Below are positions 1-64,000 of a DNA stretch of 64,000 nt, piece after piece. The translations under genes and the position numbers were made by a program. The notes below the pieces were generated by a model that had not been told where the DNA came from, ran no database searches, and was given only the letters and a program-made list of their open reading frames with translations. The DNA is from Frigoriglobus tundricola. GTDB taxonomy: Bacteria; Planctomycetota; Planctomycetia; Gemmatales; Gemmataceae. Position 1 is the stretch's first letter; every line of letters begins with the position of its first letter. The stretch is from positions 6,758,001-6,822,000 of the forward strand of contig NZ_CP053452.2 in the NCBI RefSeq assembly GCF_013128195.2, read 5' to 3'.

Positions 1-195
1 AGTATCGAACAACGACCTCAGTAGCCATGAGTCCTCTTACGCTTAACAACTAACTCACCGGCCGCGCACACCGCGACCGGTGCGGGAAACAAGCCATGTG
101 CCGCGTGGGGTTCGGCCTCCACGTTCCTCCCGACCTAACACCACGTCCACCAGCCCGCAACCGCGCATGGGCGCCGGAGCGCGCCGAGAAACATA

Positions 196-600
196 TTACT
201 CGGCCGGGTTCGCGACAGCGCCGGTGTCGGCCTCTTGCTCAGACCGGCGAGCCGACTCCCATGCCCGCCTCCAGCCGCGCCCACCGAACCATCCATCGAT
301 CCAGAACCCGACCCATGCCCCGAACCCGACCATCGCCCCGCTGAGGCCTAACACAGAGGCCCCAAGCCAAGCTTCGTCGTCCCCGCCAGGAGACGCCCCT
401 CCGGAGCCGAACTTAACCGCCACGAACAGCGCGATAGCCGCCGTGCAAGCGCCGACCATCACCCCGCCCTGGCCCCGGGCTCGAGCCGCTCGCGTTTCGA
501 AGGGGGCGGGTGGCGCGGTGCCGGTCTCTTCAGCGAGCGGCGGGGATTGGCGCGGAGGGAGCGGAAGAAACATCGCGAGCCGCTCCCTTCTGTGGCCCAA
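196..600 (-). CDS. Small hypothetical membrane protein
   Basis: I do not recognise this family. The reading frame has two clear hydrophobic segments, at about residues 47-66 and 82-101, separated by a short acidic Gly-rich loop. A Trp/Arg-rich basic stretch follows, then an acidic tail. That composition fits a two-pass inner-membrane protein and is unlike the surrounding non-coding frames. The start is uncertain: the first Met is used, but an internal Met just before the first membrane segment (about 459) is equally possible. Upstream, 601-1434 holds no convincing gene, only the inverted repeat at 1074-1204. Confidence 0.5.
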   Translation of the reverse strand: MGHRRERLAMFLPLPPRQSPPLAEETGTAPPAPFETRAARARGQGGVMVGACTAAIALFVAVKFGSGGASPGGDDEAWLGASVLGLSGAMVGFGAWVGFWIDGWFGGRGWRRAWESARRSEQEADTGAVANPAE

Positions 601-1073
601 AAACGTATTGGTTTGCCTCGGCCGGCAAACTCACGCGGGCGACAGGCCGGGCCACCCGCGAGCGAACTTCCGACAGCATAACCACTCCCACGCGAGACTC
701 AAGCGCGAAGCGGTTCCTCGTTCGTTCGCCGGGGCGGCAACGTTCCCCGACCCGGCTCGTCTGCCGGCGCATCACCCGCACCACGGTTCCCGGCGTCCTG
801 GGGGCTCTGCACCCCGCGCCCGCCCCGACCCAGAACATGGGTGTGAATCATCGTCGTCTCCAGACGCGCGTGCCCCAGGCGCTCCCGTACGGCTCGGATG
901 ACCGGCTGCGATGAGGGTAACCCGCGCTGAGACAGATTTTGGCGTCAGAGTTCGGACGCGAGAGAATGGGAGCCGTCGACGTGGTTCGGTCAAGCGTTGA
1001 AACGACGCTCACGAACCGAGCGGAGCGGGCGGGACCGTAGTCGTGAGCGGATGGAGTGATACGGGATCGTCTT

Positions 1074-1204
1074 GATCGGTACCCCTGGGACCGCGGGCGT
1101 CCCGCCCGCTTGCTACGCCCACGAAATCGCGCCGGCGCGCCTCGTATCGCGAATTGATCCGCAACGCAGCGGGCGGGACGCCCGCGGTCCCAGGGGTACC
1201 GATC
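1074..1204. repeat. Palindromic element with 37-bp perfect inverted arms
   Basis: Arms at 1074-1110 and 1168-1204 are perfect inverted copies (starting GATCGGTACCCCTGGGACCG) around a 57-bp centre. It has the form of a small non-coding mobile palindrome (MITE/REP-like). It is the only recognisable structure in the 601-1434 gap, and the open frames crossing it are by-products of the palindrome. Confidence 0.85.
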
Positions 1205-1434
1205 CACACGACTTGGTATGAGTCCCCCACTTCGTGACCACGGTCGGGCTTCGATCCAGAGCCCAGCAGCGCAGCCGCGGCGTAACGCCGCAGTCAACGC
1301 TAACTCGGACCGACGGCCCCCGGTGCGGGACCGTTACTGTACCCGAACCGATTACGTGTGCCGGAAGGCGGGTCGCCCCGCGGTGGGGCCGATGGGCGGA
1401 CGCGGCGGGCAGAGCCCCCGCGCCGGTCCGGGCC

Positions 1435-2538
1435 TCACTTCTCGATCTTGCACCCGGGGAGCGCCTTCTTCAGTTCCTCGATGCAGGTATCGGTCACCGC
1501 CGTTTCGAACAGCGACAGCCGGGTGAGGGCCTTGAGCGCGCCGAGCTGCTTCACCCCCGCGTCCGTCACCGGCACCCCGCGCAGCCCGAGCCGGGTGAGC
1601 TTCTTCAGCGCCAACAGCTCCTTCAGCCCGGCGTCCGTCACCTTCGTGTTGTTCAACTCCAGGAACGTCAGCCCCGCGAGCGCGGTCAGGTCCTTGACCC
1701 CGGCATCCGTCACCTGCGTGCCGTTGAGGTGGAGGGTGGTCAGGTTCTTGAACGCGACCAGCTCCTTCAGTGCCGCGTCCGTTACCGGCGTGAAGGCCAG
1801 ACCCAGGACCGTGAGCTTTTCGAGCGCGGTGAGCTTCTTGACCCCCGCGTCCGTCACCTGGGTTCCGCCCACGCGCAGCACGGTGAGGTCCTTGAAGAGG
1901 ACCAGCGTCTCGGCCCCGGCGTCCGTCACCCGCGTGACGCCCAGGTCCAGCACCTTCAGGCCCTTCAGGGCGGTCAGGTCGCGCAGGCCCGCGTCCGACA
2001 CCTGCGTGCGGCGCAGGTTGAGCGTGGTCAGGTGCGCCAGCGCGCCCAGGTCGCGCGTGCCGGCGTCGCCGACCTTCGTGCCCTCCAGGTCGAGCGCGGT
2101 GAGGGCCTTGAGCGCGCCGAGGTGCTTCAGCCTCGCGTGGGTCACCGCCGTTCGGGCCAGTTCGAGGCGGGCGAGCTTGCGCAGCCCGGCCAGTTCGGAG
2201 AGCCCGTCGTCGGTGACCTTGGTCCCGCCGAGCCGCAACACGGTCAGTTTCTGGAACGGGGCCAGTTCCTTCAGGTCCGCGTCGCCCACTTCCGAGTCGG
2301 TCAGGACCAGCTCGGTGAGGTCCTGGAGCGGGGCCAGCCCGCGCAGGTCCGCGCCGGACACCGTCGCGTCCGCGAGGTCCACCTTCACCACCGGCTTGCC
2401 GGCGCGCCGGGCGTCGCGCGTGACCGTGCCGCCCAGTTGCTCCACGAGGGCGGCGGCCTTGTCCTCGGCGTCGTCGGCCCGCGCCGCCGGGGCCACCGCC
2501 AACCACGCCGCGACCGCGGCCAGCATCACCCGTGACAT
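1435..2538 (-). CDS. Secreted leucine-rich-repeat protein
   Basis: A 367-residue protein with an N-terminal signal peptide (hydrophobic Ala/Val/Leu core, Ala-Arg-Ala cleavage region, then an Asp-Asp-Ala-Glu-Asp mature start). About a dozen LRR units of roughly 24 residues follow, of the pattern L..L..L.L..T.VTDAGLK.L, which is the RNI/cysteine-containing type of LRR. The repeats should form an extracytoplasmic solenoid used for binding; no catalytic domain is visible. It is a paralogue of the LRR genes at 59718-60818 and about 60850-61207, which share the same opening after the signal peptide. The start at 2538 is supported by the signal peptide. The biological partner is unknown. Confidence 0.9.
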   Translation of the reverse strand: MSRVMLAAVAAWLAVAPAARADDAEDKAAALVEQLGGTVTRDARRAGKPVVKVDLADATVSGADLRGLAPLQDLTELVLTDSEVGDADLKELAPFQKLTVLRLGGTKVTDDGLSELAGLRKLARLELARTAVTHARLKHLGALKALTALDLEGTKVGDAGTRDLGALAHLTTLNLRRTQVSDAGLRDLTALKGLKVLDLGVTRVTDAGAETLVLFKDLTVLRVGGTQVTDAGVKKLTALEKLTVLGLAFTPVTDAALKELVAFKNLTTLHLNGTQVTDAGVKDLTALAGLTFLELNNTKVTDAGLKELLALKKLTRLGLRGVPVTDAGVKQLGALKALTRLSLFETAVTDTCIEELKKALPGCKIEK

Positions 2539-2597
2539 GAGCGCTTCCCGTTAGTGCCGCCGAACGACCGAACACACGAGCCCGGTCGCGACCCACA

Positions 2598-2800
2598 TTA
2601 CCGGGACGGACGCGCGGAGGGCAACGGGAAACGCGCGGCCCGTTCCGTCGGGCCGCGCGACGGGGGGCGGCGGACGTGGAACACCGTGCGGGCCACCTCG
2701 ACGTCGTCAATGAACACCGCGAGGCGCCACTCGCCGGCCACCAACTCGTGCTCGTAGCCCCTGACGAAGTGCCAGCGGCCTGGCACGCGTCGGCTCCGGG
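2598..2800 (-). pseudogene. 3' fragment of a lost secreted-domain gene
   Basis: The last 60 or so codons before the stop at 2598 read as a coherent beta-rich segment (Gly-Tyr-Glu-His-Glu-Leu, then Gly-Glu-Trp-Arg-Leu, then an Asp-Asp-Val-Glu-Val-Ala-Arg strand). This resembles the end of a small periplasmic domain. Upstream of about 2800 the frame turns into Arg/Pro-rich sequence with no recognisable start, signal peptide or domain. I infer a 5'-truncated gene. It could instead be a very short real gene with an unrecognised start. Confidence 0.35.
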
Positions 2801-3059
2801 CGCCCGGCCGATCGGCCCCGGGGCGGCAAATCGCTGCGGGGTTGCGGGCCCGCCCGGGGATGGTACATACGGCCCCCGGTGGCGCGGGCGTTCCGGTGCG
2901 ACAGGACGGCCCGAAGCAGACATGAAAGAACGATGAGACGCGCACCCGACCGAGGAGGTGCGGCCGCCGTGTTCGGGGCAGTTTCGGGTGGCTTCTGGGC
3001 GCTATGTTTGAGTAGACTGTTTCATCATATGGCGGTAATTGGCAGGCACGCCAACGACT

Positions 3060-3860
3060 ATGAGGTTGCTGATGAGTTCTCACGACTGGTCGGACCACCT
3101 ACTCCCGCGGCTGCTCTATTCGTTTATGGCGTTTTGTCTTATTGTTCTTGGTGTTTTTAGTTGCGTAAATGTTGTTAAAATATGGAACAATCCGGGGGCG
3201 GCTCCGGACGTGGCGCGGAAGCCGGACGCGGGTCCCGCCGACGAGCCCCGGCCGGCCGGCCCGGGGCCGCTCCCGAACCTGAGCCCGAAGCCGAGGGACC
3301 CGGTCGGCAAAGCGGCCGCCCCGGCGGTCGCCGCGGTCCCGAAAACGGGCTTGCGGGAGACGCCGCCCGCGGGCGGGTTCATCGCTCAAACCGGCTACCG
3401 CGAGCACCGCAAGGACGGCGCGGTCCTGATCGGGTTCGAGGCCGATTTCGGCCGGGTGTTCAACACCGACGTCGTCACGTACCTGCGGCCGATCTGGTTG
3501 ACCCCGAGCGGCGAAGAGTTCGGCACCGCGTACGGCCGGGCACAGGGGCCGGTGACGACCGTGAAGGCGAAGAGCGGGTACGCGGTCGGCGGCATCGTGG
3601 TCGCGGGCGGCGGCGCGCTGGAGGGGTTCTGCCTCACGTTCATGCGGATCGGCACGAAGGGCCTGGTCGCGAACGACGCGTACACGAGCGACTGGTACGG
3701 CGAAGCGGACCGCCGGCCCCGTGCGAACGCGATGCGGAGCGGCGACGGCTCGTTCGTGGTGGGCCTGTACGGCAAGCGGTTCGAAGACAAGGGCGGGAAG
3801 AACTTCGACGACGGCGGCGCCATCGGCACCATCGGCCTGGTGCTGTGGACGAACGAGTGA
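3060..3860 (+). CDS. Membrane-anchored hypothetical protein
   Basis: An N-terminal transmembrane segment (about residues 17-36) is followed by a Pro/Ala-rich linker of about 50 residues. A folded domain of about 165 residues then begins near a Gly-Gly-Phe-Ile-Ala motif. This domain is rich in Gly, aromatic and charged residues and looks like a single extracytoplasmic beta-rich module; I cannot name the family. The start at 3060 (or the next Met at 3072) is preferred over an earlier Met because it places the membrane segment normally. The upstream region (about 3000-3180) is markedly more AT-rich than its surroundings, as expected for a promoter region. Confidence 0.75.
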   Translation: MRLLMSSHDWSDHLLPRLLYSFMAFCLIVLGVFSCVNVVKIWNNPGAAPDVARKPDAGPADEPRPAGPGPLPNLSPKPRDPVGKAAAPAVAAVPKTGLRETPPAGGFIAQTGYREHRKDGAVLIGFEADFGRVFNTDVVTYLRPIWLTPSGEEFGTAYGRAQGPVTTVKAKSGYAVGGIVVAGGGALEGFCLTFMRIGTKGLVANDAYTSDWYGEADRRPRANAMRSGDGSFVVGLYGKRFEDKGGKNFDDGGAIGTIGLVLWTNE

Positions 3861-4058
3861 TCCGCGCCGGACGGCTCGGTCGGCCCGCCCCGGGACCGCG
3901 GCCGTCCCGGCCGCGACGGGTCGCGGGTGGTGGGGCTCTACGATCGAACGCCGCGCGGGGCGAGCGCCGCACGGTTCGCCGGGCACCCGGAAGGCCGACT
4001 CTCCTTCAACCCAACCCACCAGCACTCCGGCGGCGGGCCCGGCGCGGGAGCGAACTCG

Positions 4059-4477
4059 CTACTGTTTGCCGGGCGGCTTCATCCGCCCGAGCGCCGCTTC
4101 CGCCGCTCGGCGTGCCGCCGGCGGTGCGGACCGCTGACAGTGCTCGAGGGCCGCAATCACGCGCCGCGCCGGGCGGGCTGGCGGGCCGCGTCGGCTTCGA
4201 GGGTCGCGACCGCGGACAGTTGGGCCGCCGGGGTCGCGGCGTCGAGCAGGGCGACCGCCCGCTCGAACTCCTCGTCGGTGAGCGGGCGCTTGCGGCCCGA
4301 GTCCAAAAGCGCGGTCGCCTCGCGCATGTCCGGGCGGTCCATAAAGAACGGGTCGTACTTCTGCCACAGCCAGACCAAGGCGCCGGACGCGACGACGAGT
4401 GCCACCAGCACAATCAGCCACACGCGCCAGCGGGCGCGGGCGGGGGGCTCCAGATCGGGATCGGGGTCGAACGACAT
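4059..4477 (-). pseudogene. Membrane-anchored HEAT-like protein, frameshifted near its 3' end
   Basis: The start at 4477 has a strong AGGAGG Shine-Dalgarno. The protein begins with a short acidic Pro-rich stretch, then a transmembrane helix (about residues 16-36). A helical domain follows with alternating Ala/Leu helices that resemble HEAT-type pairs. The frame stops at 4157, but the adjacent frame continues the same helical pattern (Val-Ile-Ala-Ala-Leu-Glu-His) to a stop at 4059. A single-base indel near 4160 therefore splits one gene of about 138 residues. Whether this is a real mutation or a sequence error cannot be told here. Confidence 0.6.
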
Positions 4478-4580
4478 GCGCGCACCTCCTGGAGCGGTTG
4501 TACGGCCGCCCGCAAAGCTCCACCGCCGCGCCCGCGCTGCCGTGTGTGCCAACACGAGCGGGTGCGCAACGGAAAACGAA

Positions 4581-5021
4581 TCACGCGGGCGGGTCCGGCA
4601 CGGTAGCGGGTTCGGGCCGGTTCCCGTTCCATTCGCTCCCCGGCCCCGTTTCTCGCCCCAGCAGTGAACCACGGGTCGCCCCGTTCGCGAACGCGATCAC
4701 CACCACGCCGATGAAATAGTAGCCGAGATTCACTTGAGAAAAGGTCATTCCCAGAAACCATCGTACCAAAAACACCTGTTGATTCTCGGCCGGTATGTGC
4801 GTCAGCTTGAACAATTCGACCGCCACGCAGCAAACAAACGCGATCACGGCGACGAACAACGGCGGCGTGCGGAACAGGAGCACGGCCAGAGCGAGGTAGG
4901 CGGCCACGGCATAAAGGACCTCCCCGAGCACCCGGTCCCAGAGGAACCAGCCCGCCGGACACAGCCGGGACGCCAGACCGAGTGCCACCGTGACGGCCAG
5001 GGCCAACAGCAGACGAAGCAT
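4581..5021 (-). CDS. DUF2809-family membrane protein
   Basis: A 146-residue protein with about four hydrophobic helices. The spacing and motifs are like the DUF2809 family: an Arg-Leu-Cys-Pro-Ala-Gly loop, then Leu-Gly-Glu-Val-Leu-Tyr-Ala-Val, then Ala-Val-Glu-Leu-Phe-Lys-Leu. Members are small integral membrane proteins of unknown function. The start at 5021 is chosen because a GGAGGG sequence lies just upstream; a Met seven codons earlier also exists. The Gly/Pro-rich C-terminal tail is not part of the family fold. It is the last clear host gene before the prophage. Confidence 0.75.
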   Translation of the reverse strand: MLRLLLALAVTVALGLASRLCPAGWFLWDRVLGEVLYAVAAYLALAVLLFRTPPLFVAVIAFVCCVAVELFKLTHIPAENQQVFLVRWFLGMTFSQVNLGYYFIGVVVIAFANGATRGSLLGRETGPGSEWNGNRPEPATVPDPPA

Positions 5022-5328
5022 CAGAATGCCCTCCAGAAGCAAGATTGCTGTGGCAGTGTACTTGGTGATGTAAAGTGAATCAAGGGCGGTTCTGTTGTCG
5101 TGTTGTCACCTCGCACACATGGGTCTGCGGCCCGCCCTCTTCGGCCCGAAGTCGGGCAGCCGCGCCCCCTGGAGCGGGCTTCGAGCCCACGGCAACGTGG
5201 CCGTCATCATTACACCGAACGAAAACGTGAGAGCCGTCCGCCTCGGCTTCGTGCCGAGAGTGATCGTCGATAAATTGTTATCCGGTATCGACTTAGGGCG
5301 ATTGCGGGTCCGGCGTCCGCGTCCGGGG

Positions 5329-5364
5329 ATCTCGTCCCGCCCCTGGGTCGGGCGGGGACGAGAT
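5329..5364. repeat. Short CTCGTCCC/GGGACGAG inverted repeat
   Basis: Arms 5329-5342 and 5350-5364 pair apart from one extra G. The same motif (GATCTCGTCCC ... GGGACGAG) recurs at 54903-54941 and inside the large repeats at 54983-57327, so this is a solitary member of a dispersed family. Confidence 0.7.
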
Positions 5365-5400
5365 GTTCCGGGGACGAGAGGGGCGCCGCGCCGTTTCCGA

Positions 5401-5520
5401 TACATGAACCCGGTGCGTCTGTCCGGTTTTCGGCTCGTGGCACCGGCTTTCGAGCCTGTGCTTCAAGGCACACAGGCTCGAAAGCCGGTGCCACGAAAAC
5501 AGCCACTCGCACCGGGGTCG
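5401..5520. repeat. Palindromic MITE-like element, copy 1
   Basis: Perfect 25-bp arms at 5436-5460 and 5471-5495 (starting CGTGGCACCGGCTTTCGAGC) surround a 10-bp loop. The flanking sequence is weakly palindromic (ATGAACCCGGT on the left, ACCGGGGTCGTGT on the right). It is one of five copies in this window. It lies exactly where the host sequence ends and the prophage begins. Confidence 0.85.
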
Positions 5521-5545
5521 TGTCCGCGAGTGCCATCGGCCGGGT

Positions 5546-8353
5546 ATGACCCGGCCCACCCTCCCGTCGCGCCTCCGCCCGCTCGGCCCCCAGGCCCATG
5601 AGCCGGCGGAGATCCGTCAGCTCCGTGCCGATCTGGCGCGGAAGACCAAGCTGGTTGAAGACACGCTGTTGTCGCTGGACAACCTGATCTCGCCCCTGGA
5701 CTGGCAGGACGCCGGGTTCGGTGGTTCGGGGAGCTGGCGTTGGGCCCGTCCGGTGGACCGGACGATGGACCGGACCCACGCGCCTTTGAACTACCTGAAC
5801 GAGCAGGAGTGGCGGTGGGCGCTGGCCCAGGCCCGGGACCTGGTGCAGCGGAACCACCTGGCGTTGGGGTTCCGGGACCACGTGGCGAACTTCATCGGGC
5901 CGGTGGACATCGCGTTCGTGCTGCGGGGCCAGTCGCCCGGTGCCACGGCGAGCGGCCCGGCGGACGCGGACGGGACCGAGCCGGCGTCGGTTCACCCCTT
6001 GGTGCGTGCGTGTACGCAGGTGTGGGACGAGTGGCGGGAGTGGGCGGACTGGGGCCAGGGTACGCACGACCGTGAGGCCGAGTGCCGTCGGCGTCTGATC
6101 GTGGAGGGGGAGTGTACGCTGCGGTTCTTCGCGGGGGACGCGCGGAGCGACGGGTTGCCGCACGTGCGGCACGTCGAGCCGGAACGGATCCGGACGCCGC
6201 CGGGGCACAGCCCCCTGGACCGTCACGGGTGGGGGGTGATCACGGGGGACGACGACGACGAGGACGAATTGGGCCTGTGGGTGTGTCACTACCAGAACGT
6301 GAGCGAGGGGAAGGAGGTCCCGTCGAGCGAGTACGTGCGGATCAAGGGGAACGTGGACCGGACGGTGAAGCGGGGGTGGTCGGACTTCAACCCGGTGGGT
6401 GAGCAGTTGCGGAAGATGATGGGGCTGTTGGACAACGTGGCGCACGTGGCGCGGTTGCAAGCGGCGATCGCGTGGTGGGAGGAGTACCCGACGGCGACGA
6501 TGCAGCAGGTGTCGAGCATGATCTACGCGGGTCAGGACTACGCGCGTACGAAGCTGCCGCCGAGCGCGACGGGCGCGGACCAGAGCGTGACGAACTACGA
6601 GGCGGGGACGGTGGTCCGCACCGAAGGCGGCCGCGAGGTGAAGCCGGGTCCGGTGAGTGCGCCGAACGGTTTCGCGCAGGTGGAGCAGATGGTGCTGCGT
6701 GGGATCGGGTTCCGCTGGGGTTGCCCGAGCTACTTCAGCGGTGACAGCCGGGACTCGTTCGCCTCCGTTCTGGTGACGGGCTCGCCGTTCGTGCGGATCA
6801 CGGAGTCGCGTCAGGAGGAGGTGAAGGGTTTCGCGCGGAAGGTGGCGTGTCGTGTGCTGGAGTTCGCGGAGCGGACGGGCCGTCTGCCGCGTGGTGCGTC
6901 GGGTCGTGTGCGTCCGGTGGCGACGGCTCGTCCGGTGGTGATGGCGGACGAGGAGAAGCAGGCGCGGACGTTCCTGTCGCTGTACGAGAAGAGCTGCGCG
7001 GACCCGGTGGAGTTCATCCGGAAGCGTGGCGGTGACCCGAAGGTGGTGGCGGCGAACATCGCGGCGTGGCAGAAGAAGTTCGCCCCGCCGCAGCAACCGG
7101 GGGGCGATGTACCGGGCGGTGGGCTTGCGCCGAGCGGTCCGGCGCCGGCGCCGCCGGGCAGCGCGGGTGGCGACGGGAGCAGCCCGAATGCCGAGCCGGT
7201 GGGGGAGGGGCGGTGGTTCCGAGAGGAGACGGACCACGAAGGCAACCCGATGCCCACGACACCCGCTGGGGATGGTCTCAAGTGGGAACTGAGAGATGAA
7301 CACCGGAACGGGGGCACGGTCAAGGTTTGGCACCGAGTTAAAGCCGGCTCGACCGAAACTGGGAGCACTGGTACGTGGGGCTCGGAAACACCCGACGGCG
7401 CGAAGCAGACTGATGCCGATACATTTGATTCGGCGGCTGCTGCTCAGAAGCTATTAAACGATCAGCTATTGCCGAGCGACGGCGAGATCGAGAAGATCCG
7501 AAAAGACGGCGCGGCACCAAGTGGCCGAAATCCGTCGAAGGGACCCGAGCGGCGCTGGGAGAGGGCCATCGCCGTGATGCTCGGCCCCGGGTGGCAGGCA
7601 AGCGAAAAAAAGAACAGCGCCGACGACGTCACCGGCTCGGTCACCATCAACGGCGTCGATTGCCCGGTCATCGTCGACGGAAAATTGTCCGGAGCGGCCG
7701 GGTTCTCTTATGGTCAAGAGGGGCCGGCGGTTCGAAACAAGCTCGACGCGGCGTCTGCCCAGCCGAACACGATCGTGGCGTTCCTCGTTGCACACGTCAC
7801 GCCCGAGGGGCACGATGGATCGGTTGCATCGGACGGTGTGACCCTCCGCATCGGCGTTCACCCGCAGAACATCTCATGGGACCATGACAGCATCAAAAAC
7901 GCGGGCGAGTTCGGCCCGTTCCAGGTGCTGACGGCCACCGAGTACCACGCGCTGCGGAAGGGCGATGCCGCAATTGTGGAAAAATTTCGCAGCCGCGTTT
8001 TCGAAAAACTTAAGGCGATCGACATCGACAAATATAATACGGCCCAAACCGATGCTTCCGAAGTGCAGACCGGCAGGGCTGCGACCAGTACGAGTCAGTC
8101 GGCGTCCACATCCATCAAACTCGGCGCTGATGTCGAACGAGTCGGGAAGAACTTGGCGAAAAACTTTGCCGCGCTGCCGACCACAGTTAAAGTGGTGCAG
8201 ATCGGCGCGACAGCTGAAGAATTGCCAGCCGACGAAGTGCGCAAGGCAGCGGCACACCTGTCGCCCAAACAGGTTGCGAGTTTGGAACACTTGCTCGCCG
8301 AAGCAAAGGCTCATCAGAATGCACAGAGCGGCCCGAATCCGCCCCCGAGTTGA
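5546..8353 (+). CDS. Phage portal protein fused to a long foreign C-terminal region
   Basis: Residues 1 to about 530 look like a lambda-type portal, the dodecameric ring through which DNA enters the head. Features include Trp-rich N-terminal helices, a charged wing region and the conserved Gly-Cys-Pro-Ser-Tyr-Phe segment near residue 392. Portals of this class usually end near this length. Here the frame continues for about 400 more residues after a Pro/Gly linker (about 535-560). The extension contains an unrecognised alpha/beta domain (about 560-830). It ends in a roughly 80-residue module homologous to the next two genes, finishing Gly-Pro-Asn-Pro-Pro-Pro. From about 7230 the DNA is visibly less GC-rich. 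The start ATG lies inside the conserved GTGCCATCGGCCGG motif. Confidence 0.8.
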   Translation: MTRPTLPSRLRPLGPQAHEPAEIRQLRADLARKTKLVEDTLLSLDNLISPLDWQDAGFGGSGSWRWARPVDRTMDRTHAPLNYLNEQEWRWALAQARDLVQRNHLALGFRDHVANFIGPVDIAFVLRGQSPGATASGPADADGTEPASVHPLVRACTQVWDEWREWADWGQGTHDREAECRRRLIVEGECTLRFFAGDARSDGLPHVRHVEPERIRTPPGHSPLDRHGWGVITGDDDDEDELGLWVCHYQNVSEGKEVPSSEYVRIKGNVDRTVKRGWSDFNPVGEQLRKMMGLLDNVAHVARLQAAIAWWEEYPTATMQQVSSMIYAGQDYARTKLPPSATGADQSVTNYEAGTVVRTEGGREVKPGPVSAPNGFAQVEQMVLRGIGFRWGCPSYFSGDSRDSFASVLVTGSPFVRITESRQEEVKGFARKVACRVLEFAERTGRLPRGASGRVRPVATARPVVMADEEKQARTFLSLYEKSCADPVEFIRKRGGDPKVVAANIAAWQKKFAPPQQPGGDVPGGGLAPSGPAPAPPGSAGGDGSSPNAEPVGEGRWFREETDHEGNPMPTTPAGDGLKWELRDEHRNGGTVKVWHRVKAGSTETGSTGTWGSETPDGAKQTDADTFDSAAAAQKLLNDQLLPSDGEIEKIRKDGAAPSGRNPSKGPERRWERAIAVMLGPGWQASEKKNSADDVTGSVTINGVDCPVIVDGKLSGAAGFSYGQEGPAVRNKLDAASAQPNTIVAFLVAHVTPEGHDGSVASDGVTLRIGVHPQNISWDHDSIKNAGEFGPFQVLTATEYHALRKGDAAIVEKFRSRVFEKLKAIDIDKYNTAQTDASEVQTGRAATSTSQSASTSIKLGADVERVGKNLAKNFAALPTTVKVVQIGATAEELPADEVRKAAAHLSPKQVASLEHLLAEAKAHQNAQSGPNPPPS

Positions 8354-8382
8354 CAAACATACCGAAGGAGGAGGTCACAACA

Positions 8383-8694
8383 ATGGACGCGGAAAAAGCA
8401 CTCAACAAACTCGAGCAAGACGTTGCCGAAGTGGCCCGTGCCGCACAAAGGGATCTGGACCGCGGTGTCCTTCCGGAGGCCGTGGGTTTCCACCTCTCCA
8501 GAATAACGGACGGGCTGCCCTCTGAAGTAAAAGTGGTGCAGATCGGCACGTTGGCCGAAGGACTGGCCGGTGATGAAGTGCGCGCCGCAGCCGCCGGTCT
8601 GACCGATAAACAGATTGCGATGATCGGACAACTGATCGCCGCCGCAAAGGCCCACCAGGACGCGTCGGGTGATCCGAACCCGCCCCCGAACTGA
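8383..8694 (+). CDS. Small helical protein homologous to the portal C-terminus (module copy 2)
   Basis: 103 residues. The strong AGGAGGAGGT ribosome site fixes the start at 8383, 29 bp after the portal stop. Two long amphipathic helices come first. A Val-Lys-Val-Val-Gln-Ile-Gly strand or helix and a Leu-Thr-Asp-Lys-Gln-Ile-Ala segment follow. The tail, Asp-Pro-Asn-Pro-Pro-Pro, matches the end of the portal fusion almost exactly. The function is unknown. Its repetition as the end of the portal and as two free proteins suggests a binding or assembly module, or an antidote/partner of the fused domain; this is inference. Confidence 0.75.
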   Translation: MDAEKALNKLEQDVAEVARAAQRDLDRGVLPEAVGFHLSRITDGLPSEVKVVQIGTLAEGLAGDEVRAAAAGLTDKQIAMIGQLIAAAKAHQDASGDPNPPPN

Positions 8695-8723
8695 TCGTCA
8701 CCGCCGCGGAGGGAAGTGAGCCG

Positions 8724-9035
8724 ATGGACGCGAACGAAGCACGCAAGCAGTTGAGGCGAGAACTCGATGAACTGGCGCGGGCCGCACAGAGCGACCTCGA
8801 CCTTGGTGTCGATCCGGAAGTCGTGTCTTCCCATCTCGCGCGCGTCAGTGACAAGTTGCCCGGTGAAGCAAAGGGCGTGCTGCTCGGTGCGATGCTCGAC
8901 GGCTTGTCCGATGAAGCCCTGGACGCAGCTGGTAACCACATGACAGATGAAGAACTCGCGAAGATGGAACAGTTTATCGCCGTCGCAAAGTCCCGCCGGA
9001 GCGCGCGAAGTGGCCCTAACCCGCCTCCGGGTTGA
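8724..9035 (+). CDS. Small helical protein homologous to the portal C-terminus (module copy 3)
   Basis: Also 103 residues, with a GGAGGGAAG ribosome site upstream. It aligns end to end with the preceding protein: the same acidic/basic first helix (Leu-Asp-Glu-Leu-Ala-Arg-Ala-Ala-Gln), Leu-Ser-Asp-Glu-Ala-Leu in place of the Ala-Gly-Asp-Glu-Val segment, and a Gly-Pro-Asn-Pro-Pro-Gly tail. It is more diverged than copy 2 is from the portal tail, so the triplication is not recent. The convergent minus-strand operon ends 18 bp downstream. Confidence 0.75.
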   Translation: MDANEARKQLRRELDELARAAQSDLDLGVDPEVVSSHLARVSDKLPGEAKGVLLGAMLDGLSDEALDAAGNHMTDEELAKMEQFIAVAKSRRSARSGPNPPPG

Positions 9036-9053
9036 CCGGCCGCCCGCCGGAAC

Positions 9054-10169
9054 TCAGTGCCCGTTGTGCTTCATTTCGGTCGCGGGCATTGAGGCGATGA
9101 GCGCGATGGTGTAAGCTGCGGCAATAGCAGCCGCGTAGGCTTGCCAGGCGTCGTCTTTGCTCATGTCGCAGTAGTCGCAGATCCCGCGAACGACGAGATA
9201 TCCGTTGTCCGCGTGCCAGGTCGCGTCTGCTATCCCCGACCCTTCCATCTCGACCGCCTTGACACCGTGCGCGTCGCGCAAGCGGTCCCGCCGAACCGGG
9301 TCTTTGAGGAGAATGTTTGCGGCTGCAATCGGCCCCTGAAAGATCAGGGGCCGCCCCGGCTTGCGACGGGTGTCGTCCGGGTGCGTGATGACTTCTTGCC
9401 GGTTCGTGGAGTGATGCAGGACGTCCGTTTCAGCCGAAGGCCGGGCGATGTTCAGTGATTGACACGCACGATCGATGTGTTCGTGCCACGGTTCCACACC
9501 CCGTAGCGCTCGCGCCTCAAGATATCGAACGGCTTCGAGCAGTTTCGCCGCCGGGGGGCGCGGAGCCGCCCGCACCGTATCGACAACGATCTTGCCCTTA
9601 CGCCCACTCTTGAGGTTGTCATACTGGACAACACCGTTACGGTTCGATACGACGATGTCGCCTAAACGCACGTGGTCTTCAAGCTTCGCTGGGTGCGGGA
9701 TGCCGCCGGCGATCCCAGTCATGATGATGGCCTCGACGGTGGGAAAGTGTTCCAGTAGAAGTGCGGCGCGGATTGCGGCAATGTTGTTACCCATATCGGC
9801 CATCAGAGCAAGGACGACCTTGTGGGAGCCGCCGCTGGTTGCCGACAGGTTCGCCCGCGTATAGCGCCGGCCCGCGCCACAGCCCGGTATCGCAATGTCC
9901 TCTACGGCGTCGAGCAGGCACTCGACCGCGGCGAACTCCTTTGGCAGCGCCGTGATGATTGCGATCATTGGTGCGCCTTCGTCACGAGCGTGCCGGATGG
10001 TGAACACCCTCAACGCCAGCATTTCGCCTTGAGAACCGAACTTCGCCCGCCACCGCAAGTGAAACTGCCGCAACAGCACCGTGTCCGATGTGCCTTGAGC
10101 GGATTCCAAAGCGAACGCGTCGAGTTCCTCCAGGATCTGTGCGAAGAGGGCCTGTTCAGATGGCGACAC
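9054..10169 (-). CDS. Nucleoside phosphorylase/nucleosidase-type effector protein
   Basis: 371 residues. Residues 68 to the end form a phosphorylase-superfamily (PNP/UDP/MTAN) fold. It opens with Met-Ile-Ala-Ile-Ile-Thr-Ala-Leu-Pro-Lys, has a Gly-Ile-Ala-Gly-Gly nucleobase loop, then Ala-Val-Glu-Met-Glu-Gly (ribose-binding Met-Glu) and Val-Arg-Gly-Ile-Cys-Asp-Tyr with a catalytic-type Asp. The C-terminal block (Ile-Cys-Asp-Tyr-Cys-Asp ... Trp-Gln-Ala-Tyr-Ala-Ala) is the version found fused to NLR-type and Detocs immune proteins, where it cleaves ATP. The first 67 residues are a separate small helical region, perhaps an adaptor. The GTG start at 10169 overlaps the previous gene by 14 bp. It is the third gene of a three-gene operon, probably the toxic effector. 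Confidence 0.8.
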   Translation of the reverse strand: MSPSEQALFAQILEELDAFALESAQGTSDTVLLRQFHLRWRAKFGSQGEMLALRVFTIRHARDEGAPMIAIITALPKEFAAVECLLDAVEDIAIPGCGAGRRYTRANLSATSGGSHKVVLALMADMGNNIAAIRAALLLEHFPTVEAIIMTGIAGGIPHPAKLEDHVRLGDIVVSNRNGVVQYDNLKSGRKGKIVVDTVRAAPRPPAAKLLEAVRYLEARALRGVEPWHEHIDRACQSLNIARPSAETDVLHHSTNRQEVITHPDDTRRKPGRPLIFQGPIAAANILLKDPVRRDRLRDAHGVKAVEMEGSGIADATWHADNGYLVVRGICDYCDMSKDDAWQAYAAAIAAAYTIALIASMPATEMKHNGH

Positions 10170-10527
10170 GCTTCGGCTCCAAGAGGAAGCCGTGGATGAT
10201 TTCGCCATCCTCCAGTGCGAAGGCGAATTGGTCGTCACGTGAGAGGAGCTTGTCGGGAATCTCGGTCGGGTTGTCGTAGTTTTCCGGCAAGAGGTCACGG
10301 TGCGGATCGCGAACGCGAAACACTTCCCGCAACTGGTCGTGAAACACGAGCGCGTCGAGAGCGAGAGCGAGCTGATCCGAAGGGACGGCCGGAAGTTCGC
10401 GGGCCAACCGTTTGAGCTCGATGAATTTCACGCCGACACACCGGACGATCCAAGCCTGGATCGACCGAATGGCGGCAGCGAGCTCCGCGTGCTGCTCAGC
10501 GATAGGCTCGAAATTGATCTGTGACAT
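10156..10527 (-). CDS. Hypothetical protein, middle gene of the nucleosidase operon
   Basis: 123 residues, not recognised. The N-terminal half is helical and includes a Cys-Val-Gly-Val-Lys-Phe segment. The C-terminal half is acidic and beta-like, with Phe-Arg-Val-Arg-Asp-Pro followed by Asn-Pro-Thr-Glu-Ile-Pro-Asp. No membrane segment or signal peptide is visible. It overlaps the upstream gene by 32 bp and the downstream effector gene by 14 bp, so the three are almost certainly translated together. An adaptor or regulator linking the 356-residue protein to the nucleosidase is the simplest guess. Confidence 0.7.
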   Translation of the reverse strand: MSQINFEPIAEQHAELAAAIRSIQAWIVRCVGVKFIELKRLARELPAVPSDQLALALDALVFHDQLREVFRVRDPHRDLLPENYDNPTEIPDKLLSRDDQFAFALEDGEIIHGFLLEPKRVAI

Positions 10528-11566
10528 AATCTACCGCCTGCGAGCTTGCTTCGGACCGGATCACGATCTCATTCGGTCGGGCAGCCCCAACAATGACCTG
10601 CAAATCCTGCTCCAAGATCCCGCTCGACTGGTCCGCAAGGAAATTAACCGTATTCGCCTGGCAATCACCGCCTTCGTTGATTAGCCCCACAATTGACCGC
10701 ACCGCCACATCATCGGCACTGAGGGTCTCTTCGTCGGTCGGTCGGTGGAACTCCGCACGAGTTCCCATCGCGGTTCGGAGGTTGGTGCGGCTGGTCCGGA
10801 ACGTGGTTGCGCCGTTAGCCTCCGCACGCATCATGTTATTCCGAACCGGGGTCAAATCCCATCCGGTCAGGTCGGACTGTTTAACGGCTTTCGCGATCCT
10901 GGTCCAGATCGCCTCTTCCCGTAGCGCGATCGTAGTTCGTGAAACCACCCCACGCCGCGACACGCGCAGTTCCAGTACGTCGGGATGGTTCCATCGAGCA
11001 AGGACGATCGACCGGTAAGGCACTTCTTTCGTGACAGCAAATTTCCAGGTCGGGTCCACCCGTGTACCCGTTTGCCCTTCGATCCATTTGCGGACTTGGT
11101 CTTCGGGTACGTCTTCGTGACGAACCTCGCGGTCGTAAAACTTGGCGACCCAGTCGTGCGGTTTTCCAGCTAGTCCGATACGGAAATCGGCCCAGGTGAA
11201 CGCGGTCGATGGGATGAGAGTGAGTTTCGGGAACTGGTGCTGATCACGCCAATTTTTAGTCTCGAAGATCGCCTCGGCAACGGCCTCTCCGTCCGCGATA
11301 AGTTTCCCTTTCCCCTTCAAAGGAGAGTAGTACATCACGTGCTGGTTCCCATTCTCCTCGGCATCTTGCAGAGCTGCAAGCAGACGTTCCTGAGTGATGA
11401 ACTGACCGGTCAGGGCTTTGCGAAGTTCGTGCAGGACATCTTCTGCCCGGCGCGGAACTCGGACCTCGGTGGCCCCTTCTTGGCGAATGGTACGAAGCAG
11501 CCTTTGCAGTTCGGTGAGAGTAGCTTCTTCATCCAACAACTTGAAAATCGACTCGCTACTGGACAT
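10496..11566 (-). CDS. Hypothetical protein, first gene of the nucleosidase operon (candidate sensor)
   Basis: 356 residues, not recognised. It begins with two helical stretches (about 1-75). A mixed alpha/beta middle follows, with many aromatics (Phe-Thr-Trp-Ala-Asp-Phe, His-Asp-Trp-Val-Ala-Lys-Phe-Tyr). Further on are a basic Val-Ser-Arg-Arg-Gly-Val segment and a C-terminal beta-rich region. There is no signal peptide or membrane helix, so it should be cytoplasmic. As the largest upstream gene in a tightly overlapping operon with a nucleosidase effector, it is the likely sensing or control component; this is inferred from context only. The base composition is lower in GC than in the phage structural genes. 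Confidence 0.7.
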   Translation of the reverse strand: MSSSESIFKLLDEEATLTELQRLLRTIRQEGATEVRVPRRAEDVLHELRKALTGQFITQERLLAALQDAEENGNQHVMYYSPLKGKGKLIADGEAVAEAIFETKNWRDQHQFPKLTLIPSTAFTWADFRIGLAGKPHDWVAKFYDREVRHEDVPEDQVRKWIEGQTGTRVDPTWKFAVTKEVPYRSIVLARWNHPDVLELRVSRRGVVSRTTIALREEAIWTRIAKAVKQSDLTGWDLTPVRNNMMRAEANGATTFRTSRTNLRTAMGTRAEFHRPTDEETLSADDVAVRSIVGLINEGGDCQANTVNFLADQSSGILEQDLQVIVGAARPNEIVIRSEASSQAVDYVTDQFRAYR

Positions 11567-11865
11567 ATTAGCACTAATGCTCCAAAACGGTAGCCGCGTT
11601 GCATTGAAGTATCAATTTCGCTGCGATTATGCTTGAGGGTGAGGCACATCGCTAGAAAATAGTCCGGAGGTTTCGGCATGGTATTCGAAGATCTCCTGCA
11701 CCATCGAAAAAGTCACCCTGTCTGACACGCCCCGTCCGCCATTCGCTTCGGCCACCTGGTCGGGGTGTCTGTATTTCGCATGAGTGCGCGTTCCCGTCTC
11801 CACCCGCACTTGCCATCAGCCGGGGAGCACCGGTCCACAACCACCGCCCGCTCCCCCGGATCGCG
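11567..11865. other. Divergent intergenic region upstream of the nucleosidase operon
   Basis: About 300 bp without a supportable gene. It is the least GC-rich stretch nearby and must contain the promoter of the minus-strand operon, though I cannot assign a precise promoter. A partial copy of the phage upstream motif (TTGCCATCAGCCGGGG) lies at 11810-11828, before the acetyltransferase gene. Confidence 0.5.
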
Positions 11866-12411
11866 ATGACCCGCTCCCTTGCGCCGACCCTGCGCGCCGC
11901 CGAACCGGCCGACTGGGCGTTCCTCGACCACCTTCAGCGCCGCTACCACCACGCCATCGGCTACCTGTCGCGGGCGGCGCTCGCCGAAGCCATCGACCGC
12001 CGCCGCGTGCTCCTCGCACTCGAGAACGGCGAGCCCGCCGGGTACGTCTACGGCAAGGCCCACTACCAGCGCCGCGCCGACGTCGCCATCATCTTCCAGG
12101 CCGCCGTCAGCTACGACGCCCGCCGCCGGCTCCTGGGCACCGCCCTCGTGGACGCCTTCGCCCGGAGCCTCGCCCCGAGCGTCAACCAGATGTGCCTGTG
12201 GTGCGCCACCGACCTGGACGCCAGCCTGTTCTGGTCGGCGCTGGGGTTCCGGGCCGTCGCGTCACGAGACGGTGCGCGGCGCAGCCGCCGCACGCACGCG
12301 CTCTGGTGCCGGCACGTCCACGACGCCCAGGGGCCGTTCTGGATTCCCGAATCGACACGCGGCGGGGTGATGCGCGAAGTGCGAAGCGTGCAGCCGATGC
12401 CGACGGGATGA
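11866..12411 (+). CDS. GNAT-family N-acetyltransferase
   Basis: 181 residues with the layout of a GCN5-related acetyltransferase. Residues 8-25 form the first strand and helix (Leu-Arg-Ala-Ala-Glu-Pro-Ala-Asp). A central sheet contains Leu-Leu-Ala-Leu-Glu-Asn-Gly and Ala-Gly-Tyr-Val-Tyr-Gly. The acetyl-CoA-binding region is near Arg-Arg-Leu-Leu-Gly-Thr-Ala-Leu, and the late strand is Phe-Trp-Ser-Ala-Leu-Gly-Phe, typical of the family end. The acceptor substrate is unknown. It is an orphan gene between the accessory operon and the head genes, so it may act on a phage or host protein. The start ATG at 11866 is the first that keeps the whole fold. Confidence 0.75.
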   Translation: MTRSLAPTLRAAEPADWAFLDHLQRRYHHAIGYLSRAALAEAIDRRRVLLALENGEPAGYVYGKAHYQRRADVAIIFQAAVSYDARRRLLGTALVDAFARSLAPSVNQMCLWCATDLDASLFWSALGFRAVASRDGARRSRRTHALWCRHVHDAQGPFWIPESTRGGVMREVRSVQPMPTG

Positions 12412-12547
12412 GGGATCGGCGGCGGGTCCCGGCCGTTGGTTCGAACCCGGTCGGCCGCTTACAGAACTCGTCCTCAATCACACCGGCCACGACGTTACGC
12501 ATTGAGACCGTCGAAGACCGCGAACATCCGTTCGTTCACCCCGGTTA

Positions 12548-12796
12548 TCAGTAGCGTCGCGTCCTGGCCGTGAGAAGGACCACACCGCTGACAATCATGC
12601 TGAGTAGGGCGCAACTAGACAGAAAAAAGAACTGTAGGTACGCGAAAAAAATGAATGGTAAGAGGACGAGTAGTATGCAGCACCCCCCGGCGACGGGAAT
12701 CGCGTCCTCGTATCGGGTGGATGCCACGTGGCGATCGCGTTGCGAAGGTGGCGGGTCGGGTGCGCCGGGGAACTGCGGGAGTGATCGGAAATCCAT
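12548..12796 (-). CDS. Small two-helix membrane protein
   Basis: 82 residues. After a polar N-terminus of about 32 residues come two hydrophobic helices (about 33-53 and 58-76) rich in Phe, Leu and Ile. The second ends just before a basic tail. A GGAGAA ribosome site precedes the ATG at 12796. The coding region is more AT-rich than its surroundings because of the Phe/Leu codons. The function is unknown. It lies among prophage genes but on the opposite strand, like other morons here. Confidence 0.6.
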   Translation of the reverse strand: MDFRSLPQFPGAPDPPPSQRDRHVASTRYEDAIPVAGGCCILLVLLPFIFFAYLQFFFLSSCALLSMIVSGVVLLTARTRRY

Positions 12797-12887
12797 TGCG
12801 GTTCTCCGTTCGGTTCCCTCACAACCGTGATCGGGGCACGCGCTTAACCGTGTGGTTCCCGGTTCGCAATGGGGTTGGCACGCGCCC

Positions 12888-13439
12888 TCACTTCCGCGCT
12901 TCGCACGCCTTGATGAACGCCGCCATGCGCGGCTCCGTCTCGCCGATTGCTTTGAGCTGCTCGTAGGTGATGCCCGCGTTGAACGCCTGCGGCTCCGGGG
13001 CGGCGTCGGAATCGAACTGGCTCAGCTCCACCGCCAGTTGGTCGATCACGACCTTTCCGCCGCGGACGTCCACGAGGACCAGCCCGCCGTCCTCGAGCCG
13101 GAGCGTCTGTTCGCCGATCACCACCTTCCCGCGCGCCCCGTCGCGGGTGTCACTGGCCCAATCGATATCGCGGCCGTCCGCGCACCGGATGCGCCCGGAC
13201 CCGTGCAGGTGCCCCATCCCTTGCGGCACCCCGGACGCGCGCATGAACTCCCCGCCGGCCACCAGGATCACGAGGTACTCGCGGTCGTTCCGCCGCTGCT
13301 CCGCGCACCGGAGGTGGAACAGGCCGTTTTCCGTGTAGAAGCTGGTGCTCCGGGTCTCGCTCCCCCACGAGGCCAGTTCGGTCGGCCGGGCGAAGCACCC
13401 GGCGCAGGCCAGCACGGCACCCACAACGAGCTTCTTCAT
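12888..13439 (-). CDS. Secreted hypothetical lipoprotein
   Basis: 183 residues. The N-terminus is Met-Lys-Lys followed by a short hydrophobic core and a Cys-Ala-Gly-Cys motif, consistent with a lipoprotein signal. A beta-rich region of about 120 residues follows. The protein ends in a helix containing Ile-Gly-Glu-Thr-Glu-Pro-Arg-Met. GGGGAG lies upstream of the ATG at 13439, which is preferred to an in-frame GTG two codons earlier. No family is recognised. It is a minus-strand insertion ahead of the head-protease gene and may alter the surface of the lysogen. Confidence 0.6.
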   Translation of the reverse strand: MKKLVVGAVLACAGCFARPTELASWGSETRSTSFYTENGLFHLRCAEQRRNDREYLVILVAGGEFMRASGVPQGMGHLHGSGRIRCADGRDIDWASDTRDGARGKVVIGEQTLRLEDGGLVLVDVRGGKVVIDQLAVELSQFDSDAAPEPQAFNAGITYEQLKAIGETEPRMAAFIKACEARK

Positions 13440-13561
13440 GCGCACTCCCCCGTGACCGCGCTATGCCGGCTGCGGCGGCTGCCGTCAAGGGCGTTTGGGG
13501 AGCCGCGGTCCGGTCGCCCCCCCGAATCCCGCTCGCGCCCCGGCCCTGCCATTGGCCGGAC

Positions 13562-14731
13562 ATGCCAGCGAAGCTCATCACCGAACGCGTGGCCGCCCCC
13601 TTTGCCGGGGCGGGCGTTAACCGGGACGCCGGGACCATCTCCGGCGTCCTCTTGTGCGGCACCGTCTCCTCCAACGGCCGCGACTACCCCGTGGCCGTGT
13701 TCCGCCGCGACTACGCCCGGTACGAGGGGCGGCCCGTCAACTGTGACCACGGCCGCGACGCCACCGTGGACCGCCGGTTCGGCTGGTTCACCAGCGTGCG
13801 CCCCGGCTCCGACGGGCGGCCCCGCGGCACCCTCCACTGCCTCAAGTCGCACCCCATGTACGAGCGCGTCATGGAGGCCGCCGAGCGCAACCCGGCCCTG
13901 TTCGGCTTCAGCCACGTTGCCATGTGCCAGACAAGGCTCGCGAACGGGCGCGAGGTGGTCGAATCGATCGACGCGGTCGAGAGCATCGATCTCGTGGCCG
14001 AGCCCGCCACCACCAAAGGGCTCTTTGAGGGGAAGGGGATGTCACTAACCGTCCGGCGACTCTGTGAGGCTCTCGTCCGCCACCCGTGGACCCGGTCCGC
14101 CCAGGTCCGGCCGCTGAAGCGCTTGGGCGAAATGGACGGCATGGACACCGCGCCCAGCGGCGTCGCCGCCCCGCCCCCCGACGACGCCGACCCGAGCGCG
14201 TCCGTCAAGAGCGCGTTCTGCTCCGCCATCATGGCCGTGGTCACCCGCGCCCTCGACGGCGACGAGGACCCCAAGGAGGCGCTCCGCAAGATCAAGGAAA
14301 TGATCGCCAGCCACGATCGCATGAAGTCCGACCCGGACGAAGCCGACGACGACGAAACCGCGGACGCGGACACCGATACCGATTCCGACTACGAAGCCGG
14401 TTCCGGCGACGACACGGCCCCGCCCGGTGCGGAGGGCCGGCGCGTGCTCGGCCCCGCCCTCCGGGAGGCCCGGACCATCTGCGAGTCCATCGGCTTCGCC
14501 CGCGCCGCCCTGGACGACCTGATCCTCGTCGCCGCGGTCCCCCGCGCCTCACGCGAGTCGCTCGCCCGGCGGCTCAAAGAAGCGTCCGCCCCCGAGCGGC
14601 CCACCAGCGCGGGCCGGGGCCGGCTGAGCGAGGACGTTCTGGCCACGACCCACCGCGGGGCCAGGCCGGACGCCCCGCCCGTGACCGACCCCAAGGCGTT
14701 CGCCCGGTTGGTCGAATCGTCCAACAACTAG
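13562..14731 (+). CDS. Prohead (HK97-type) maturation protease with C-terminal extension
   Basis: 389 residues. The first 160 match the prohead protease fold (peptidase U35/HK97 gp4 class). This enzyme cleaves capsid precursors during head maturation. Visible landmarks are the N-terminal Gly-Val-Leu-Leu-Cys-Gly strand, a conserved Asn-Cys-Asp-His segment containing the candidate catalytic His, and a Phe-Gly-Phe-Ser-His-Val block with the candidate Ser. A long acidic Asp/Glu-rich linker and a helical C-terminal domain follow, plausibly a fused scaffold. The start at 13562 sits in the phage upstream motif (CTGCCATTGGCCGGACATG). It is followed by the decoration and capsid genes, the expected order. 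Confidence 0.8.
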   Translation: MPAKLITERVAAPFAGAGVNRDAGTISGVLLCGTVSSNGRDYPVAVFRRDYARYEGRPVNCDHGRDATVDRRFGWFTSVRPGSDGRPRGTLHCLKSHPMYERVMEAAERNPALFGFSHVAMCQTRLANGREVVESIDAVESIDLVAEPATTKGLFEGKGMSLTVRRLCEALVRHPWTRSAQVRPLKRLGEMDGMDTAPSGVAAPPPDDADPSASVKSAFCSAIMAVVTRALDGDEDPKEALRKIKEMIASHDRMKSDPDEADDDETADADTDTDSDYEAGSGDDTAPPGAEGRRVLGPALREARTICESIGFARAALDDLILVAAVPRASRESLARRLKEASAPERPTSAGRGRLSEDVLATTHRGARPDAPPVTDPKAFARLVESSNN

Positions 14732-14824
14732 AAGTGGACCGTGAGCAGTGGACAGTGGGCAGAAGTGCAACCGATCGCGACTGAAAACGGAACGCGGAAA
14801 ACTGAAAACTAACGAGGGCTGCCC

Positions 14825-15598
14825 GTGCGAATTGCTCAACTTCCCTTCGAGCTGCGGCAGAAGCGCGACGTCGTGCTCTTCGACGACTTCGCGCGCGGCT
14901 TCGACACCACGTACTGCTGGGGCACGGTGCTCTCCGGCTCCGGCACGGCGGCAGCGGCGGGCGGCATCGTGAGCCTCACGGACGTGAGCACGACGGCCAA
15001 CGACGAGCTGTACGTGTACTCCCGGCAGGCCCTGTTCCAGCCCGGGAACCAGGGCGCCGTCGTCCAGAACCTGTACATGGAGGCCACCGTCCAGTGGGTG
15101 GAGGCCAACACCAACCAGCTCAACCTGTTCTTCGGCATCATGTCGAACGTGGCCACCGGGGCGCTCGTCACCGCGAACGGCGGGCTGCGGGCCACCGGCA
15201 CCGCGATCGGGCTCCGCAAACAGGGCGGCGGCACCAACTGGATCGCCCACGCCCAGAACCCGAGCGGCGTGTCCAGCGCGCTGGACGACCTCAGCGCGAC
15301 CCCGGCCGGCAACAGCACCAGCTACACCACGCTGGGCATCAACGTCTTCGTCCAGGGCTCGCTCACCGGGGCCGCGCTGGGGAGCTGGGCCGAGATCAGC
15401 TACACCGTGGACGGCGTCCTGTTGCGGTACAACAGCAACCCGCAGCAGGTCATCAAGCACCAGATCGACCTGACCGGCCTGCCGAACGCCCAGCTCTGCC
15501 TCCTGGCCCGAACGGGCACCACCGCGACGAGCGCCGAAGTGGTGAACATCGACTACCTGCACGCCAACATCGTCCGCGCCTACCAGCCGGCCGAATGA
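14825..15598 (+). CDS. Putative head decoration/minor structural protein
   Basis: 257 residues with a GTG start. The protein is rich in Gly, Ala, Thr, Asn and beta-branched residues. Motifs such as Phe-Asp-Asp-Phe near the start and alternating hydrophobic strands suggest a concanavalin-like jelly roll. No catalytic residues are obvious. Its place between the protease and the capsid gene is where decoration or stabilising head proteins usually sit. Low-complexity AGTGGGC-type repeats flank it on both sides (14735-14810 and 15597-15795). Confidence 0.6.
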   Translation: MRIAQLPFELRQKRDVVLFDDFARGFDTTYCWGTVLSGSGTAAAAGGIVSLTDVSTTANDELYVYSRQALFQPGNQGAVVQNLYMEATVQWVEANTNQLNLFFGIMSNVATGALVTANGGLRATGTAIGLRKQGGGTNWIAHAQNPSGVSSALDDLSATPAGNSTSYTTLGINVFVQGSLTGAALGSWAEISYTVDGVLLRYNSNPQQVIKHQIDLTGLPNAQLCLLARTGTTATSAEVVNIDYLHANIVRAYQPAE

Positions 15599-15795
15599 GT
15601 GGGCAGTTACAAGTGGGCAGTGGGCAGTGGAGAGTGACAAAGAGTAAGAGTGAAAAGTGAAGAAGAGAAGCGCTGCCATGCCAGCAAACCACGATGGCAT
15701 GATGTTTCTTACTGCCCACTGTCCACTACGCACTGCACACTGTTCCGCCACTGCACACCGCACACTTGACTCTGCACACTTGAAACTGCGAACGG
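15597..15795. repeat. Degenerate heptamer repeats, inverted halves
   Basis: The left part is built of AGTGGGC/AGTGGAG/AGTGACA-like heptamers. The right part (15710-15795) has the reverse-complement flavour (ACTGCCC, ACTGTCC, ACTGCAC). A related direct run lies at 14735-14810. No gene is visible. The ribosome site and GTG start of the capsid gene follow immediately. Confidence 0.7.
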
Positions 15796-16181
15796 AGCGA
15801 GCCAGTGGGAATCGACTTTAAGAAACTGGTGACCGAGGCGCGGCGGTACCCGGACGAGGTGCTGGGCCGGGTGTCGGACCAGCGTTCGCTCAAAGAGGGC
15901 CACGCCGTCCGAACTGGCGGCGTGATCAGCCAGGCCCTCAAAGAGCGGTCCATGCGGTCCGACGACCTGGACCTCGGGGCGCTGTTCCGGGCCTGTTACG
16001 GCGAGCACAACTTCTTCCGCTGCCGCGACGACATGGAGGGCGGAACGCAGCTCGCCCGGGAACTCATGCAGCGCGCCCGCACGGACGAGCGGCGCGTACA
16101 GGAAGCCGGCGGCGCCGGGACGAGTGACGCGTTCCTGAACATCACCCAGCAGTTCGCGTACTCCAAGATCCTCGACGCCTA

Positions 16182-17346
16182 TTACCTCGGCAAGGAAGTT
16201 GCTCAAGGTGTAACATAAAAGGGGCCTCGTAGTGGCCCCGATCGGTCTCACCATCGTCCGCTGAGCGGCTGCGTCATGGCGATCACATTGCCGGATTCTC
16301 GTGGGCTGTCCGACGAAGTCCTGCAGGCGTTGCGCCTGCGCGCGTTGCACGGGATCGAGTCCGGGTTCTCGCAAGCCGATGTGGCCCGGTTGCTGGGTGT
16401 CGCGGGTGAAACCGTGTCGCGCTGGTGGACGGCCTACACGGCGGGTGGGCTGCAGGCCCTGCCCCAGGAGCGCACCGGGCGACCGGTGGGAACCGGGCGC
16501 ACCCTCTCCGACGAGCAAGGGGCCCACCTGCAACTACTGCTCGACACCAAGAGCCCGTCGGATCTGGGGATCGCCGCGCCCGTGTGGAACCGTCGCGCGG
16601 TTCGCGACCTGATCCTCAACGAGTACGGGCTCCGGGTGCCGATTCGCACCGTGGGGGAATACTTGCGGCGCTGGGGCTATACGGCCAAGAAGCCGTCCCG
16701 CCACGCCCGCAAGCAAGATCCCGACGAGGTGCGTGAGTGGCTCGAGCAGACGTATCCGGCCATTGAAAAGCTGGCTCGGGCGGAACGGGCCACCATGTTC
16801 TGGTGCGATGAGACCGGGACGGCCGCCGACGCGTATCCCGGTTACGGGTACGCCCGCGAGGGCCAACGGGCGACGATCGAGGTTCCCGATCCGCACATCC
16901 GGATGAACATGGTCTCCGGGATCAGTAACACGGGCGATGTGCGGTTCCTGACGTATTCCGGCACGATGACGGCCGAGCGGTTCATCACGTTCCTGAAGCA
17001 GTTGCTGACGACCGTGCCGGGTACGATCTTCGTGATCGTGGACAACTTGCCCGCCCACGCCAAGGATGCGGTCGTCGCTTGGGTCCAACAGCATGAGGAT
17101 CGGCTCGCCGTGTTTTATCTGCCCCGGTACAGTCCCGAATTGAACCCCGACGAGTATCTCAACAACGACCTGAAGGGGCAGGTGCATGACGCCGGCTTGC
17201 CCGACACGAGCAAAACCCTGCGCTCGCGAATCCAACGCTTCATGCACAAGCTCCTGATGCTACCCAAACATGTGATGAGCTACTTCCTCCATCCAAAAGT
17301 AAACTATTGCGCATCAGGTTAATGATAAAATTATTTGCCGGGGTAA
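16182..17346 (+). mobile_element. IS630-family insertion sequence (type A, copy 1)
   Basis: 1165 bp bounded by a TA target duplication (16180-16181 and 17347-17348). Terminal inverted repeats read TTACCTCGGCAAGGAAGTTG at the left and, inverted, TTACCCCGGCAAATAATTTT at the right. It encodes one transposase. The TA duplication and a single DDE transposase are characteristic of the IS630/Tc1 group. It sits inside the capsid gene. Confidence 0.95.
16276..17322 (+). CDS. IS630-type transposase
   Basis: 348 residues. Two N-terminal helix-turn-helix regions are present (about 25-60 with Ala-Asp-Val-Ala-Arg-Leu-Leu-Gly, and about 100-140). The DDE catalytic core follows: Phe-Trp-Cys-Asp-Glu-Thr-Gly, then Val-Ile-Val-Asp-Asn-Leu-Pro-Ala-His, then Ser-Pro-Glu-Leu-Asn-Pro-Asp-Glu. 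All three acidic residues are present, so the enzyme looks intact. It is closely related to, but clearly diverged from, the transposase at 21089-22135. Confidence 0.95.
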   Translation: MAITLPDSRGLSDEVLQALRLRALHGIESGFSQADVARLLGVAGETVSRWWTAYTAGGLQALPQERTGRPVGTGRTLSDEQGAHLQLLLDTKSPSDLGIAAPVWNRRAVRDLILNEYGLRVPIRTVGEYLRRWGYTAKKPSRHARKQDPDEVREWLEQTYPAIEKLARAERATMFWCDETGTAADAYPGYGYAREGQRATIEVPDPHIRMNMVSGISNTGDVRFLTYSGTMTAERFITFLKQLLTTVPGTIFVIVDNLPAHAKDAVVAWVQQHEDRLAVFYLPRYSPELNPDEYLNNDLKGQVHDAGLPDTSKTLRSRIQRFMHKLLMLPKHVMSYFLHPKVNYCASG

Positions 17347-18284
17347 TACGACATCCCGAGCCGGGTGTTCCTGAACAAGATCCCCACGCGCCAGAGCAAG
17401 TTCAAGTTCGAGCGGGTGCCCGGGATCAGCCACATCGGCGACGAGAACATCGTGGTGGGCGAGACCGAGGCGTACCCGGAAGTGGGCGTCACGGAAGACT
17501 GGATCGACACCCCGGAGACCCGGAAGCGCGGCATGGTGGCTCGGGCCACCCGCGAGGTGATCTTCTTCGACCAGACTGGCCAGTACCTGGACCGCCTGGG
17601 CCGGATCGGTGAGTGGCTGGGCGTGAACGACGAGAAGCGGGCCATCGCCGCGGTCGTGGACGCCGGCGAGAGCACCACGTACGGCCAGTACCAGTACCGG
17701 TGGCGGAACTACGGGCCGGTGAACACCTACGGCCTGAACAGCGGGTTCCACTCGTGGACCAACCTCCAGAGCGGGAACAGCCTGGTGACGTACGCCAACG
17801 TCCAGGCGGCCTGGCAGCTCCTGGTGCAGATCCTCGACCCGTACACCGGCGAGCCGCAGAACGTGACGATGAAGCACATCTGCGTGCCCCCGGCCCTGGC
17901 CTTCGCCGTGCCATTTGCCTTAAAGGGGATGGTGAAGAGGACGGCCCCCGGGTACGCCACGAGCGGCAACCCGGTGAGCACCGAGATCAACAACCCGACC
18001 GGCGACATCATCGGGAACCTGGAGATCCTCTCGACCCAACTGTTCCGCTCGATCAGCGGGTCGGACACGAGCTGGTTCGTGGGCGACATCTCGGCCTCGT
18101 TCGAGCAGATCGAGAACTGGCCGCTCACCGTGACCACGCTCGGCGGCCAGAGCCAGATGGACTTCGACTTCGACGTGATGTTCCAGACGAAGGTGAGCAA
18201 GCGCTCGACCTTCACCACGGTCCAGCCCCGCAAGATGGTGAAGTGTACCCCCTGATACACGGTCCGGTTGATGCGGTCGGCGTT

Positions 18285-18432
18285 CTGTGTTCGTGGCACA
18301 GGCTTTCCAGCCTGTGTACCTGGAAGCACAGGCTGGAAAGCCTGTGCCACGAAAAACCGTCCTGTGTTTGTGGGACGGGCTTTCCAGCCTGTGCACCTGG
18401 AACCACGGGCTGGAGGGCCGGGGCCACAAAAA
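18285..18432. repeat. Two adjacent palindromic MITE-like elements, copy 2
   Basis: The first has perfect 25-bp arms at 18292-18316 and 18327-18351. The second (about 18368-18429) is a degenerate copy of the same palindrome. They fill most of the 218-bp gap between the capsid gene and the next phage gene. The family is therefore not confined to host DNA. Confidence 0.8.
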
Positions 18433-18473
18433 TCGACGCGCTCAACTGGATCGTGCATGAACCCGGAGCAGTG

Positions 18474-18845
18474 ATGACCGCAGCCGAGACCGCGACCGAA
18501 GACCCCGAACTGAAGGCCCTGGTGGACCAGGGGGCGCCCAAGAGCAAGAGCAAGGTGGTGCCGCAGCCCGGGGCGGCCGGCGTGTGCGAGGAGTACCACC
18601 GGGCGCAACCGCACCTGGGGCTCAAGCGGTTCTACGTCCGCGCCCTGAACGCCGAGTGCCACGTGGGCAAGTACCTCCTGGCGCCCGACCCGGCGACCGC
18701 CGAGAAGCTGTACACCGCGGCCGTGGCCGAACACCTGGCGGCGGTGGGGTACGCCAAGAACCCCAAGACCGGCGGCTGGCAGAAGGACGACGCCGACCGC
18801 GGCGCCGCGGGCCTGGTGCTCCGCACCGAGCCCCTCACGGACTGA
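18474..18845 (+). CDS. Hypothetical phage protein, possible head-tail region
   Basis: 123 residues, not recognised. The N-terminal 35 residues are acidic and Lys/Ser/Pro-rich and probably disordered. The remainder is a compact alpha/beta domain with Leu-Gly-Leu-Lys-Arg-Phe-Tyr-Val and Glu-Cys-His-Val-Gly-Lys-Tyr, closing with Gly-Tyr-Ala-Lys-Asn-Pro. The ATG at 18474 is the first Met in frame after the repeats. Its place just after the capsid gene suggests a head-associated role, but the sequence does not prove it. Confidence 0.6.
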   Translation: MTAAETATEDPELKALVDQGAPKSKSKVVPQPGAAGVCEEYHRAQPHLGLKRFYVRALNAECHVGKYLLAPDPATAEKLYTAAVAEHLAAVGYAKNPKTGGWQKDDADRGAAGLVLRTEPLTD

Positions 18846-18866
18846 CCCCCCAGAGGACCATTGATC

Positions 18867-19943
18867 ATGGCGCAGAGCGTCGCCGACGGCCAGCTCCCGA
18901 CCGCGCCCGCCGCGCTGTACACGGTGCCCGCGGCACCGGCACAGCTCAGTTACCAGGCCACGGTCAACTGCTTCAACACCTCCGCCTCCCTGATGCAGAC
19001 GGTGGTCATCACCGCCACGCGGGCGGCGACGGGCAACACGCGGACCATTCACCGCGCGGTCCTAGCGCCGAACGAGAAGCTGGTGGTGCAGGGCATCCCG
19101 GTGGCGACCGGGGACAGCCTCAACGGCTACACGACCACGGTGGCCGCGGTGGACTACGTGGTGACGACCACGGGCACGGACGTGCCGCTCACGGGGACCA
19201 GCTTCGACGCCAACGGGGCGATCAAGCAGGTCAACTCCGGGATCGCGGGCAACCAGGCCGTGAGCGGCAACCTGACGGTCCAGGGGCTGATCTACGAGAG
19301 CGGGGCGGTGGTCGCGCCGTACAGCGGCGGCGGCCAGGCCAACGCGACCCAGCTCGCCAGCGAGATCAACAAGGTCACGGCCAGCGTCGCGGCGTCGGCC
19401 CCGTACGACAGCCTGAAGCTGCCGGCGAGCGCGGCGGGCCTGGACATCATCGTGGTGAACACCAGCCCGAACTCGATCCAGGTGTTCGGGAGCGGGGCGG
19501 ACACGATCAACGCCCAGACCGCGACGGTGGGCGTCACCCAGATGGCGCAGTCGGTCGCCCTGTACACCTGTGCCGCCGCGGGGACGTGGCAGACCGAGGG
19601 CATCGGGGGCGGGTACAGCGCCTCGTTCCAGACGGTGTCGAACGTGAGCGGCCTCACGGCCCACGCCGGCGGCGGGCAGGGCACCGCGACGGCGCTGACC
19701 GCGATGAACAACCGGGTGACAACGGTGGCGACGACCGGCGACTCGGTGATCCTGCCGACCAACTTCCCGGGCATGGTGATCGGGGTGTTCAACGCCGGGG
19801 CCAACGCGTGCAACGTGTTCCCGGACACCGGGAGCAACATCAACGGCGCGTCGGCCAACGCCGCCTACGCCCTGGCGAGCGGCAAGAACGCGGTCTTCTA
19901 CTGTTTAGCGTCCGGTGTGTGGCACGCGATTTCGGGCACCTGA
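18867..19943 (+). CDS. Phage structural protein, beta-rich and Ala/Gly/Thr-rich
   Basis: 358 residues with AGAGGA upstream of the ATG. The composition (very high Ala, Gly, Thr, Val, Asn) is typical of head fibres or tail structural proteins. Internal similarity is visible between two roughly 95-residue segments, each running from an Ala-Asn-Ala-Thr or Gly-Thr-Ala-Thr stretch to a Val-Phe-Gly or Val-Phe-Pro segment with a Cys-containing end. This suggests a duplicated beta-domain. No enzymatic motif is seen. The position between capsid and connector genes suggests a head fibre or decoration role; this is uncertain. Confidence 0.6.
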   Translation: MAQSVADGQLPTAPAALYTVPAAPAQLSYQATVNCFNTSASLMQTVVITATRAATGNTRTIHRAVLAPNEKLVVQGIPVATGDSLNGYTTTVAAVDYVVTTTGTDVPLTGTSFDANGAIKQVNSGIAGNQAVSGNLTVQGLIYESGAVVAPYSGGGQANATQLASEINKVTASVAASAPYDSLKLPASAAGLDIIVVNTSPNSIQVFGSGADTINAQTATVGVTQMAQSVALYTCAAAGTWQTEGIGGGYSASFQTVSNVSGLTAHAGGGQGTATALTAMNNRVTTVATTGDSVILPTNFPGMVIGVFNAGANACNVFPDTGSNINGASANAAYALASGKNAVFYCLASGVWHAISGT

Positions 19944-19956
19944 GCGGGGGGCGGCC

Positions 19957-20169
19957 GTGCAAGAGTGGCAACTGATCCAGACCGCGCTGATCAACGTGGC
20001 GCAGCAGCTGGCGGACATGACCGCCAGCCCCAAGCCGACGTACTCGATGGACGGGAAATCCATTAGCTGGGGCGAGCACTTCAACAACCTGCTCGCGAGC
20101 CAGCAGAAGCTCCGCGAGCAGTTGCAGAAGGCCCAGGGGCCGTTCACCCTGACCTCCGTTGCCCGGTGA
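19957..20169 (+). CDS. Small helical phage protein
   Basis: 70 residues from a GTG start at 19957 preceded by GCGGGGGGCGG. Two amphipathic helices (about 2-22 and 38-58) flank a short Pro/Tyr turn. It overlaps nothing and is followed 3 bp later by the next gene, so it is part of the same translated run. It is a candidate small connector or chaperone; no family is recognised. Confidence 0.6.
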   Translation: MQEWQLIQTALINVAQQLADMTASPKPTYSMDGKSISWGEHFNNLLASQQKLREQLQKAQGPFTLTSVAR

Positions 20170-20172
20170 CCT

Positions 20173-20517
20173 GTGGCCATCGACCTGAGCACCGAGTACC
20201 TGTGGATCGACGACCCGCTCACCGTGACATATGCCGTGAAGACGGCCGAGGGGACGTGGGCGAACGGACAGTTCGTGCCGTACGCCCAGCGCTCCGCCCC
20301 GTCCCTCAAGGACTTCAAGGCGGACCCGGCCATCCAGAAGACGGACGCGTTCTTCCACCTGTGGACCGCGAACCTGAACGGGATCGTGCCCAGGATGGGG
20401 GACAAGCTGACGGACCCGGCCGGTGTCGTGTGGGTGGTGCGTGAAGTGGACCTGCTGGACCGCGACGTGAGCGGGGTGCAGCGGTACCGGTGCCGCTGTA
20501 TCGCTCAGTTGGTGTGA
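20173..20517 (+). CDS. Putative head-tail joining protein
   Basis: 114 residues from a GTG start. The size, beta-rich pattern (Val-Thr-Tyr-Ala-Val, Gly-Val-Val-Trp-Val-Val-Arg-Glu-Val) and position between head and tail genes fit a head-closure or stopper protein. The annotation is from gene order and fold impression, not from a recognised motif. It is followed 7 bp later by the next small gene. Confidence 0.55.
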   Translation: MAIDLSTEYLWIDDPLTVTYAVKTAEGTWANGQFVPYAQRSAPSLKDFKADPAIQKTDAFFHLWTANLNGIVPRMGDKLTDPAGVVWVVREVDLLDRDVSGVQRYRCRCIAQLV

Positions 20518-20524
20518 GGCCCTT

Positions 20525-20974
20525 ATGCCGGCGCCGCCCGATGTCCTCGCCGCCATTTTGACCGACTTCCGGACGCTCATTGCGGGGCTCTCGCTGGGGC
20601 CGCCCGTGGTCGTCCGGAAGGGGGCGAAAAAGGAGCCCGGCGTGGACGCGGCCACGCAGATCACGATCAGCAAGGCGGTGGAGGCCGAGAGGAAGATCAA
20701 GATCGCGTTCGGCCACCTGGCGACGGTCTGGCCGATCGAGGTCACGCTGATCGCGCCGAACAACGACGACTTCGTGACCAACATGGGCACGTACTCGAGT
20801 TACCGGCAGCAGATCGCGGCGCTCTTCGGGCCGCCGTACGCGAGCCCGCTCCTGCCGACGGCCCCGGGCGTGTACAACCTGGCGATCCGCCCCAAGGACT
20901 ACCTGAACCGCGGCGACATGGCGAACAACGTGGACCGGTGGACGCTCGTGGTGGACGTGTACACGGCGATCTAA
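20525..20974 (+). CDS. Putative tail completion/neck protein
   Basis: 149 residues. An N-terminal helix (Ala-Ala-Ile-Leu-Thr-Asp-Phe) is followed by alternating strands and helices with a Tyr-Asn-Leu-Ala-Ile-Arg-Pro segment. It ends in Trp-Thr-Leu-Val-Val-Asp-Val-Tyr. This order and size fit tail-terminator (gpU-like) or neck proteins, which sit on top of the tail tube. The IS630-type copy 2 is inserted 27 bp after its stop, so this gene is intact. Confidence 0.55.
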   Translation: MPAPPDVLAAILTDFRTLIAGLSLGPPVVVRKGAKKEPGVDAATQITISKAVEAERKIKIAFGHLATVWPIEVTLIAPNNDDFVTNMGTYSSYRQQIAALFGPPYASPLLPTAPGVYNLAIRPKDYLNRGDMANNVDRWTLVVDVYTAI

Positions 20975-21000
20975 TGCCGTCGGCCCTTAGCCGTGGGCTA

Positions 21001-22159
21001 TTACTTCGGCAAGGAAGTTGCTCAAAACTAGACGAGTCCACATTGAGGCCCTGATGGGTCTTGCCATCGTCCGATAGGTTGCTGTGTCATGGCGATCACC
21101 TTGCCGGATTCTCGTGGGCTGTCCGACGACGTCATGCAGGCGTTGCGCGTGCGCGCGTTGCACGCGATCGAGTCCGGGTTCTCGCAAGCCGATGTGGCCC
21201 GCGTGCTGGGTGTGGCGGGTGAAACGGTGTCGCGTTGGTGGACGGCGTACACGACCGGCGGGTTGGACGCCCTGCCCCAGGATCGCACCGGGCGCCCGGT
21301 CGGAACCGGGCGCACCCTTTCCGACACACAGTGTGCTCATCTGCAACAGCTCCTGGACACAAAGAGCCCGGCGGATCTGGGGATCGCCGCGCCGGTGTGG
21401 AACCGTCGCGCGGTTCGCGATCTGATCCTCAAGGAGTACGGGCTCCGGATGCCGATCCGCACCGTGGGGGAATACCTGCGGCGCTGGGGCTACACGGCCA
21501 AGAAGCCGTCCCGCCACGCCCGCAAACAAGACCCCGACGAAGTGCGGGAGTGGCTCGAGCAGACGTACCCGGCCATTGAGAAGCTGGCCCGGGTGGAACG
21601 GGCCACCATCTTCTGGTGCGATGAAACGGGGGTCGCCGCCGACGCGTATCCCGGTTACGGGTACGCCCGCGCGGGCGAACGGGCGACGATCCAGGTTCCC
21701 GATCCGCACATCCGGATCAACATGGTGTCCGGGATCAGCAACACGGGCGAGGTGCGGTTCATGACGTACGCGGGGACGATGACCGCCGAACGGTTCATCG
21801 CGTTCCTGAAGCAGCTGCTGGCGACCGTGCCGGGCGCGATCTTTGTGATCGTGGATAGCTTGTCGGCCCACACCACGGAGACGGTCGCCACGTGGGTACA
21901 AGAGCATGAGGAACGCGTGGCCGTGTTTTATCTGCCCCGGTACAGCCCCGAATTGAACCCCGACGAATATCTCAACAACGACCTGAAGGGGAACGTGCAT
22001 GACGCCGGCTTGCCCGACACCAGCAAGACCTTGCGATCGCGCGTCCAACGCTTCATGCACAAGCTCCTCATGCTCCCCAAACACGTGATGAGCTACTTCC
22101 TCCACCCCAAGATCAGCTATTGCTCATCAGATTAATGACAATCTTGTTTGCCGAGGTAA
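21001..22159 (+). mobile_element. IS630-family insertion sequence (type A, copy 2)
   Basis: 1159 bp bounded by TA at 20999-21000 and 22160-22161. Ends read TTACTTCGGCAAGGAAGTTG on the left and, inverted, TTACCTCGGCAAACAAGATT on the right. They match copy 1 with a few differences, so the two insertions come from related elements rather than one very recent duplication. It lies between genes and interrupts none. Confidence 0.95.
21089..22135 (+). CDS. IS630-type transposase
   Basis: 348 residues, co-linear with the copy at 16276-17322, including Phe-Trp-Cys-Asp-Glu-Thr-Gly and Ser-Pro-Glu-Leu-Asn-Pro-Asp-Glu. The second catalytic region reads Val-Ile-Val-Asp-Ser-Leu-Ser-Ala-His rather than Asp-Asn-Leu-Pro. 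The Asp itself is kept, so the enzyme may still be active. Confidence 0.95.
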   Translation: MAITLPDSRGLSDDVMQALRVRALHAIESGFSQADVARVLGVAGETVSRWWTAYTTGGLDALPQDRTGRPVGTGRTLSDTQCAHLQQLLDTKSPADLGIAAPVWNRRAVRDLILKEYGLRMPIRTVGEYLRRWGYTAKKPSRHARKQDPDEVREWLEQTYPAIEKLARVERATIFWCDETGVAADAYPGYGYARAGERATIQVPDPHIRINMVSGISNTGEVRFMTYAGTMTAERFIAFLKQLLATVPGAIFVIVDSLSAHTTETVATWVQEHEERVAVFYLPRYSPELNPDEYLNNDLKGNVHDAGLPDTSKTLRSRVQRFMHKLLMLPKHVMSYFLHPKISYCSSD

Positions 22160-22225
22160 TATGTGCCAGAGGAACCGCCCCCTGTTCGGCCGGCGGCCGA
22201 CAGCTGACAGCCAGGAGCTTTTCAA

Positions 22226-22462
22226 ATGGCGATCCCGATCGAGGGCATGGTGGGCTACATCCGCAGCCGCCCGAAGCGCAACGGCCCACCGAAAAAGGGG
22301 CCGGACGGCAAGCCGCTGCCCGCCGAACTGGAGCTGTGGATCGATCAGACCGTTTTGCTGACCACAACCCCGACCGGCCCCGTGGTCAGCAAGCCCGCGG
22401 ACTGCACCGGCATCTTGTACAGCGTGAACGGCAAGCTTGTGGTCGAGTACCCCGAGGTTTGA
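22226..22462 (+). CDS. Small hypothetical phage protein
   Basis: 78 residues with CAGGAG upstream. A basic, Pro/Lys-rich loop (Arg-Pro-Lys-Arg-Asn-Gly-Pro-Pro-Lys-Lys) is followed by a beta-rich C-terminal half. It ends 3 bp before the next gene. Probably a minor tail protein by position; no family is recognised. Confidence 0.6.
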   Translation: MAIPIEGMVGYIRSRPKRNGPPKKGPDGKPLPAELELWIDQTVLLTTTPTGPVVSKPADCTGILYSVNGKLVVEYPEV

Positions 22463-22465
22463 CCC

Positions 22466-22951
22466 GTGCCGATCTCGACACTCTCAGCAAACATGGTGGT
22501 GCAATGGGCGCTCACACACACCAACACGGGCGGCTTCGCGCCGACCACGCAGGGGCCGGACGGCGTCGAGTACAACCTGGCCGACCTGAACACGATATTC
22601 GACCAACTGTACAGCGCCAGTCTGACCGTCAACCCGAGTTCGACAACCACGCTCGACCTGACGAGCCTGACGAACCTCGTGGACGAGTCGCTGTCGTTCA
22701 CGGCGCTCCTGTTCCTGTTCGCCCTGCCGTCCGGCGCCGCTCTGAGCGTCGGCCCCGGGGCCAGTAACGGGCTCCAAATCTTCGGCGGAACGGGCGTGGC
22801 GGTCGGGGTCCCCGTGAACGGGGCGCTGTTCTGGGGCGGCGACCCGGCCGGGGCGGGCCTCACCGTGAATTCGACCAACAAGACGCTCGCGTTCCGGAAC
22901 GCGGGCGCCGGCACCCTCACCCTCGATCTCGTACTCGCCGGAGACGCGTAG
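22466..22951 (+). CDS. Putative minor tail protein
   Basis: 161 residues from a GTG start. It is Thr/Ser/Leu/Gly-rich and predicted to be largely beta, with a repeated Thr-Leu-Asp-Leu motif near residues 60 and 152. No enzymatic motif is present. It lies 2 bp ahead of the tail-tube candidate in the same strand run. The call rests on composition and position. Confidence 0.5.
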   Translation: MPISTLSANMVVQWALTHTNTGGFAPTTQGPDGVEYNLADLNTIFDQLYSASLTVNPSSTTTLDLTSLTNLVDESLSFTALLFLFALPSGAALSVGPGASNGLQIFGGTGVAVGVPVNGALFWGGDPAGAGLTVNSTNKTLAFRNAGAGTLTLDLVLAGDA

Positions 22952-22953
22952 CA

Positions 22954-23328
22954 ATGACCTTTAACCCGCTGTCCGGCGTCACCGGGTCCGTCTCGATCGG
23001 CGCAACGGCGTTCGCGTTCACCAAGTGGACGCTGGAGATGAAGTGCGTCGTGGTGAAGGCCAACAACTTCACCGGCGGCGGCTACCAGCAGGTCGTGGCC
23101 GGCATGGTGTCGGCGAGCCTCACCCTGGAGGCCGACACCTACGACCAGGGGAACATGGCGTTCAGCGTGGGCGAGACGTACGACTTCGTTCTCGGTTACA
23201 CGAGCGAGGTCAACGTCACCGTTCACGTCCTGATCGAGTCGATCAGCCCCACCGTGGACTACGAGAACGGCCAGCCCATCAAGATCAGCGGCCAGAGCAA
23301 CGGATCGTTCGACGCCGGAATCTCGTGA
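22954..23328 (+). CDS. Putative tail tube protein
   Basis: 124 residues. It is beta-rich, with one central Lys-Trp-Thr-Leu-Glu-Met strand and a conserved-looking Tyr-Thr-Ser-Glu-Val-Asn-Val-Thr-Val-His-Val segment, and it ends Phe-Asp-Ala-Gly. The size and strand pattern fit the single-domain tube proteins that stack to form the siphophage tail. The gene lies directly before the G/GT chaperone gene, which is the expected neighbour of the tube protein. Confidence comes mainly from that order. Confidence 0.6.
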   Translation: MTFNPLSGVTGSVSIGATAFAFTKWTLEMKCVVVKANNFTGGGYQQVVAGMVSASLTLEADTYDQGNMAFSVGETYDFVLGYTSEVNVTVHVLIESISPTVDYENGQPIKISGQSNGSFDAGIS

Positions 23329-23334
23329 GGTCCC

Positions 23335-23811
23335 ATGTCCGTCCTGACCACCCTCGTCGGCGGCCACTACGCGCTGACCGCCGGCGACAAAACGTACCGG
23401 GTCAAATCGCTCATCGACCAGCAGATGCAGGCCGATTTCGCCCGCTGGCACTTCGAGCGGGCGGTCGGCGAGCTGCTCGCCGCGCGCGCCCTGTACTCCG
23501 ACGCCGAGTTCGCGGCCGAGCGCGAGAAGCTCCGGGCGGACCACCGCGCCGGGCGGTACGACTTCAAATCCGCCAGGGGCGCGGAGCTGCTGGGCACGCC
23601 GCCGGGCGTCGCCTTCATCCTGGCGCAGCTCGTCGAGGGCCTGGACCCGGCCGCGGCCCCGGAGCTGGTCGCACAGTGCCAGGAGGACGTGACCGTCCTC
23701 CTTCAGCAGATCGTCTCGGATTCGTTCCCCGAGGCGATCGGCCTGGCAAAAAAAAAGGCGCTCCTGACCGAGCCCGTTCGGACGGCCCGCCCGAAACCCC
23801 GGAAGGGGTAA
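23335..23811 (+). CDS. Tail assembly chaperone, short form (lambda G-like)
   Basis: 158 residues. It is helical with an Arg/Glu/Ala-rich middle and ends in a basic Pro-Arg-Lys-Gly tail. In lambda-like phages the short form (G) and a longer fusion made by -1 frameshifting (GT) coat the tape measure and recruit tube protein. Here a run of nine A residues at 23748-23756 contains the canonical A-AAA-AAG heptamer (23751-23757) in the right frame, about 55 bp before the stop. The downstream frame extends far past that stop. The small gene between tube and tape measure, with this slippery site, identifies it functionally even though the primary sequence is not recognisable. Confidence 0.75.
   Translation: MSVLTTLVGGHYALTAGDKTYRVKSLIDQQMQADFARWHFERAVGELLAARALYSDAEFAAEREKLRADHRAGRYDFKSARGAELLGTPPGVAFILAQLVEGLDPAAAPELVAQCQEDVTVLLQQIVSDSFPEAIGLAKKKALLTEPVRTARPKPRKG
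23748..23757 (+). promoter_or_regulatory. Programmed -1 ribosomal frameshift site (A-AAA-AAG)
   Basis: Nine A residues followed by G. The heptamer at 23751-23757 is in phase with the upstream frame (Lys-Lys-Lys). The -1 frame stays open for about 330 bp more, until it reaches IS66. The same heptamer occurs in the transposase of the second IS630-like type (38347-38353), which shows the organism tolerates and probably uses it. Confidence 0.8.
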
Positions 23812-24127
23812 CGTACCTGCGCCGGCTGGACGAGTACCGGGCCGCGGTCCTCGTGGACAAGTTCGGTCTGCGGCCCTGGGAGATCGCCCGGCTCACGGAC
23901 AAACAGATCGCCCAGGTTTACTTCCACGCCCGCGACGAACACGGCGCGCTCGTCGTCCCGACGCGCCCGGTGTCCGCGGCCGAGTTCGGCACCCGGTACG
24001 AGCCGCCGGCGACCCTCGAGGACGAGTTGAAGACGCTGGCCGAGCTGCACCGTACACGACCGGCGAACGGCGTCATTGACAGGTAAGGTAAGTTCGATGG
24101 CATCCGTTTTCCCTGGAGGATGCCGCT

Positions 24128-24475
24128 GTGCCTGCTGTCCCTGCTGCCTCTCGCCGTGACCCGGCCGCCACCCGTCGCCGGTGGGCCGAACGACTCGAAC
24201 GGTTCCGCCGGTCGGGGCAGACGATCGCTCAGTTCTGTGCCGCCGAGGGCGTCTCACCGCCGTCCTTTTATGTGTGGCGGCGAACCCTCGCGGACCACGC
24301 CCCATCACCCGTACCGGTCACTCCGACGCTCGTCCCCATCCGCCTGACCCCGTCGCCCGCCGGACCGCCGATCGAGGTGGTGTTCCCGTCGGGAACCGTC
24401 CTGCGGTTCCCGGTCGATGCCCGACCGGAGGTCATCGCCGCCCTCGTGCATGCGGTGGAGGGGCGCCCGTGCTGA
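24128..24475 (+). CDS. IS66 TnpA-like accessory protein
   Basis: 115 residues. The N-terminal helix-turn-helix (Ser-Gly-Gln-Thr-Ile-Ala-Gln-Phe-Cys-Ala-Ala-Glu-Gly-Val-Ser) followed by Ser-Phe-Tyr-Val-Trp-Arg-Arg is typical of the first IS66 gene, which helps transposition by binding DNA. It overlaps the next gene by 7 bp. Confidence 0.9.
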   Translation: MPAVPAASRRDPAATRRRWAERLERFRRSGQTIAQFCAAEGVSPPSFYVWRRTLADHAPSPVPVTPTLVPIRLTPSPAGPPIEVVFPSGTVLRFPVDARPEVIAALVHAVEGRPC

Positions 24476-24846
24476 GCATTCCACCCACCACCCAGCTCTG
24501 GTACGGCGGGGCCGTCGATCTGCGCCTCGGGTTCGACGGCCTGTACCGCCACGTCCAATCCACGCTTCAGGCCGATCCCTTGAGCGGGCATCTGTTCATT
24601 TTCACCAATCGCTCGGCCAACCGGCTCAAGGCCCTGTACTGGACCCGCCACGGGCTCTGCTTGTGGTGCCAGCGACTCGAGCGCGGGCGGTACCACTTCC
24701 CCACCCCGACCGACCGCAAACTCGAACTCACCGCCACCGAGTTCGCCATGATCCTCGACGGCATCGACTACTCGTCGGCCAAACGTTTCACCCGTTATTG
24801 TCGCCCGAAAGCGTCCGAATCCGACTTGCGCACCCGCACGTCCTGA
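24469..24846 (+). CDS. IS66 TnpB-like accessory protein
   Basis: 125 residues from a GTG start at 24469. It has the classic family signature: Asp-Leu-Arg-Leu-Gly-Phe-Asp-Gly-Leu, then Phe-Ile-Phe-Thr-Asn-Arg, then Leu-Tyr-Trp-Thr-Arg-His-Gly-Leu-Cys-Leu-Trp. It is required for IS66 transposition, although its biochemical role is unclear. It overlaps the TnpA stop. Confidence 0.92.
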   Translation: MLSIPPTTQLWYGGAVDLRLGFDGLYRHVQSTLQADPLSGHLFIFTNRSANRLKALYWTRHGLCLWCQRLERGRYHFPTPTDRKLELTATEFAMILDGIDYSSAKRFTRYCRPKASESDLRTRTS

Positions 24847-24859
24847 CCCATCTTTCGGC

Positions 24860-26416
24860 ATGGACTCCGACGCCCCGCTGCCGACCGACGTGCTGACCCT
24901 CCAAGGGATGGTGCGTGCCCTCCAGGCCGAAAACGCCGACCTCCGCACGCAGCTCCAACGCCAGGCCGAGCAGTTCCAACGGACCATCGACGACCTGCGT
25001 GCCGAGGTCGCGGCCTTGAAGGCGAAGTTGGACCGGGCCACGACGCACCGGTTCGGCCGGCGGTCCGAACGCACACCGAAGCCACCGAAGGTCCCCGGCG
25101 ACGGACCCGCGAAGCGGCGCCACGACCACGGCCGTTCGCCACTCCCGGCGCACCTCGAACGCCGCGACACGGTCCTCGATCTGACCCCCGACGAGCGCCG
25201 CTGCTCGGGCTGTGGTGGCGACCGCGTGTGCATCGGCCAGACCCAGACCGAGCAACTCGATTGCGACCCGACCCCGTACTTCGTGCGGCGCACGATCCGC
25301 AAGACGTACGCGTGCCAACAGTGCCCCCCGACGGTCCGGGCCGAGGACCGGATCCGGACCGCCACGCCGAGTACCGTCGGACCGATCGACAAGGGACTGT
25401 GTGGTCCGGGCTTGTTGGCCGAGGTTCTCGTCGGGAAGTTCCTCGACCACCTGCCGCTGCACCGCCAAGTCGCCCGGATCGGGCGCGCGGGGGTGACGGT
25501 GTCCGAGAGTACCTTGGGCGATTGGGTGAAACAGTCCGCGGTGTTACTGACGTCGCTGTACCAGTTGATGCTCGAGCGGGTGCGCACGTGTCCGGTCCTC
25601 TGGTCCGATGACACCCGCTCGCGGTTCGCCCAGCCCGGTGAGCGAACGATGCCGCACGGCCACTTCTGGGTGGGGATCGGAGATCCGACGGCCCCGTACA
25701 CGGCGTTCCACTTCACGACCGGTTACGACGCCGCGAGCGGACCGGACCAGTTCTTAGGCGGCTTCCGGGGCCACGTGCATGCCGATTGCCTCGCACAGTA
25801 CAACGGCCTGTTCGCCGCCGGAGCCAAGCACGTCGCCTGTTGGTCCCACGCGCGCCGCAAGTTCCTCGGCGCCGGGGACCCCGGGGCCAAGGCGGTCGAA
25901 CGCATCAACCGGTTGTACCACATCGAGCACACGCTTCCGGCGCCGGACTCACCGGAGCACATCGTCGCCCGTCGCGCGACGCGGCAAGCAAGGGCGCTCC
26001 CGATCCTGAACGACCTGAAGGCGTGGCTCGACGCGGCACTCGGGACGGCGTTGCCCAAGTCGGCCCTGGGGGCCGCGATCCGGTACGTGGCGAATCACTG
26101 GGCCGCGTTCGTCCGGTACACCGAGGACGGGCGACTCTCGATCGATAATAACCTGAGCGAGCGAACGCTCCGGCTGATCGCCGTGGGTCGGAGCAATTGG
26201 AAGTTCGTGGGCAGTGCGAAGGCCGGTGCGCACGCCGCGGTTCACTTCTCGGTGGTGGGCACGTGTCGGCACTTGGGTCTCGATGCGACGGCATACCTGC
26301 GTGAGGTTCTTCCGGCCCTTCATGCGTTGGGCGAGAAGCCGACGGCGGACCAACTCGCACCTCTTCTGCCCGACGTGTGGGCGAAGCGTCAACAATCCCG
26401 ACTCCTCGTCGCGTAA
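24860..26416 (+). CDS. IS66 transposase (TnpC)
   Basis: 518 residues, full length. Order of parts: an N-terminal leucine-zipper-like coiled coil (about 10-55), a basic Phe-Gly-Arg-Arg-Ser-Glu-Arg motif, a zinc-binding Cys-Ser-Gly-Cys motif with a later Cys-Gln-Gln-Cys, the DDE core with Trp-Ser-Asp-Asp-Thr and His-Ala-Asp-Cys, and the C-terminal Asp-Asn-Asn-Leu-Ser-Glu-Arg motif that supplies the catalytic Glu. All catalytic residues appear intact. Confidence 0.95.
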   Translation: MDSDAPLPTDVLTLQGMVRALQAENADLRTQLQRQAEQFQRTIDDLRAEVAALKAKLDRATTHRFGRRSERTPKPPKVPGDGPAKRRHDHGRSPLPAHLERRDTVLDLTPDERRCSGCGGDRVCIGQTQTEQLDCDPTPYFVRRTIRKTYACQQCPPTVRAEDRIRTATPSTVGPIDKGLCGPGLLAEVLVGKFLDHLPLHRQVARIGRAGVTVSESTLGDWVKQSAVLLTSLYQLMLERVRTCPVLWSDDTRSRFAQPGERTMPHGHFWVGIGDPTAPYTAFHFTTGYDAASGPDQFLGGFRGHVHADCLAQYNGLFAAGAKHVACWSHARRKFLGAGDPGAKAVERINRLYHIEHTLPAPDSPEHIVARRATRQARALPILNDLKAWLDAALGTALPKSALGAAIRYVANHWAAFVRYTEDGRLSIDNNLSERTLRLIAVGRSNWKFVGSAKAGAHAAVHFSVVGTCRHLGLDATAYLREVLPALHALGEKPTADQLAPLLPDVWAKRQQSRLLVA

Positions 26417-26627
26417 GCCCATCCCACACCGAACCCCGCCGATCCCGGCTGTCGCTCACCGACCGTCTTTGGCCGGGTGTGTACGCTGCACCAGGCCCTT
26501 GCGGGCGGGAAGGGCCGCGGGCTCACGAATTACGCCGAGGCGATCGAGCGGGTGAAGGCGAAATGGGCCGACGGCTCCCGGCAGAAGCGCCGGGCCGAGT
26601 GGGAAGCCGAGCAGAAGGGAACGGTGA

Positions 26628-28064
26628 GTGGTGGCCGACGCGGCGGCGAGTAACGCCGAGAACCTCAAGGCCCTCAACGAGGGCGCGGGACAAGCCGCGG
26701 GCGTGCTCTCGTCGCTCGTCTCCGTCGTCGGTCCGCTCGCGCTCGGCATCAAGTTGTGCGCCGACGTGTTCGCGGGCCTCACGGCCAAGATGGCGGCCCA
26801 GGCCCAGGCCGCCGAGGCCGCGGCCGAGAAAGTGAGAGCGGCCGAGAGGGCCTATGCCGCGGCTGCCGACAAGCTGCAAGCCAAAAAAGCGTCCGGCGCC
26901 TCTGCCGAATCGCTGAAACCGTTCGAGAACAGGGTCGAGGCCGCGGGCGAAAAGTTGCTCACGCTGAGGAAGAAGGCCGACGAAGCGGCGGGCGCGTCGC
27001 TCGGCCTGGGGGGCGTCCTGTCCGTTGCGGCCGGAGCCGTTGCGGCCGTCGTCGCGGGCCTCTCGGCCGCGTTCGACGTCACGAAGCAGTGGGCGGGCGC
27101 GCTGGAGCCCGGCCTGATCCAGCAGTTCGATCAGGCGATGCGCAACGTCCAGGCCACGCTCGGCCAGGCGTTCACCGGGATCTTCGACCAGGGCATCAAC
27201 TTCCTGGGGAAGCTGGCCGGGTTCATCAACCCCGTCATGCAACAGTTGAAGCCGGTGATCGACGAGTTAACGAACACGGCCATCAAGAACATGACCGGGT
27301 CCATCCGGATCGCCGTCACCCAGTTCGCCGCCCTGGTCCCCGTCCTCCGGACGGTCGCGCTGTTCGCCGAATACTTCGGCGCCCAGCTCCGGCCGGTGGT
27401 CGCGATCCTGGGCGCGCTCGTGGCCGTGGCCCTGGCCCCGCTCGTGATCGCGTTCAACATCCTCAACGCGATCCTGTCCCCGGTCATCAAAGTCCTGTCC
27501 GCCGTGTTCGACGGCCTGACCGGCATCATCGAGACGTTCACGACCATCTTCCAGGTCGTCATCGACTCGATCAACGCGGCGCTCCAGTCCCTCTTCGGGG
27601 GCACCGTGACGGACATGGTCAAGGGCGTCAAGAACGCGTTCGCCGAACTGCGCGCGGCGATCGTCCTGGCCGCCGCGCGGCTCGCGCTTCTGTTCGGGGC
27701 GACCGACTTCGTGAAGCGCCTGCGGGACTCGCTCAACCCGACCGGCCAGCAGGCCGCCGGGCCGGCGTCGATCAAGAGCCTGGAGCAGATCGGCAAGGAC
27801 CTGGCGCAAGCGAGTGTCAACGCGGCGGGGGCCGGGGAGGCGGGGGAAGAGGACGCGACCGCGAAGCTGGTGGGCAAGCTGGACGCCATGCTCAACGACA
27901 ACAAAGAGAACACCAACGCGATCGTCAACGCCATCAAGTTGCTGAAGCTGCCCGGCTCCGAGACCCTTGCGGAGACCGGCAAGTTCCTCGACGCCCCGGT
28001 CGGCTACGTGACCTCGGGCGTCCGGGAGAAGCTCGGATTGGAGTCGTGGAACCCGTTCAGCTAG
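26628..28064 (+). CDS. Tail tape measure protein (short)
   Basis: 478 residues. An Ala-rich helical coiled region (about 60-130, Ala/Glu/Lys heptads) is followed by long hydrophobic helices (about 130-165 and 240-330) and a charged C-terminus. This pattern of coiled coil plus membrane-like segments is typical of tape measure proteins, which set tail length and help DNA entry. The length implies a short tail. It follows the G/GT chaperone genes, as expected, with a GTG start that overlaps the native GT end. Confidence 0.75.
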   Translation: MVADAAASNAENLKALNEGAGQAAGVLSSLVSVVGPLALGIKLCADVFAGLTAKMAAQAQAAEAAAEKVRAAERAYAAAADKLQAKKASGASAESLKPFENRVEAAGEKLLTLRKKADEAAGASLGLGGVLSVAAGAVAAVVAGLSAAFDVTKQWAGALEPGLIQQFDQAMRNVQATLGQAFTGIFDQGINFLGKLAGFINPVMQQLKPVIDELTNTAIKNMTGSIRIAVTQFAALVPVLRTVALFAEYFGAQLRPVVAILGALVAVALAPLVIAFNILNAILSPVIKVLSAVFDGLTGIIETFTTIFQVVIDSINAALQSLFGGTVTDMVKGVKNAFAELRAAIVLAAARLALLFGATDFVKRLRDSLNPTGQQAAGPASIKSLEQIGKDLAQASVNAAGAGEAGEEDATAKLVGKLDAMLNDNKENTNAIVNAIKLLKLPGSETLAETGKFLDAPVGYVTSGVREKLGLESWNPFS

Positions 28065-28091
28065 CGCCGCCCTCACCCCCGGTCTCCGCAC

Positions 28092-29321
28092 ATGGCCCAC
28101 CGCCGCCTGTACAACCGCGCCCCGCTCGTTTCCGCTCGCTCCGGCGTGGCCGCGCCAGCCGCACGCGCGGGCCGATCTCGGCCGCGCTTGGGCGATACCC
28201 TATCGGGCCAACCACCCACGTTCAACGGCAACATTGCCAACCTGTACGAAGTGGTGGGCGAAGAAAGGGAGGTGAGCAAGGCGGGGTTCTCGCCCGAAGG
28301 GGGCAAGTCGCAGCGCACGTGGCAGATCACGCCCGCCAATAACACGGACCTGATCAACTCGCTCACGGCGATCCTCGGCACGTGCAACTACACCGCCAGC
28401 GGTACGGGGAAGCTGAACCGCACCCTGCCGCAAGCGGACCCCCTGTACGCGTGGATGTACGCTTCCTCGATTCCCACGATCGAGGGCTACGGCCAGTACA
28501 CCAAGGTCAGCGCCGATCCCCAACTCGAAGCGCCCGGGTTCCCCAGCGGTGCGCTCTGGGACCAGTACAACCTGAGCGTCGAGAGTTTGCCGCGGCCGTT
28601 CCCGGTGCTGCCGGACAGCGCCATCAATACGTATGTGGACACGTATTACCCCGAGACGGGCGGCGGGACGACGAACGTCCTTTACACCGTAGCACAGGAG
28701 CAGAATCGGTACTGCTCGTGGGACATGCAACCACAAGCGGATTATGTGACCCAGCAGAAAGGGCGGATGACGTTCAATTCGAGCGATGTGGCCAACAATG
28801 CGAGTCTCAATGCAATGCCACGCTGGTACTTGCCGAATTCGCTGTACACGGTGACGTGGTTCCTGGTGCCCATCCGACTAGTTATCTCGTCGGACTCGTA
28901 CATCACGCGCTGGCGTGGGCGAATTAACCAGAACGAGATGTACGGCCCTGATTCATTTAAATTTAATAAGGGCGAATTGCTCTATTTAAATTATAGTGTC
29001 AAACTGTTTACCCCGCCGGTCCAGAAGCTCGTGCCTCTCGGTGGCACGGGCGGGGATATCGTGTCGACCGAGAAATTCTGCAACCTGACACTGACGTTTC
29101 TCTACACAACGCGAACACTCATCAGCGAGCCCAGCGTGGCGCCGACGAACAAGAATTTCGTTGTCGGTGGTCACAACCTGCTTCCTTGGAACGACGGGGG
29201 GTTCCGGTACGCACAGACGGTCTCGACCGATCCGGCGAGCCCGCTGCCGAACCAGCCCGCTTTCCTCTCGGCGCCCCTTGAAACCCTGTGGACCGACTGT
29301 GACAGTCCACAAAGCGCGTAG
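28092..29321 (+). CDS. Distal tail/baseplate-type structural protein
   Basis: 409 residues. The basic N-terminal 35 residues are probably flexible. The rest is beta-rich with many Tyr, Asn and Trp residues and no visible active site. It follows the tape measure, where distal tail (Dit) and tail-associated proteins are encoded. The 3' part (28920-29000) is more AT-rich, perhaps from recombination in receptor-binding regions. The call is by position. The converging lipoprotein gene ends 18 bp beyond its stop. Confidence 0.6.
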   Translation: MAHRRLYNRAPLVSARSGVAAPAARAGRSRPRLGDTLSGQPPTFNGNIANLYEVVGEEREVSKAGFSPEGGKSQRTWQITPANNTDLINSLTAILGTCNYTASGTGKLNRTLPQADPLYAWMYASSIPTIEGYGQYTKVSADPQLEAPGFPSGALWDQYNLSVESLPRPFPVLPDSAINTYVDTYYPETGGGTTNVLYTVAQEQNRYCSWDMQPQADYVTQQKGRMTFNSSDVANNASLNAMPRWYLPNSLYTVTWFLVPIRLVISSDSYITRWRGRINQNEMYGPDSFKFNKGELLYLNYSVKLFTPPVQKLVPLGGTGGDIVSTEKFCNLTLTFLYTTRTLISEPSVAPTNKNFVVGGHNLLPWNDGGFRYAQTVSTDPASPLPNQPAFLSAPLETLWTDCDSPQSA

Positions 29322-29338
29322 TAATCTGTGGGACGGCA

Positions 29339-29992
29339 CTACTCGGCTTCTGCTGCCTTCAATGCCTCTTCAAGCGGCTTAAGTTCCGCTTCCACTTTGG
29401 CGATTTTTTCCTTTAACTCATCCAGCACTTTCCGTTTGGCTTCCGCCGTTTGGTAGCTGATGCTGTTCGTGTACTTCACCCGCGCGTGCAATTTTTCCAA
29501 CTCCTGTGTCTGTTGAAAAATCTTGTTCTTTAGCTCCATGACCTTCTTGTCTTTCTCGATCTTCTTAGCCTCAATCGGGGACCACTTGCCCAGGACCGCG
29601 TCTGTGAATGTGAACTCGTCCTTGCAGAGTGCGTTCACCCGTACCTTCTTGTTCGAACCGATCCAGTCGATCGCGGCGATCTCCTTCGGGTCCCGGAAAT
29701 AGATCCGTGTCGTCACCCAGCGCCGGTTCGAGTGGACGCGGATGGCGACGTGGTCGGTTTCGAGGTTCAGGTTCTCGCACAGGTCAATCGTCCACCGCTT
29801 GCCGAAGAACTGCTCCTTCACCTTGGCCCGGTTGGCGCCGTCGGCCTCCCACGCGTCCGCTAGATCGTTCCCCCCGATGACCCCCGCGCTCTCAAGCGCG
29901 GCCGTCCCCGCGCTTGAATCGCCGTCGGACCTTTCGGAGCTTTTTTTGCAGCCCGCGGGGAGGATCAAAAGTGCGATCAGGAGTGCGCGCAC
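29339..29992 (-). CDS. Lipoprotein with C-terminal coiled coil (moron)
   Basis: 217 residues from a GTG start. The signal peptide ends in Leu-Pro-Ala-Gly-Cys, a good lipobox, so the mature protein should be lipid-anchored. A small beta-rich domain (about 50-130) is followed by a highly charged coiled coil of about 75 residues (Lys/Glu/Leu heptads). It is transcribed against the phage genes and is less GC-rich. Such minus-strand lysogenic genes often change the host surface, for example to exclude other phages; that role is inferred. Confidence 0.65.
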   Translation of the reverse strand: MRALLIALLILPAGCKKSSERSDGDSSAGTAALESAGVIGGNDLADAWEADGANRAKVKEQFFGKRWTIDLCENLNLETDHVAIRVHSNRRWVTTRIYFRDPKEIAAIDWIGSNKKVRVNALCKDEFTFTDAVLGKWSPIEAKKIEKDKKVMELKNKIFQQTQELEKLHARVKYTNSISYQTAEAKRKVLDELKEKIAKVEAELKPLEEALKAAEAE

Positions 29993-30104
29993 GGTCGGCC
30001 TTTCAATGCGGGCGGTGTGGCGAGCGGACGCGGCCCGCGGCGGGTCCGCTCGGTAGACAAATGTACGCTACCGTTTGCCGGGCCGCAAGTGCCATCAGCC
30101 GGGC

Positions 30105-31889
30105 ATGGCCAACGACCGCGACAACCAGTTCGACGGCGACGCGAAGAACACCGACGCCACGGACAAGCTGTTCCCGGGCCAGATCACGGGCTCGGTGCTC
30201 TCAGGCGGCCTGTACTACTACCAGTGGGTCGAGGTCGTCGCCGACCCGTCCACCGGTACGTACTCGGTGCTCCCGGGGGGGCGGGCGGGCACGTACAACC
30301 CGACCGGACCGAGCGGGAACTGTCCGACGTTCGAGCTGAATAACTCATACGTTTCAACTGGCACCTATGTTCAACTGATTCTACGGTCGGTCGTCGCCGG
30401 GGACCTGTGTTACGAGTTCAACTACCCCGCCCCTACCACGACGACCACCACCACCGCTTCCCCCACCACGACCACCACCACGACCACGGCCGCGCCCTGT
30501 TCCGGTTCGTGCCAGTGGGCGTACAGCCAGTCATCTCTGACCTGGTCAAAGTCGTCCTCCACCTGTGCCACCGGCTGCGCGTGCTTCGCCCCGACGTTCT
30601 GCCCGCCGGCCGGCGGCAGCGCGTGTACGGTTACCAACTGCGGCGCGTTCGGCACCGACCAGGCGCCGCCCAACTGCACGGGCACGACCACCACGCCCGG
30701 TCCGGCCTGCACCACGACGACCACCACGCCGGGAGCGGGCTGCACGACGGGTTGTCAGTGGCTCTGCCTGCCGGGGCTCGGGTGGCAGCCCGTCACCAAC
30801 GGGTGTTCGGCATCGTGCCCGTGTTCCGGCCCGGCCACCGCCTGCACGTCGAACTGTGCGACCGCCGCGACGCCGTGCGTGCCGCCCCCGCCCCCGCCCC
30901 CGCCCTCATGTGTCGGGGGCTGCACCTGGGTGTGGCTGACCCCGGCGAGCGGTCCGGGCTTCTGGTACTTGCTGAGCGACTCGTGTGCGCTGACCGGGTC
31001 GCTGCCGAACTGCTACTGTGACGCGCCGCTCGGGTCCGCGGAGTGCGGCGACACGGCCGCGACCGGCTGTTACGTCCACGGCAGCCCCACGGGCTCCCCG
31101 CCGTGCGGGACGCCGACCACGACGACGAACGGGCCGGGCTGCTCCGGGACGTGCCTGTGGGGCTCGTCTACCGGCGCGAGCTGGGACACGATCATCAGCG
31201 GGTGCCCGGGGTGCGACTGCAACCCGCCCCAGGGCTCACCGACGGGCACGTGCAGCCAGGCCACCGGGCCGTGCGGGTCGGTGCCGACCACCACCACGAC
31301 CTCGACGACCACGACGACCACGACGACCACGACGACCACCACCGCGGGGCCGAGCTGCACCACCTGCGTCCAACAGTGCAATTGTGCGTCGTGCGGGCTG
31401 CACGACACCGGGACGTGGGTCCTCATCACCCCGTGCGCGCCCGGGTGCAACTGTCCGGCCCCGCCGCTACCGTGCCGGATCAAGCAGAACACGTACAAGT
31501 ACAGCGCGGCGTGTACGGGGCCGGGGACTTCGACCACTACGACGACGACCACGACGACCACCGCGGCCCCGACGACCACCACGACCACGGCGCCAACGAC
31601 CACGACTACGACCGGATCGGGGACCACGACCACCACGACGCACGGGTCCGGGGCGACGACCACACCCTCGGGCACAACGGCGAGCCCGACCACGACGACC
31701 AGTGCGGGCCCGTCCTTCTTCTGCCAGGACTGCCTGAACGGGACCGACCGGTTCTGTAGTGGCACCGTCGTGTGCTCGGTGGTCGGTTCGTACTTCACCA
31801 TGATTGCGTGCGTTGCCGGGTGCCAGAACACGACCACCACAACGACACCGGCCCCGCCGCCCGTCTCCACAACCTCGAGCCCACTATGA
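30105..31889 (+). CDS. Mucin-like Thr-rich, Cys-rich phage fibre protein
   Basis: 594 residues. The N-terminal ~110 residues form a beta-rich domain, probably the virion anchor. The rest alternates poly-Thr tracts (up to about 13 Thr in a row, often ending Ala-Ala-Pro) with about six compact Cys-rich modules of 40-60 residues. The modules contain Cys-x-x-x-Cys-x-Trp near the start and Cys-x-Cys near the end. There is also one poly-Pro stretch. This architecture resembles secreted mucins. The start sits in the phage upstream motif. The stop overlaps the start of a GalNAc-T-like glycosyltransferase (ATGA), which implies the Thr tracts are its substrate. Confidence 0.75.
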   Translation: MANDRDNQFDGDAKNTDATDKLFPGQITGSVLSGGLYYYQWVEVVADPSTGTYSVLPGGRAGTYNPTGPSGNCPTFELNNSYVSTGTYVQLILRSVVAGDLCYEFNYPAPTTTTTTTASPTTTTTTTTAAPCSGSCQWAYSQSSLTWSKSSSTCATGCACFAPTFCPPAGGSACTVTNCGAFGTDQAPPNCTGTTTTPGPACTTTTTTPGAGCTTGCQWLCLPGLGWQPVTNGCSASCPCSGPATACTSNCATAATPCVPPPPPPPPSCVGGCTWVWLTPASGPGFWYLLSDSCALTGSLPNCYCDAPLGSAECGDTAATGCYVHGSPTGSPPCGTPTTTTNGPGCSGTCLWGSSTGASWDTIISGCPGCDCNPPQGSPTGTCSQATGPCGSVPTTTTTSTTTTTTTTTTTTTAGPSCTTCVQQCNCASCGLHDTGTWVLITPCAPGCNCPAPPLPCRIKQNTYKYSAACTGPGTSTTTTTTTTTTAAPTTTTTTAPTTTTTTGSGTTTTTTHGSGATTTPSGTTASPTTTTSAGPSFFCQDCLNGTDRFCSGTVVCSVVGSYFTMIACVAGCQNTTTTTTPAPPPVSTTSSPL

Positions 31890-34309
31890 GTGACCTGCTG
31901 ACCATCGGAATGGCGACGCACGGCGAGTACGACTCGGTCTGGTTCACGCTGCGCGGCCTGCTGGCGAACCACCCGCGCGTGCGGTACCTGGTCGTCGACA
32001 ATACGCCGGAGATCGACGTCCGCACCCGCGCCATCACGCGCGCGGTCGGCGGCACGTACCTCCACCGCCCGGACCTGGTGGGCACCTCCAAGCCCCGCGA
32101 CGCCGTGTTCCGATTCGCCGAGACGCCGTGGGTGATGTGCATCGACTCACACGTGCTCCTGGAGACGGGCGCGGTGCAGGCGGCCCTCGACTACTGCGCC
32201 GCCCGCCCCGACAGCCGCGACCTGATCCAGGGGCCGATGGTGTACGACGACGGCCGCGGGTACGCGACCCACTGGGAGCCCAAGGCCGCGCCGATGTTCG
32301 ACGGCACATGGGCCACCGACGAGCGGGGGCAGGGCACCGTGCCCTTCGAGATCCCGTCAATGGGGCTCGGCCTGTGGCTGATGCGCCGCGCCGCGTGGCC
32401 CGGCTTCAACCCGCTGTTCCGCGGGTTCGGGGGCGAGGAAGGGTACCTGCACGAGATCGTCCGACAGCGCGGCGGGAAGGCGCTGTGCCTGCCCGCGCTC
32501 CGCTGGTGCCACAAGTTCCGCGACATTGGGGGCTGGAACAAGAACCCGGCGCCGCCCTACCCGCTCCGGCTCGAAGACCACACCTGGAACTTGCTCGTCG
32601 GCCACCGCGAAGCGGGGCTCGAAGTCGAACCGGCCGTCCACGAGCACTTCGGCAAGCGGCTGCCGCCGGCGACGTGGCAGCAACTCGTACACGAGGCCCG
32701 CGCCGCCCAGCCCCTCGGCGGCCCGCGGCCGGAGGTGAAGCGGCAGAAGGTCCTCGCGGTGTGGTACAGCGACAACGGCGCGCCGCCGACACTCCTCCAG
32801 CGGAGCGGGGAAACCGTGGCGCACGCGGCCCGGCAGACCCTCCGGCACGACGTTACCGTTTCGGCCGTATCGTGGGCACCGGTCCCGGGCGCGCCCTTCG
32901 GCCCGAACTGGCACGCGTACGGGGGGGCACGCCGCCGCGGGTACGACAACATCGTTGCCCAGATCGAACAGGCGGTACGGGAGGCGACGGCGGGCGGCCG
33001 GACCTACGACGCCGTTGCGTTCTGCGAGCACGACACCCTTTACCCGCCGGACTACTTCGACCGCATCGGGGACGCACTGGCCGCGCACCCGGACGCGCCG
33101 GTGGTGTCGAACCTGGAGTGCATCGGCCTGAACGCGACCGGGTGGCTGCGCCTGCGCGAGCAGCACGAGCCGCTGCACCAGCTCACCCTTCGTTGGGCCG
33201 AGTACGAGAAGCACATCGCCTGGGCGCGCGCCGCAGCGGCCACCGGAAAGCCCGTGGAGCTGGAGCCCAAGGGCGACACGGCGACCTGGGCGCGGGTCGG
33301 TAGCCCCGTGGGCATGTCGAGTGTTCACGTGAACCACACCGCGGGCCGGAACACCACGCACGGCGAGGTGTGTTACGAGCCGCAGGGCTACGCCCTGTTC
33401 CACCCGCACTGGGGACCGGCCCAGGAGTGGTGGCCGGGGCCGATGACGACCATTGCCGAGACCCCGGCCGCGTTCAAAGACTGCGGGTGCAACAAGCCGG
33501 TTGACCCCCCCGTGTCACCCTGGCCCGATCTTCAGGCCTGGGCCGATGCCGTGGCGCGGGAGCCCAACGACTTCCACGAGCACGTGCCCACGGTGCGGGA
33601 GCTGGCGGCCCGGTGCACGTCGGCGACGGAATTCGCCTACTGGCCCAAGCCGGCCAACGTGGGCCTGGCGGCCGGGCTCCCCGCGGACGGGACGCTCGTC
33701 TCCTACTCGCCGCACGGGAACGCGCAGTGGGGCGGCCTGAAGGCGCTCATGGGGGAGCGGTTCACGGCGGGGCCGCCCGCCGAGCGGATCGCGCCGACGG
33801 ACCTGTTGTTCCTCGACACCGCCCACACCGCCGAGGCGCTGTACCCGCTCCTGGACGCGCACCACGGCCAGGTGCGGAAGTACATCGTGGTTCACTGCAC
33901 CGAGACGTATGGTGAGGTCGGGGACCGGCCCGGCGCACCGGGCGTGATGCACGCGCTCCGCACGTTCTGCCTCAAGCACCCCGAATGGGTGGTGAAGCGG
34001 CACGACCGGAACAACAACGGGCTGATGGTGCTGTCGCGGTGCGCGGAGGACGTGAAGGAGCTGCCGTCGCTGTGGCGCAAGGCGATGAACTACGCCGGCG
34101 CGATGAAGCGGCACGTCGCGAACGGGCGGAAGACGGTTCCGCTCGAAGTCCTGGAGGAGCGGCAGGGCCACTGCGCGACGTGCGAGGAGCGCGCCCTGGA
34201 CGCGTGCGCCGCGTGCGGGTGCCCGCTGGAAAGTAAGTTGCCGTTGGCCTCGGAGCAGTGCGGCCTGGCGAAGAAGGGGCTGCCGCCCAAGTGGGAGGCC
34301 GTCGCGTGA
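31886..34309 (+). CDS. Multidomain glycosyltransferase (GT2/GalNAc-T-like) with C-terminal zinc-ribbon-like region
   Basis: 807 residues. Residues 1-270 form a GT-A domain. It has Val-Val-Asp-Asn-Thr in the first Rossmann half and Met-Cys-Ile-Asp-Ser-His at 84-89, a DxH motif as in polypeptide N-acetylgalactosaminyltransferases. An acceptor-loop-like block (Phe-Arg-Gly-Phe-Gly-Gly-Glu-Glu-Gly-Tyr) follows. A second GT-A-like domain (about 288-500) has Glu-His-Asp-Thr-Leu-Tyr-Pro. Residues 620-730 resemble a Rossmann/methyltransferase-like fold (Leu-Phe-Leu-Asp-Thr-Ala-His). The end has two Cys pairs (Cys-Ala-Thr-Cys and Cys-Ala-Ala-Cys-Gly-Cys). The start overlaps the stop of the mucin-like gene by ATGA, a strong sign of a shared job. 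Confidence 0.8.
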   Translation: MSDLLTIGMATHGEYDSVWFTLRGLLANHPRVRYLVVDNTPEIDVRTRAITRAVGGTYLHRPDLVGTSKPRDAVFRFAETPWVMCIDSHVLLETGAVQAALDYCAARPDSRDLIQGPMVYDDGRGYATHWEPKAAPMFDGTWATDERGQGTVPFEIPSMGLGLWLMRRAAWPGFNPLFRGFGGEEGYLHEIVRQRGGKALCLPALRWCHKFRDIGGWNKNPAPPYPLRLEDHTWNLLVGHREAGLEVEPAVHEHFGKRLPPATWQQLVHEARAAQPLGGPRPEVKRQKVLAVWYSDNGAPPTLLQRSGETVAHAARQTLRHDVTVSAVSWAPVPGAPFGPNWHAYGGARRRGYDNIVAQIEQAVREATAGGRTYDAVAFCEHDTLYPPDYFDRIGDALAAHPDAPVVSNLECIGLNATGWLRLREQHEPLHQLTLRWAEYEKHIAWARAAAATGKPVELEPKGDTATWARVGSPVGMSSVHVNHTAGRNTTHGEVCYEPQGYALFHPHWGPAQEWWPGPMTTIAETPAAFKDCGCNKPVDPPVSPWPDLQAWADAVAREPNDFHEHVPTVRELAARCTSATEFAYWPKPANVGLAAGLPADGTLVSYSPHGNAQWGGLKALMGERFTAGPPAERIAPTDLLFLDTAHTAEALYPLLDAHHGQVRKYIVVHCTETYGEVGDRPGAPGVMHALRTFCLKHPEWVVKRHDRNNNGLMVLSRCAEDVKELPSLWRKAMNYAGAMKRHVANGRKTVPLEVLEERQGHCATCEERALDACAACGCPLESKLPLASEQCGLAKKGLPPKWEAVA

Positions 34310-34469
34310 CGACTCCCGTTCCCGCACTGCGCCGGTTGCGACCGGTGCGGCCGAGCGGGTGTCCGTCGCGGCCCACTTCCTCACGCCGGGCACCCACACG
34401 CGGGTGCGGGCTCAGTTCTTCCCGCCGCGGGGCCGGTTCGTCTGGCCCGCGGACGTGCGCCGGGTGTAG
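34306..34469 (+). pseudogene. Possible frameshifted small ORF
   Basis: A GTG overlaps the glycosyltransferase stop. Its frame soon becomes poor, but a neighbouring frame carries a Cys-Ala-Gly-Cys-Asp-Arg-Cys segment. The third frame gives a coherent stretch (Val-Ser-Val-Ala-Ala-His-Phe-Leu, then Phe-Val-Trp-Pro-Ala-Asp-Val-Arg-Arg) up to a TAG at 34467. This looks like one small zinc-ribbon-type protein broken by one or two indels. Weak evidence. Confidence 0.3.
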
Positions 34470-34489
34470 CGGTTCCGGTCGGAACACGG

Positions 34490-34510
34490 GGCACGAGCCG
34501 GGCTCGTGCC
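34490..34510. terminator. Hairpin upstream of the duplicated small gene
   Basis: GGCACGAGCC and its inverse GGCTCGTGCC are separated by one base, giving a strong short hairpin. The right arm overlaps the phage upstream motif. There is no T-run, so it may be an RNA structure near the start of the next gene rather than a true terminator. Confidence 0.5.
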
Positions 34511-34826
34511 ATCGGCCGGTCATGAGCGCTCCCGCACCCTATCCGACGCCCCAGACCGTCCAGCAGTCGCGCCCCGGGGTGGCGTTGGACAGCAAGGCGA
34601 TCGTCCTGACCGGTGGGACGGTGACGTTCACCGGGCCGTACCCGGACGCGCTCCGCGTGGACGGGGCGGGCACGGTCCAGTTCGTGGGGCTGGGCGGCAC
34701 GACCGACACGTGGACGTGCGTGTCCGGGGACATCATCCCGGTGGTGGTCACGCAGGTGCTCGCCAGCGGCACCACGGCGACCGGGCTGCACGCGCTGTAC
34801 ACGTACAGCGGTCCGCACGGCTGAGG
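34506..34826 (+). repeat. 321-bp exact direct duplication, copy 1
   Basis: By eye, 34506-34826 is identical base for base to 37442-37762, including the GTGCCATCGGCCGGTCATG motif, the whole small gene and its stop. The flanks on both sides differ. No IS ends are visible at the borders. Confidence 0.9.
34522..34824 (+). CDS. Small beta-rich phage protein (copy 1 of an exact duplicate)
   Basis: 100 residues. It is Gly/Thr/Val-rich and beta-predicted, with Asp-Ser-Lys-Ala-Ile-Val-Leu-Thr-Gly near the middle. It closely resembles the small spike-base-like or tail-tip accessory proteins that occur in virions as short beta-barrels, but I cannot name a family. The start ATG forms the end of the phage upstream motif. 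It precedes the poly-Thr/Gly-rich fibre gene by 8 bp. Confidence 0.6.
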   Translation: MSAPAPYPTPQTVQQSRPGVALDSKAIVLTGGTVTFTGPYPDALRVDGAGTVQFVGLGGTTDTWTCVSGDIIPVVVTQVLASGTTATGLHALYTYSGPHG

Positions 34827-34832
34827 TGACGC

Positions 34833-35740
34833 ATGGCCGCGTTCTGGTGCGGAATCGGGCTCTGGATGACACAAACGCCCCCGCGCGGCGCGGCCACGAC
34901 CACCACCACCACCACCGCCGCTCCGACCACGACCACCACGACCACCACCACGACGCCCGCCCCCGCGGCCGTCTACACAACGTACACCGCGAGCGGCACG
35001 TACACTCCGACCGTCAGCGGCACGATCACGTACCTGGTGATCGGCGGCGGCGGCGGCGGTGGGTCGGGCAACGTTGGTGGTGGCGGTGGGGCTGGGGGCG
35101 TCCAGTCAGGCACCGTGGCTGTGGTCATGGGCACGGCCTACGCGGTCACGATCGGCGCGGGCGGGGCCGGGGCGGTAAATGGGCTCGGTTCAAACGGAAA
35201 CTCTTCGACGCTTATTGGCGGGGCCGTCAGCATCGCGGCGATCGGCGGCGGTGGCGGCGGGGGGAACGGAACCGGGCACCAGTACGGCCAGGCCGGCGGT
35301 TCTGGGGGAGGAGCGTACGGGGGTGGTTCGTCCGGAACCGGTGGCGCGGGCTCGCAGGGATCCGCGGGCGGCGGCAGCGGCGGGTCCGGGTGCGGCGGCG
35401 GTGGGGGCGGCGGGGCGGCCGCGGCCGGGTCCGGGTCCACTATCGGGGCTGGCGGCAACGGGGGCGCCGGGTCCACGTTCTTCGGCGGCGCGAAGGGTCC
35501 GTTCGCCGGCGGCGGCGGCGGCGGCTCGTGGCCGGGGGCGGCGCTCCGGGGGCCGGTGGTGTCGGTGGTGGAGCGTCCGGTGGCGGAGCAGGTGGAGCGG
35601 CTACAAATGGCGGCGCCGGCGTAGCCAACACCGGCGGCGGCGGCGGCGGCGGGTCGAGCAGCGTCGGCAAGACGCTCACCCAGGGCGGCGCGGGCGGGAG
35701 CGGCATCGTCATCATCTACGGCCCGTCGAGCAGCACATGA
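34833..35740 (+). pseudogene. Poly-Thr/Gly-rich phage fibre protein, frameshifted in a G run
   Basis: The N-terminal 45 residues carry two Thr tracts of 7-10 residues. A beta segment (Tyr-Thr-Ala-Ser-Gly-Thr-Tyr-Thr) is followed by a very Gly-rich region resembling glycine-rich tail-fibre or cell-surface domains, with Gly-Gly-Ala-Gly-Ser repeats. In the present sequence the frame drifts after 35534-35538 (GGGGG) and stops at 35624. One extra G there restores a frame running to 35740 through further Gly-Gly-Ala-Gly repeats and a closing Ile-Val-Ile-Ile-Tyr-Gly strand, which is typical of this fibre class. The restored stop overlaps the next gene by ATGA. Confidence 0.65.
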
Positions 35741-36372
35741 TCGCCGGCCCGCGAATCGCTTGGGTCGTCGGCGCGCGGGCGCGGTCCAACCTGACCGCCC
35801 GGTATCTCGCCGCGTGCGGAGCCGCGCTGCCGGTAGCCGAGCCGCCGGCCCCGAGCCCGTGGAACACGCACTGGGCCGAAGACGTGGCCGTGTGGGCGCT
35901 GTCCGCGCGGCTCTGCGGCGTCGAGGACGCGATCCCCGTGCCGCGCCAGCGGCGCCCGGACCTCGGTGACCCGAGGTGGGCGGCACTGCCCGAGCTGGTC
36001 GGCCACTTCCGGGACCGGGCGACGGCGCCGGTGACTGTGTTCAAGTTCGGCGTGCTCCCGCACGTCTGGCCGGAGATCGAGGCGGCGCTGCCCGACGCGG
36101 AACACGTTCTCGTGCTCTGTATGCGCCCCCGTGCGGCCCAGGTGGCGAGCCTGTTGCGTCTGTGCCCGAACGTCCCGCCGGAGGTGGCGACCGAGTTTTT
36201 CGATCGCCACGACGCTGCCGCGGCGGCCCTGGTGACCGCGTTCCGGGCCGCGGGGCGGCTGGTGATCGAGCGGGAGATGACCCCCGTGGGCCTGTTGCGG
36301 ACTGCGGTTGACTTGGGCCTGTCCCCGACCCGAGAAGCGGAGGCGCTGTGGCAACACCGGCAGTCATCGTGA
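35737..36372 (+). CDS. Sulfotransferase-like P-loop protein
   Basis: 211 residues. It begins with a strand and loop (Ile-Ala-Trp-Val-Val-Gly-Ala-Arg-Ala-Arg-Ser-Asn) in the position of the 5'-phosphosulfate loop of sulfotransferases. A later Val-Leu-Val-Leu-Cys-Met-Arg-Pro-Arg-Ala-Ala-Gln-Val-Ala-Ser block matches the family's 3'-phosphate-binding Arg/Ser strand. These enzymes move sulfate from PAPS to sugars, tyrosines or small molecules. It is translationally coupled to the Thr/Gly-rich fibre gene, so the likely target is a glycan or residue on the virion. The identification is from motif layout only. Confidence 0.5.
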   Translation: MIAGPRIAWVVGARARSNLTARYLAACGAALPVAEPPAPSPWNTHWAEDVAVWALSARLCGVEDAIPVPRQRRPDLGDPRWAALPELVGHFRDRATAPVTVFKFGVLPHVWPEIEAALPDAEHVLVLCMRPRAAQVASLLRLCPNVPPEVATEFFDRHDAAAAALVTAFRAAGRLVIEREMTPVGLLRTAVDLGLSPTREAEALWQHRQSS

Positions 36373-36631
36373 GCGGGCCGCCGCGGACCGGGCCGACGTA
36401 CCTGGCCCTCGCGCTTCAGGGCCTCGGCGGCGACCCGGCCGCGCAGCTCGTGCCGCAGCCGTCGGCGTGCAACCTCACCCCCGGCCGAAGACCCGCAGGT
36501 GGGGGCGTACAGCCCGTCGCTGCTCGGGGCCGACGCGGTGTTGCGCGCCGGCCTTCGCGCGGGCCGGCGGGCTGAACGCGGCCACCGTGGCGGCGTTCCA
36601 GGCACCGGGTGGCCCAGTTGGCGGCGGCTAA
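36348..36631 (+). pseudogene. Degraded second sulfotransferase-like gene
   Basis: It starts like its neighbour: a hydrophobic strand and loop Val-Ile-Val-Ser-Gly-Pro-Pro-Arg-Thr-Gly-Pro-Thr-Tyr, a P-loop pattern. Coherent sequence then hops between frames at about 36480 (Ala-Glu-Asp-Pro-Gln-Val-Gly-Ala-Tyr-Ser) and about 36550 (Ala-Gly-Gly-Leu-Asn-Ala-Ala-Thr-Val), ending at 36631. Two indels therefore split a protein of about 95 residues. It overlaps the end of the previous gene. Pseudogene or sequencing errors; both are possible. Confidence 0.5.
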
Positions 36632-36657
36632 CATTATCGCGGGCTTCGGGAGCTGAC

Positions 36658-37216
36658 ATGGAGTACGACGGCGCCGTGCTGGTCCTGCGCAAATTCGTCG
36701 GCCCCGAAGAGTGCGCGCTACTCGAAGCGTGGGCGCTGCGGGCGGTCTCGGAGGGGCGGTTCGTGGACGGCATCAGCAAGGGCGAGCGGGTCGCGTTCCG
36801 CGTGACCAACCGCATCTGCCCGGACCGCATCGAGTACCCGCCGACCGTGTACGCGGTCCAAAAGCGGGTCGCGGCGGTCCTCGGCCTGAGCGGGCGCCCC
36901 GTTCTGGACCGCGACGCGAGCGGCCAGCGGCACGGCCGGGACGGCGTCGTGTGCTCCGTCACCTACGGCGGCGGCGACGTGTACGAGCACACGGACCCGG
37001 GGGTCGGGCGCCGGGCGCGCCGGGCTCCGGTGCAACGTCCTGGCCCGTGCCCCGGACGCGGGCGGCACGGTGCGGGTGTCGGGCGTGCCGTACCGGGTCG
37101 CGGCCGGCGACCTGATGTGTTACCGGGTGACCGAGCGGGCGCACCGGGTGGACGTGTGCCACGGCGGCCCCCGCATCATGTTCATGTTCGGCTGGTGCGT
37201 CCCCGCGGGGGGCTGA
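36658..37216 (+). pseudogene. 2OG-Fe(II) dioxygenase (prolyl-4-hydroxylase-like), frameshifted
   Basis: The first ~120 codons read as the N-terminal half of a double-stranded beta-helix dioxygenase, including Val-Tyr-Glu-His-Thr-Asp (the His-x-Asp iron ligands). Near 37010 the frame slips. The neighbouring frame then supplies Leu-Arg-Cys-Asn-Val-Leu, Ala-Gly-Asp-Leu-Met-Cys-Tyr-Arg, and the distal His (Arg-Ala-His-Arg-Val) with a later Arg, ending at 37216. Together they give a complete P4H-type active site of about 186 residues. Such enzymes hydroxylate Pro, Lys or Asn side chains or small molecules. In this block it could hydroxylate the Pro/Thr-rich fibre proteins. Confidence 0.6.
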
Positions 37217-37219
37217 GTC

Positions 37220-37378
37220 GTGGGCGTCGTGCGCCATCTCTGGACCGACCCCGGTGCCCGGTTCCTCCTCGGCCCGGTCAGCGGCGCGTGCGTCACGGCC
37301 CTCGCGCTGTTCGCGGTCGCGAACGTGCGGGGGCTCCGGAAGCGCGCGCGCATCGAGCCGTTTCCGGAGCCGTGGTAG
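37220..37378 (+). CDS. Small single-pass membrane protein
   Basis: 52 residues from a GTG start 3 bp after the dioxygenase stop. A hydrophobic helix (about residues 15-36, Leu-Leu-Gly-Pro-Val-Ser-Gly-Ala-Cys-Val-Thr-Ala-Leu-Ala-Leu) is followed by a basic Arg-Lys-Arg-Ala-Arg cluster and a Pro/Trp end. It could be a holin-type or anchor peptide. It ends just before a clear terminator hairpin, supporting its place as the last gene of this transcription unit. Confidence 0.55.
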   Translation: MGVVRHLWTDPGARFLLGPVSGACVTALALFAVANVRGLRKRARIEPFPEPW

Positions 37379-37409
37379 CTGGCCCCTTTCCTTACACCCG
37401 CCCTTCTCA

Positions 37410-37436
37410 CCCCGCCCCTTTCGGCGGGGGGTGTTC
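37410..37436 (+). terminator. Rho-independent-type terminator
   Basis: CCCCGCC and GGCGGGG pair around a 6-base CCTTTC loop, followed by GGTGTTCGTT. A close relative of this hairpin lies at about 45172-45200, each time just before a copy of the GTGCCATC motif, suggesting a terminator plus new start arrangement. Confidence 0.65.
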
Positions 37437-37441
37437 GTTGT

Positions 37442-37762
37442 GTGCCATCGGCCGGTCATGAGCGCTCCCGCACCCTATCCGACGCCCCAGACCGTCCAGC
37501 AGTCGCGCCCCGGGGTGGCGTTGGACAGCAAGGCGATCGTCCTGACCGGTGGGACGGTGACGTTCACCGGGCCGTACCCGGACGCGCTCCGCGTGGACGG
37601 GGCGGGCACGGTCCAGTTCGTGGGGCTGGGCGGCACGACCGACACGTGGACGTGCGTGTCCGGGGACATCATCCCGGTGGTGGTCACGCAGGTGCTCGCC
37701 AGCGGCACCACGGCGACCGGGCTGCACGCGCTGTACACGTACAGCGGTCCGCACGGCTGAGA
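37442..37762 (+). repeat. 321-bp exact direct duplication, copy 2
   Basis: Identical to 34506-34826, at a distance of 2936 bp. This copy follows a terminator hairpin, whereas copy 1 follows a short GC hairpin. Confidence 0.9.
37458..37760 (+). CDS. Small beta-rich phage protein (copy 2 of an exact duplicate)
   Basis: 100 residues, identical in DNA sequence to the gene at 34522-34824, with the same upstream motif ending in its ATG. The absence of any change implies recent duplication or ongoing gene conversion. It is followed by a short spacer and then the second IS630-like element. Confidence 0.6.
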   Translation: MSAPAPYPTPQTVQQSRPGVALDSKAIVLTGGTVTFTGPYPDALRVDGAGTVQFVGLGGTTDTWTCVSGDIIPVVVTQVLASGTTATGLHALYTYSGPHG

Positions 37763-37827
37763 GGGCGGTCGCGGAGGGATTATTCAGTTCAGAGCCGCAG
37801 CCCATGGCGCGAACGGCCTAACCACTA

Positions 37828-38948
37828 CTGACCCGCAGGTTTACAACCCTGTACAATTCACCCAATCATCATAACCTGTTACTCCATGAGACCTAAAGGT
37901 ACTGCGGCTGAGTTGGAAGCCCGTCGTCGCTTGGCCGTGCAGCGGGTGGCGGACGGGTGGTCCCGTGCCGAGGTGGCCGCGTTCCTCGGCGTCCACCGGG
38001 AAACGGTGGCCGAGTGGGTGCGGGCCCACAAGGCCGATGGGGACCCGGCTCTGGCGGCCAAACCACACCCGGGCCGCCCCCCGTTCCTGACCCCCGAGCA
38101 GGAAAAGCAGGTGCTCGGGTGGCTGGCCGAGGCGCCTACGAAGCACGGGTTCCGGACCGACCTGTGGACGGCCAAGCGGGTGGCCCAACTGATCCTCCAG
38201 AAGTTGGAGGTGAAATTCCACCCGCACTACCTGCGGGAATGGTTGACGAAGCGCAACTACACGCCCCAGAAGCCGGCCCGGCGGGCCAAGCAGCGGAACC
38301 CCGAAGCCATCGCGGGGTGGCTCCAGAAGGACTGGCCGCGGATCAAAAAAAAGTCCGGCGCCAGAACGCCCACCTCGTCTTGATCGACGAAACCGGTGTG
38401 TTCCTCAACCCGCTGGTCCGCCGGTCCTGGGCGGTGCGGGGCCAGACCCCGGTGATCGGCGGGGACGGGGGGCACCGGAAGAAGGTGTCGGTCATCGGGG
38501 CGCTGAGCATGTCCCCGAAGGCCCGGCGCCTGGGGCTGTACTTCGCCACCCGCCCGGACGGGTTCTTTACGGCTGACGCCGTGGTTCCGTTCCTCCGCGA
38601 CCTGTTGACGCACCTGCGGGGAAGGTGGTGGTCCTGTGGGACGGTGGATCCAACCACCAAGGGCCGCTGATCCGGGCGTTCCTGCAACGGAACCGGCGCC
38701 TCGCCCTGGAGCGGTTGCCCGCGTACGCCCCGGACCTGAACCCAGTCGAGGTGGTCTGGTCGTGGCTCAAGTACGGGCAACTGGCCAACTATGTGCCCGA
38801 CGGGATCAAGGAGTTGGATAACGAGATCCTGGACCGCCTCATCGAGTTGAGGTGCGACCCGAACCTCCTTCGGAACCTGTGGGACGGGTCGGATTTGCCC
38901 TTCCCACATCTGAGGACGGGTTAACAGGGTTGGTTACCTGCGGATCAG
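37828..38948 (+). mobile_element. IS630-like insertion sequence (type B, copy 1)
   Basis: 1121 bp flanked by TA duplicates (37826-37827 and 38949-38950). Terminal inverted repeats read CTGACCCGCAGGTTTACAAC and, inverted, CTGATCCGCAGGTAACCAAC. By eye it matches the element at 39656-40776 except for two G-run lengths. It is inserted near the 3' end of the small minus-strand gene at 38839-39117. Confidence 0.95.
37886..38924 (+). pseudogene. IS630-like transposase (ORFA/ORFB with -1 slippery site), copy 1, broken
   Basis: ORFA (165 codons) has a helix-turn-helix N-terminus (Trp-Ser-Arg-Ala-Glu-Val-Ala-Ala-Phe-Leu). It ends after an eight-A run containing A-AAA-AAG (38347-38353). The -1 frame then gives the DDE domain: Leu-Ile-Asp-Glu-Thr-Gly, then Trp-Asp-Gly-Gly-Ser-Asn-His, then Pro-Asp-Leu-Asn-Pro-Val-Glu. 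In this copy a G run near 38620 has four G where copy 2 has five, and the frame is lost there. A sequence error or an inactivating deletion is possible. Confidence 0.85.
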
Positions 38949-39117
38949 TAGCGGCGCCATCGGCGTCGCGCCACTGGGCGTCGTCGGCAGTTTGTCGCGA
39001 TTCGAGCGCGGCAACGCGCGATTCGAGTGCGGCAATCCGCCTCAGTAAAATGGCGATGAAATCGGGGGCCGCGGAGGTATCGGGCGCGGGGTTGCTGGCG
39101 TTGTCGGGTGCGTGCAT
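38839..39117 (-). CDS. Small coiled-coil protein, 3' end replaced by IS sequence
   Basis: A helical protein with Ile-Ala-Ala-Leu-Glu-Ser-Arg-Val-Ala-Ala-Leu-Glu-Ser heptads, i.e. a short coiled coil. Without the IS it would end Ala-Ala-Ser-Gly-stop, about 57 residues. The insertion at 38948 changes the last residues and reads on into the IS to 38839. It is probably a small phage regulatory or trimerisation peptide. The function is unknown, and the change at the tip may be tolerated. Confidence 0.5.
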   Translation of the reverse strand: MHAPDNASNPAPDTSAAPDFIAILLRRIAALESRVAALESRQTADDAQWRDADGAATDPQVTNPVNPSSDVGRANPTRPTGSEGGSGRTSTR

Positions 39118-39655
39118 TGTCTGGTCTCTGTGTCTTGAGGAATTTTACACCGCGAGTCGTAGAGAGCAATGGTTGCGGCTACACAAGCAAAGAGGTTAGA
39201 TCGTGTCGTATCCCACGCCGAACCGTCCGACGCGCCCCGTATATTCGGCCGGCTTGAACTTCGGCGCGACAGTCAAAAATACAGTCGCGTTCGGGGCCGC
39301 GAGCGGCTTCTCGGCCGAGCTGATCAGCAACACGATCGGTCAGCGCTGGGAAGGGATCGTGGGCCAGGGCGTCGGGTACGCCCCGCGGGTCAACCCCATC
39401 GGCTTCCCGTACACCCCGTCCCCGTCCCCGTCTCTGCGGTTCGGGCCGGGCTCGCCAGGCATTTATTACATCAATTGCGGGATGAAAAATGGCGACGGGA
39501 ACCAGAAGTGCGTCCGCGCTGTGTTCAAGGGTACGTACCAGCACCCCGCGAACGTGGCGGGCACTTACGTCATCCCGGTCGTGCGCCTCGGCCCGCGGGA
39601 CAACGCCAGCGGGTACGGCGGCGGCTTCTGCATTTACGACGGGTCGGGCACGTTA

Positions 39656-40776
39656 CTGACCCGCAGGTTTACAACCCTGTACAATTCACCCAATCATCAT
39701 AACCTGTTACTCCATGAGACCTAAAGGTACTGCGGCTGAGTTGGAAGCCCGTCGTCGCTTGGCCGTGCAGCGGGTGGCGGACGGGTGGTCCCGTGCCGAG
39801 GTGGCCGCGTTCCTCGGCGTCCACCGGGAAACGGTGGCCGAGTGGGTGCGGGCCCACAAGGCCGATGGGGACCCGGCTCTGGCGGCCAAACCACACCCGG
39901 GCCGCCCCCCGTTCCTGACCCCCGAGCAGGAAAAGCAGGTGCTCGGGTGGCTGGCCGAGGCGCCTACGAAGCACGGGTTCCGGACCGACCTGTGGACGGC
40001 CAAGCGGGTGGCCCAACTGATCCTCCAGAAGTTGGAGGTGAAATTCCACCCGCACTACCTGCGGGAATGGTTGACGAAGCGCAACTACACGCCCCAGAAG
40101 CCGGCCCGGCGGGCCAAGCAGCGGAACCCCGAAGCCATCGCGGGGTGGCTCCAGAAGGACTGGCCGCGGATCAAAAAAAAGTCCGGCGCCAGAACGCCCA
40201 CCTCGTCTTGATCGACGAAACCGGTGTGTTCCTCAACCCGCTGGTCCGCCGGTCCTGGGCGGTGCGGGGCCAGACCCCGGTGATCGGCGGGGACGGGGGC
40301 ACCGGAAGAAGGTGTCGGTCATCGGGGCGCTGAGCATGTCCCCGAAGGCCCGGCGCCTGGGGCTGTACTTCGCCACCCGCCCGGACGGGTTCTTTACGGC
40401 TGACGCCGTGGTTCCGTTCCTCCGCGACCTGTTGACGCACCTGCGGGGGAAGGTGGTGGTCCTGTGGGACGGTGGATCCAACCACCAAGGGCCGCTGATC
40501 CGGGCGTTCCTGCAACGGAACCGGCGCCTCGCCCTGGAGCGGTTGCCCGCGTACGCCCCGGACCTGAACCCAGTCGAGGTGGTCTGGTCGTGGCTCAAGT
40601 ACGGGCAACTGGCCAACTATGTGCCCGACGGGATCAAGGAGTTGGATAACGAGATCCTGGACCGCCTCATCGAGTTGAGGTGCGACCCGAACCTCCTTCG
40701 GAACCTGTGGGACGGGTCGGATTTGCCCTTCCCACATCTGAGGACGGGTTAACAGGGTTGGTTACCTGCGGATCAG
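39656..40776 (+). mobile_element. IS630-like insertion sequence (type B, copy 2)
   Basis: 1121 bp flanked by TA at 39654-39655 and 40777-40778, with the same terminal repeats as copy 1. It is inserted in the fibre gene. A base-by-base look finds no difference from copy 1 except the G runs near 38465/40295 and 38620/40447. Confidence 0.95.
39714..40752 (+). pseudogene. IS630-like transposase, copy 2, broken at a different G run
   Basis: Same organisation as copy 1, including the A-AAA-AAG site (40175-40181). Here the first G run (near 40295) has five G where copy 1 has six, so the catalytic frame is lost early. The second run is intact and the tail frame (40312-40752) is open. Each copy is thus damaged at a different G run. 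Confidence 0.85.
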
Positions 40777-42639
40777 TAACTTTCCGCTACTACAACGCCA
40801 ACGCGGGCACCGCCGGGTTGGCGGTCGGCTCGTTCGCGTACACGCCCGGCCATTGGTACGCGATCGAGGTGAGCACGGATCAGTCCGGCGGCTCCGGGGC
40901 GTACAAGTACAAGATCCAAATTTACGACTTCACGACCCAAACCTTTCTCGGCACGGCCGAAATCACCAACTCGACCAGCTTAAGTCGGCACCCCGACAAC
41001 GGGCGACCCCGGCGATCTGATCCTGGGTGGTGACGTGGGCGGCGCGTGTTTCCCCTTCTCCGGCGAGTTCGCGCACGTCATGTACGAGCTGAGCTACCCC
41101 GCCACGACGACGAGCATTGGAGACGGCACGCCGTTTTCCAACTACGTCATCGATCCGTGGCAGGCGTGTAGAGGCACATTCATGACAAGTGGGGCACTTA
41201 CGGCCCCGGCGGCAATTGCGACCACCGGGTTCACTGGCGCGTTCATTCACGGCGAGGGCGGCTGCCAGATCGCGTCTGCGATCCCCTCCGGCGGGGCGAC
41301 TACGACCCCGACCTATACGGCGACCTTGGAGCGTTTCACCAATTCGAGCCCGACCTACGCGCCGGGCACCGGAACCGTCATCGCGAGTGGGATCGCGGCC
41401 GATGAGGGCGGGGCTATCTTTAACTACCTGGATACGACGTCCGTTTCCGGGGTGACGTACTACTACCGCTGGTGGTTCACGGACGGCACCTCCACCGTTT
41501 ACTTCCCATCTTCGACCCTTGCGCCTCTCATCGCGCGGCGCCGGGCCAATGGGGCGCCGATATTCATTGCGTATGCTGGCGACTCCGTTCGTGAGAGACC
41601 ATCGTTGTACATCGCCGCTTCGACCCTTTCGCGATTCCTCGACCGACCGGTGAACTGGTTCTGTTACGCGAAGTCGGGCGCGTACGCGCGCAACTGGACG
41701 AATGGCACAAATGGTGTGTACACGATTTATATAACCGGCACGCCGACGTCGGGGCAGTTCGTTCTTAACACCGCTCTCGCCGGTGCGACGGCCATCACGG
41801 GTCAGTACGTCCCGTACAACTGCACCGCGACACAGTTGCAAACGATTCTTCAGGATAATACCGGGGCGTACTCGTACCCGTCCGCGAACGGCCAACCGAA
41901 CTCGACCAACAACGCGATCGGTGGAGCGGGCAACGTGACCGTCACGGGAGGCCCGCTGCCCACGTCACCGCTCGTGGTGACGTTTAACGGTCCGACATCA
42001 CAAAAGAAGGCGTTCTACGTCGCCCCGAACGCTTCGAACTCAACTCTCAACAACGGGGCGACCGCGTCCGTAGCCGTCAACTACAACGGGGCCGCGGCAG
42101 ACACGACCTACTTCGTGCCGATGTGTACGTCAATCGCCGCGTTCTCGGTCGCAGACTCGGACATGCAAGTGGTTGTCGATCAGGCCGTAGGGGAGAACGA
42201 TTCCACGGGCGGCGGGGTCGCGGCCAATGCCACCCTGGCGGGCGATTACGCGAACTACCTCTTGTCGGGGGCGACATATTATGCATCACAGGGCTGGAAG
42301 GCGATTATCCATACGCCCGCGCTGGCACGCACCCCGAACACGGTCTACAACGCGATCAACGTGAACACGCAGGGGGCCGCTTATGAAGCGGCATTGCAAG
42401 CGATCGACAATGGCTCTACGATTCGTTTTGGTGGTAGTGCGACGCTGATTAATGTTATCATCGATCCGCTCGGTACTGCGGACGGGTTGCATGCGTCCAG
42501 TGCAAGCAACGAGACTAACTGGCAACGCTGGTGCTGGGCGCGAAACACTTCGAATCTGATTCTGTATGGCACCCTCACCCCGGGCGCGGGTGGTGGTGGC
42601 GGGGGAACGCGGCGGTTCGGCATCGGGTTTGGGGGTTGA

Positions 42640-42814
42640 GTACCCGTCGGGTGCTTCCCCCTTCACCCCGTCCTGACGCAGGAGGCATGGTTCTGGTTCG
42701 GTACTCAGCGGCGCGCGATGTAGCCAGTAGAATGAAATTGTAAGCAACGTCTTGCGCGGGGCGTGTGGCCGGCGTCTGCCTGGCAACCAATTTACCTTCG
42801 CGTCTTGCCCCGGG
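42640..42814. other. Short gap after the fibre gene
   Basis: 175 bp with no supportable gene and no clear hairpin. It ends at the start codon of the split RelA/SpoT-type gene. Confidence 0.5.
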
Positions 42815-42949
42815 ATGAACGTGACCAACCCCATTCCTGAAGACCTCGAACTCTCCATACAGTTCTCCGAGAACGTGCCGCACTACATGCGGCTATCCGA
42901 GAAAGTCTAAATCTACTCTCAACGCCAACATCACGGCCACTGGACTCAA

Positions 42950-44428
42950 CTGTACTTTCCGCGAAATTATAGCGTTTACGCGGCGAGGTCGAGGCACCGC
43001 CGTGCGAGGTTGTGAATTTGCACCGGGTCGTGGTGCTCACCCACAACGGCCTGAATTTCCTCGGCCAGCAACTCCCGCTGCCACGCCCGGCGCTTGTCCG
43101 CGTGGCTCGGGCGCCGCTCGGGATCGTCCCACGGGGACGCGGCCCGATGGGCCACCAGGTCCTCGGCCTTCCGGTCCCAGGCCCACGCTTCGGTCATTGT
43201 GAACGCCCATGCACACAGGTGAAAGCACCCCACGTTCGACGCCACCCCACGCACCTGCTGGTGCCCGGCGCCAACGACCTGTTTGAGATCCCGAAAACAG
43301 GTTTCCAGGCTGAACCGGTCGGCGACGAGGCTCAGGATGTCGGCCACGGTCGCGGTGGTGTCGGTGCAGAAGAACGCGACCCATCCCTTGGGCTCGTCCA
43401 CCAGCACGACCCGGATCGGGCCCCCGGCGGGGCGCCACGTGGCCTCGAACGTCTTGTACCTCTTCTCCACCGCTTTCCCGTACAGGGTAAACGTGCCGGT
43501 GGCCCACCCGCCCTTCTGGCCGGCCCGCTTGGCCAGCGAGACCCGCTGCGTCCCGTACACGCGCCGGGGCCCGCGCCGCTTCGGCTCCGGCTCGGGCACC
43601 GAGCACAGGGCCGCGTCCTTGCGGAGCCGACTCACCATCGTCACTCCCAACGCGAGCAGGGGCTTGAGCACCGGGGCCTTGGCGTACGCCCCGTCGGCCA
43701 CCACCCACACCGGCTTGGCCCACATCTTGAGCCACCCGTGGGCCCACCGCACCAGCGCCACGGCCATCTCCAACTTGGTCGCGAACTCGGGCCGGTCCGG
43801 CGCGGGGATGGCCCCGAGGTCCTTTTTGCGGATGTACAGCCGAGCCAACAGGGGCAAGGCGATCAGGCCCCCGAGCGGGTGGGTAACCAACAACCCGAGA
43901 ACCACCCACACATGCCCGTACACGAACGGGCTCCCGGCCGGCCCCGGGGTCGGGTTGTGATGCACCCCGGCCCCTTGAACCTTCGGCCCGTGCCGCTCCG
44001 TCGGGGTGTCGTCGAGGGCCAAGACCAGCCGGGGCGCGCCCCCCACCAAGGGCTTGACCACCTGCACCAGCAGGCGCGTGGCGACACCCTCGGTGCGGCG
44101 GCCGACGGCGGCCGCCGTGGCGTAACACCGGCGGTATTGGTTCGACAGCCCGGCGGCCCGAATCCAACGGCTGAGCGTCTTCCGCCCGCCGGCCAAGATG
44201 AGACCCAGGTACAGGGCCGCGAGCCGCCGCCCGGACCGCGGGTCCAGGGCCTTGGCGAGCACGGAAAACCACGGGCATCGAGGGGCCGGGGTATGCGACG
44301 ATGGCATGGCCGCGTCCGTTCGGGGTGGGAGGTCGTGTGGTAACGCCATCCTCCCGGACGGACCGGCACTCGTCTACTCCCAACCCCGCGATCCACGCCA
44401 ACTGACCATAAGTTCGCGGAAAGTACAG
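42950..44428 (-). mobile_element. IS4-clan (IS701-like) insertion sequence
   Basis: 1479 bp with matching ends, CTGTACTTTCCGCGAA at the left and its inverse at the right. It is flanked by GACTCAA (42943-42949 and 44429-44435). One long transposase lies on the minus strand. It disrupts the RelA/SpoT-like gene. Confidence 0.92.
42976..44349 (-). CDS. DDE transposase (IS4-clan, IS701-like)
   Basis: 457 residues. The catalytic pattern is visible: Leu-Ala-Leu-Asp-Asp-Thr-Pro-Thr-Glu, then Val-Val-Ala-Asp-Gly-Ala-Tyr, then Arg-Phe-Ser-Leu-Glu-Thr-Cys-Phe-Arg-Asp-Leu-Lys, the Y/R-x-x-E signature of the IS4 group. The exact IS family name needs a database comparison. The frame is complete, so this copy looks active. 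Confidence 0.9.
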   Translation of the reverse strand: MALPHDLPPRTDAAMPSSHTPAPRCPWFSVLAKALDPRSGRRLAALYLGLILAGGRKTLSRWIRAAGLSNQYRRCYATAAAVGRRTEGVATRLLVQVVKPLVGGAPRLVLALDDTPTERHGPKVQGAGVHHNPTPGPAGSPFVYGHVWVVLGLLVTHPLGGLIALPLLARLYIRKKDLGAIPAPDRPEFATKLEMAVALVRWAHGWLKMWAKPVWVVADGAYAKAPVLKPLLALGVTMVSRLRKDAALCSVPEPEPKRRGPRRVYGTQRVSLAKRAGQKGGWATGTFTLYGKAVEKRYKTFEATWRPAGGPIRVVLVDEPKGWVAFFCTDTTATVADILSLVADRFSLETCFRDLKQVVGAGHQQVRGVASNVGCFHLCAWAFTMTEAWAWDRKAEDLVAHRAASPWDDPERRPSHADKRRAWQRELLAEEIQAVVGEHHDPVQIHNLARRCLDLAA

Positions 44429-44722
44429 GACTCAAGGTAGCCGCAGTCACGCACCGGGCGAAGTCCCTTGAGAGTTTCCTTGAGAAATCCACCGCAAGGG
44501 GTACAAGGACCCGTTCGCGGAGATCGAGGATTTCGCGGGCGTCAGGGTCGTGTGCTATTACTCCAATGACCTTGGAAAAATCGGAAAGGTCATCCGCGAC
44601 CACTTCGAGGTGGTCACCATGGAGGATAAGCAGGAGGCGTTGCAGGCACGGCCAGCGCGTATTCTTTTTGCCTGAATTTCCAGGCGTTTCAGCACCCGGG
44701 GCTGTCGAAAACGAGCGGTTTT

Positions 44723-45136
44723 TTGTGGGCCAACTTCGCAAATCCCCGGAATTCCCGGCAATTTGATGTGCGCTGGCCCTGTGCGTCGGCCCTCGCATCC
44801 ATCGGAGCCAACCCCGACAGCCTGCACTCGTATTTCATCAAGCGGTTCCCGCACCTCAGGAATTTCCACTTCCCCGGCCTGGACTTGGACCATTTGTTCC
44901 GCAACTACCCCACTCTCGCCGATGTGGACAGTCTCTTGACCCGCACACAAGCAGCGCGGTCCGAATTGGGCGGGTACGGCGACGACAACCCTGATCTCTG
45001 GCAAGTGTCCTTCATGGCGACCTTACTCGACGGCACGAGAGAATTATCTTACCGGGCGCCGGAAGCTTGGGCGGACCGGATTCGCGCCCTTCAGCCGTCC
45101 GTCCCGCGTCGTGAGAATTTGTCCGCCACTTCCTGA
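44723..45136 (+). CDS. Hypothetical protein, possible C-terminal remnant of the split gene
   Basis: 137 residues, not recognised. The first ~15 residues are of poor quality. After them comes a coherent stretch (Ala-Asn-Pro-Asp-Ser-Leu-His-Ser-Tyr-Phe-Ile-Lys-Arg-Phe, then Phe-Pro-Gly-Leu-Asp-Leu-Asp-His) that looks like a helical domain. It may be the tail of the broken RelA/SpoT-type gene or a separate small gene that has lost its start. The terminator-like hairpin at about 45172 follows. Confidence 0.4.
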   Translation: MWANFANPRNSRQFDVRWPCASALASIGANPDSLHSYFIKRFPHLRNFHFPGLDLDHLFRNYPTLADVDSLLTRTQAARSELGGYGDDNPDLWQVSFMATLLDGTRELSYRAPEAWADRIRALQPSVPRRENLSATS

Positions 45137-45171
45137 CCACGCACTTTCTACCGCCCGACCACTCTACCTTC

Positions 45172-45200
45172 ACCCCGCCCCCTCCGGCGGAGTGTTTTCG
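45172..45200 (+). terminator. Terminator-like hairpin
   Basis: CCGCC (45175-45179) and GGCGG (45186-45190) can pair around a CCCTCC loop, followed by AGTGTTTTCGTT. It directly precedes a copy of the GTGCCATCAGCCGGG motif (45205-45223). Confidence 0.55.
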
Positions 45201-45252
45201 TTCCGTGCCATCAGCCGGGCATCGACACCCCAGACGGACGGAGCGCCGCGCG

Positions 45253-45531
45253 ATGAACGAGGGCGGGTGGGTCGGGGTGGCCGGGCTCTTCGTGGCCGGG
45301 CTGTTCGCGTGGCTGAACAAGCGCGACAGCCTGCGGCACGACTCCGAGTTGCAGTCCCTCAAGACCCAGAACGCGACACAGGCCGCACAGATCGCCGAAG
45401 TGAAGGCCGACACCACCCGGTGCAAAGACGAGCACGCCGAGACCAAGGCCGAACTCAAGGACTGTCACGGCAAACACGAGATCACCGACGCACGCATTGC
45501 CGCCCTGGAAGCCAGGATCGGACCCAAGTAG
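45253..45531 (+). CDS. Small membrane-anchored coiled-coil protein (spanin/holin-like)
   Basis: 92 residues. A Gly-rich transmembrane helix (about 5-20) is followed by a Lys-Arg-Asp stop-transfer sequence and a long coiled coil with two Cys residues (near Cys-Lys-Asp-Glu and Asp-Cys-His). N-terminal anchor plus periplasmic coiled coil is the layout of inner-membrane spanins and related lysis proteins. The location after the fibre genes and before a peptidase gene fits a lysis cassette. Identity as a spanin is inferred. Confidence 0.55.
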   Translation: MNEGGWVGVAGLFVAGLFAWLNKRDSLRHDSELQSLKTQNATQAAQIAEVKADTTRCKDEHAETKAELKDCHGKHEITDARIAALEARIGPK

Positions 45532-45550
45532 CCGCCGCCGAGGACCACCC

Positions 45551-45810
45551 ATGTTTCTGCTGTTGAAGCTCAAAACCTCTTCGATTCCGTCAAGGCGCTG
45601 GTGGCGAAGTTCCCCGACGCCGAACTCGACGCCGAGCAGCTCTTCGCCGACGTCGAAGCCGCCGTCCTCACCAAGTCCTGGTCCCTGTCCGCGTTCAAAC
45701 AGGTCCTCGCCGACGCCCAGACGCTGGTCGCGGCGTTCGCGACCGACTGGACCGGCAGCGCCGCCGAGCTGGCCGCGTTCCGGGCCGCACTCAATGCCCT
45801 GTTCGCCTGA
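45551..45810 (+). pseudogene. Small helical protein, broken at its start by a T-run indel
   Basis: From about 45560 one frame reads a clean acidic helical protein (Ala-Gln-Asn-Leu-Phe-Asp-Ser-Val-Lys-Ala-Leu, ending Leu-Asn-Ala-Leu-Phe-Ala). No start codon in that frame is positioned well, but an ATG at 45551 is one base out of phase. One extra T in the TTT run (45554-45556) would join them, giving about 86 residues. The function is unknown. Confidence 0.5.
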
Positions 45811-45814
45811 TCGT

Positions 45815-45890
45815 AAAGCCCCGGCCGGGACACCGTGGGAGCGGTGCCCGGCGCGTGTCCTCGGCCGCGCCGTTCCCGGCCGGGGTGTTC
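45815..45890. terminator. GC-rich inverted hairpins between small gene and peptidase
   Basis: CCCCGGCCGGG near the left and CCCGGCCGGGGTGTTCG near the right form strong local hairpins. They resemble the terminators at 37410 and 45172. The gap holds no gene. Confidence 0.5.
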
Positions 45891-45925
45891 GCCTCCCGAC
45901 TCCCTGACCCACACGAGGACCACCC

Positions 45926-47026
45926 GTGCCGACCACGTTCAAATTGGGCGCCCGGCCCACCCCGCGCCACAAATTGGCCGCCGCCGAACCGTTCCGCCCG
46001 CTCCAGGGCCTGCTCGCGCCGCCCGCGCAGTTCGCCGCGGTCCCCAAGCGGCTCTCGTTCTGGCTGAACGACCAGGAGGGCGACTGCGTGACCGCCGAAG
46101 AGGCGTTCGCCAAGGCCGCGTTCAGCGTGATGGCCGGGCTGCCGGAACTGTTCGTCCCGGACGCGGTGGTCGGGCAGTGGGCGGCCCAAAACGGCTTCGC
46201 CGACGGCGCCAACCTGACGGACGTCATGGACGCGATGGCGCGGTCCGGCTTCGTCGTCAACGGCACCACCTACGGCGACGGCCCGTACTCGGCGGTGGAC
46301 TACGCGAACGAGGCCACGCTGCAAGCGGCGATCGTTCAGGGGCCGGTGAAGATCGGCATCGACCACGCGGCACTGCCCGAGACGGCCGGGAACCAGCAGG
46401 GCTGGTACGCCACCGGCGGCCGCCCCGGCCAGTTCGCCAACGAGGACCACTGCGTCGGCCTGCTCGGCTACGGCCCCGCGGGCTGGCTGTACCAGCAGCT
46501 CGGCGCGCCGCTGCCGGCCGCGCTGTCGGCCACGCAGGCGGGCTACCTGCTGTTTACGTGGTCCAGCATCGGGTTCGTGGACCACGCCTGGCTCATGTCC
46601 ACCTGCGGCGAGGCGTGGGTGCGGACCCCGACCACGCCGGGCGAGACCCCCGCTCCGTCACCGGCCCCCACACCCGCACCGAGCCCGACACCCGTGCCCA
46701 CTCCGACCCCCGCCCCGGCCCCGACCCTCACGCTCACCGGCACCGTGACCGTCCCCGCCCAGACGATCGCGGTTCCGGCCGGGCTGCTCGGCCGGACCGT
46801 GAACGTGACCATCCCCGCCCAGTCGGTGCCCGTGACCGTCAGCGGCCCGGCGCCGGCCGCGGCCGCCCCGGTGGACGGCGGGGTCGTCCTGAGCGAGATC
46901 CTTCAGCTCCTGATCCAGTACGGCGTGGCCGAGCTGCCGGTCATCATCGCGGACATCCAGGCCGGCAAGACGCTCCAGCAGATCATCGCCGACCTCCTCG
47001 CGGGCCTCGTGCCGGCGCGCACCTGA
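45926..47026 (+). CDS. Papain-like cysteine peptidase with Pro/Thr-rich linker
   Basis: 366 residues from a GTG start. Residues 1-230 form a peptidase-like domain. A candidate catalytic Cys sits in Glu-Gly-Asp-Cys-Val-Thr-Ala-Glu-Glu and a candidate His in Glu-Asp-His-Cys-Val-Gly, followed by Ser-Ile-Gly-Phe-Val-Asp-His. A long Pro/Thr/Ala linker (about 235-270) then leads to a beta- and helix-rich C-terminal part. No signal peptide is visible. Phage peptidases at this position usually release virions or degrade the cell surface, so this is a candidate lysis or entry enzyme. Confidence 0.55.
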   Translation: MPTTFKLGARPTPRHKLAAAEPFRPLQGLLAPPAQFAAVPKRLSFWLNDQEGDCVTAEEAFAKAAFSVMAGLPELFVPDAVVGQWAAQNGFADGANLTDVMDAMARSGFVVNGTTYGDGPYSAVDYANEATLQAAIVQGPVKIGIDHAALPETAGNQQGWYATGGRPGQFANEDHCVGLLGYGPAGWLYQQLGAPLPAALSATQAGYLLFTWSSIGFVDHAWLMSTCGEAWVRTPTTPGETPAPSPAPTPAPSPTPVPTPTPAPAPTLTLTGTVTVPAQTIAVPAGLLGRTVNVTIPAQSVPVTVSGPAPAAAAPVDGGVVLSEILQLLIQYGVAELPVIIADIQAGKTLQQIIADLLAGLVPART

Positions 47027-47044
47027 CCCCCACCCGGAGCCCCC

Positions 47045-47275
47045 ATGACCGCGCTCTTGTGCCTTGCCGCTGTCGCGCTCGGGGCCGCCCGGGTCCGCGG
47101 CGCGAGGTCCCGAGCCTACCAGGCCGCCGCCCACCTGTTCGTGGGCGGCCTCGTCGGCGCGGCCCTGGTGAGCGCGCCGCCGGCCCTGTGTCGGTACGCG
47201 GGTCCGGCGGCCGCGCTGTCGGCCCTTGAGGTACTGTGCTTCGTCCTGCTTCCGCGGCCCCAGGAGAACGTCTGA
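47045..47275 (+). CDS. Small membrane protein (holin-like)
   Basis: 76 residues, with two or three hydrophobic helices (about 1-18, 27-47 and 54-70) joined by short basic loops. The size, topology and position between a peptidase and secreted proteins suit a holin. Its stop overlaps the next start by one base (TGATG). Confidence 0.5.
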   Translation: MTALLCLAAVALGAARVRGARSRAYQAAAHLFVGGLVGAALVSAPPALCRYAGPAAALSALEVLCFVLLPRPQENV

Positions 47276-48135
47276 TGCGCGTGCCACTTGCTCTCACCGC
47301 CGTCCTCGTCTCCGGGGCCGCCCCGGCGGCCGACCCGGTCTCGCTCCCGGCCGGGGCGGTGGCGTACGCGCCGGCCCGCGTCACGCAATCGATCTCCGTG
47401 CTGAACGACCGGGACCACATCGAGGCCGTCGCGATCGCGGCCCTGGAAGACACGCGCTGGCACCAGCCCGGCGGCCTGGGGGGCGTCGACCGCTCGCTCT
47501 ACCGCTCGGAGACCTACCGCACGCTGCCGGCCCAGGGGCGGGTGCGGACGTGGGTCGGCGACATCGGGGTCAAGAACTCGTTCGGGTTCGTCCAGCAGAA
47601 CCGCGGCATCCGGCGGGCGTACCCCGTCGGCACCCGGTTCGACGAGGTGCTCGTCAACGCGAAGACGGGGAAAGCGTTCGAGCAGCGCACCCGCGAGAAG
47701 GCGGCCGACGGCTGGCTCTCCACCGTGGCCTTCGCCGACGAGGAGGAGCGGCCCGCGGGCTACACCGGCCTGAAGGTGAGCTGCTCCTCGTGCCACAACG
47801 AGGCGGGCACCGGGAAGTACGCCGCGGGCCTCGTGCCGGGCGGCGACACGGTGCTCTCCGACCCGCTCGACTGGTCGGTGTGGGCGTCGGCCCCGGGCGA
47901 GGGGTGGACCACTCAACCGGAACCCGGGCCGCAGCCGGCCCCGGCCCCGAAGGCCGCGCCGACCCCGGTTCAGTACGTGATGGTGCGGGACGGCCTGTTC
48001 CGCTCGCACTGGGTCGCGGTGACCGCCAGGCCGACTGTCACCGTCACGCCGGCGGGGCCGGCGCCCGGCACGGCACCCAGTTGTTCCAACGGCAGTTGCG
48101 GGGTGCCGCAGCGCCGCGGGCTGTTCCGCCGCTAA
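47275..48135 (+). CDS. Secreted protein with a CxxCH heme-binding motif
   Basis: 286 residues. A signal peptide (Leu-Thr-Ala-Val-Leu-Val-Ser-Gly-Ala-Ala-Pro-Ala) is followed by a domain with Cys-Ser-Ser-Cys-His at about residues 172-176, the covalent heme c motif. The distal part is Pro/Ala-rich and ends with three more Cys residues. A Met ligand typical of class I cytochromes is not obvious, so it may be a Cys-rich metal protein instead. A c-type cytochrome in a phage region is unusual. The start overlaps the previous stop. Confidence 0.6.
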   Translation: MRVPLALTAVLVSGAAPAADPVSLPAGAVAYAPARVTQSISVLNDRDHIEAVAIAALEDTRWHQPGGLGGVDRSLYRSETYRTLPAQGRVRTWVGDIGVKNSFGFVQQNRGIRRAYPVGTRFDEVLVNAKTGKAFEQRTREKAADGWLSTVAFADEEERPAGYTGLKVSCSSCHNEAGTGKYAAGLVPGGDTVLSDPLDWSVWASAPGEGWTTQPEPGPQPAPAPKAAPTPVQYVMVRDGLFRSHWVAVTARPTVTVTPAGPAPGTAPSCSNGSCGVPQRRGLFRR

Positions 48136-48213
48136 AGCCCCGGCCGGGGTCGGCGTGCTGCGAGTGGAGAGGTCCGGCACGTCCGGCCCCGGTTCGGTCC
48201 CCACGAGGTACAC

Positions 48214-49056
48214 ATGTTGAACGAGCCGCTGTACGGCGTGGTTGTGTCGGAAGGTTACGCGGACTACCTGGATGTGTGCCTGACGCACAACCGGGCGCAG
48301 CTCGACCGGTGCGTCGTGGTCACGTCCCCCGACGACCACGAGACGCGCCGCGTCGCGGGCCGGCACGCGTGCGAACTGGTCTGCACCCGCGACGGCCGGC
48401 GCCCGCGGTCCGGGCTCCAGAGCGGGACGCCCACCTTCGGCAAGAAGGACGGGGGCGAGTTCGCGGGGACCACGGCGTTCAACAAGGGCGCCATGATCGA
48501 GCGGGGCCTGCAGCAGCTCCCGCACGACGGCTGGCGCGTCCACTTCGACGCGGACATCCTGTTCCCGAACAACTTCCGCCGCCGGCTCGGCGTGGCCCTC
48601 CGGGACCGGGCGTGCGTTTACGGCGTGGACCGGTTCAACGTGGTGGGCACGGAGGCGTACCGGCGGCTCCTGGCCTCCGGGTTCTTCCACCGCGGGTTCG
48701 AGCACCACCACTTCCTCACGTACCCCATCGCCGGGTGTACCGTCGGCTCGCGCCTGGTGTTCGACGACCAGGGCTGGCTCCCGCTCGGCTACACGCAGAT
48801 CTGGCACGCCTCCGTCGAGTACAGCGGCATTTACCGCACGCTCACCTACCCGACCGGGTCCAACACCGCGGCGCACGACGACGTCCAGTTCAGCCTCCGC
48901 TGGGACCGGGAGCAGCGCGTCCTGATTCCGGACCTGTACGTCGCCCACGTGTTGACGGCCGACAGCACGTATGCGGCCAACTGGGAGGGCCGGAAGACGG
49001 CCCCGTTCGAGCCGTTCAAAGCCGCCCCGAAAAGCACCGAAGGGCGCCCGTCGTGA
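48214..49056 (+). CDS. Glycosyltransferase, GT-A fold (DxD type)
   Basis: 280 residues. The N-terminal half has the Rossmann-like sugar-nucleotide strand pattern (Val-Val-Val-Thr-Ser-Pro-Asp-Asp). It is followed by the metal-binding motif Asp-Ala-Asp in His-Phe-Asp-Ala-Asp-Ile-Leu-Phe. A later His-His-His-Phe-Leu and Asp-Asp-Gln-Gly-Trp segment would be the acceptor side. It resembles phage- and bacterial-type galactosyl/glycosyltransferases. It may share a role with the larger transferase at 31886, namely modifying virion or host surface sugars. It overlaps the next gene by 4 bp (GTGA). Confidence 0.6.
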   Translation: MLNEPLYGVVVSEGYADYLDVCLTHNRAQLDRCVVVTSPDDHETRRVAGRHACELVCTRDGRRPRSGLQSGTPTFGKKDGGEFAGTTAFNKGAMIERGLQQLPHDGWRVHFDADILFPNNFRRRLGVALRDRACVYGVDRFNVVGTEAYRRLLASGFFHRGFEHHHFLTYPIAGCTVGSRLVFDDQGWLPLGYTQIWHASVEYSGIYRTLTYPTGSNTAAHDDVQFSLRWDREQRVLIPDLYVAHVLTADSTYAANWEGRKTAPFEPFKAAPKSTEGRPS

Positions 49057-49886
49057 CAACGAGGGTCTTCACGCGCCGCGCGCTCGCGCTGATCGAGGTG
49101 CTGGTGGTCGTGGCCGTCCTGGCACTCCTCACCGCGCTGCTGCTCCCGGCCGTCCAGAAGGTGCGGGAGTCGGCGGCGCGGGTCGCGTGCCGGAACCACT
49201 TGAAACAAATCGGCACCGCCCTGCACGCCCACCACGACCAGTACGCCCGGTTCCCGTCCGGGGGCACCCTCTGGAGCGAGCCGCCGACCTATTCCTATGG
49301 GGCGCCCGCCACCGGTGCCGCGCAGAACGCCGGCTGGCCGTTCCAGCTCCTGCCGTTCATCGAGCAGGGCGACCTCTATTGCTCACCGACCCTCGTCGTC
49401 GCCGCGCCCGTGCCGCTGTACTTCTGCCCGGCGCGGCGTGCCCCGCTGGCGATCCAGGGCCGCGGGCTGATCGACTACGCCTCGGCCACGGGACCGGGCG
49501 GGGGTGCGACCGAGACGGGGCCGTATTACGGGGTCATCGCCCGGAACCCGAACGTGGTGCGGGTCGCCGACGTGACGGACGGGCTCTCCAACACGTTCGT
49601 CATCGGCGAGAAGCGCCTGAACCCGGCCCAGTACCTCACGGGGTGCTGGTTCGACGACACGGGCGCAATGGCGGGATGGGACAACGACATCGTCTGCATC
49701 ACGACGCTCGGCCCGGGGCCGGACGGGGCCGGGGCGCAGGCGTACCAGTTCGGCTCCGCGCACCCGGCCGGCATGAACGCGGTGTGGGGCGACGGCTCGG
49801 TCCGCCCGATCGGCTACGACACGGCCGCTCACGTGCTGCCCGTGCTGGGCGACCGGCGCGACGGCGCGGTGGCCGAACTCCCCTGA
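49053..49886 (+). CDS. DUF1559-type pseudopilin-like protein
   Basis: 277 residues from a GTG start. It begins with a type IV pilin-like N-terminal helix (Ala-Leu-Ile-Glu-Val-Leu-Val-Val-Val-Ala-Val) and the Asn-His-Leu-Lys-Gln-Ile-Gly motif. It ends with a typical Asp-Gly-Ser-Val block. These are the hallmarks of the DUF1559 family, which is massively expanded in planctomycetes. The prepilin cleavage Gly is replaced by Ala in Arg-Ala-Leu-Ala-Leu-Ile-Glu. The family sits in the secretion/pilus system, and a phage-adjacent copy could be a cargo gene. Confidence 0.8.
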   Translation: MTTRVFTRRALALIEVLVVVAVLALLTALLLPAVQKVRESAARVACRNHLKQIGTALHAHHDQYARFPSGGTLWSEPPTYSYGAPATGAAQNAGWPFQLLPFIEQGDLYCSPTLVVAAPVPLYFCPARRAPLAIQGRGLIDYASATGPGGGATETGPYYGVIARNPNVVRVADVTDGLSNTFVIGEKRLNPAQYLTGCWFDDTGAMAGWDNDIVCITTLGPGPDGAGAQAYQFGSAHPAGMNAVWGDGSVRPIGYDTAAHVLPVLGDRRDGAVAELP

Positions 49887-49901
49887 CGCCGCGAGGCCCA
49901 C

Positions 49902-50270
49902 ATGATCCGCCGCGCCGGGCTCGTGCTCGTACTCCTTTCGCTTCCGCTCCGGGCCGCACCGGTGCCGCCTCAGCCGCGCCTGACCGAAGCCCACCTCGTG
50001 GGCACCTGGCACCTGGAATGGGGCGGGGTGTACCGCGGCCCGTGTACCTTCTGGGCCGACGGCACGTACCGCTACGAGCCGGACGGGTGCAGCACCGTCT
50101 ATCTGGGCCGCTGGTGGGTGGAACGCGGGGTGGTGGTGCTGCACGAACAGTCGATGGGCCGGGAGTGGGTGAGCGGCGTGACGCGGTACGAGCTCCGGCT
50201 GACGGGCCAGCGACCGTACTGGACGGCCACGGTCGCGGGGGCGGGGACGAAGGTGGTCTTGCGCGAGTGA
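49902..50270 (+). CDS. Small secreted beta-barrel-like protein
   Basis: 122 residues. A signal peptide (Leu-Val-Leu-Val-Leu-Leu-Ser-Leu-Pro-Leu-Arg-Ala) is followed by a Trp-rich lipocalin-like fold: Gly-Thr-Trp-His-Leu-Glu-Trp, then Phe-Trp-Ala-Asp-Gly-Thr-Tyr, then Gly-Arg-Trp-Trp-Val. It is common in planctomycetes as a small secreted domain of unknown function. It is the last + strand gene of the run. Confidence 0.65.
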   Translation: MIRRAGLVLVLLSLPLRAAPVPPQPRLTEAHLVGTWHLEWGGVYRGPCTFWADGTYRYEPDGCSTVYLGRWWVERGVVVLHEQSMGREWVSGVTRYELRLTGQRPYWTATVAGAGTKVVLRE

Positions 50271-50327
50271 CGTGCCAGGGCGTGGTGCTTTGTTGAAAGG
50301 GTCCGTGCGTTTTCGGCCCGAAGGGCC

Positions 50328-50475
50328 GGGACAGCATGGCCCCGGGCAACGCCCGGGGTGTGAGCCATCCTATTTTTCAGGCTAAAGGCCCGACACACGC
50401 GGTGCTGTCCCAGGCTTTCAGCCTGGATGGCCATTCTCGACCGCCCCCGGGCGTTGCCCGGGGCTCTGCTGTCCC
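50328..50475. repeat. Palindromic repeat around CCCCGGGC (second MITE-like family)
   Basis: Arms 50328-50358 and 50445-50475 pair with two mismatches; both contain CCCCGGGC and AACGCCCGGGG or its inverse. The inside is a weaker palindrome. No gene lies between 50271 and 50604. A shorter hairpin (AGCCCGTCGGGCT) follows at about 50476. Confidence 0.7.
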
Positions 50476-50604
50476 AGCCCGTCGGGCTGAAGAGAGCAGA
50501 CCGCGGAACAACGTGCGCGGGGTTTCAACAGAGCAATGGCGTGGATGATGTTCCTGGGGCCGCGGGCGTCTCACCCGCGGCCCCAGAGAACGACCCGATC
50601 TGAA

Positions 50605-51147
50605 TCAGCCCGATTTGCGCCGCGCGAGGAACTGCCGCCACTTATCCGCGGGGACCGCCGTCGCCGCCGGCGGGCGCGCCCCGTGATAGACAGCCCGCCG
50701 TTCCGTGGGGAGGTCCTCCCACTCCGGCTCGTCGGGGTCGAACGCGGCCCGCGCCGGCAGGGTCACCTCGCTGCCGTTCTCGCTCTCGGCCTGCGGCAAC
50801 TCCTCGACCCGCATCGCCCGCGCGTCGGCGCTGGCCGTGGTGCGGAACGTGCCCCCGTTGCGGAGCCGGATCGCTTCCCGGTGGCACCGCGACCGCACCT
50901 CCGTCGAGGCCCAGCCCCGGAACAGCCCGTGCAGGTCGCCGCCCGGGGGCAGCCGCTTCTCGTCGAAGCGGTACGATAGCTCGACGAGGGCCTCGAGCGC
51001 CACGCCCTCCAGCTCCATCTCCTCCTGGGAGCCGCAGACGAAGCCGTAGTCCTCGCGGACCCCGCGGGCGATGCCCTTGGCCCAGGGCGTGAGGGCCTCC
51101 AGATCGAGCGTGAGCGGACCGGCGTCCGGACCGGGCTTGCGGCGCAT
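50605..51147 (-). CDS. Sigma-factor-like DNA-binding protein
   Basis: 180 residues. A helical region (about 12-90) shows the rhythm of sigma-70 region 2: Glu-Gly-Val-Ala-Leu-Glu-Ala-Leu-Val-Glu-Leu, then Tyr-Arg-Phe-Asp-Glu-Lys, then a Trp-Ala-Ser-Thr-Glu-Val-Arg-Ser-Arg helix. The distal part is acidic and has no region-4 helix-turn-helix that I can see. The start at 51147 is the first Met followed by Arg-Arg-Lys. It could direct transcription of phage genes, perhaps at the recurrent upstream motif; this is a hypothesis. Confidence 0.4.
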   Translation of the reverse strand: MRRKPGPDAGPLTLDLEALTPWAKGIARGVREDYGFVCGSQEEMELEGVALEALVELSYRFDEKRLPPGGDLHGLFRGWASTEVRSRCHREAIRLRNGGTFRTTASADARAMRVEELPQAESENGSEVTLPARAAFDPDEPEWEDLPTERRAVYHGARPPAATAVPADKWRQFLARRKSG

Positions 51148-51251
51148 GGGGTGGCCCCTTGGGGAAGCGGATACCCCATTGTAGCGCGAGGGCCGGTACG
51201 CCACATGGGCGTTCAACCGGGCCGAGGCGCCGCGGCACCAGTGCCCGGGAA

Positions 51252-52103
51252 TCACTTCTGTGCCCCCACCTTCGCCGCGACGGCGTCGGCCAGAACGACC
51301 AGCTCGCGCGCCTTCACGATCACGTCCAGGTGCATCGGGGTCGGTATCGGCCCGCGTTTACCCGTCCGGGCCACCAGGTCCTCCCGCACCGCCCCTTCGG
51401 CCCCGCGCCCGTACCCCGAGGACAGGACCCCGAGCAGCACCACCGGCCAAGTTTCCGCCTCCTCCTCTTTGAAGCTCGTGCGGCTCAGCACCACGACCGG
51501 CGCCCCGGAACTGCCGTAGGACGCGGCGGCATCGATCAGGATCTCGGCCCGCCCGCGGAAATCGACCCGGGGGTGGGTCGCGATGGTGCCCCGGCGGAAC
51601 ACGGGGAAGCTGTTCACCCGGTCCCACACCCCATCGGGGTAACCGATCAGTTGCACCTCTTCGCCCGAGTCCATTTTCGCCAGGGCCTCGTCCGACGGGA
51701 TGACCTGCGTGGTCTCGAAGAAGGTGGCGTACACGTCCTCGGCCACCTTCTGGATCGCGGCGTGGACGACGTCATAGGGCAGTGCGCAAAGGTCGACGTC
51801 GGGGTTGGGGTGCGGGACCCATTTCGATTCGAAGTCGTCGATCTCCAGGGGCACCGAGCCGGCTGAGACGACCTGGCCGCTGGCCGTCACCCGCCGCGGC
51901 CGGTGAACGTAGAGCGTTCCCTTGTTCACCCCTCCAACGACGTGCCGGTTCGACACCAGCATGCGCACTTTCGAGTTGTCCTCGAACCGGTGGGCCAGGA
52001 AAAAGCTCGTCCCGCTGATTTCCTCCCCGGTGGCGAGCTGACCGGCGATGCGCACCGTGGAATACATCATGCGCTCGTTGATCGTCATCGGCTTTGCAAG
52101 CAC
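51252..52103 (-). CDS. Trypsin-like serine protease
   Basis: 283 residues from a GTG start with AGGAG upstream. The S1 triad is visible: Val-Ser-Asn-Arg-His-Val (His), Pro-Asp-Val-Asp-Leu-Cys-Ala (Asp) and Ser-Tyr-Gly-Ser-Ser-Gly-Ala-Pro (Ser). No signal peptide is seen, so it should act in the cytoplasm. Cytoplasmic trypsin-like proteases are common sensors or effectors in bacterial antiphage systems. A role here is not shown, though its position beside a sigma-like gene at the prophage edge makes it worth attention. Confidence 0.7.
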   Translation of the reverse strand: MLAKPMTINERMMYSTVRIAGQLATGEEISGTSFFLAHRFEDNSKVRMLVSNRHVVGGVNKGTLYVHRPRRVTASGQVVSAGSVPLEIDDFESKWVPHPNPDVDLCALPYDVVHAAIQKVAEDVYATFFETTQVIPSDEALAKMDSGEEVQLIGYPDGVWDRVNSFPVFRRGTIATHPRVDFRGRAEILIDAAASYGSSGAPVVVLSRTSFKEEEAETWPVVLLGVLSSGYGRGAEGAVREDLVARTGKRGPIPTPMHLDVIVKARELVVLADAVAAKVGAQK

Positions 52104-52419
52104 GATCTGTTCTCCTGATAGGGCCTTCGTGCTTCTTCCACCCAACGGGTGCGCCCGCGCCCGGACCGCCGTGTTGCAACTGCGGTGCCGCTCGTCGCCG
52201 CTCGTCGCCGGCCCGATCTCCTCCCGCCCCTGGGTGTCGCGGGTCGAGATGCTCGGGGCGGAGATGCGTCCACCACCTGACCCTTTCTCGTAACCCTTCC
52301 GCACCGGATGCGTAGCCCCGAAGGTCCGTTTGATCTCGACCCGCGGGAGACGCGCGAACCTTCCAACGAAACAGGCCGGGGATCGGTCCCCGGCCTGCTC
52401 ACACCGACCGCCGCCGGTT
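52104..52419. other. Intergenic region with a degenerate CTCGTCCC-type palindrome
   Basis: About 316 bp with no supportable gene. A diverged member of the ATCTCGTCCC palindrome family (about 52216-52255) is the only visible structure. Confidence 0.45.
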
Positions 52420-52662
52420 TCACCCGGCCGTCCCGACCGATGCCCCGTGGATCTCGGTCGCCAGGTCCGACGCGTCCCGCAGCGCCTCGCCCGTCTTCGT
52501 GTTGAGCCGCTGTCCGTCCACCTCGACCGTGAACTCGCCCTTGCTGCCGTCCACGACCTTCACGTTCAGGTTCGGGTCGGCCCGCAACTCGGTCACGAGC
52601 TGATCGGTGTGGCTGCCGATGGTCTGGCACACCGGGCAGCGGCGAATGGTGACGGTCCGCAT
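52420..52662 (-). CDS. Small CxxC thioredoxin-fold protein (Rdx/SelW-like)
   Basis: 80 residues; GGAGGA fixes the start at 52662. An N-terminal strand leads to Arg-Cys-Pro-Val-Cys, a CxxC active site. A helix, a strand, and Gly-Glu-Phe-Thr-Val-Glu-Val-Asp-Gly then follow. That order matches the Rdx (selenoprotein-W-like) group, thought to be redox or metal-handling proteins. No selenocysteine codon is present. Confidence 0.6.
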   Translation of the reverse strand: MRTVTIRRCPVCQTIGSHTDQLVTELRADPNLNVKVVDGSKGEFTVEVDGQRLNTKTGEALRDASDLATEIHGASVGTAG

Positions 52663-52777
52663 GGTCGTTCCTCCGTTACAGAGCGGGCAATGGGCGCCCC
52701 CACAGTTTGCAACATCGGTGCCACCGGCGCGGCATTTGCGGCCGGTCGGCTGTCGGTACTTCCCACGAGGACCAGTC

Positions 52778-53272
52778 ATGACCACGGCTCCCGAGATCAA
52801 GCTCCACGACCTGCTCGCCGAGTTCGGCACCGCGATGCTCGTCACCCGGACCGGCGAGGGCCAGCTCCGTGCGCGGCCCATGGCGCTGGCCGAACTGGAA
52901 CCGGACGGCACGCTCTGGTTCCTCACCGACCGCCACTCCGCCAAGGTGGACGAACTGGGCCGCGATCCGCACGTCGGCGTCACGATGCAGTCTCAGACCC
53001 GGTTCGTTTCGGTCAGCGGGCGGGCCGCGCCGGTCGAGGACCGGGAGCGGGTGTCGCGCCTGTGGAAGCTCGAGTGGAAGGTGTGGTTCCCCGGCGGTCC
53101 GGACGACCCGAACCTCGTGCTGCTTCGCGTAAGCGTTGACGCGGGTGAGTACTGGGACAACGGCGGGACCGGCGGCCTCAAGTACCTGTTCGAAGCGGGC
53201 AAGGCCCTGCTCACCGGCTCGCGCCCGAACGTCGAGGGCGACGCGAAGATCCACGGCAAGGTGAGCCGGTAG
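52778..53272 (+). CDS. Pyridoxamine 5'-phosphate oxidase-family protein (general stress type)
   Basis: 164 residues. It shows the FMN-binding split-barrel pattern of general stress protein 26-like proteins: Leu-Val-Thr-Arg-Thr-Gly near residue 22, Arg-Ala-Arg-Pro-Met-Ala, Leu-Trp-Phe-Leu-Thr-Asp, then Val-Ser-Val-Ser-Gly-Arg-Ala. GAGG lies upstream of the ATG at 52778. It is probably a flavin-binding stress enzyme. Host gene. Confidence 0.8.
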   Translation: MTTAPEIKLHDLLAEFGTAMLVTRTGEGQLRARPMALAELEPDGTLWFLTDRHSAKVDELGRDPHVGVTMQSQTRFVSVSGRAAPVEDRERVSRLWKLEWKVWFPGGPDDPNLVLLRVSVDAGEYWDNGGTGGLKYLFEAGKALLTGSRPNVEGDAKIHGKVSR

Positions 53273-53397
53273 TCCGGCCCGTTGCGCGCGGTTCAGCCGG
53301 CACCCGGAACGACGCGCTCGTACCGCCGTTCAAAGGAACGGCGTTTGCAGATCTCGTACCCACCCGCCGTTGGCGGTGTCTCTTTTCTCATACATGA

Positions 53398-53517
53398 CCC
53401 CGGTGAGTCCGTCCGGTATTCGGCTCGTGGCACAGGCTTTCGAGCCTGTGCTTCAAGGCACACAGGCTCGAAAGCCTGTGCCACGAAAACAGACACTCTC
53501 GGCGGGTTCGTGTTTCA
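53398..53517. repeat. Palindromic MITE-like element, copy 3
   Basis: Perfect 25-bp arms at 53426-53450 and 53461-53485, nearly identical to copy 1. The flanks contain the same GTCCGGT and GAAAACAG extensions. It lies in the 285-bp gap before the sorbosone-dehydrogenase-like gene. Confidence 0.88.
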
Positions 53518-53557
53518 GGTGCATTCCCAACGGCCCCCAACGCTCCGGACACACTTC

Positions 53558-54766
53558 ATGCGCGCCATCCTGATTCTCGCTCCGATCACGCTCCCCGTCC
53601 TCATGGCTCGGCCCGAGCCGCCGAAACTGCCGAAGCCCTTCGAGACGCCGTCGGTGGTCAACCGTGCCAAGGTGATCGGCTGGCCCGAGGGGCGCACGCC
53701 CAAGGCCCCGCCGGGGTTCACGGTGACTCCGTTCGCCGCCGACGTGGAGACGCCGCGCTGGTTCCACCAGTTGCCCAACGGCGACGTTCTTGTGTCCGAG
53801 GCCCGCACGGTTGCCAAGAAGAAGGACGACGAGACCAAGGCGGAGGGCTCCCCGAACCGGGTGTCGTTGTACCGCGACGGCAAGAAGCACGTCCTGCTCA
53901 AGGGCCTGAACCAGCCCTTCGGCATGGCCCTGCGCGGCGACCGGTTGTTCGTCGGGGTCACGGACGGGGTTCTTTCTTTCCCCTATGAGACGGGGGCCAC
54001 GGCGATCACCGCCGGGCCGATCCGCGTCACGTCGTTGCCGGCGGGCGGGTATAACAACCACTGGACCCGCAACGTGCTGTTCGACGCCAGGGGGGAGAAG
54101 CTGTACGTCACGGTCGGGTCGGGCAGCAACGTGGGGGAGAACGGGATCGCCAACGAGATGCTCCGGGCCAACGTGTTGCAAATGAACCCGGACGGCACGG
54201 CGCTGCGCGTGTTCGCGTCGGGGCTGCGGAACCCGGTCGGGCTCGCGTGGCAGCCGCAGTCGGGCCGGCTCTGGACTGCGGTCAACGAGCGCGACGAGCT
54301 GGGCGACGAACTGGTGCCCGACTACCTGGCGGCGATCGAGGACGGCCAGTTCTACGGGTGGCCGTGGTACTACTTCGGCAAGAACGAGGACCCGCGCCGC
54401 AAGGGCGAGCGCCCGGACCTCGCGGGCAAGGTGGTGGTGCCTGACCTGGCGCTGGGCTCGCACACGGCGTCGCTGGGGCTGGCGTTCTGTCCGGCGAAAG
54501 GGTTCGGCGAGAAGTACCAGGGCGGTGCGTTCATCGGCCAGCACGGGTCGTGGAACCGTTCGAGCTTCGTGGGCTACCGTGTGGCGTTCGTCCCCTTCAA
54601 GAACGGCAAGCCGGCGGGCGAACCCGAGGACTTCCTCACGGGGTTCGTGGCCAACGACAAGGAGGTGTACGGCCGACCGGTGGGGGTCGCGTTCCTGGCC
54701 GACGGCTCACTGCTCGTGGCCGACGACGCGGGCAATCGCGTCTGGCGCGTGACCCGGGACCGCTGA
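53558..54766 (+). CDS. Sorbosone dehydrogenase-like (PQQ/beta-propeller) enzyme
   Basis: 402 residues. A signal-like N-terminus is followed by a six-bladed propeller with Gly-Phe-Thr-Val-Thr-Pro-Phe and Arg-Trp-Phe-His-Gln-Leu-Pro-Asn-Gly. The Asn-His-Trp-Thr-Arg-Asn and Asn-Pro-Val-Gly-Leu-Ala blocks and a distal Gly-Gln-His-Gly-Ser-Trp-Asn-Arg are typical of glucose/sorbosone dehydrogenases. The His residues may hold PQQ. The substrate is unknown, probably a sugar or sugar acid in the periplasm. Confidence 0.88.
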   Translation: MRAILILAPITLPVLMARPEPPKLPKPFETPSVVNRAKVIGWPEGRTPKAPPGFTVTPFAADVETPRWFHQLPNGDVLVSEARTVAKKKDDETKAEGSPNRVSLYRDGKKHVLLKGLNQPFGMALRGDRLFVGVTDGVLSFPYETGATAITAGPIRVTSLPAGGYNNHWTRNVLFDARGEKLYVTVGSGSNVGENGIANEMLRANVLQMNPDGTALRVFASGLRNPVGLAWQPQSGRLWTAVNERDELGDELVPDYLAAIEDGQFYGWPWYYFGKNEDPRRKGERPDLAGKVVVPDLALGSHTASLGLAFCPAKGFGEKYQGGAFIGQHGSWNRSSFVGYRVAFVPFKNGKPAGEPEDFLTGFVANDKEVYGRPVGVAFLADGSLLVADDAGNRVWRVTRDR

Positions 54767-55909
54767 TGGCCTGGGAACCGTGCCGCCCCGCGTCATCACT
54801 TCGAACGCCCCCGACCCGTTCGTAGCTTCCGAGTACCGTTTGCAACTTTTTGCTTTAATCCGATATCGGGAAAGGATTAACGGCGAAACGGCGTTCATCC
54901 CGATCTCGTCCCGCCCCTGGGTCACGAACGGGGACGAGATCTTCAGGGCCGAGATGCCGCGTGCCGCACTCCCCTCTCGTCCCCCGTTCGTGACCCAGGG
55001 GTGGGACGAGATGTTTCAGGGCTGCGGGGTCGGTATTGTGTCGCGGTTGGGTTGTGCCAACTCATGGCAGGGAAGGTGGTTACGCGCAGGGGTGTTATCG
55101 CGCGGACCCCTTCGGGATCTCGTCCCCGTCGCTGGAGTGGTCGGCGCGGACACACTCGGTCACTCGCGCTGGGAGTTGCCCCCTTCCATTTGGAGTCGGT
55201 GGCGGGCGTCACTCGCGGAGCGAGTGACCTACTTTGCTACGCCCGACTCCGGATCGGTGCTTCGCTCGTCGGGCGGGGGAGGGCCGGACACGGATCGGAC
55301 GAAGGCGAGCGGCGGGGCACGGGACGTGTTACCGGTGGGTTGCACCTCTCCGCCCCGCACATCTCGTCCCCGTTCGTGACCCAGGGGTGGGACGAGATGT
55401 TTCAGGGCTGCGGGGTCGGTATTGTGTCGCGGTTGGGTTGTGCTAACTCATGGCAGGGAAGGTGGTTACGCGCAACCTCGTCGTCGCGTGGACCCCTTCG
55501 GGATCTCGTCCCCGTCGCTGGAGTGGTCGGCGCGGTCAGACTCGGCCATTCGCGCTGTGAGTTGGACCCTTCCATTTGGGGTCGGTGGCGGGCGTCACTC
55601 GCGGAGCGAGTGACCTACTTTGCTACGCCCGACTCCGGATCGGTGCTTGGCTCGTTGGGCGGGTGACCTGACGACATCCCTTGTCCGCGAGCGTCCCGGA
55701 CGGTCCTCCCGCCCAAGCCGAACCCGGTCGAGAAGCTGGAAAAGCTTTTACAGGAACGACTTGCTGAACGACTTGCAGACAGATCACTCGTGTCGAGAGG
55801 GTTGGTGTTACGGGGGTAACACGTTCGCGCCCTCCACGAACGGCGCCGTCGGCTTGCACGCCCGGCCGGCGCGTGATAACCTCCCGCACCCTGTGGAGGT
55901 CCAACTTCG
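54767..55909. other. Gene-free region occupied by large repeats
   Basis: The stretch between the dehydrogenase and the PEP-CTERM gene has no convincing gene. It holds a CTCGTCCC palindrome at 54903-54941 and two roughly 300-bp direct repeats (54983-55280 and 55368-55665). The remainder up to 55909 is unremarkable. Confidence 0.7.
54983..55665. repeat. Two tandem copies of a ~300-bp repeat (units A and B)
   Basis: Each copy begins CCCGTTCGTGACCCAGGGGT, passes through GGACGAGATGTTTCAGGG, and ends GACTCCGGATCGGTGCTT. Each contains the perfect hairpin TCACTCGC/GCGAGTGA with a GGA loop. The spacing between unit starts is 385 bp. Short open frames inside are translations of the repeat and not genes. 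Confidence 0.85.
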
Positions 55910-56685
55910 ATGCGCGGACGCTACTTCCTTGCGGCCCTCGTCCCGGTCCTGGTCGCCACGCCGGCCCCGGCCGGGCCGATCGCCGTCTTCACCGAAGTGT
56001 ATCAGGTCAACGGCAGCAGCAGCAGCAACGAGATTCCCGTGTCCGGGCTGGGGAGCTGGGCGCGCATCACCAACGGGGGCGGCGGTCTGGACCCCGTCGT
56101 CACCGTGCCGGCCGCTCAGACCGGCGCCAGCCAGTTGGTCGTCGGGTTCTGGCCGGTCATCGGGTTCCGCGACCCGGCCCAGTACGCGGCCGAGCGGGGG
56201 GGCCGGCCTTAACGTTCCGGGACACCCCGGTCCGGCTCTACACCGAGGTGTGGGACGGTCCGTACGGTGGCTCCGGGGTGCAGGTCCAGCGGGCGTTCGT
56301 TGACGCCACCGTCTCGGGCCGGGTGGGCACCGAGGCGGGGCAGACCGCGGTCGACTGGCGGTTCGTCGCCCCGGCGGCGCAGGTCCAGTTCAATGACGGC
56401 ACGGTCGTGACCGTCACCTACCAGGCGCTCGCCGAGCCCGACAGCCTGCCGCTGATCGCGTTCGATGACGGGTCGCCGAGCGTCGGCCCCACGGGCTCGT
56501 TCGCGTCGGTTCTTGATGCGGAGGTCACCGTCGCGTGGCCGGCGGGCGAGCCGGGCGGGCCGGGCGTGGCCGCGACACCCGAGCCCGCGACCGGTCTGCT
56601 GCTGGCCGGGTTCGCGCTGTGCGGCGCGGCCGTTCGCGGCCGGAACACCTGGCGCGCGTGTCCACACGGGGTCCCGGCACGATAA
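55910..56685 (+). pseudogene. PEP-CTERM protein, frameshifted in a G7 run
   Basis: A signal peptide (Phe-Leu-Ala-Ala-Leu-Val-Pro-Val-Leu-Val-Ala) is followed by a beta-rich extracellular domain. A C-terminal Pro-Glu-Pro-Ala-Thr motif, a hydrophobic helix and a basic end define a PEP-CTERM sorting signal (exosortase/EpsH system). The frame breaks at 56196-56202: after G7 the neighbouring frame continues the protein to 56685. One more G restores it. It is either a real mutation or a homopolymer error. Confidence 0.75.
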
Positions 56686-56810
56686 GTCCGGCTGAGTCGC
56701 TGAATCGTAGCCCCTACCCCCGGTCATGAGCGAACAAGCGAGCGCTCCAAATGGGAACGAGAACGCGGTCTCCCCGCCGGGTCGGCGTCTCTCCGCTGCG
56801 CCGATCTCGT

Positions 56811-57327
56811 CCCCATTCGTGACCCAGGGGTGGGACGAGACCTTTCGGGGCAGTAGGGCCGCGCGTTCGTCGCCGTCGAGTTGCGCTAACGTGTTGAAGG
56901 GTCGATGGTTCTGTGCGAGGACGCGGTCAATCGGACCCCTTCGGGATCTCGTCCCCGCCGCGAGTGTGGTCGGCGTAGGCAGACTCGGCCATTCGCGCTG
57001 GGAGTTGGACCCTCCATTTGGGGTCGGTGGCGGGTGTCACTCGCGGAGCGAGTGACCTACTTTGTGACACCCGACTCCGGATCGGACACAGGCGAGGGGC
57101 GGGGCAGGGGACGTGTTACCGCCGGGTCGCGCCTCTCCGTCCCGCCGATCTCGTCCCCGTTCGTGACCCAGGGGTGGGACGAGACGTGTCGGGGCTCGGG
57201 GGCGGCGTGTTCATCGCGCCCGAGGTGCGCTAACATGTTGCGGGGCCGGTGGTTACGTGCGGGGCCGCGGTCAAGCGGACCCCCTTGGGATCTCGTCCCC
57301 GCCGCGGGTGCGGTCGGCGCGGTCAGA
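56811..57327. repeat. Two further copies of the ~300-bp repeat (units C and D)
   Basis: Unit C (56811-57090) and unit D (57157-57327) match units A/B in the CTCGTCCC blocks. Unit C also keeps the TCACTCGC/GCGAGTGA hairpin. Unit D is cut short where the SDR gene ends. The two pairs flank the PEP-CTERM gene on both sides. The rest of 56686-57322 holds no gene. Confidence 0.85.
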
Positions 57328-58072
57328 CCATGCCGCCGTTGGCGCGGATGTTCTGCCCGGTCACCCACCGCGCATCTTCGCTGGCCAGGAACGCCACCAC
57401 GTCGGCGATGTCGCCGGGCTGCCCCAGCCGGCCCAGCGCCGCCGCGCGGGCGAACTGCTGCTTCTGCTCCTCGGTTTTGCCCGCCCCGAACAGCTCGGTA
57501 TCGACCGGTCCCGGCGACACCACGTTTACCGTGATGCCCTTCGGGCCGAGTTCCCGCGCCAGAACGAAGCTGAACTGCTCCACGGCCCCCTTCGAGGCAA
57601 CGTAAGCCGCGTACCCCGGCAGCGTGACCGCCCGGCCGGTCGTGGACGACGACAGGTTGATGATCCGCCCGCCCGCGGCCATCCGCTTTGCCGCCTCTTG
57701 GCAGCAGAAGAACGCGCCTTTCACGTTCACCCCGAACAGCTGGTCGAACTCGTCTTCCCCGACGTCCGCGAGCGGCTTCGTGAACATCACCCCGGCGTTG
57801 TTCACCAGCACGTCGAGCCGGCCGAACGCCTCGAGGCACGCGCCGAACAGGCGGCGTACGTCGGCGACCTTGCTCACGTCGGCCTGAACCGCGATCGCCC
57901 GGCCGCCGCCGTTCTCGATCGCGGCGACGGTTTCCTGAGCCTGCGCGGCGCTCCCGGCGAAGTTCACGACGACCGCCGCGCCGTCCCGGGCCAGCCGCAG
58001 CGCAATGGCCCGCCCGATGCCCCGCGACGCCCCCGTCACCAGAGCGACCTTGCCCGCCAACTCGTGCGCCAT
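57323..58072 (-). CDS. Short-chain dehydrogenase/reductase (SDR)
   Basis: 249 residues. It has the classical SDR pattern: Thr-Gly-Ala-Ser-Arg-Gly-Ile-Gly near the N-terminus (NAD(P) binding), Asn-Asn-Ala-Gly-Val, a catalytic Ser in Asn-Leu-Ser-Ser-Ser, the Tyr-x-x-x-Lys pair in Tyr-Val-Ala-Ser-Lys, and the Pro-Gly-Pro-Val C-terminal turn. It resembles 3-oxoacyl-ACP reductases and glucose dehydrogenases, but the substrate is not specified by the sequence. AGG lies upstream of the ATG at 58072. Confidence 0.92.
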   Translation of the reverse strand: MAHELAGKVALVTGASRGIGRAIALRLARDGAAVVVNFAGSAAQAQETVAAIENGGGRAIAVQADVSKVADVRRLFGACLEAFGRLDVLVNNAGVMFTKPLADVGEDEFDQLFGVNVKGAFFCCQEAAKRMAAGGRIINLSSSTTGRAVTLPGYAAYVASKGAVEQFSFVLARELGPKGITVNVVSPGPVDTELFGAGKTEEQKQQFARAAALGRLGQPGDIADVVAFLASEDARWVTGQNIRANGGMV

Positions 58073-58179
58073 GTGAACCTCCGCGTGCGAGAACCGGTGC
58101 CGCGTGCCCGGCACGCGGCCGGGTCGTGGACCGGCACCCGCGCATTTTAGGCGCGGTCGAACCCGGAGGCGCGGTCGGT

Positions 58180-58240
58180 GGTACCGGCGCGGAGTGGGGT
58201 GCAACCGCGGTGCGAGCGCATCACACCCCGCGCCGGTACC
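58180..58240. repeat. Inverted repeat GGTACCGGCGCGG
   Basis: GGTACCGGCGCGG at 58180-58192 and its inverse at 58228-58240. It lies in the 335-bp gap between divergent genes and probably forms a hairpin. The gap shows no gene. Confidence 0.55.
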
Positions 58241-58407
58241 CGCGCAAGTCGCGCGGAGGGATGATATTCATACGATCTTCACTTGGCGTGGCATTCTTCA
58301 ACTGGGAAGGTTGTCGGTTGTGGGGCCGGCAGTCCGCGGTGAGTGCCCGACCCCCTCCCGCGCCGGTACTCTTCCCCGCGCGGTGCTTCTCCCTCCTGGA
58401 GTGGATC

Positions 58408-59091
58408 ATGACCTCGCACGTGTCTGGCGCCTTTCGGATCCTGGTCGCGGTCGGCGCGCTCGCCTGTGCGGCGGGCAACGCCGGTGCGCAGCTCAAGAAG
58501 CCGACGCCGGAGCAGATCGATAAGGACATCAAGGCGGTGGTGGCGGGCGGGAACGGCCGCACCTTCGCCCTCAAGCGGCTGGGGGAGTACGAGGCCCCGC
58601 TCGAGGACAAGCAGAAGGAAGTCGCCGAACTGCTGATGAAACTGGTCAAGGACAGCAAGGACTATAACGCCTGTCGGTCGCTGGCCGTCTGGGCCACCGA
58701 CACCGAGCTGAAGGCCCTCATCGAGTTCCTCGACACGGGCGACATTTCCAAGGCCGCCGTCTACGTGTACAGCAAGAAGAAGTACCCGGCGGCGGCGAAG
58801 GCGCTGGCCGCCCGCCTCGCGGACGGGGCCAAGGATTACAAGGTTCTGACCGAGGCCCTCGTCCTCCAAGGGTCCGAAGCGGAAGACGACGTCATCCCGT
58901 ACCTGTCCGAGACCAAGAAGCCGTCACAGAAGTTCGCGCTCGAAATCCTCACGAAAGTGGGGACCAAGAAGAGCCTGGACCCGCTCAACAAACTGGTCGC
59001 GAGTTCGAAGGACGGGGGCGTCGTCACGCCCGCGAAGCAGGCCATCAAGAAGATCGAGGAGCGCGAGAAGGGGGACAAGAAGAAGGAGTGA
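58408..59091 (+). CDS. Secreted HEAT-repeat-like protein
   Basis: 227 residues. A signal peptide (Leu-Val-Ala-Val-Gly-Ala-Leu-Ala-Cys-Ala-Ala-Gly) precedes an all-helical domain. Paired helices (Leu-Ala-Ala-Arg-Leu, then Val-Leu-Thr-Glu-Ala-Leu) resemble HEAT/armadillo units, and the tail is highly basic and Lys/Glu-rich. The function is unknown; HEAT solenoids usually bind proteins. Start chosen from the signal peptide. Confidence 0.7.
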   Translation: MTSHVSGAFRILVAVGALACAAGNAGAQLKKPTPEQIDKDIKAVVAGGNGRTFALKRLGEYEAPLEDKQKEVAELLMKLVKDSKDYNACRSLAVWATDTELKALIEFLDTGDISKAAVYVYSKKKYPAAAKALAARLADGAKDYKVLTEALVLQGSEAEDDVIPYLSETKKPSQKFALEILTKVGTKKSLDPLNKLVASSKDGGVVTPAKQAIKKIEEREKGDKKKE

Positions 59092-59201
59092 CCCGCCGGG
59101 AGCGACGAGCCACAGCCGAACAAGGGCGTTGCTCCGGCGCTCCCCGCCGGGTAGGATCGGCCCGTTACCCGTCCGTTCGGCACCAGGAGGGCGCGCGGCC
59201 G

Positions 59202-59687
59202 ATGTTCGACGACCCGGCGTTCTACTGGATAGTCATGGCCGGGTTAGCGGTCGGGGTCGCGCTTCTGACTTGGTGGCAAGACTTCGATGGCATCCGGTCG
59301 GACCGGGAGTACCAGCACCGCACCCGTAAGCGAGAGCGCCTGACGGGTGCGGAGTTCTTCACTCGCTTCTACGCGGAGAGCGGGATTCCGGCCGAACTGG
59401 TTGTGGCGTTCCGGGACTTCCACGCGGGATACTGGGGCGAAGAGCCCGCGCTGCTGCGGCCCGAGGATGATTTGTTTCGGGTCCATGCCGGGGCCGACTG
59501 TGCGGGCTGGGCCGCCGAGGTTCAGACGCGGTTCGGGGTCGTGGTCCCGGAGCGCGTGCCGCCCGAGCTGTGGGCCGTTGTGCCGGTACACGAGCCGACG
59601 TTCGACACCGTTCTTCGGTACATTCGCGCGGTGCGAGACCTGCAAAGGGCCGCCGAACCTCGCGCCGCACCGGACCCGGTCAAGTGA
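59202..59687 (+). CDS. Hypothetical membrane-anchored protein
   Basis: 161 residues. An N-terminal transmembrane helix (about 8-24, Trp-Ile-Val-Met-Ala-Gly-Leu-Ala) is followed by an Arg-rich stop-transfer stretch. A compact acidic alpha/beta domain follows with Phe-Gly-Val-Val-Val-Pro and Val-Pro-Pro-Glu-Leu-Trp. I do not recognise the family. It precedes the LRR gene by 30 bp. Confidence 0.6.
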   Translation: MFDDPAFYWIVMAGLAVGVALLTWWQDFDGIRSDREYQHRTRKRERLTGAEFFTRFYAESGIPAELVVAFRDFHAGYWGEEPALLRPEDDLFRVHAGADCAGWAAEVQTRFGVVVPERVPPELWAVVPVHEPTFDTVLRYIRAVRDLQRAAEPRAAPDPVK

Positions 59688-59717
59688 TTCGTTCGTTCGC
59701 AACGAGGGCTCGACGCG

Positions 59718-60818
59718 ATGGCCCGTTTGATCGTGTGCGCACTGGCGGTGCTGTGCCCGGAGGCGGCGCTGCGTGCCGACGACGCCGAGGATCGGGCCGT
59801 CGCGTTCGTGGAGAAGCTCGGCGGGAGAGTGACCCGCGACGCGAAGGCGCCCGGGAAGCCGGTCGTCGGCGTCGACCTGAATGGTACGCGGGTGACGGAC
59901 GCGGACCTGAAGGAACTGGCCGCCCTCCCGGGCCTCACTTCGCTCGATCTGAGCGGCACGGAGGTGACGGACGCGGGTCTGAAGGAACTGGCCGCGCTCC
60001 CGACCCTCACCGATCTCGATCTGGGCCTCACGAGGGTGACCGACGCGGGTCTCGAGCAACTGGCCGCGCTCAAGACCCTCACGGCGCTCAACTTGTTCGG
60101 CGCGAGCCGGGTGACGGACGCGGGGCTCAAGGAGCTGGCCGCGCTCACGAACCTGACCGCGCTCCACCTGAGCGCGACGCCGGTGACGGACGCGGGGCTG
60201 AAGGAGCTGGCCGCGCTCACGAACCTGACCGCGCTCCACCTGGGCGGCACTCCGGTGACGGACGCGGGACTGAAGGAGTTGACCGCACTCAAGAGACTTG
60301 TCACCCTCGACTTGGGCAATACGAAGGTGTCGGATGCGGGTCTGAAGGACTTGGCCGCGCTCCCGAACCTCGCAACCCTCCACCTCGGGGCACCGGTAAC
60401 GGACGCGGGGCTGAAGGACCTGGCCGCCCTCCCGAAACTGACCGCGCTCCATCTGGTTTGCGCACAGGTAACGGATACAGGGCTGAAGGAGCTGGCCGCG
60501 CTCAAACAACTGACCACCCTCGACCTGACCAGCACGAGGGCGACGGACGCGGGGCTGAAGGAGCTGGCCGCTCTCAAAACCCTCAGCACACTCGACCTGA
60601 GCCACACGAAGGTGACGGACGCGGGGCTGAAGGAGCTGGCCTTCCTCCCGAACCTGAGCACACTCAAGCTGAACGACACGCCGGTGTCGGACGCGGGGCT
60701 GAAGCAACTGGCCGCGCTCGACAAACTCAACCGGCTCGAAATCTCTTCCACACGGGTGACGGATGCGGGGGTGAAGGAACTCCAGCAGGCGCTCCCGAAG
60801 TGCCTGATCCGGTATTAA
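59718..60818 (+). CDS. Secreted leucine-rich-repeat protein
   Basis: 366 residues, closely similar to the protein at 1435-2538. It has a signal peptide, a conserved start (Asp-Asp-Ala-Glu-Asp-Arg-Ala-Val), then about eleven LRR units of the Val-Thr-Asp-Ala-Gly-Leu-Lys-Glu-Leu type, ending in a Leu-Gln-Gln-Ala-Leu-Pro cap. An extracytoplasmic binding scaffold is likely. A third, broken paralogue follows immediately. Confidence 0.92.
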   Translation: MARLIVCALAVLCPEAALRADDAEDRAVAFVEKLGGRVTRDAKAPGKPVVGVDLNGTRVTDADLKELAALPGLTSLDLSGTEVTDAGLKELAALPTLTDLDLGLTRVTDAGLEQLAALKTLTALNLFGASRVTDAGLKELAALTNLTALHLSATPVTDAGLKELAALTNLTALHLGGTPVTDAGLKELTALKRLVTLDLGNTKVSDAGLKDLAALPNLATLHLGAPVTDAGLKDLAALPKLTALHLVCAQVTDTGLKELAALKQLTTLDLTSTRATDAGLKELAALKTLSTLDLSHTKVTDAGLKELAFLPNLSTLKLNDTPVSDAGLKQLAALDKLNRLEISSTRVTDAGVKELQQALPKCLIRY

Positions 60819-60849
60819 CCGAGGGGTTCGACGCCACGTTCCGATTTCT

Positions 60850-61207
60850 CGGGCGCGCGCTGGCGGCGTCGGTGTTGTGCCCGTGTGCGGCGCTGCGGGC
60901 CGACGACGCCGAAGACAGGGCCGTCGCGCTTGTGACGAAGCTCGGCGGAAAAGTGACCCGCGAGGCGAAGGCGCCCGGGAAGCCGGTCACCGCGGTCGAT
61001 CGGATTCACGATCCGGGTGCGGCTGTCTGATATTTGTGGCACAGGCTTTCCAGCCTGTGCTTGCAGGCACACAGGCTGGAAAGCCTGTGCCACAAACACA
61101 GAAAACAGACCGCACCAACCGGATCGAGTCCGAGATTCAAGAAGGTAACGGACGCGGAGCTGAAGGAACTGATCGCGCCGGGTCCTTCGGAAGTCGATGG
61201 CGGGTGA
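60850..61207 (+). pseudogene. Truncated LRR paralogue interrupted by a palindromic element
   Basis: The first part repeats the LRR opening (Leu-Arg-Ala-Asp-Asp-Ala-Glu-Asp-Arg-Ala-Val-Ala and Lys-Leu-Gly-Gly-Lys-Val-Thr). It then runs into the palindromic element at about 61000-61130 and stops at 61030. Beyond the element the frame resumes as Lys-Lys-Val-Thr-Asp-Ala-Glu-Leu-Lys-Glu-Leu before ending at 61205-61207. The gene was therefore a short LRR copy before the element inserted. Confidence 0.8.
61000..61130. repeat. Palindromic MITE-like element, copy 4 (inserted in a gene)
   Basis: Perfect 26-bp arms at 61034-61059 and 61070-61095. The palindrome extends, imperfectly, to about 60 bp on each side (TGTCTGATA / CAGAAAACAGAC and GATCCGG / CCGGATC). 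It splits an LRR paralogue, which is direct evidence that this family moves. Confidence 0.9.
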
Positions 61208-61233
61208 GCGTGTGGATGAGCCGATGTGGCGGC

Positions 61234-62172
61234 CTACTCCGCGTCCCAGACCACCACGCGGCCCAGGTCGCCGCCCGCGGCCAGTCGCAGACCGTCCGGG
61301 GCGTACGCGACGCAGCACACCCGGCCCACGTCCCACATGTAGTTCGCCCGCTCCTTGCCCGTCGCCACGTCCCACAGGCGGACCGTCTGGTCCCAACTGC
61401 CCGTCATCAGTGTCGAACCGTCCGGACTGAACGCGACCGCCGCGACCTTCCCCTTGTGCCCCTTCAAGAGGAACCGCTCGCGCTTCTTGTCCAGGTCGTA
61501 GATCCGGGCGGTGTAGTCCACCGCGACCGCCATCGCCCGCCCGTCGGTGCTGAGCGCGACCGCCGGGCAGTCGTGCTCGAGCGGGAAGGAGATCGGCTTG
61601 GGCGTGGTGATGTCGTACACGCACACCTTGCGGTGGCCCGTCGCCCACGCCACCAGCTTGCGCGCCGGGCACGTCGAGATTTGCCGCACGCCGTTGGGTT
61701 CGTTGAAGATCGGCTTGAGTTGGCGGTTGGCGGAAATGTCCCACAGCTCGAACGTCCGGGAGCCGAAGCCCTTCAGCTCGGACGTCGGGAAGCTCGCGTC
61801 CTGCTGGCGCTTCCCGAACCCGAAGGCTACGATCCGCTCGTTCAGCACCGCGAGTGCGGTGACCGGCTTGACCGAGTGCGGGCCGAACGACTTCCACGCC
61901 CCGCACTCCTGGCGCCAGCAGCTCCAGCCGAACTCGCCGCCGATCACCATGCCCGCGCCGTTGGGCAGGTAGCCGAACGCGAGGGCCGGCGGCGCCGTTA
62001 AGTCGCGCTCGCGCACCGCGCTGACGTGCCCGGACGAGTCGCGGATGAGCAGGGAGCCGTCCCGCGCCCCCGTGGCGACCGACGACCCATCGGGAGCGAA
62101 GGCAACGGCGTAAACGGCCGCTTTGAGATCGACGGTGGTCGAACGGCTTCCGTGGTCTTCGAACAGCAACAT
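61234..62172 (-). CDS. WD40-repeat protein
   Basis: 312 residues, with about seven WD-type units (for example Ala-Val-Ala-Phe-Ala-Pro-Asp-Gly and Gly-Ser-Trp-Asp-Gln-Thr-Val-Arg-Leu-Trp-Asp). It should form a beta-propeller for protein-protein contact. No signal peptide is visible, so it is probably cytoplasmic. The start at 62172 avoids the upstream repeat; an earlier Met lies inside the palindromic element. Confidence 0.85.
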   Translation of the reverse strand: MLLFEDHGSRSTTVDLKAAVYAVAFAPDGSSVATGARDGSLLIRDSSGHVSAVRERDLTAPPALAFGYLPNGAGMVIGGEFGWSCWRQECGAWKSFGPHSVKPVTALAVLNERIVAFGFGKRQQDASFPTSELKGFGSRTFELWDISANRQLKPIFNEPNGVRQISTCPARKLVAWATGHRKVCVYDITTPKPISFPLEHDCPAVALSTDGRAMAVAVDYTARIYDLDKKRERFLLKGHKGKVAAVAFSPDGSTLMTGSWDQTVRLWDVATGKERANYMWDVGRVCCVAYAPDGLRLAAGGDLGRVVVWDAE

Positions 62173-62237
62173 CGGCCGACCCTTTTGCTTGCGCCTGACA
62201 CACGGGCGGAAACCCGACTCCCCACTCCGGGCCTGGT

Positions 62238-62365
62238 ACATGAACCCGGTGAGGGCGCCCGTTTTCGTGGCACAGGCTTTCCCGCCTGTGTTCCCGAAGC
62301 ACAGGCTCTCCGGCCTGTGCCACCAGTCAAAAACCGGACCGACTTACCGGATTCGTGCATGCGTC
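62238..62365. repeat. Palindromic MITE-like element, copy 5
   Basis: Arms 62266-62290 and 62300-62323, imperfect. ATGAACCCGGT lies to the left and ACCGGATTCGTGCATG to the right. It ends just before the tandem repeat block. Confidence 0.8.
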
Positions 62366-62384
62366 CGGTATCTTGATCCTTGGA

Positions 62385-62639
62385 GCGGCCGTGAAGCCCG
62401 GCTCTGCGGGCGACAGGTCGCGATCTCCGTGTGCAGCGGCCGTGAAGCCCGGCTCTGCGGGCGACAGGTCGCGATCTCCGTGTGCAGCGGCCGTGAAGCC
62501 CGGCTGTGCGGGCGACCGGTCGCGATCTCCGTGGGCAGCGGCCGTGGAGCCCGGCTGTGCGGGCGACAGGTCGCGATCTCCGTGGGCAGCGGCCGTGGAG
62601 CCCGGCTGTGTGGGCGACCGGTCGCGAGGGTAATTGTAC
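62385..62639 (+). repeat. Five tandem copies of a 51-bp repeat
   Basis: Copies start at 62385, 62436, 62487, 62538 and 62589. The unit begins GCGGCCGTGAAGCCCGGCTC; copies differ by a few bases and the last is truncated. 51 bp is 17 codons, so frames through it are repetitive without being a gene. No CRISPR-like spacers. Confidence 0.88.
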
Positions 62640-62665
62640 CGTCCGATACCAGCGCGTGCGACCCA

Positions 62666-62974
62666 ATGCAAATCGAGTGGATCGAAGAAGACGCGGCCAC
62701 GGGCACGAAGCGCTCGGTCCGGGCGGAAAAGTTCGCCCGGAAGTGGTCGTTCCGCGTCCGCGCCCGGCGCCGGACCAACTGGGAAACGCCCCTCCAGGTC
62801 ACGCGGGAGATGTGGGAAACGCTCCTCGACGCACTCGAGCGCCGGCTCCCGCGCCGTGAAGGAGTGACCGACGACGACGTGAAGCAGGTTCGCGCCGTCA
62901 TCGCCGGGCTGCCGGCCGAACCGGCACCAGAAGGGCCGCCGGTGGACGCCGGAGACGCGGATCAAGACAAATAG
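62666..62974 (+). CDS. Small hypothetical protein
   Basis: 102 residues. It begins Met-Gln-Ile-Glu-Trp-Ile-Glu-Glu, has a basic middle (Arg-Val-Arg-Ala-Arg-Arg-Arg) and a helical end with Asp-Asp-Asp-Val-Lys-Gln-Val. The tail is acidic. No family is recognised. The start is the first Met beyond the tandem repeats. Confidence 0.5.
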   Translation: MQIEWIEEDAATGTKRSVRAEKFARKWSFRVRARRRTNWETPLQVTREMWETLLDALERRLPRREGVTDDDVKQVRAVIAGLPAEPAPEGPPVDAGDADQDK

Positions 62975-63095
62975 AGGGCGGCGCCCGCCCACAACGGAAA
63001 AACGACGACGCAGAGTGAGTTCCGTGTCACTTTGCTCCGTCTCGGATCGGCGCCACCAGCGTTCACCCGCGGCCCCTCATTGTGCCCGGTGCCAT

Positions 63096-63590
63096 ATGCC
63101 CTACACCCCCATCCTCGCGACGCTCGGCTACGTGTTCTCGCCCGACGGCGGCCGGGTGCTGATGATCCACCGGAACGCCCGGCCCGAGGACGCCCACTAC
63201 GGCAAGTACAACGGTCTGGGCGGGAAACTGGAGCCGGGCGAGGACGTCGTGGCCGGGTTGAAGCGGGAGATCCGCGAAGAGGCCAATATCGAGTGCGAGG
63301 CGGTCCGCCTGGCCGGGACGATTTCGTGGCCCGGGTTCGGCAAGGGCGGGGAGGACTGGTTCGGGTTCATTTTCCGGGTGGAGCGGTTCTCCGGCACGCC
63401 GCTCACCTCCAACCCGGAGGGCACGTTGGAATGGGTGGACGTGGCCCGCGTTCCGACACTTCCGCTCTGGGACGGCGACCGCCACTTCCTCCCGCTGGTA
63501 TTTGATCCGGCCTCACCACAGTTCCACGGCGTCATGCCGTACCGGAACGGGAAACCATTGTGCTGGAACTACAGTACCGTTGTCAGGTAA
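63096..63590 (+). CDS. NUDIX hydrolase (MutT-like)
   Basis: 164 residues. The NUDIX box is clear (Gly-Gly-Lys-Leu-Glu-Pro-Gly-Glu ... Arg-Glu-Ile-Arg-Glu-Glu), preceded by Gly-Lys-Tyr-Asn-Gly-Leu. It resembles 8-oxo-dGTP diphosphatases, which cleanse oxidised nucleotides. The Trp-Asp-Gly-Asp-Arg-His-Phe segment near the end supports this group. The exact substrate is not fixed by the sequence. Confidence 0.88.
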   Translation: MPYTPILATLGYVFSPDGGRVLMIHRNARPEDAHYGKYNGLGGKLEPGEDVVAGLKREIREEANIECEAVRLAGTISWPGFGKGGEDWFGFIFRVERFSGTPLTSNPEGTLEWVDVARVPTLPLWDGDRHFLPLVFDPASPQFHGVMPYRNGKPLCWNYSTVVR

Positions 63591-63739
63591 TTGCACGGGT
63601 TTTTTGCCTCAGTCTCAAGAAACTGGTTCGCCGGCCGGTCCCCGCCCCTTCAGTGTGCTACAGTTTGTGAAGGTAAGGATGCGATCTGCGCACACCGGCG
63701 GTTGCCGCGCTGTAACCGCCTCGCCACGCAGGGGATTCC

Positions 63740-64000
63740 GTGTTGTCGGCCCCGCCAAACGTCCGATCGACCACGCCCGGCGCGTTCCCCCTCGCGGGCG
63801 GGGCGGAGCCCTCGCCCGGCTACCGGCTACGCTGCGTCCGCGGGCGCGGCGGCTTCGCCGAGGTGTGGGAAGCGGAGGCGCCCAACGGCGCCCCGCCGGT
63901 GGCGCTCAAGTTCATGCCCACCTCGAACACCAGCAGCACGGCCCGCGAGCTGCGCTCGGTGCAGTCGTTCCAGAGCCTGGAGCACCCGTACATCGTCAAG
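63740..64000 (+). CDS. Ser/Thr protein kinase, N-terminal part (runs off the window)
   Basis: A GTG at 63740 with AGGGGA upstream opens a frame that stays open to the window end. It shows the glycine-rich ATP loop Gly-Arg-Gly-Gly-Phe-Ala-Glu-Val, then Val-Ala-Leu-Lys-Phe with the catalytic Lys, then Arg-Glu-Leu-Arg-Ser-Val-Gln with the Glu that pairs with it. This is the start of a bacterial Hanks-type kinase, a class expanded in planctomycetes. The catalytic loop lies beyond the window. Confidence 0.85.
   Translation, partial: MLSAPPNVRSTTPGAFPLAGGAEPSPGYRLRCVRGRGGFAEVWEAEAPNGAPPVALKFMPTSNTSSTARELRSVQSFQSLEHPYIVK

Follow-up and report, generated by a model that had tools for sequence, protein, structure and literature searches.

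Why a bacterial prophage should carry a gene built of threonine runs that overlaps a large glycosyltransferase (GT) gene is the question raised by a locus of Frigoriglobus tundricola, located in a window of 64,000 nucleotides (the whole stretch of DNA analyzed). An earlier note on this DNA had proposed a cassette of a fibre-like protein, its glycosyltransferase, and genes for sulfation and hydroxylation. According to the present analysis, the Thr-run gene and the GT gene probably constitute an O-glycosylation module of the phage virion, a reading built on the overlap of the two computed ORFs, their repeated occurrence together in one order, the predicted fold of the first GT domain, and the conserved residues of its metal site. 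The upstream gene would encode a component of the virion, here one resembling a tail fibre, in which dense Thr runs separate Cys-rich modules, and the downstream GT-A enzyme would load sugars onto the Thr residues during production of both proteins from the same message. Domain 1, which is GalNAc-transferase-like, would place the first sugar, while the two domains fused to it, GT-like domain 2 and methyltransferase-like domain 3, would lengthen and cap the glycan. The virus in this genome has apparently decayed; the prophage is interrupted by transposase-like genes, and the copy described here may therefore be inactive. The features are listed in Table 1.

Table 1. Features of the Thr-run/GT locus and of the genes downstream (positions in the window).
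Feature	Coordinates	Strand	Basis
Thr-run/Cys-rich protein of 594 aa, proposed acceptor of glycans, tail-fibre-like from its position	30105..31889	+	ORF, composition, relatives' loci
GT domain 1, residues 1-280, predicted GT-A fold, GalNAc-transferase-like, D87-S-H89 and H209	31886..32725	+	PF00535, VIA, invariant residues
GT domain 2, residues 284-545, EHDxLYPPxYF motif (conserved)	32735..33520	+	21 homologous stretches
GT domain 3 (alpha/beta, residues 546-745), resembling a class I methyltransferase by eye	33521..34120	+	23 homologous stretches, model secondary structure
Cys-rich C-terminal tail of GT, zinc-ribbon-like by eye	34121..34309	+	phrog_13558
99-aa ORF inside first copy of 320-bp perfect direct repeat (34506-34825)	34524..34825	+	
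Second poly-Thr/Gly-rich gene, frame broken near 35540	34833..35740	+	PF21722, phrog_2295, frames
211-aa ORF, sulfotransferase-like in the earlier note, function unsupported	35737..36372	+	family and PDB searches
Degraded P-loop-like fragment (second "sulfotransferase" of the earlier note)	36351..36640	+	PF17784, frames
Dioxygenase-like gene split over two frames, with EHTDP visible by eye	36658..37216	+	frames

The fibre-like ORF of Thr tracts and Cys-rich modules was confirmed, as was its ATGA overlap with the GT ORF (31886-31889). The protein contains 141 Thr and 52 Cys residues, with 13 Thr runs of at least four residues, the longest being 13. Its Thr codons comprise ACC (69), ACG (63), ACA (5), and ACT (4), a mixture indicating that what has been kept is threonine rather than any single trinucleotide. 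Homologous stretches of 37.7-63.6% identity occur at 10 of 19 relative loci, two of which (L007 and L036) belong to the same contig, in a Gemmata sp. IIL30 prophage with open frames for both the Thr-run and the GT gene; in combination with the mixed codons, they mark the protein, as judged from sequence, as more than a product of chance. No match was obtained with this protein among 50,697 named-phage records. An antisense reading, based on poly-Val ORFs reported by the gene finder, was discarded, since relatives conserve the Thr/Cys frame at the protein level. The tracts could alternatively represent unmodified flexible linkers, or products of replication slippage, unlinked to the GT. Low-complexity tracts arise easily, which favors such an origin, but the mixing of ACC with ACG and the conservation of the modules as protein speak against it.

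The GT ORF (31886-34309, plus strand, 807 aa) was likewise confirmed, together with its DSH motif (D87-S-H89). Residues 7-153 match PF00535 (Glycos_transf_2) in Pfam with an E-value of 3.1e-10 and a score of 40.7 bits, above the gathering cut-off of 23.3, and 13 of 13 domain-1 sequences match this family at E up to 0.1. The structure model of domain 1 shows pLDDT values of 76-93 in 24 of 28 ten-residue blocks. In the VIA comparison, which effectively covers residues 1-279 alone and was counted as one row per PDB entry, the top 29 rows for the model of residues 1-280 are all polypeptide GalNAc-transferases (Z 18.8-23.0, rmsd 2.8-3.4 Å, 243-259 residues aligned). The best match is 6nqt_F (Z 23.0, 254 aa, 2.9 Å), and the next family is GlfT2, with a Z of 17.5. 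Foldseek gave a near-tie between GalNAc-T2 (5.6e-13) and chondroitin polymerase (5.9e-13). Additionally, all 40 of the 40 sequences aligned share D87, H89, and H209, and these residues were absent from the search patterns used to fetch the aligned loci; the distal His of the H209 type is presumably a metal ligand. Domain 1 is predicted to adopt the GT27-type GT-A catalytic fold.

Domain 1 resembles GT27 GalNAc-transferases such as GalNAc-T2 (6nqt) in its fold over residues 1-280, its DxH motif with a distal His, and its GGE stretch, and the gene pair also offers a Thr-rich acceptor candidate. The Gal/GalNAc-T motif of GT27 enzymes is WGGEN; the prophage GT has FGGEE, with F181 in place of W. 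Within FGGEEGY, the invariance of FG, EE, and Y is built in by design, the search pattern being present in 39 of 40 aligned sequences. Unlike the fold, the sequence of domain 1 has no significant similarity to GT27 enzymes among PDB sequences, the best being GalNAc-T7 at E 0.087-0.1, which is absent from the PDB match list of a larger domain-1 profile. In the weak phmmer alignment with GalNAc-T7 (E 0.087), the GGE stretches pair and H209 is aligned with the His of RVGH. In sequence, the first half of the GT stands closer to GT2-type enzymes, with 6h1j at 1.6e-7 and 9.1e-8. A C-terminal ricin-type lectin domain is a defining feature of GT27 enzymes, whereas the 807-residue protein has no Pfam match to such a domain up to E 1, joins domain 1 to other domains, and is encoded in a prophage.

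Beyond domain 1, the GT holds further conserved stretches. In domain 2, E98, H99, and D100 are invariant among the 14 aligned of 21 homologous stretches, and the domain may be a second GT-A domain, although its profile found no match among PDB sequences up to E 5. Domain 3 found no convincing relative among PDB sequences, the best being an FtsY-type protein at E 0.1, and the tail (GT residues 742-796) matches phrog_13558 at 8.5e-6. The proposed GT-GT-methyltransferase layout, in which domain 1 is supported while domains 2 and 3 have no convincing solved relatives, equals that of A064R from the chlorovirus PBCV-1, an enzyme of virion glycan synthesis whose two GT domains and methyltransferase domain share a single chain, according to the accessible text of PMC9614988. 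This likeness concerns the proposed layout, and A064R, as described in the same text, makes the end of N-glycans, unlike the O-glycosylation proposed here.

The earlier note extended the cassette to sulfation and hydroxylation of the fibre by the genes that follow the GT. These genes are consecutive on one strand, P-loop-like and HxD motifs are visible in them by eye, and one 2OG-Fe(II) oxygenase and one Methyltransf_24 occur in 57 downstream genes at other loci, among the matches listed. Against this stand the frame breaks, the absence of family support, and the finding that the families listed for those 57 genes (25 of 32) include no sulfotransferase. The second poly-Thr/Gly-rich gene does start at 34833, and its segment 34833-35540 matches PF21722 at 7e-9 and phrog_2295 at 5.7e-20, but it is broken, its frame stopping at 35624; the ATGA overlap with the 211-aa ORF exists only in another frame, whose end is at 35740. 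For the 211-aa ORF, no sulfotransferase match was found in Pfam, PHROGs, NCBIfam, or PDB sequences, and elsewhere in 95 family genomes it has two weak partial matches only. The Pfam match of the second putative sulfotransferase to PF17784 remains below the cut-off (E 0.21; 11.8 bits against 22.8). The EHTDP motif of the putative His-x-Asp dioxygenase can be seen by eye; the gene occupies two frames, and neither piece has a family match, the first having been searched against Pfam, PHROGs, NCBIfam, and PDB sequences, and the second against NCBIfam as the sole library. The first piece is also absent from the other genomes among the 95. None of the genes of 34524-37216 matched the 19 relative loci (E 1e-4, low-complexity masking), and no sulfotransferase- or hydroxylase-like genes were found beside the pair there. 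Mostly frame-broken and nearly private to this genome, this part of the cassette found no support in families, PDB sequences, or conservation, and a fibre glycosylated, sulfated, and hydroxylated by the genes of 31886-37216 appears highly improbable. PHROGs searches with ten further genes of the window matched one gene, to two families without assigned function.

The module of Thr-run gene and GT gene, on the other hand, recurs. In all 12 related loci, a Thr-rich ORF lies on the upstream side of the GT. With the predicted fold and the metal-site residues, this conservation supports the central proposal of the earlier note, namely a Thr-rich phage protein paired with a polypeptide GalNAc-transferase-like DxH enzyme; the two features on which that proposal had been staked, a GT-A fold with a DxH metal site (VIA and the invariant D87, H89, and H209) and conservation of the pair in relatives, were both found. 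A broader set of viral loci comprised the best 80 of 548 contigs matching domain 1, chosen by GT similarity and thus the most similar loci rather than a random sample, of which two were too short and 78 assessable; five of the 80 (L166-L170) carry GTs already in the 12 related loci. Among these 78, the Thr-rich ORF is directly upstream of the GT in 36 and further upstream in 14, is never downstream or on the opposite strand, and is absent from the examined flanks in 28. Representatives of the same set at 90% identity (47) gave 23 direct, 5 further upstream, 0 downstream, 0 opposite, and 19 without the ORF, and those at 60% identity (20) gave 9, 3, 0, 0, and 8, respectively. As a control in the same best-80 loci, a Thr-rich gene was directly upstream of 18 of 891 other genes, compared with 32 of 78 GTs under the stricter overlap rule of this count (hence 32 and not 36). 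The four GT queries used (the 31886-34309 product, L233, L210, and L226) had no match among the 50,697 named-phage records.

A second GT-A family, phrog_4417, occupies the same place after Thr-rich genes. It is different from domain 1: its model (pLDDT 91.9) best matches glycogenin (Z 14.9) and LgtC (Z 14.3), no profile relation to domain 1 was found, and its profile gave nothing useful among PDB sequences. Among the matches listed, the Thr-rich ORF is directly upstream in 48 of 78 phrog_4417 loci, downstream only in two, and missing from the examined flanks in 26, while in the control a Thr-rich gene precedes 22 of 741 other genes directly; at 60% identity, these listed loci form five clusters, with the tract directly upstream in three of four assessable. 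Fisher values for adjacency overstate the evidence because the loci are selected and repeated and the phrog_4417 clusters are few. Relatives of phrog_4417 occur in 74 of the 50,697 phage records, mostly of Lactobacillus, Enterococcus, Staphylococcus, and Lactococcus, and a Thr tract precedes the relative in four of five cultured phages examined. A Thr tail closes the annotated major tail protein in phiFL1A and SA2 and the annotated major capsid protein in iLp84, each time shortly before the GT gene, so that the GT gene adjoins a virion protein with a C-terminal Thr tail in these three phages; VPE25 has the tract in a shifted frame, and Chryseobacterium phage MA9V-3 has the relative with no Thr tract upstream.

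These surveys also bear on the possibility that the GT modifies something other than its neighbor, such as host surface polysaccharide, thereby excluding other phages, or phage DNA, the adjacency arising because both genes are late and fast-exchanging. The 28 of 78 domain-1 loci (best 80 of 548) and 26 of 78 listed phrog_4417 loci without a Thr-rich ORF, as well as L199, where the gene before the GT encodes a PD-(D/E)XK nuclease, suggest that the family may have other targets, and the GT2-like sequence of the first half of the GT recalls enzymes acting on glycans. Such a target is nevertheless unlikely to explain a fixed order in which a Thr-rich ORF lies upstream of the domain-1 GT in 50 of 78 loci and downstream in none (best 80 of 548), or an arrangement common to two GT families without profile similarity and involving tail, capsid, and fibre-like proteins.

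Mycobacteriophages already provide an example of virions glycosylated by phage enzymes. In Mycobacterium phages, subunits of the capsid and the tail tube have been reported to carry glycans at their C-termini (Freeman et al. 2023, via the accessible text of PMC12619734), and virion glycans of phages are also treated in the accessible text of PMC10568470; neither text, in its accessible parts, mentions a Thr-tract acceptor or a GalNAc-transferase-like enzyme. A survey of low-complexity regions that included 102 phage proteomes found the strongest enrichment in phage tracts for Ala, Gly, and Pro rather than for Thr (accessible text of PMC6821194). No paper on phage Thr tracts next to a GT was found in the literature searched, mostly outside subscription journals, and within it the combination of a GalNAc-transferase-like enzyme with a neighboring Thr-tract acceptor looks new. 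As phage virion glycosylation has been described for few systems, a sequence rule in which a Thr tract is followed by a GT gene would point to glycosylated virions both in many viruses without a cultured representative and in named phages in culture, those of Enterococcus, Lactobacillus, and Staphylococcus. It would also suggest a likely role for phrog_4417, a family without assigned function so far. The occurrence in many bacterial viruses of a Thr-run protein just before a GT, one kind of which has the predicted fold of the animal mucin-initiating enzymes, suggests that these viruses coat themselves with mucin-like sugars. Such coats might shield the phage, and they could affect its adhesion, its stability, and its recognition by immune systems. 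The GalNAc-transferase-like fold in phages also bears on the origin of mucin-type glycosylation. In a more far-reaching and tentative version, tailed phages might run genuine mucin-type O-glycosylation, with tails of Thr runs serving as dedicated glycosylation tags of capsid, tail-tube, and fibre proteins and several unrelated GT-A families, including a relative of eukaryotic polypeptide GalNAc-transferases, recruited just downstream; phage enzymes could then conceivably be near the source of the eukaryotic ones.

The pairing was also considered in reverse, starting from 93 assessable Thr-rich ORFs. No gene lies directly downstream of 38 of them, and of the other 55, 15 are followed by a domain-1 or phrog_4417 GT and 40 by other genes. 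Both the 38 of 93 and the 40 of 55 would be compatible with unmodified linkers or slippage products, but GT adjacency far above that of control genes is not expected from tracts unlinked to the GT, and this explanation is considered improbable next to glycosylation of the tracts. Separately from the 15 of 55, a GT2-like gene was recognized by eye after the Thr-rich ORF of L123.

The fibre-like Thr/Cys protein and the glycosyltransferase (GT) proposed to act upon it are encoded side by side in a 9.86 Mb genome of the same genus as genome G009 of the bacterial family. The open reading frames (ORFs) confirm the claim of an earlier note that the stop codon of the fibre-like gene overlaps the start codon of the 807-residue enzyme. 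The Thr/Cys protein contains 141 Thr and 52 Cys among its 594 residues, with a longest Thr run of 13. The order of tape-measure gene, homologue of the 409-aa gene, Thr/Cys gene, and GT gene recurs in the relative loci L007/L036 (a single contig), L030, L032, and L033, with intervening genes located before the GT in L030 and L033 and before the Thr/Cys gene in L032. Transposase-like genes, at the tabulated positions and elsewhere, break up the prophage; by eye they were named as an IS66-like unit and a near-identical pair of IS630-like copies that share the same first 646 bp.

Features of the window considered in this analysis
Feature	Position	Strand	Basis
Transposase-like genes	24128-26416		
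Tape-measure-like protein	from 26628	+	phrog_1272, 5e-6 (PHROGs)
409-aa protein	from 28092	+	ORF
Thr/Cys protein	30105-31889	+	ORF and composition
Glycosyltransferase, 807 aa	31886-34309	+	ORF; start overlaps Thr/Cys stop as ATGA
Direct repeat, first copy	34506-34825		perfect, 320 bp
Repeat-flanked block	34826-37441		
ORF once called sulfotransferase-like	35737-36372		
Dioxygenase-like gene	36658-37216		split over two frames
Direct repeat, second copy	37442-37761		perfect, 320 bp
Transposase-like genes	37826-40752		

Ten of 95 genomes of the family, the genome of the window included, contain a match to the GT; six of these carry a full-length or near-full-length GT, one genome having four copies, and partial matches cover the C-terminal tail only (G041 and G048) or part of domain 3 only (G043). 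All 12 related loci checked, namely L003 (from IMG/VR) and L030-L040, the latter derived from four genomes of the genus of the window and two of other genera, have a Thr-rich ORF (at least eight Thr in a stretch of 12) upstream of the GT and on its strand. The distance to the GT is at most 65 nt in eight of these loci and 244 nt in L039, and in L030, L033, and L038 a single gene of about 190 codons, class I methyltransferase-like by eye, stands between the two. The GT of L038 is split over two ORFs, and the GT start codon in L040 is provisional. In L039, which belongs to another genus, the pair is followed by further GT-like and methyltransferase-like genes and by stretches that appear, by eye, to code for Thr in another frame.

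Viral contigs were also scanned with an alignment of the first domain of the GT (domain 1), a query devoid of the Thr tract. Of the 548 contigs matched, the best 80 were taken, 78 of which could be assessed, two having too little upstream DNA. A Thr-rich ORF ends no more than 120 nt before the GT in 36 of the 78 loci and lies farther upstream within the flank in 14, never downstream or on the opposite strand, with none in the flank of the remaining 28. The corresponding counts for direct upstream, farther upstream, downstream, opposite-strand, and absent tracts are 23, 5, 0, 0, and 19 among 47 representatives at 90% identity, and 9, 3, 0, 0, and 8 among 20 representatives at 60% identity. The proposal that the Thr-rich gene and the GT are conserved together is supported by both locus sets, which overlap, since the GTs of L166-L170, five of the 80, also occur among the 12 related loci (DNA identity 99.5-100%). 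In a control on the same loci, a Thr-rich gene was directly upstream of 18 of 891 other genes versus 32 of 78 GTs, the latter count reflecting the adjacency rules of the control script; no weight is given to the exact P value because the loci are mutually related and were chosen by similarity. In L199, an example of the subset lacking a Thr tract, the gene preceding the GT encodes a PD-(D/E)XK nuclease, and for these reasons this branch may have another target.

Within the enzyme, only the GT2-type first half exceeds the Pfam cut-off (PF00535, 40.7 bits versus 23.3). AlphaFold2, run on the complete protein with eight sequences, gave a model with a mean pLDDT of 70.1 and a pTM of 0.40, in which domain 1 is mostly confident. 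When this model was compared with solved structures, the top 29 VIA rows were polypeptide GalNAc-transferases (Z 23.0 to 18.8), the best being 6nqt_F (Z 23.0, 254 residues, 2.9 Å), followed by GlfT2 (17.5), chondroitin polymerase (17.4, rmsd 17.7), and B4GALNT1 (17.1); the top Foldseek match was GalNAc-T2 (5.6e-13), with chondroitin polymerase nearly equal (5.9e-13). D87, H89, and H209 are invariant across 40 domain-1 sequences (that of the window and 39 representatives); E184 and E185 are likewise invariant but form part of the locus-fetching pattern, present in 39 of the 40. The fold matches and the invariance of D87 and H89 agree with the earlier reading of a polypeptide GalNAc-transferase-like enzyme with a DxH site. 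The sole PDB sequence match, GalNAc-T7, in which the GGE and distal His stretches align, is not significant (E 0.087), and the domain-1 profile is closer by sequence to GT2-type enzymes (6h1j); the protein is therefore not assigned to GT27, and its modelled domain 1 is named GalNAc-transferase-like. Domains 2 and 3 are conserved in relatives, sequence searches against the PDB gave no convincing solved relative of either, and from motifs and secondary structure we read them as a GT-A domain and a methyltransferase, respectively. The domain-1 GT at L005:7992-9668 carries an additional fused domain at its C-terminus, which has a CxxxCxxC-like motif and by eye resembles radical-SAM proteins.

A second GT family occupies the same position. 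A scan for 12 consecutive Thr codons listed at least 80 loci, with a set of 120 used overall, and in the first 80 loci 28 genes stand directly behind a Thr-rich ORF, 7 of them belonging to one function-unassigned family, phrog_4417. Its model (pLDDT 91.9, pTM 0.90) has a GT-A fold closest to glycogenin (Z 14.9), LgtC (14.3), and UGGT (13.9), and profile comparison found no relation to domain 1. Among the best 80 of at least 560 matching contigs, 78 were assessable: the Thr-rich ORF is directly upstream in 48, farther upstream in 2, downstream in 3 (one of which also has it upstream), and absent in 26. At 90% identity, the 45 assessable representatives gave 31 direct, 2 farther, 3 downstream, and 10 without; at 60% identity there are just five clusters, with the tract directly upstream in three of four assessable. 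In the control, a Thr-rich gene was directly upstream of 22 of 741 other genes. Counted in reverse, 38 of 93 assessable Thr-rich ORFs from the 120 loci have no gene directly downstream, and among the 55 that do, the next gene is a domain-1 GT in 3 cases and phrog_4417 in 12, so many Thr-rich phage ORFs adjoin something else.

Of 50,697 phage records searched, 74 contain a relative of the phrog_4417 protein of locus L080; four domain-1 queries found no match in the 50,697. Five of the 74 phages were inspected. Enterococcus phage phiFL1A has a Thr/Ser tail at the end of its annotated major tail protein, whose gene shares one base with the GT gene. In Lactobacillus phage iLp84, the protein annotated as the major capsid protein terminates in seven Thr and two further residues, and a poly-Thr gene follows, immediately before the GT. 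The annotated major tail protein of Staphylococcus phage VB-SauS-SA2 ends in eight Thr and Pro, with a longer tract in another frame between its gene and the GT (L330:2080-2520). Enterococcus phage VPE25 has a shifted-frame tract (L328:2150-2520) between the GT and a 400-aa gene annotated as hypothetical and capsid-like by eye. The tracts of the latter two phages look as if a frameshift gave a longer, Thr-tailed protein form. In Chryseobacterium phage MA9V-3, no Thr tract is present in the final 150 residues encoded by the gene preceding the GT.

The pairing and the fold come from computation; we infer the acceptor, the sugar, and the use. In the proposed mechanism, the acceptor would be translated first and the enzyme immediately after, and the enzyme, aided by a metal ion, would attach the first sugar to Thr within the tract. 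The sugar keeps its configuration in the reactions of glycogenin and GalNAc-transferases, so retention would be expected for the phage enzyme. The fused domains of the GT in the window would lengthen and cap the sugar, and a tail or head protein would thereby acquire a bristle-like coat.

According to PMC12619734, citing Freeman et al. 2023, glycans are known at capsid and tail-tube C-termini of mycobacteriophages; virion glycans of phages also appear in PMC10568470, and PMC9614988 describes A064R of chlorovirus PBCV-1, a viral GT-GT-methyltransferase making virion glycans. No paper on phage Thr tracts beside a GT was recognised in the literature searched, whose coverage excludes most subscription papers; as far as that literature extends, the proposed role of the Thr tract as a tag, the placement of the enzyme gene behind it in two enzyme families, and a fold resembling that of GalNAc-transferases are new.

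The decorating genes of the earlier proposal fared differently. The second poly-Thr/Gly gene has a broken frame; the first sulfotransferase-like ORF received no sulfotransferase support from family profiles or PDB sequences, the second fragment scored under the Pfam cut-off, and the split dioxygenase gene, searched as pieces, matched no family. Among the 95 family genomes, the first sulfotransferase-like ORF has only two weak partial matches outside its own genome and the first piece of the dioxygenase gene no match there, and the genes of 34524-37216 gave zero matches in 19 relative loci (E 1e-4, low-complexity masking). The second poly-Thr/Gly gene and the sulfotransferase-like and dioxygenase-like genes lie in the repeat-flanked block, a pattern as would be seen for an inserted or duplicated block. 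A family scan of genes downstream of the GT covered 57 of 63 proteins from 39 representative viral loci; the 25 families listed of 32 include GT1, GT2, GT9, GT29, one Methyltransf_24, and one 2OG-Fe(II) oxygenase, with no sulfotransferase among them. The GT29 sialyltransferase-family match in one such gene reaches 2.1e-18, and at L225:6782-8634 a GT2 and then a GT9 family gene follow the domain-1 GT, resembling a small glycan-building operon.
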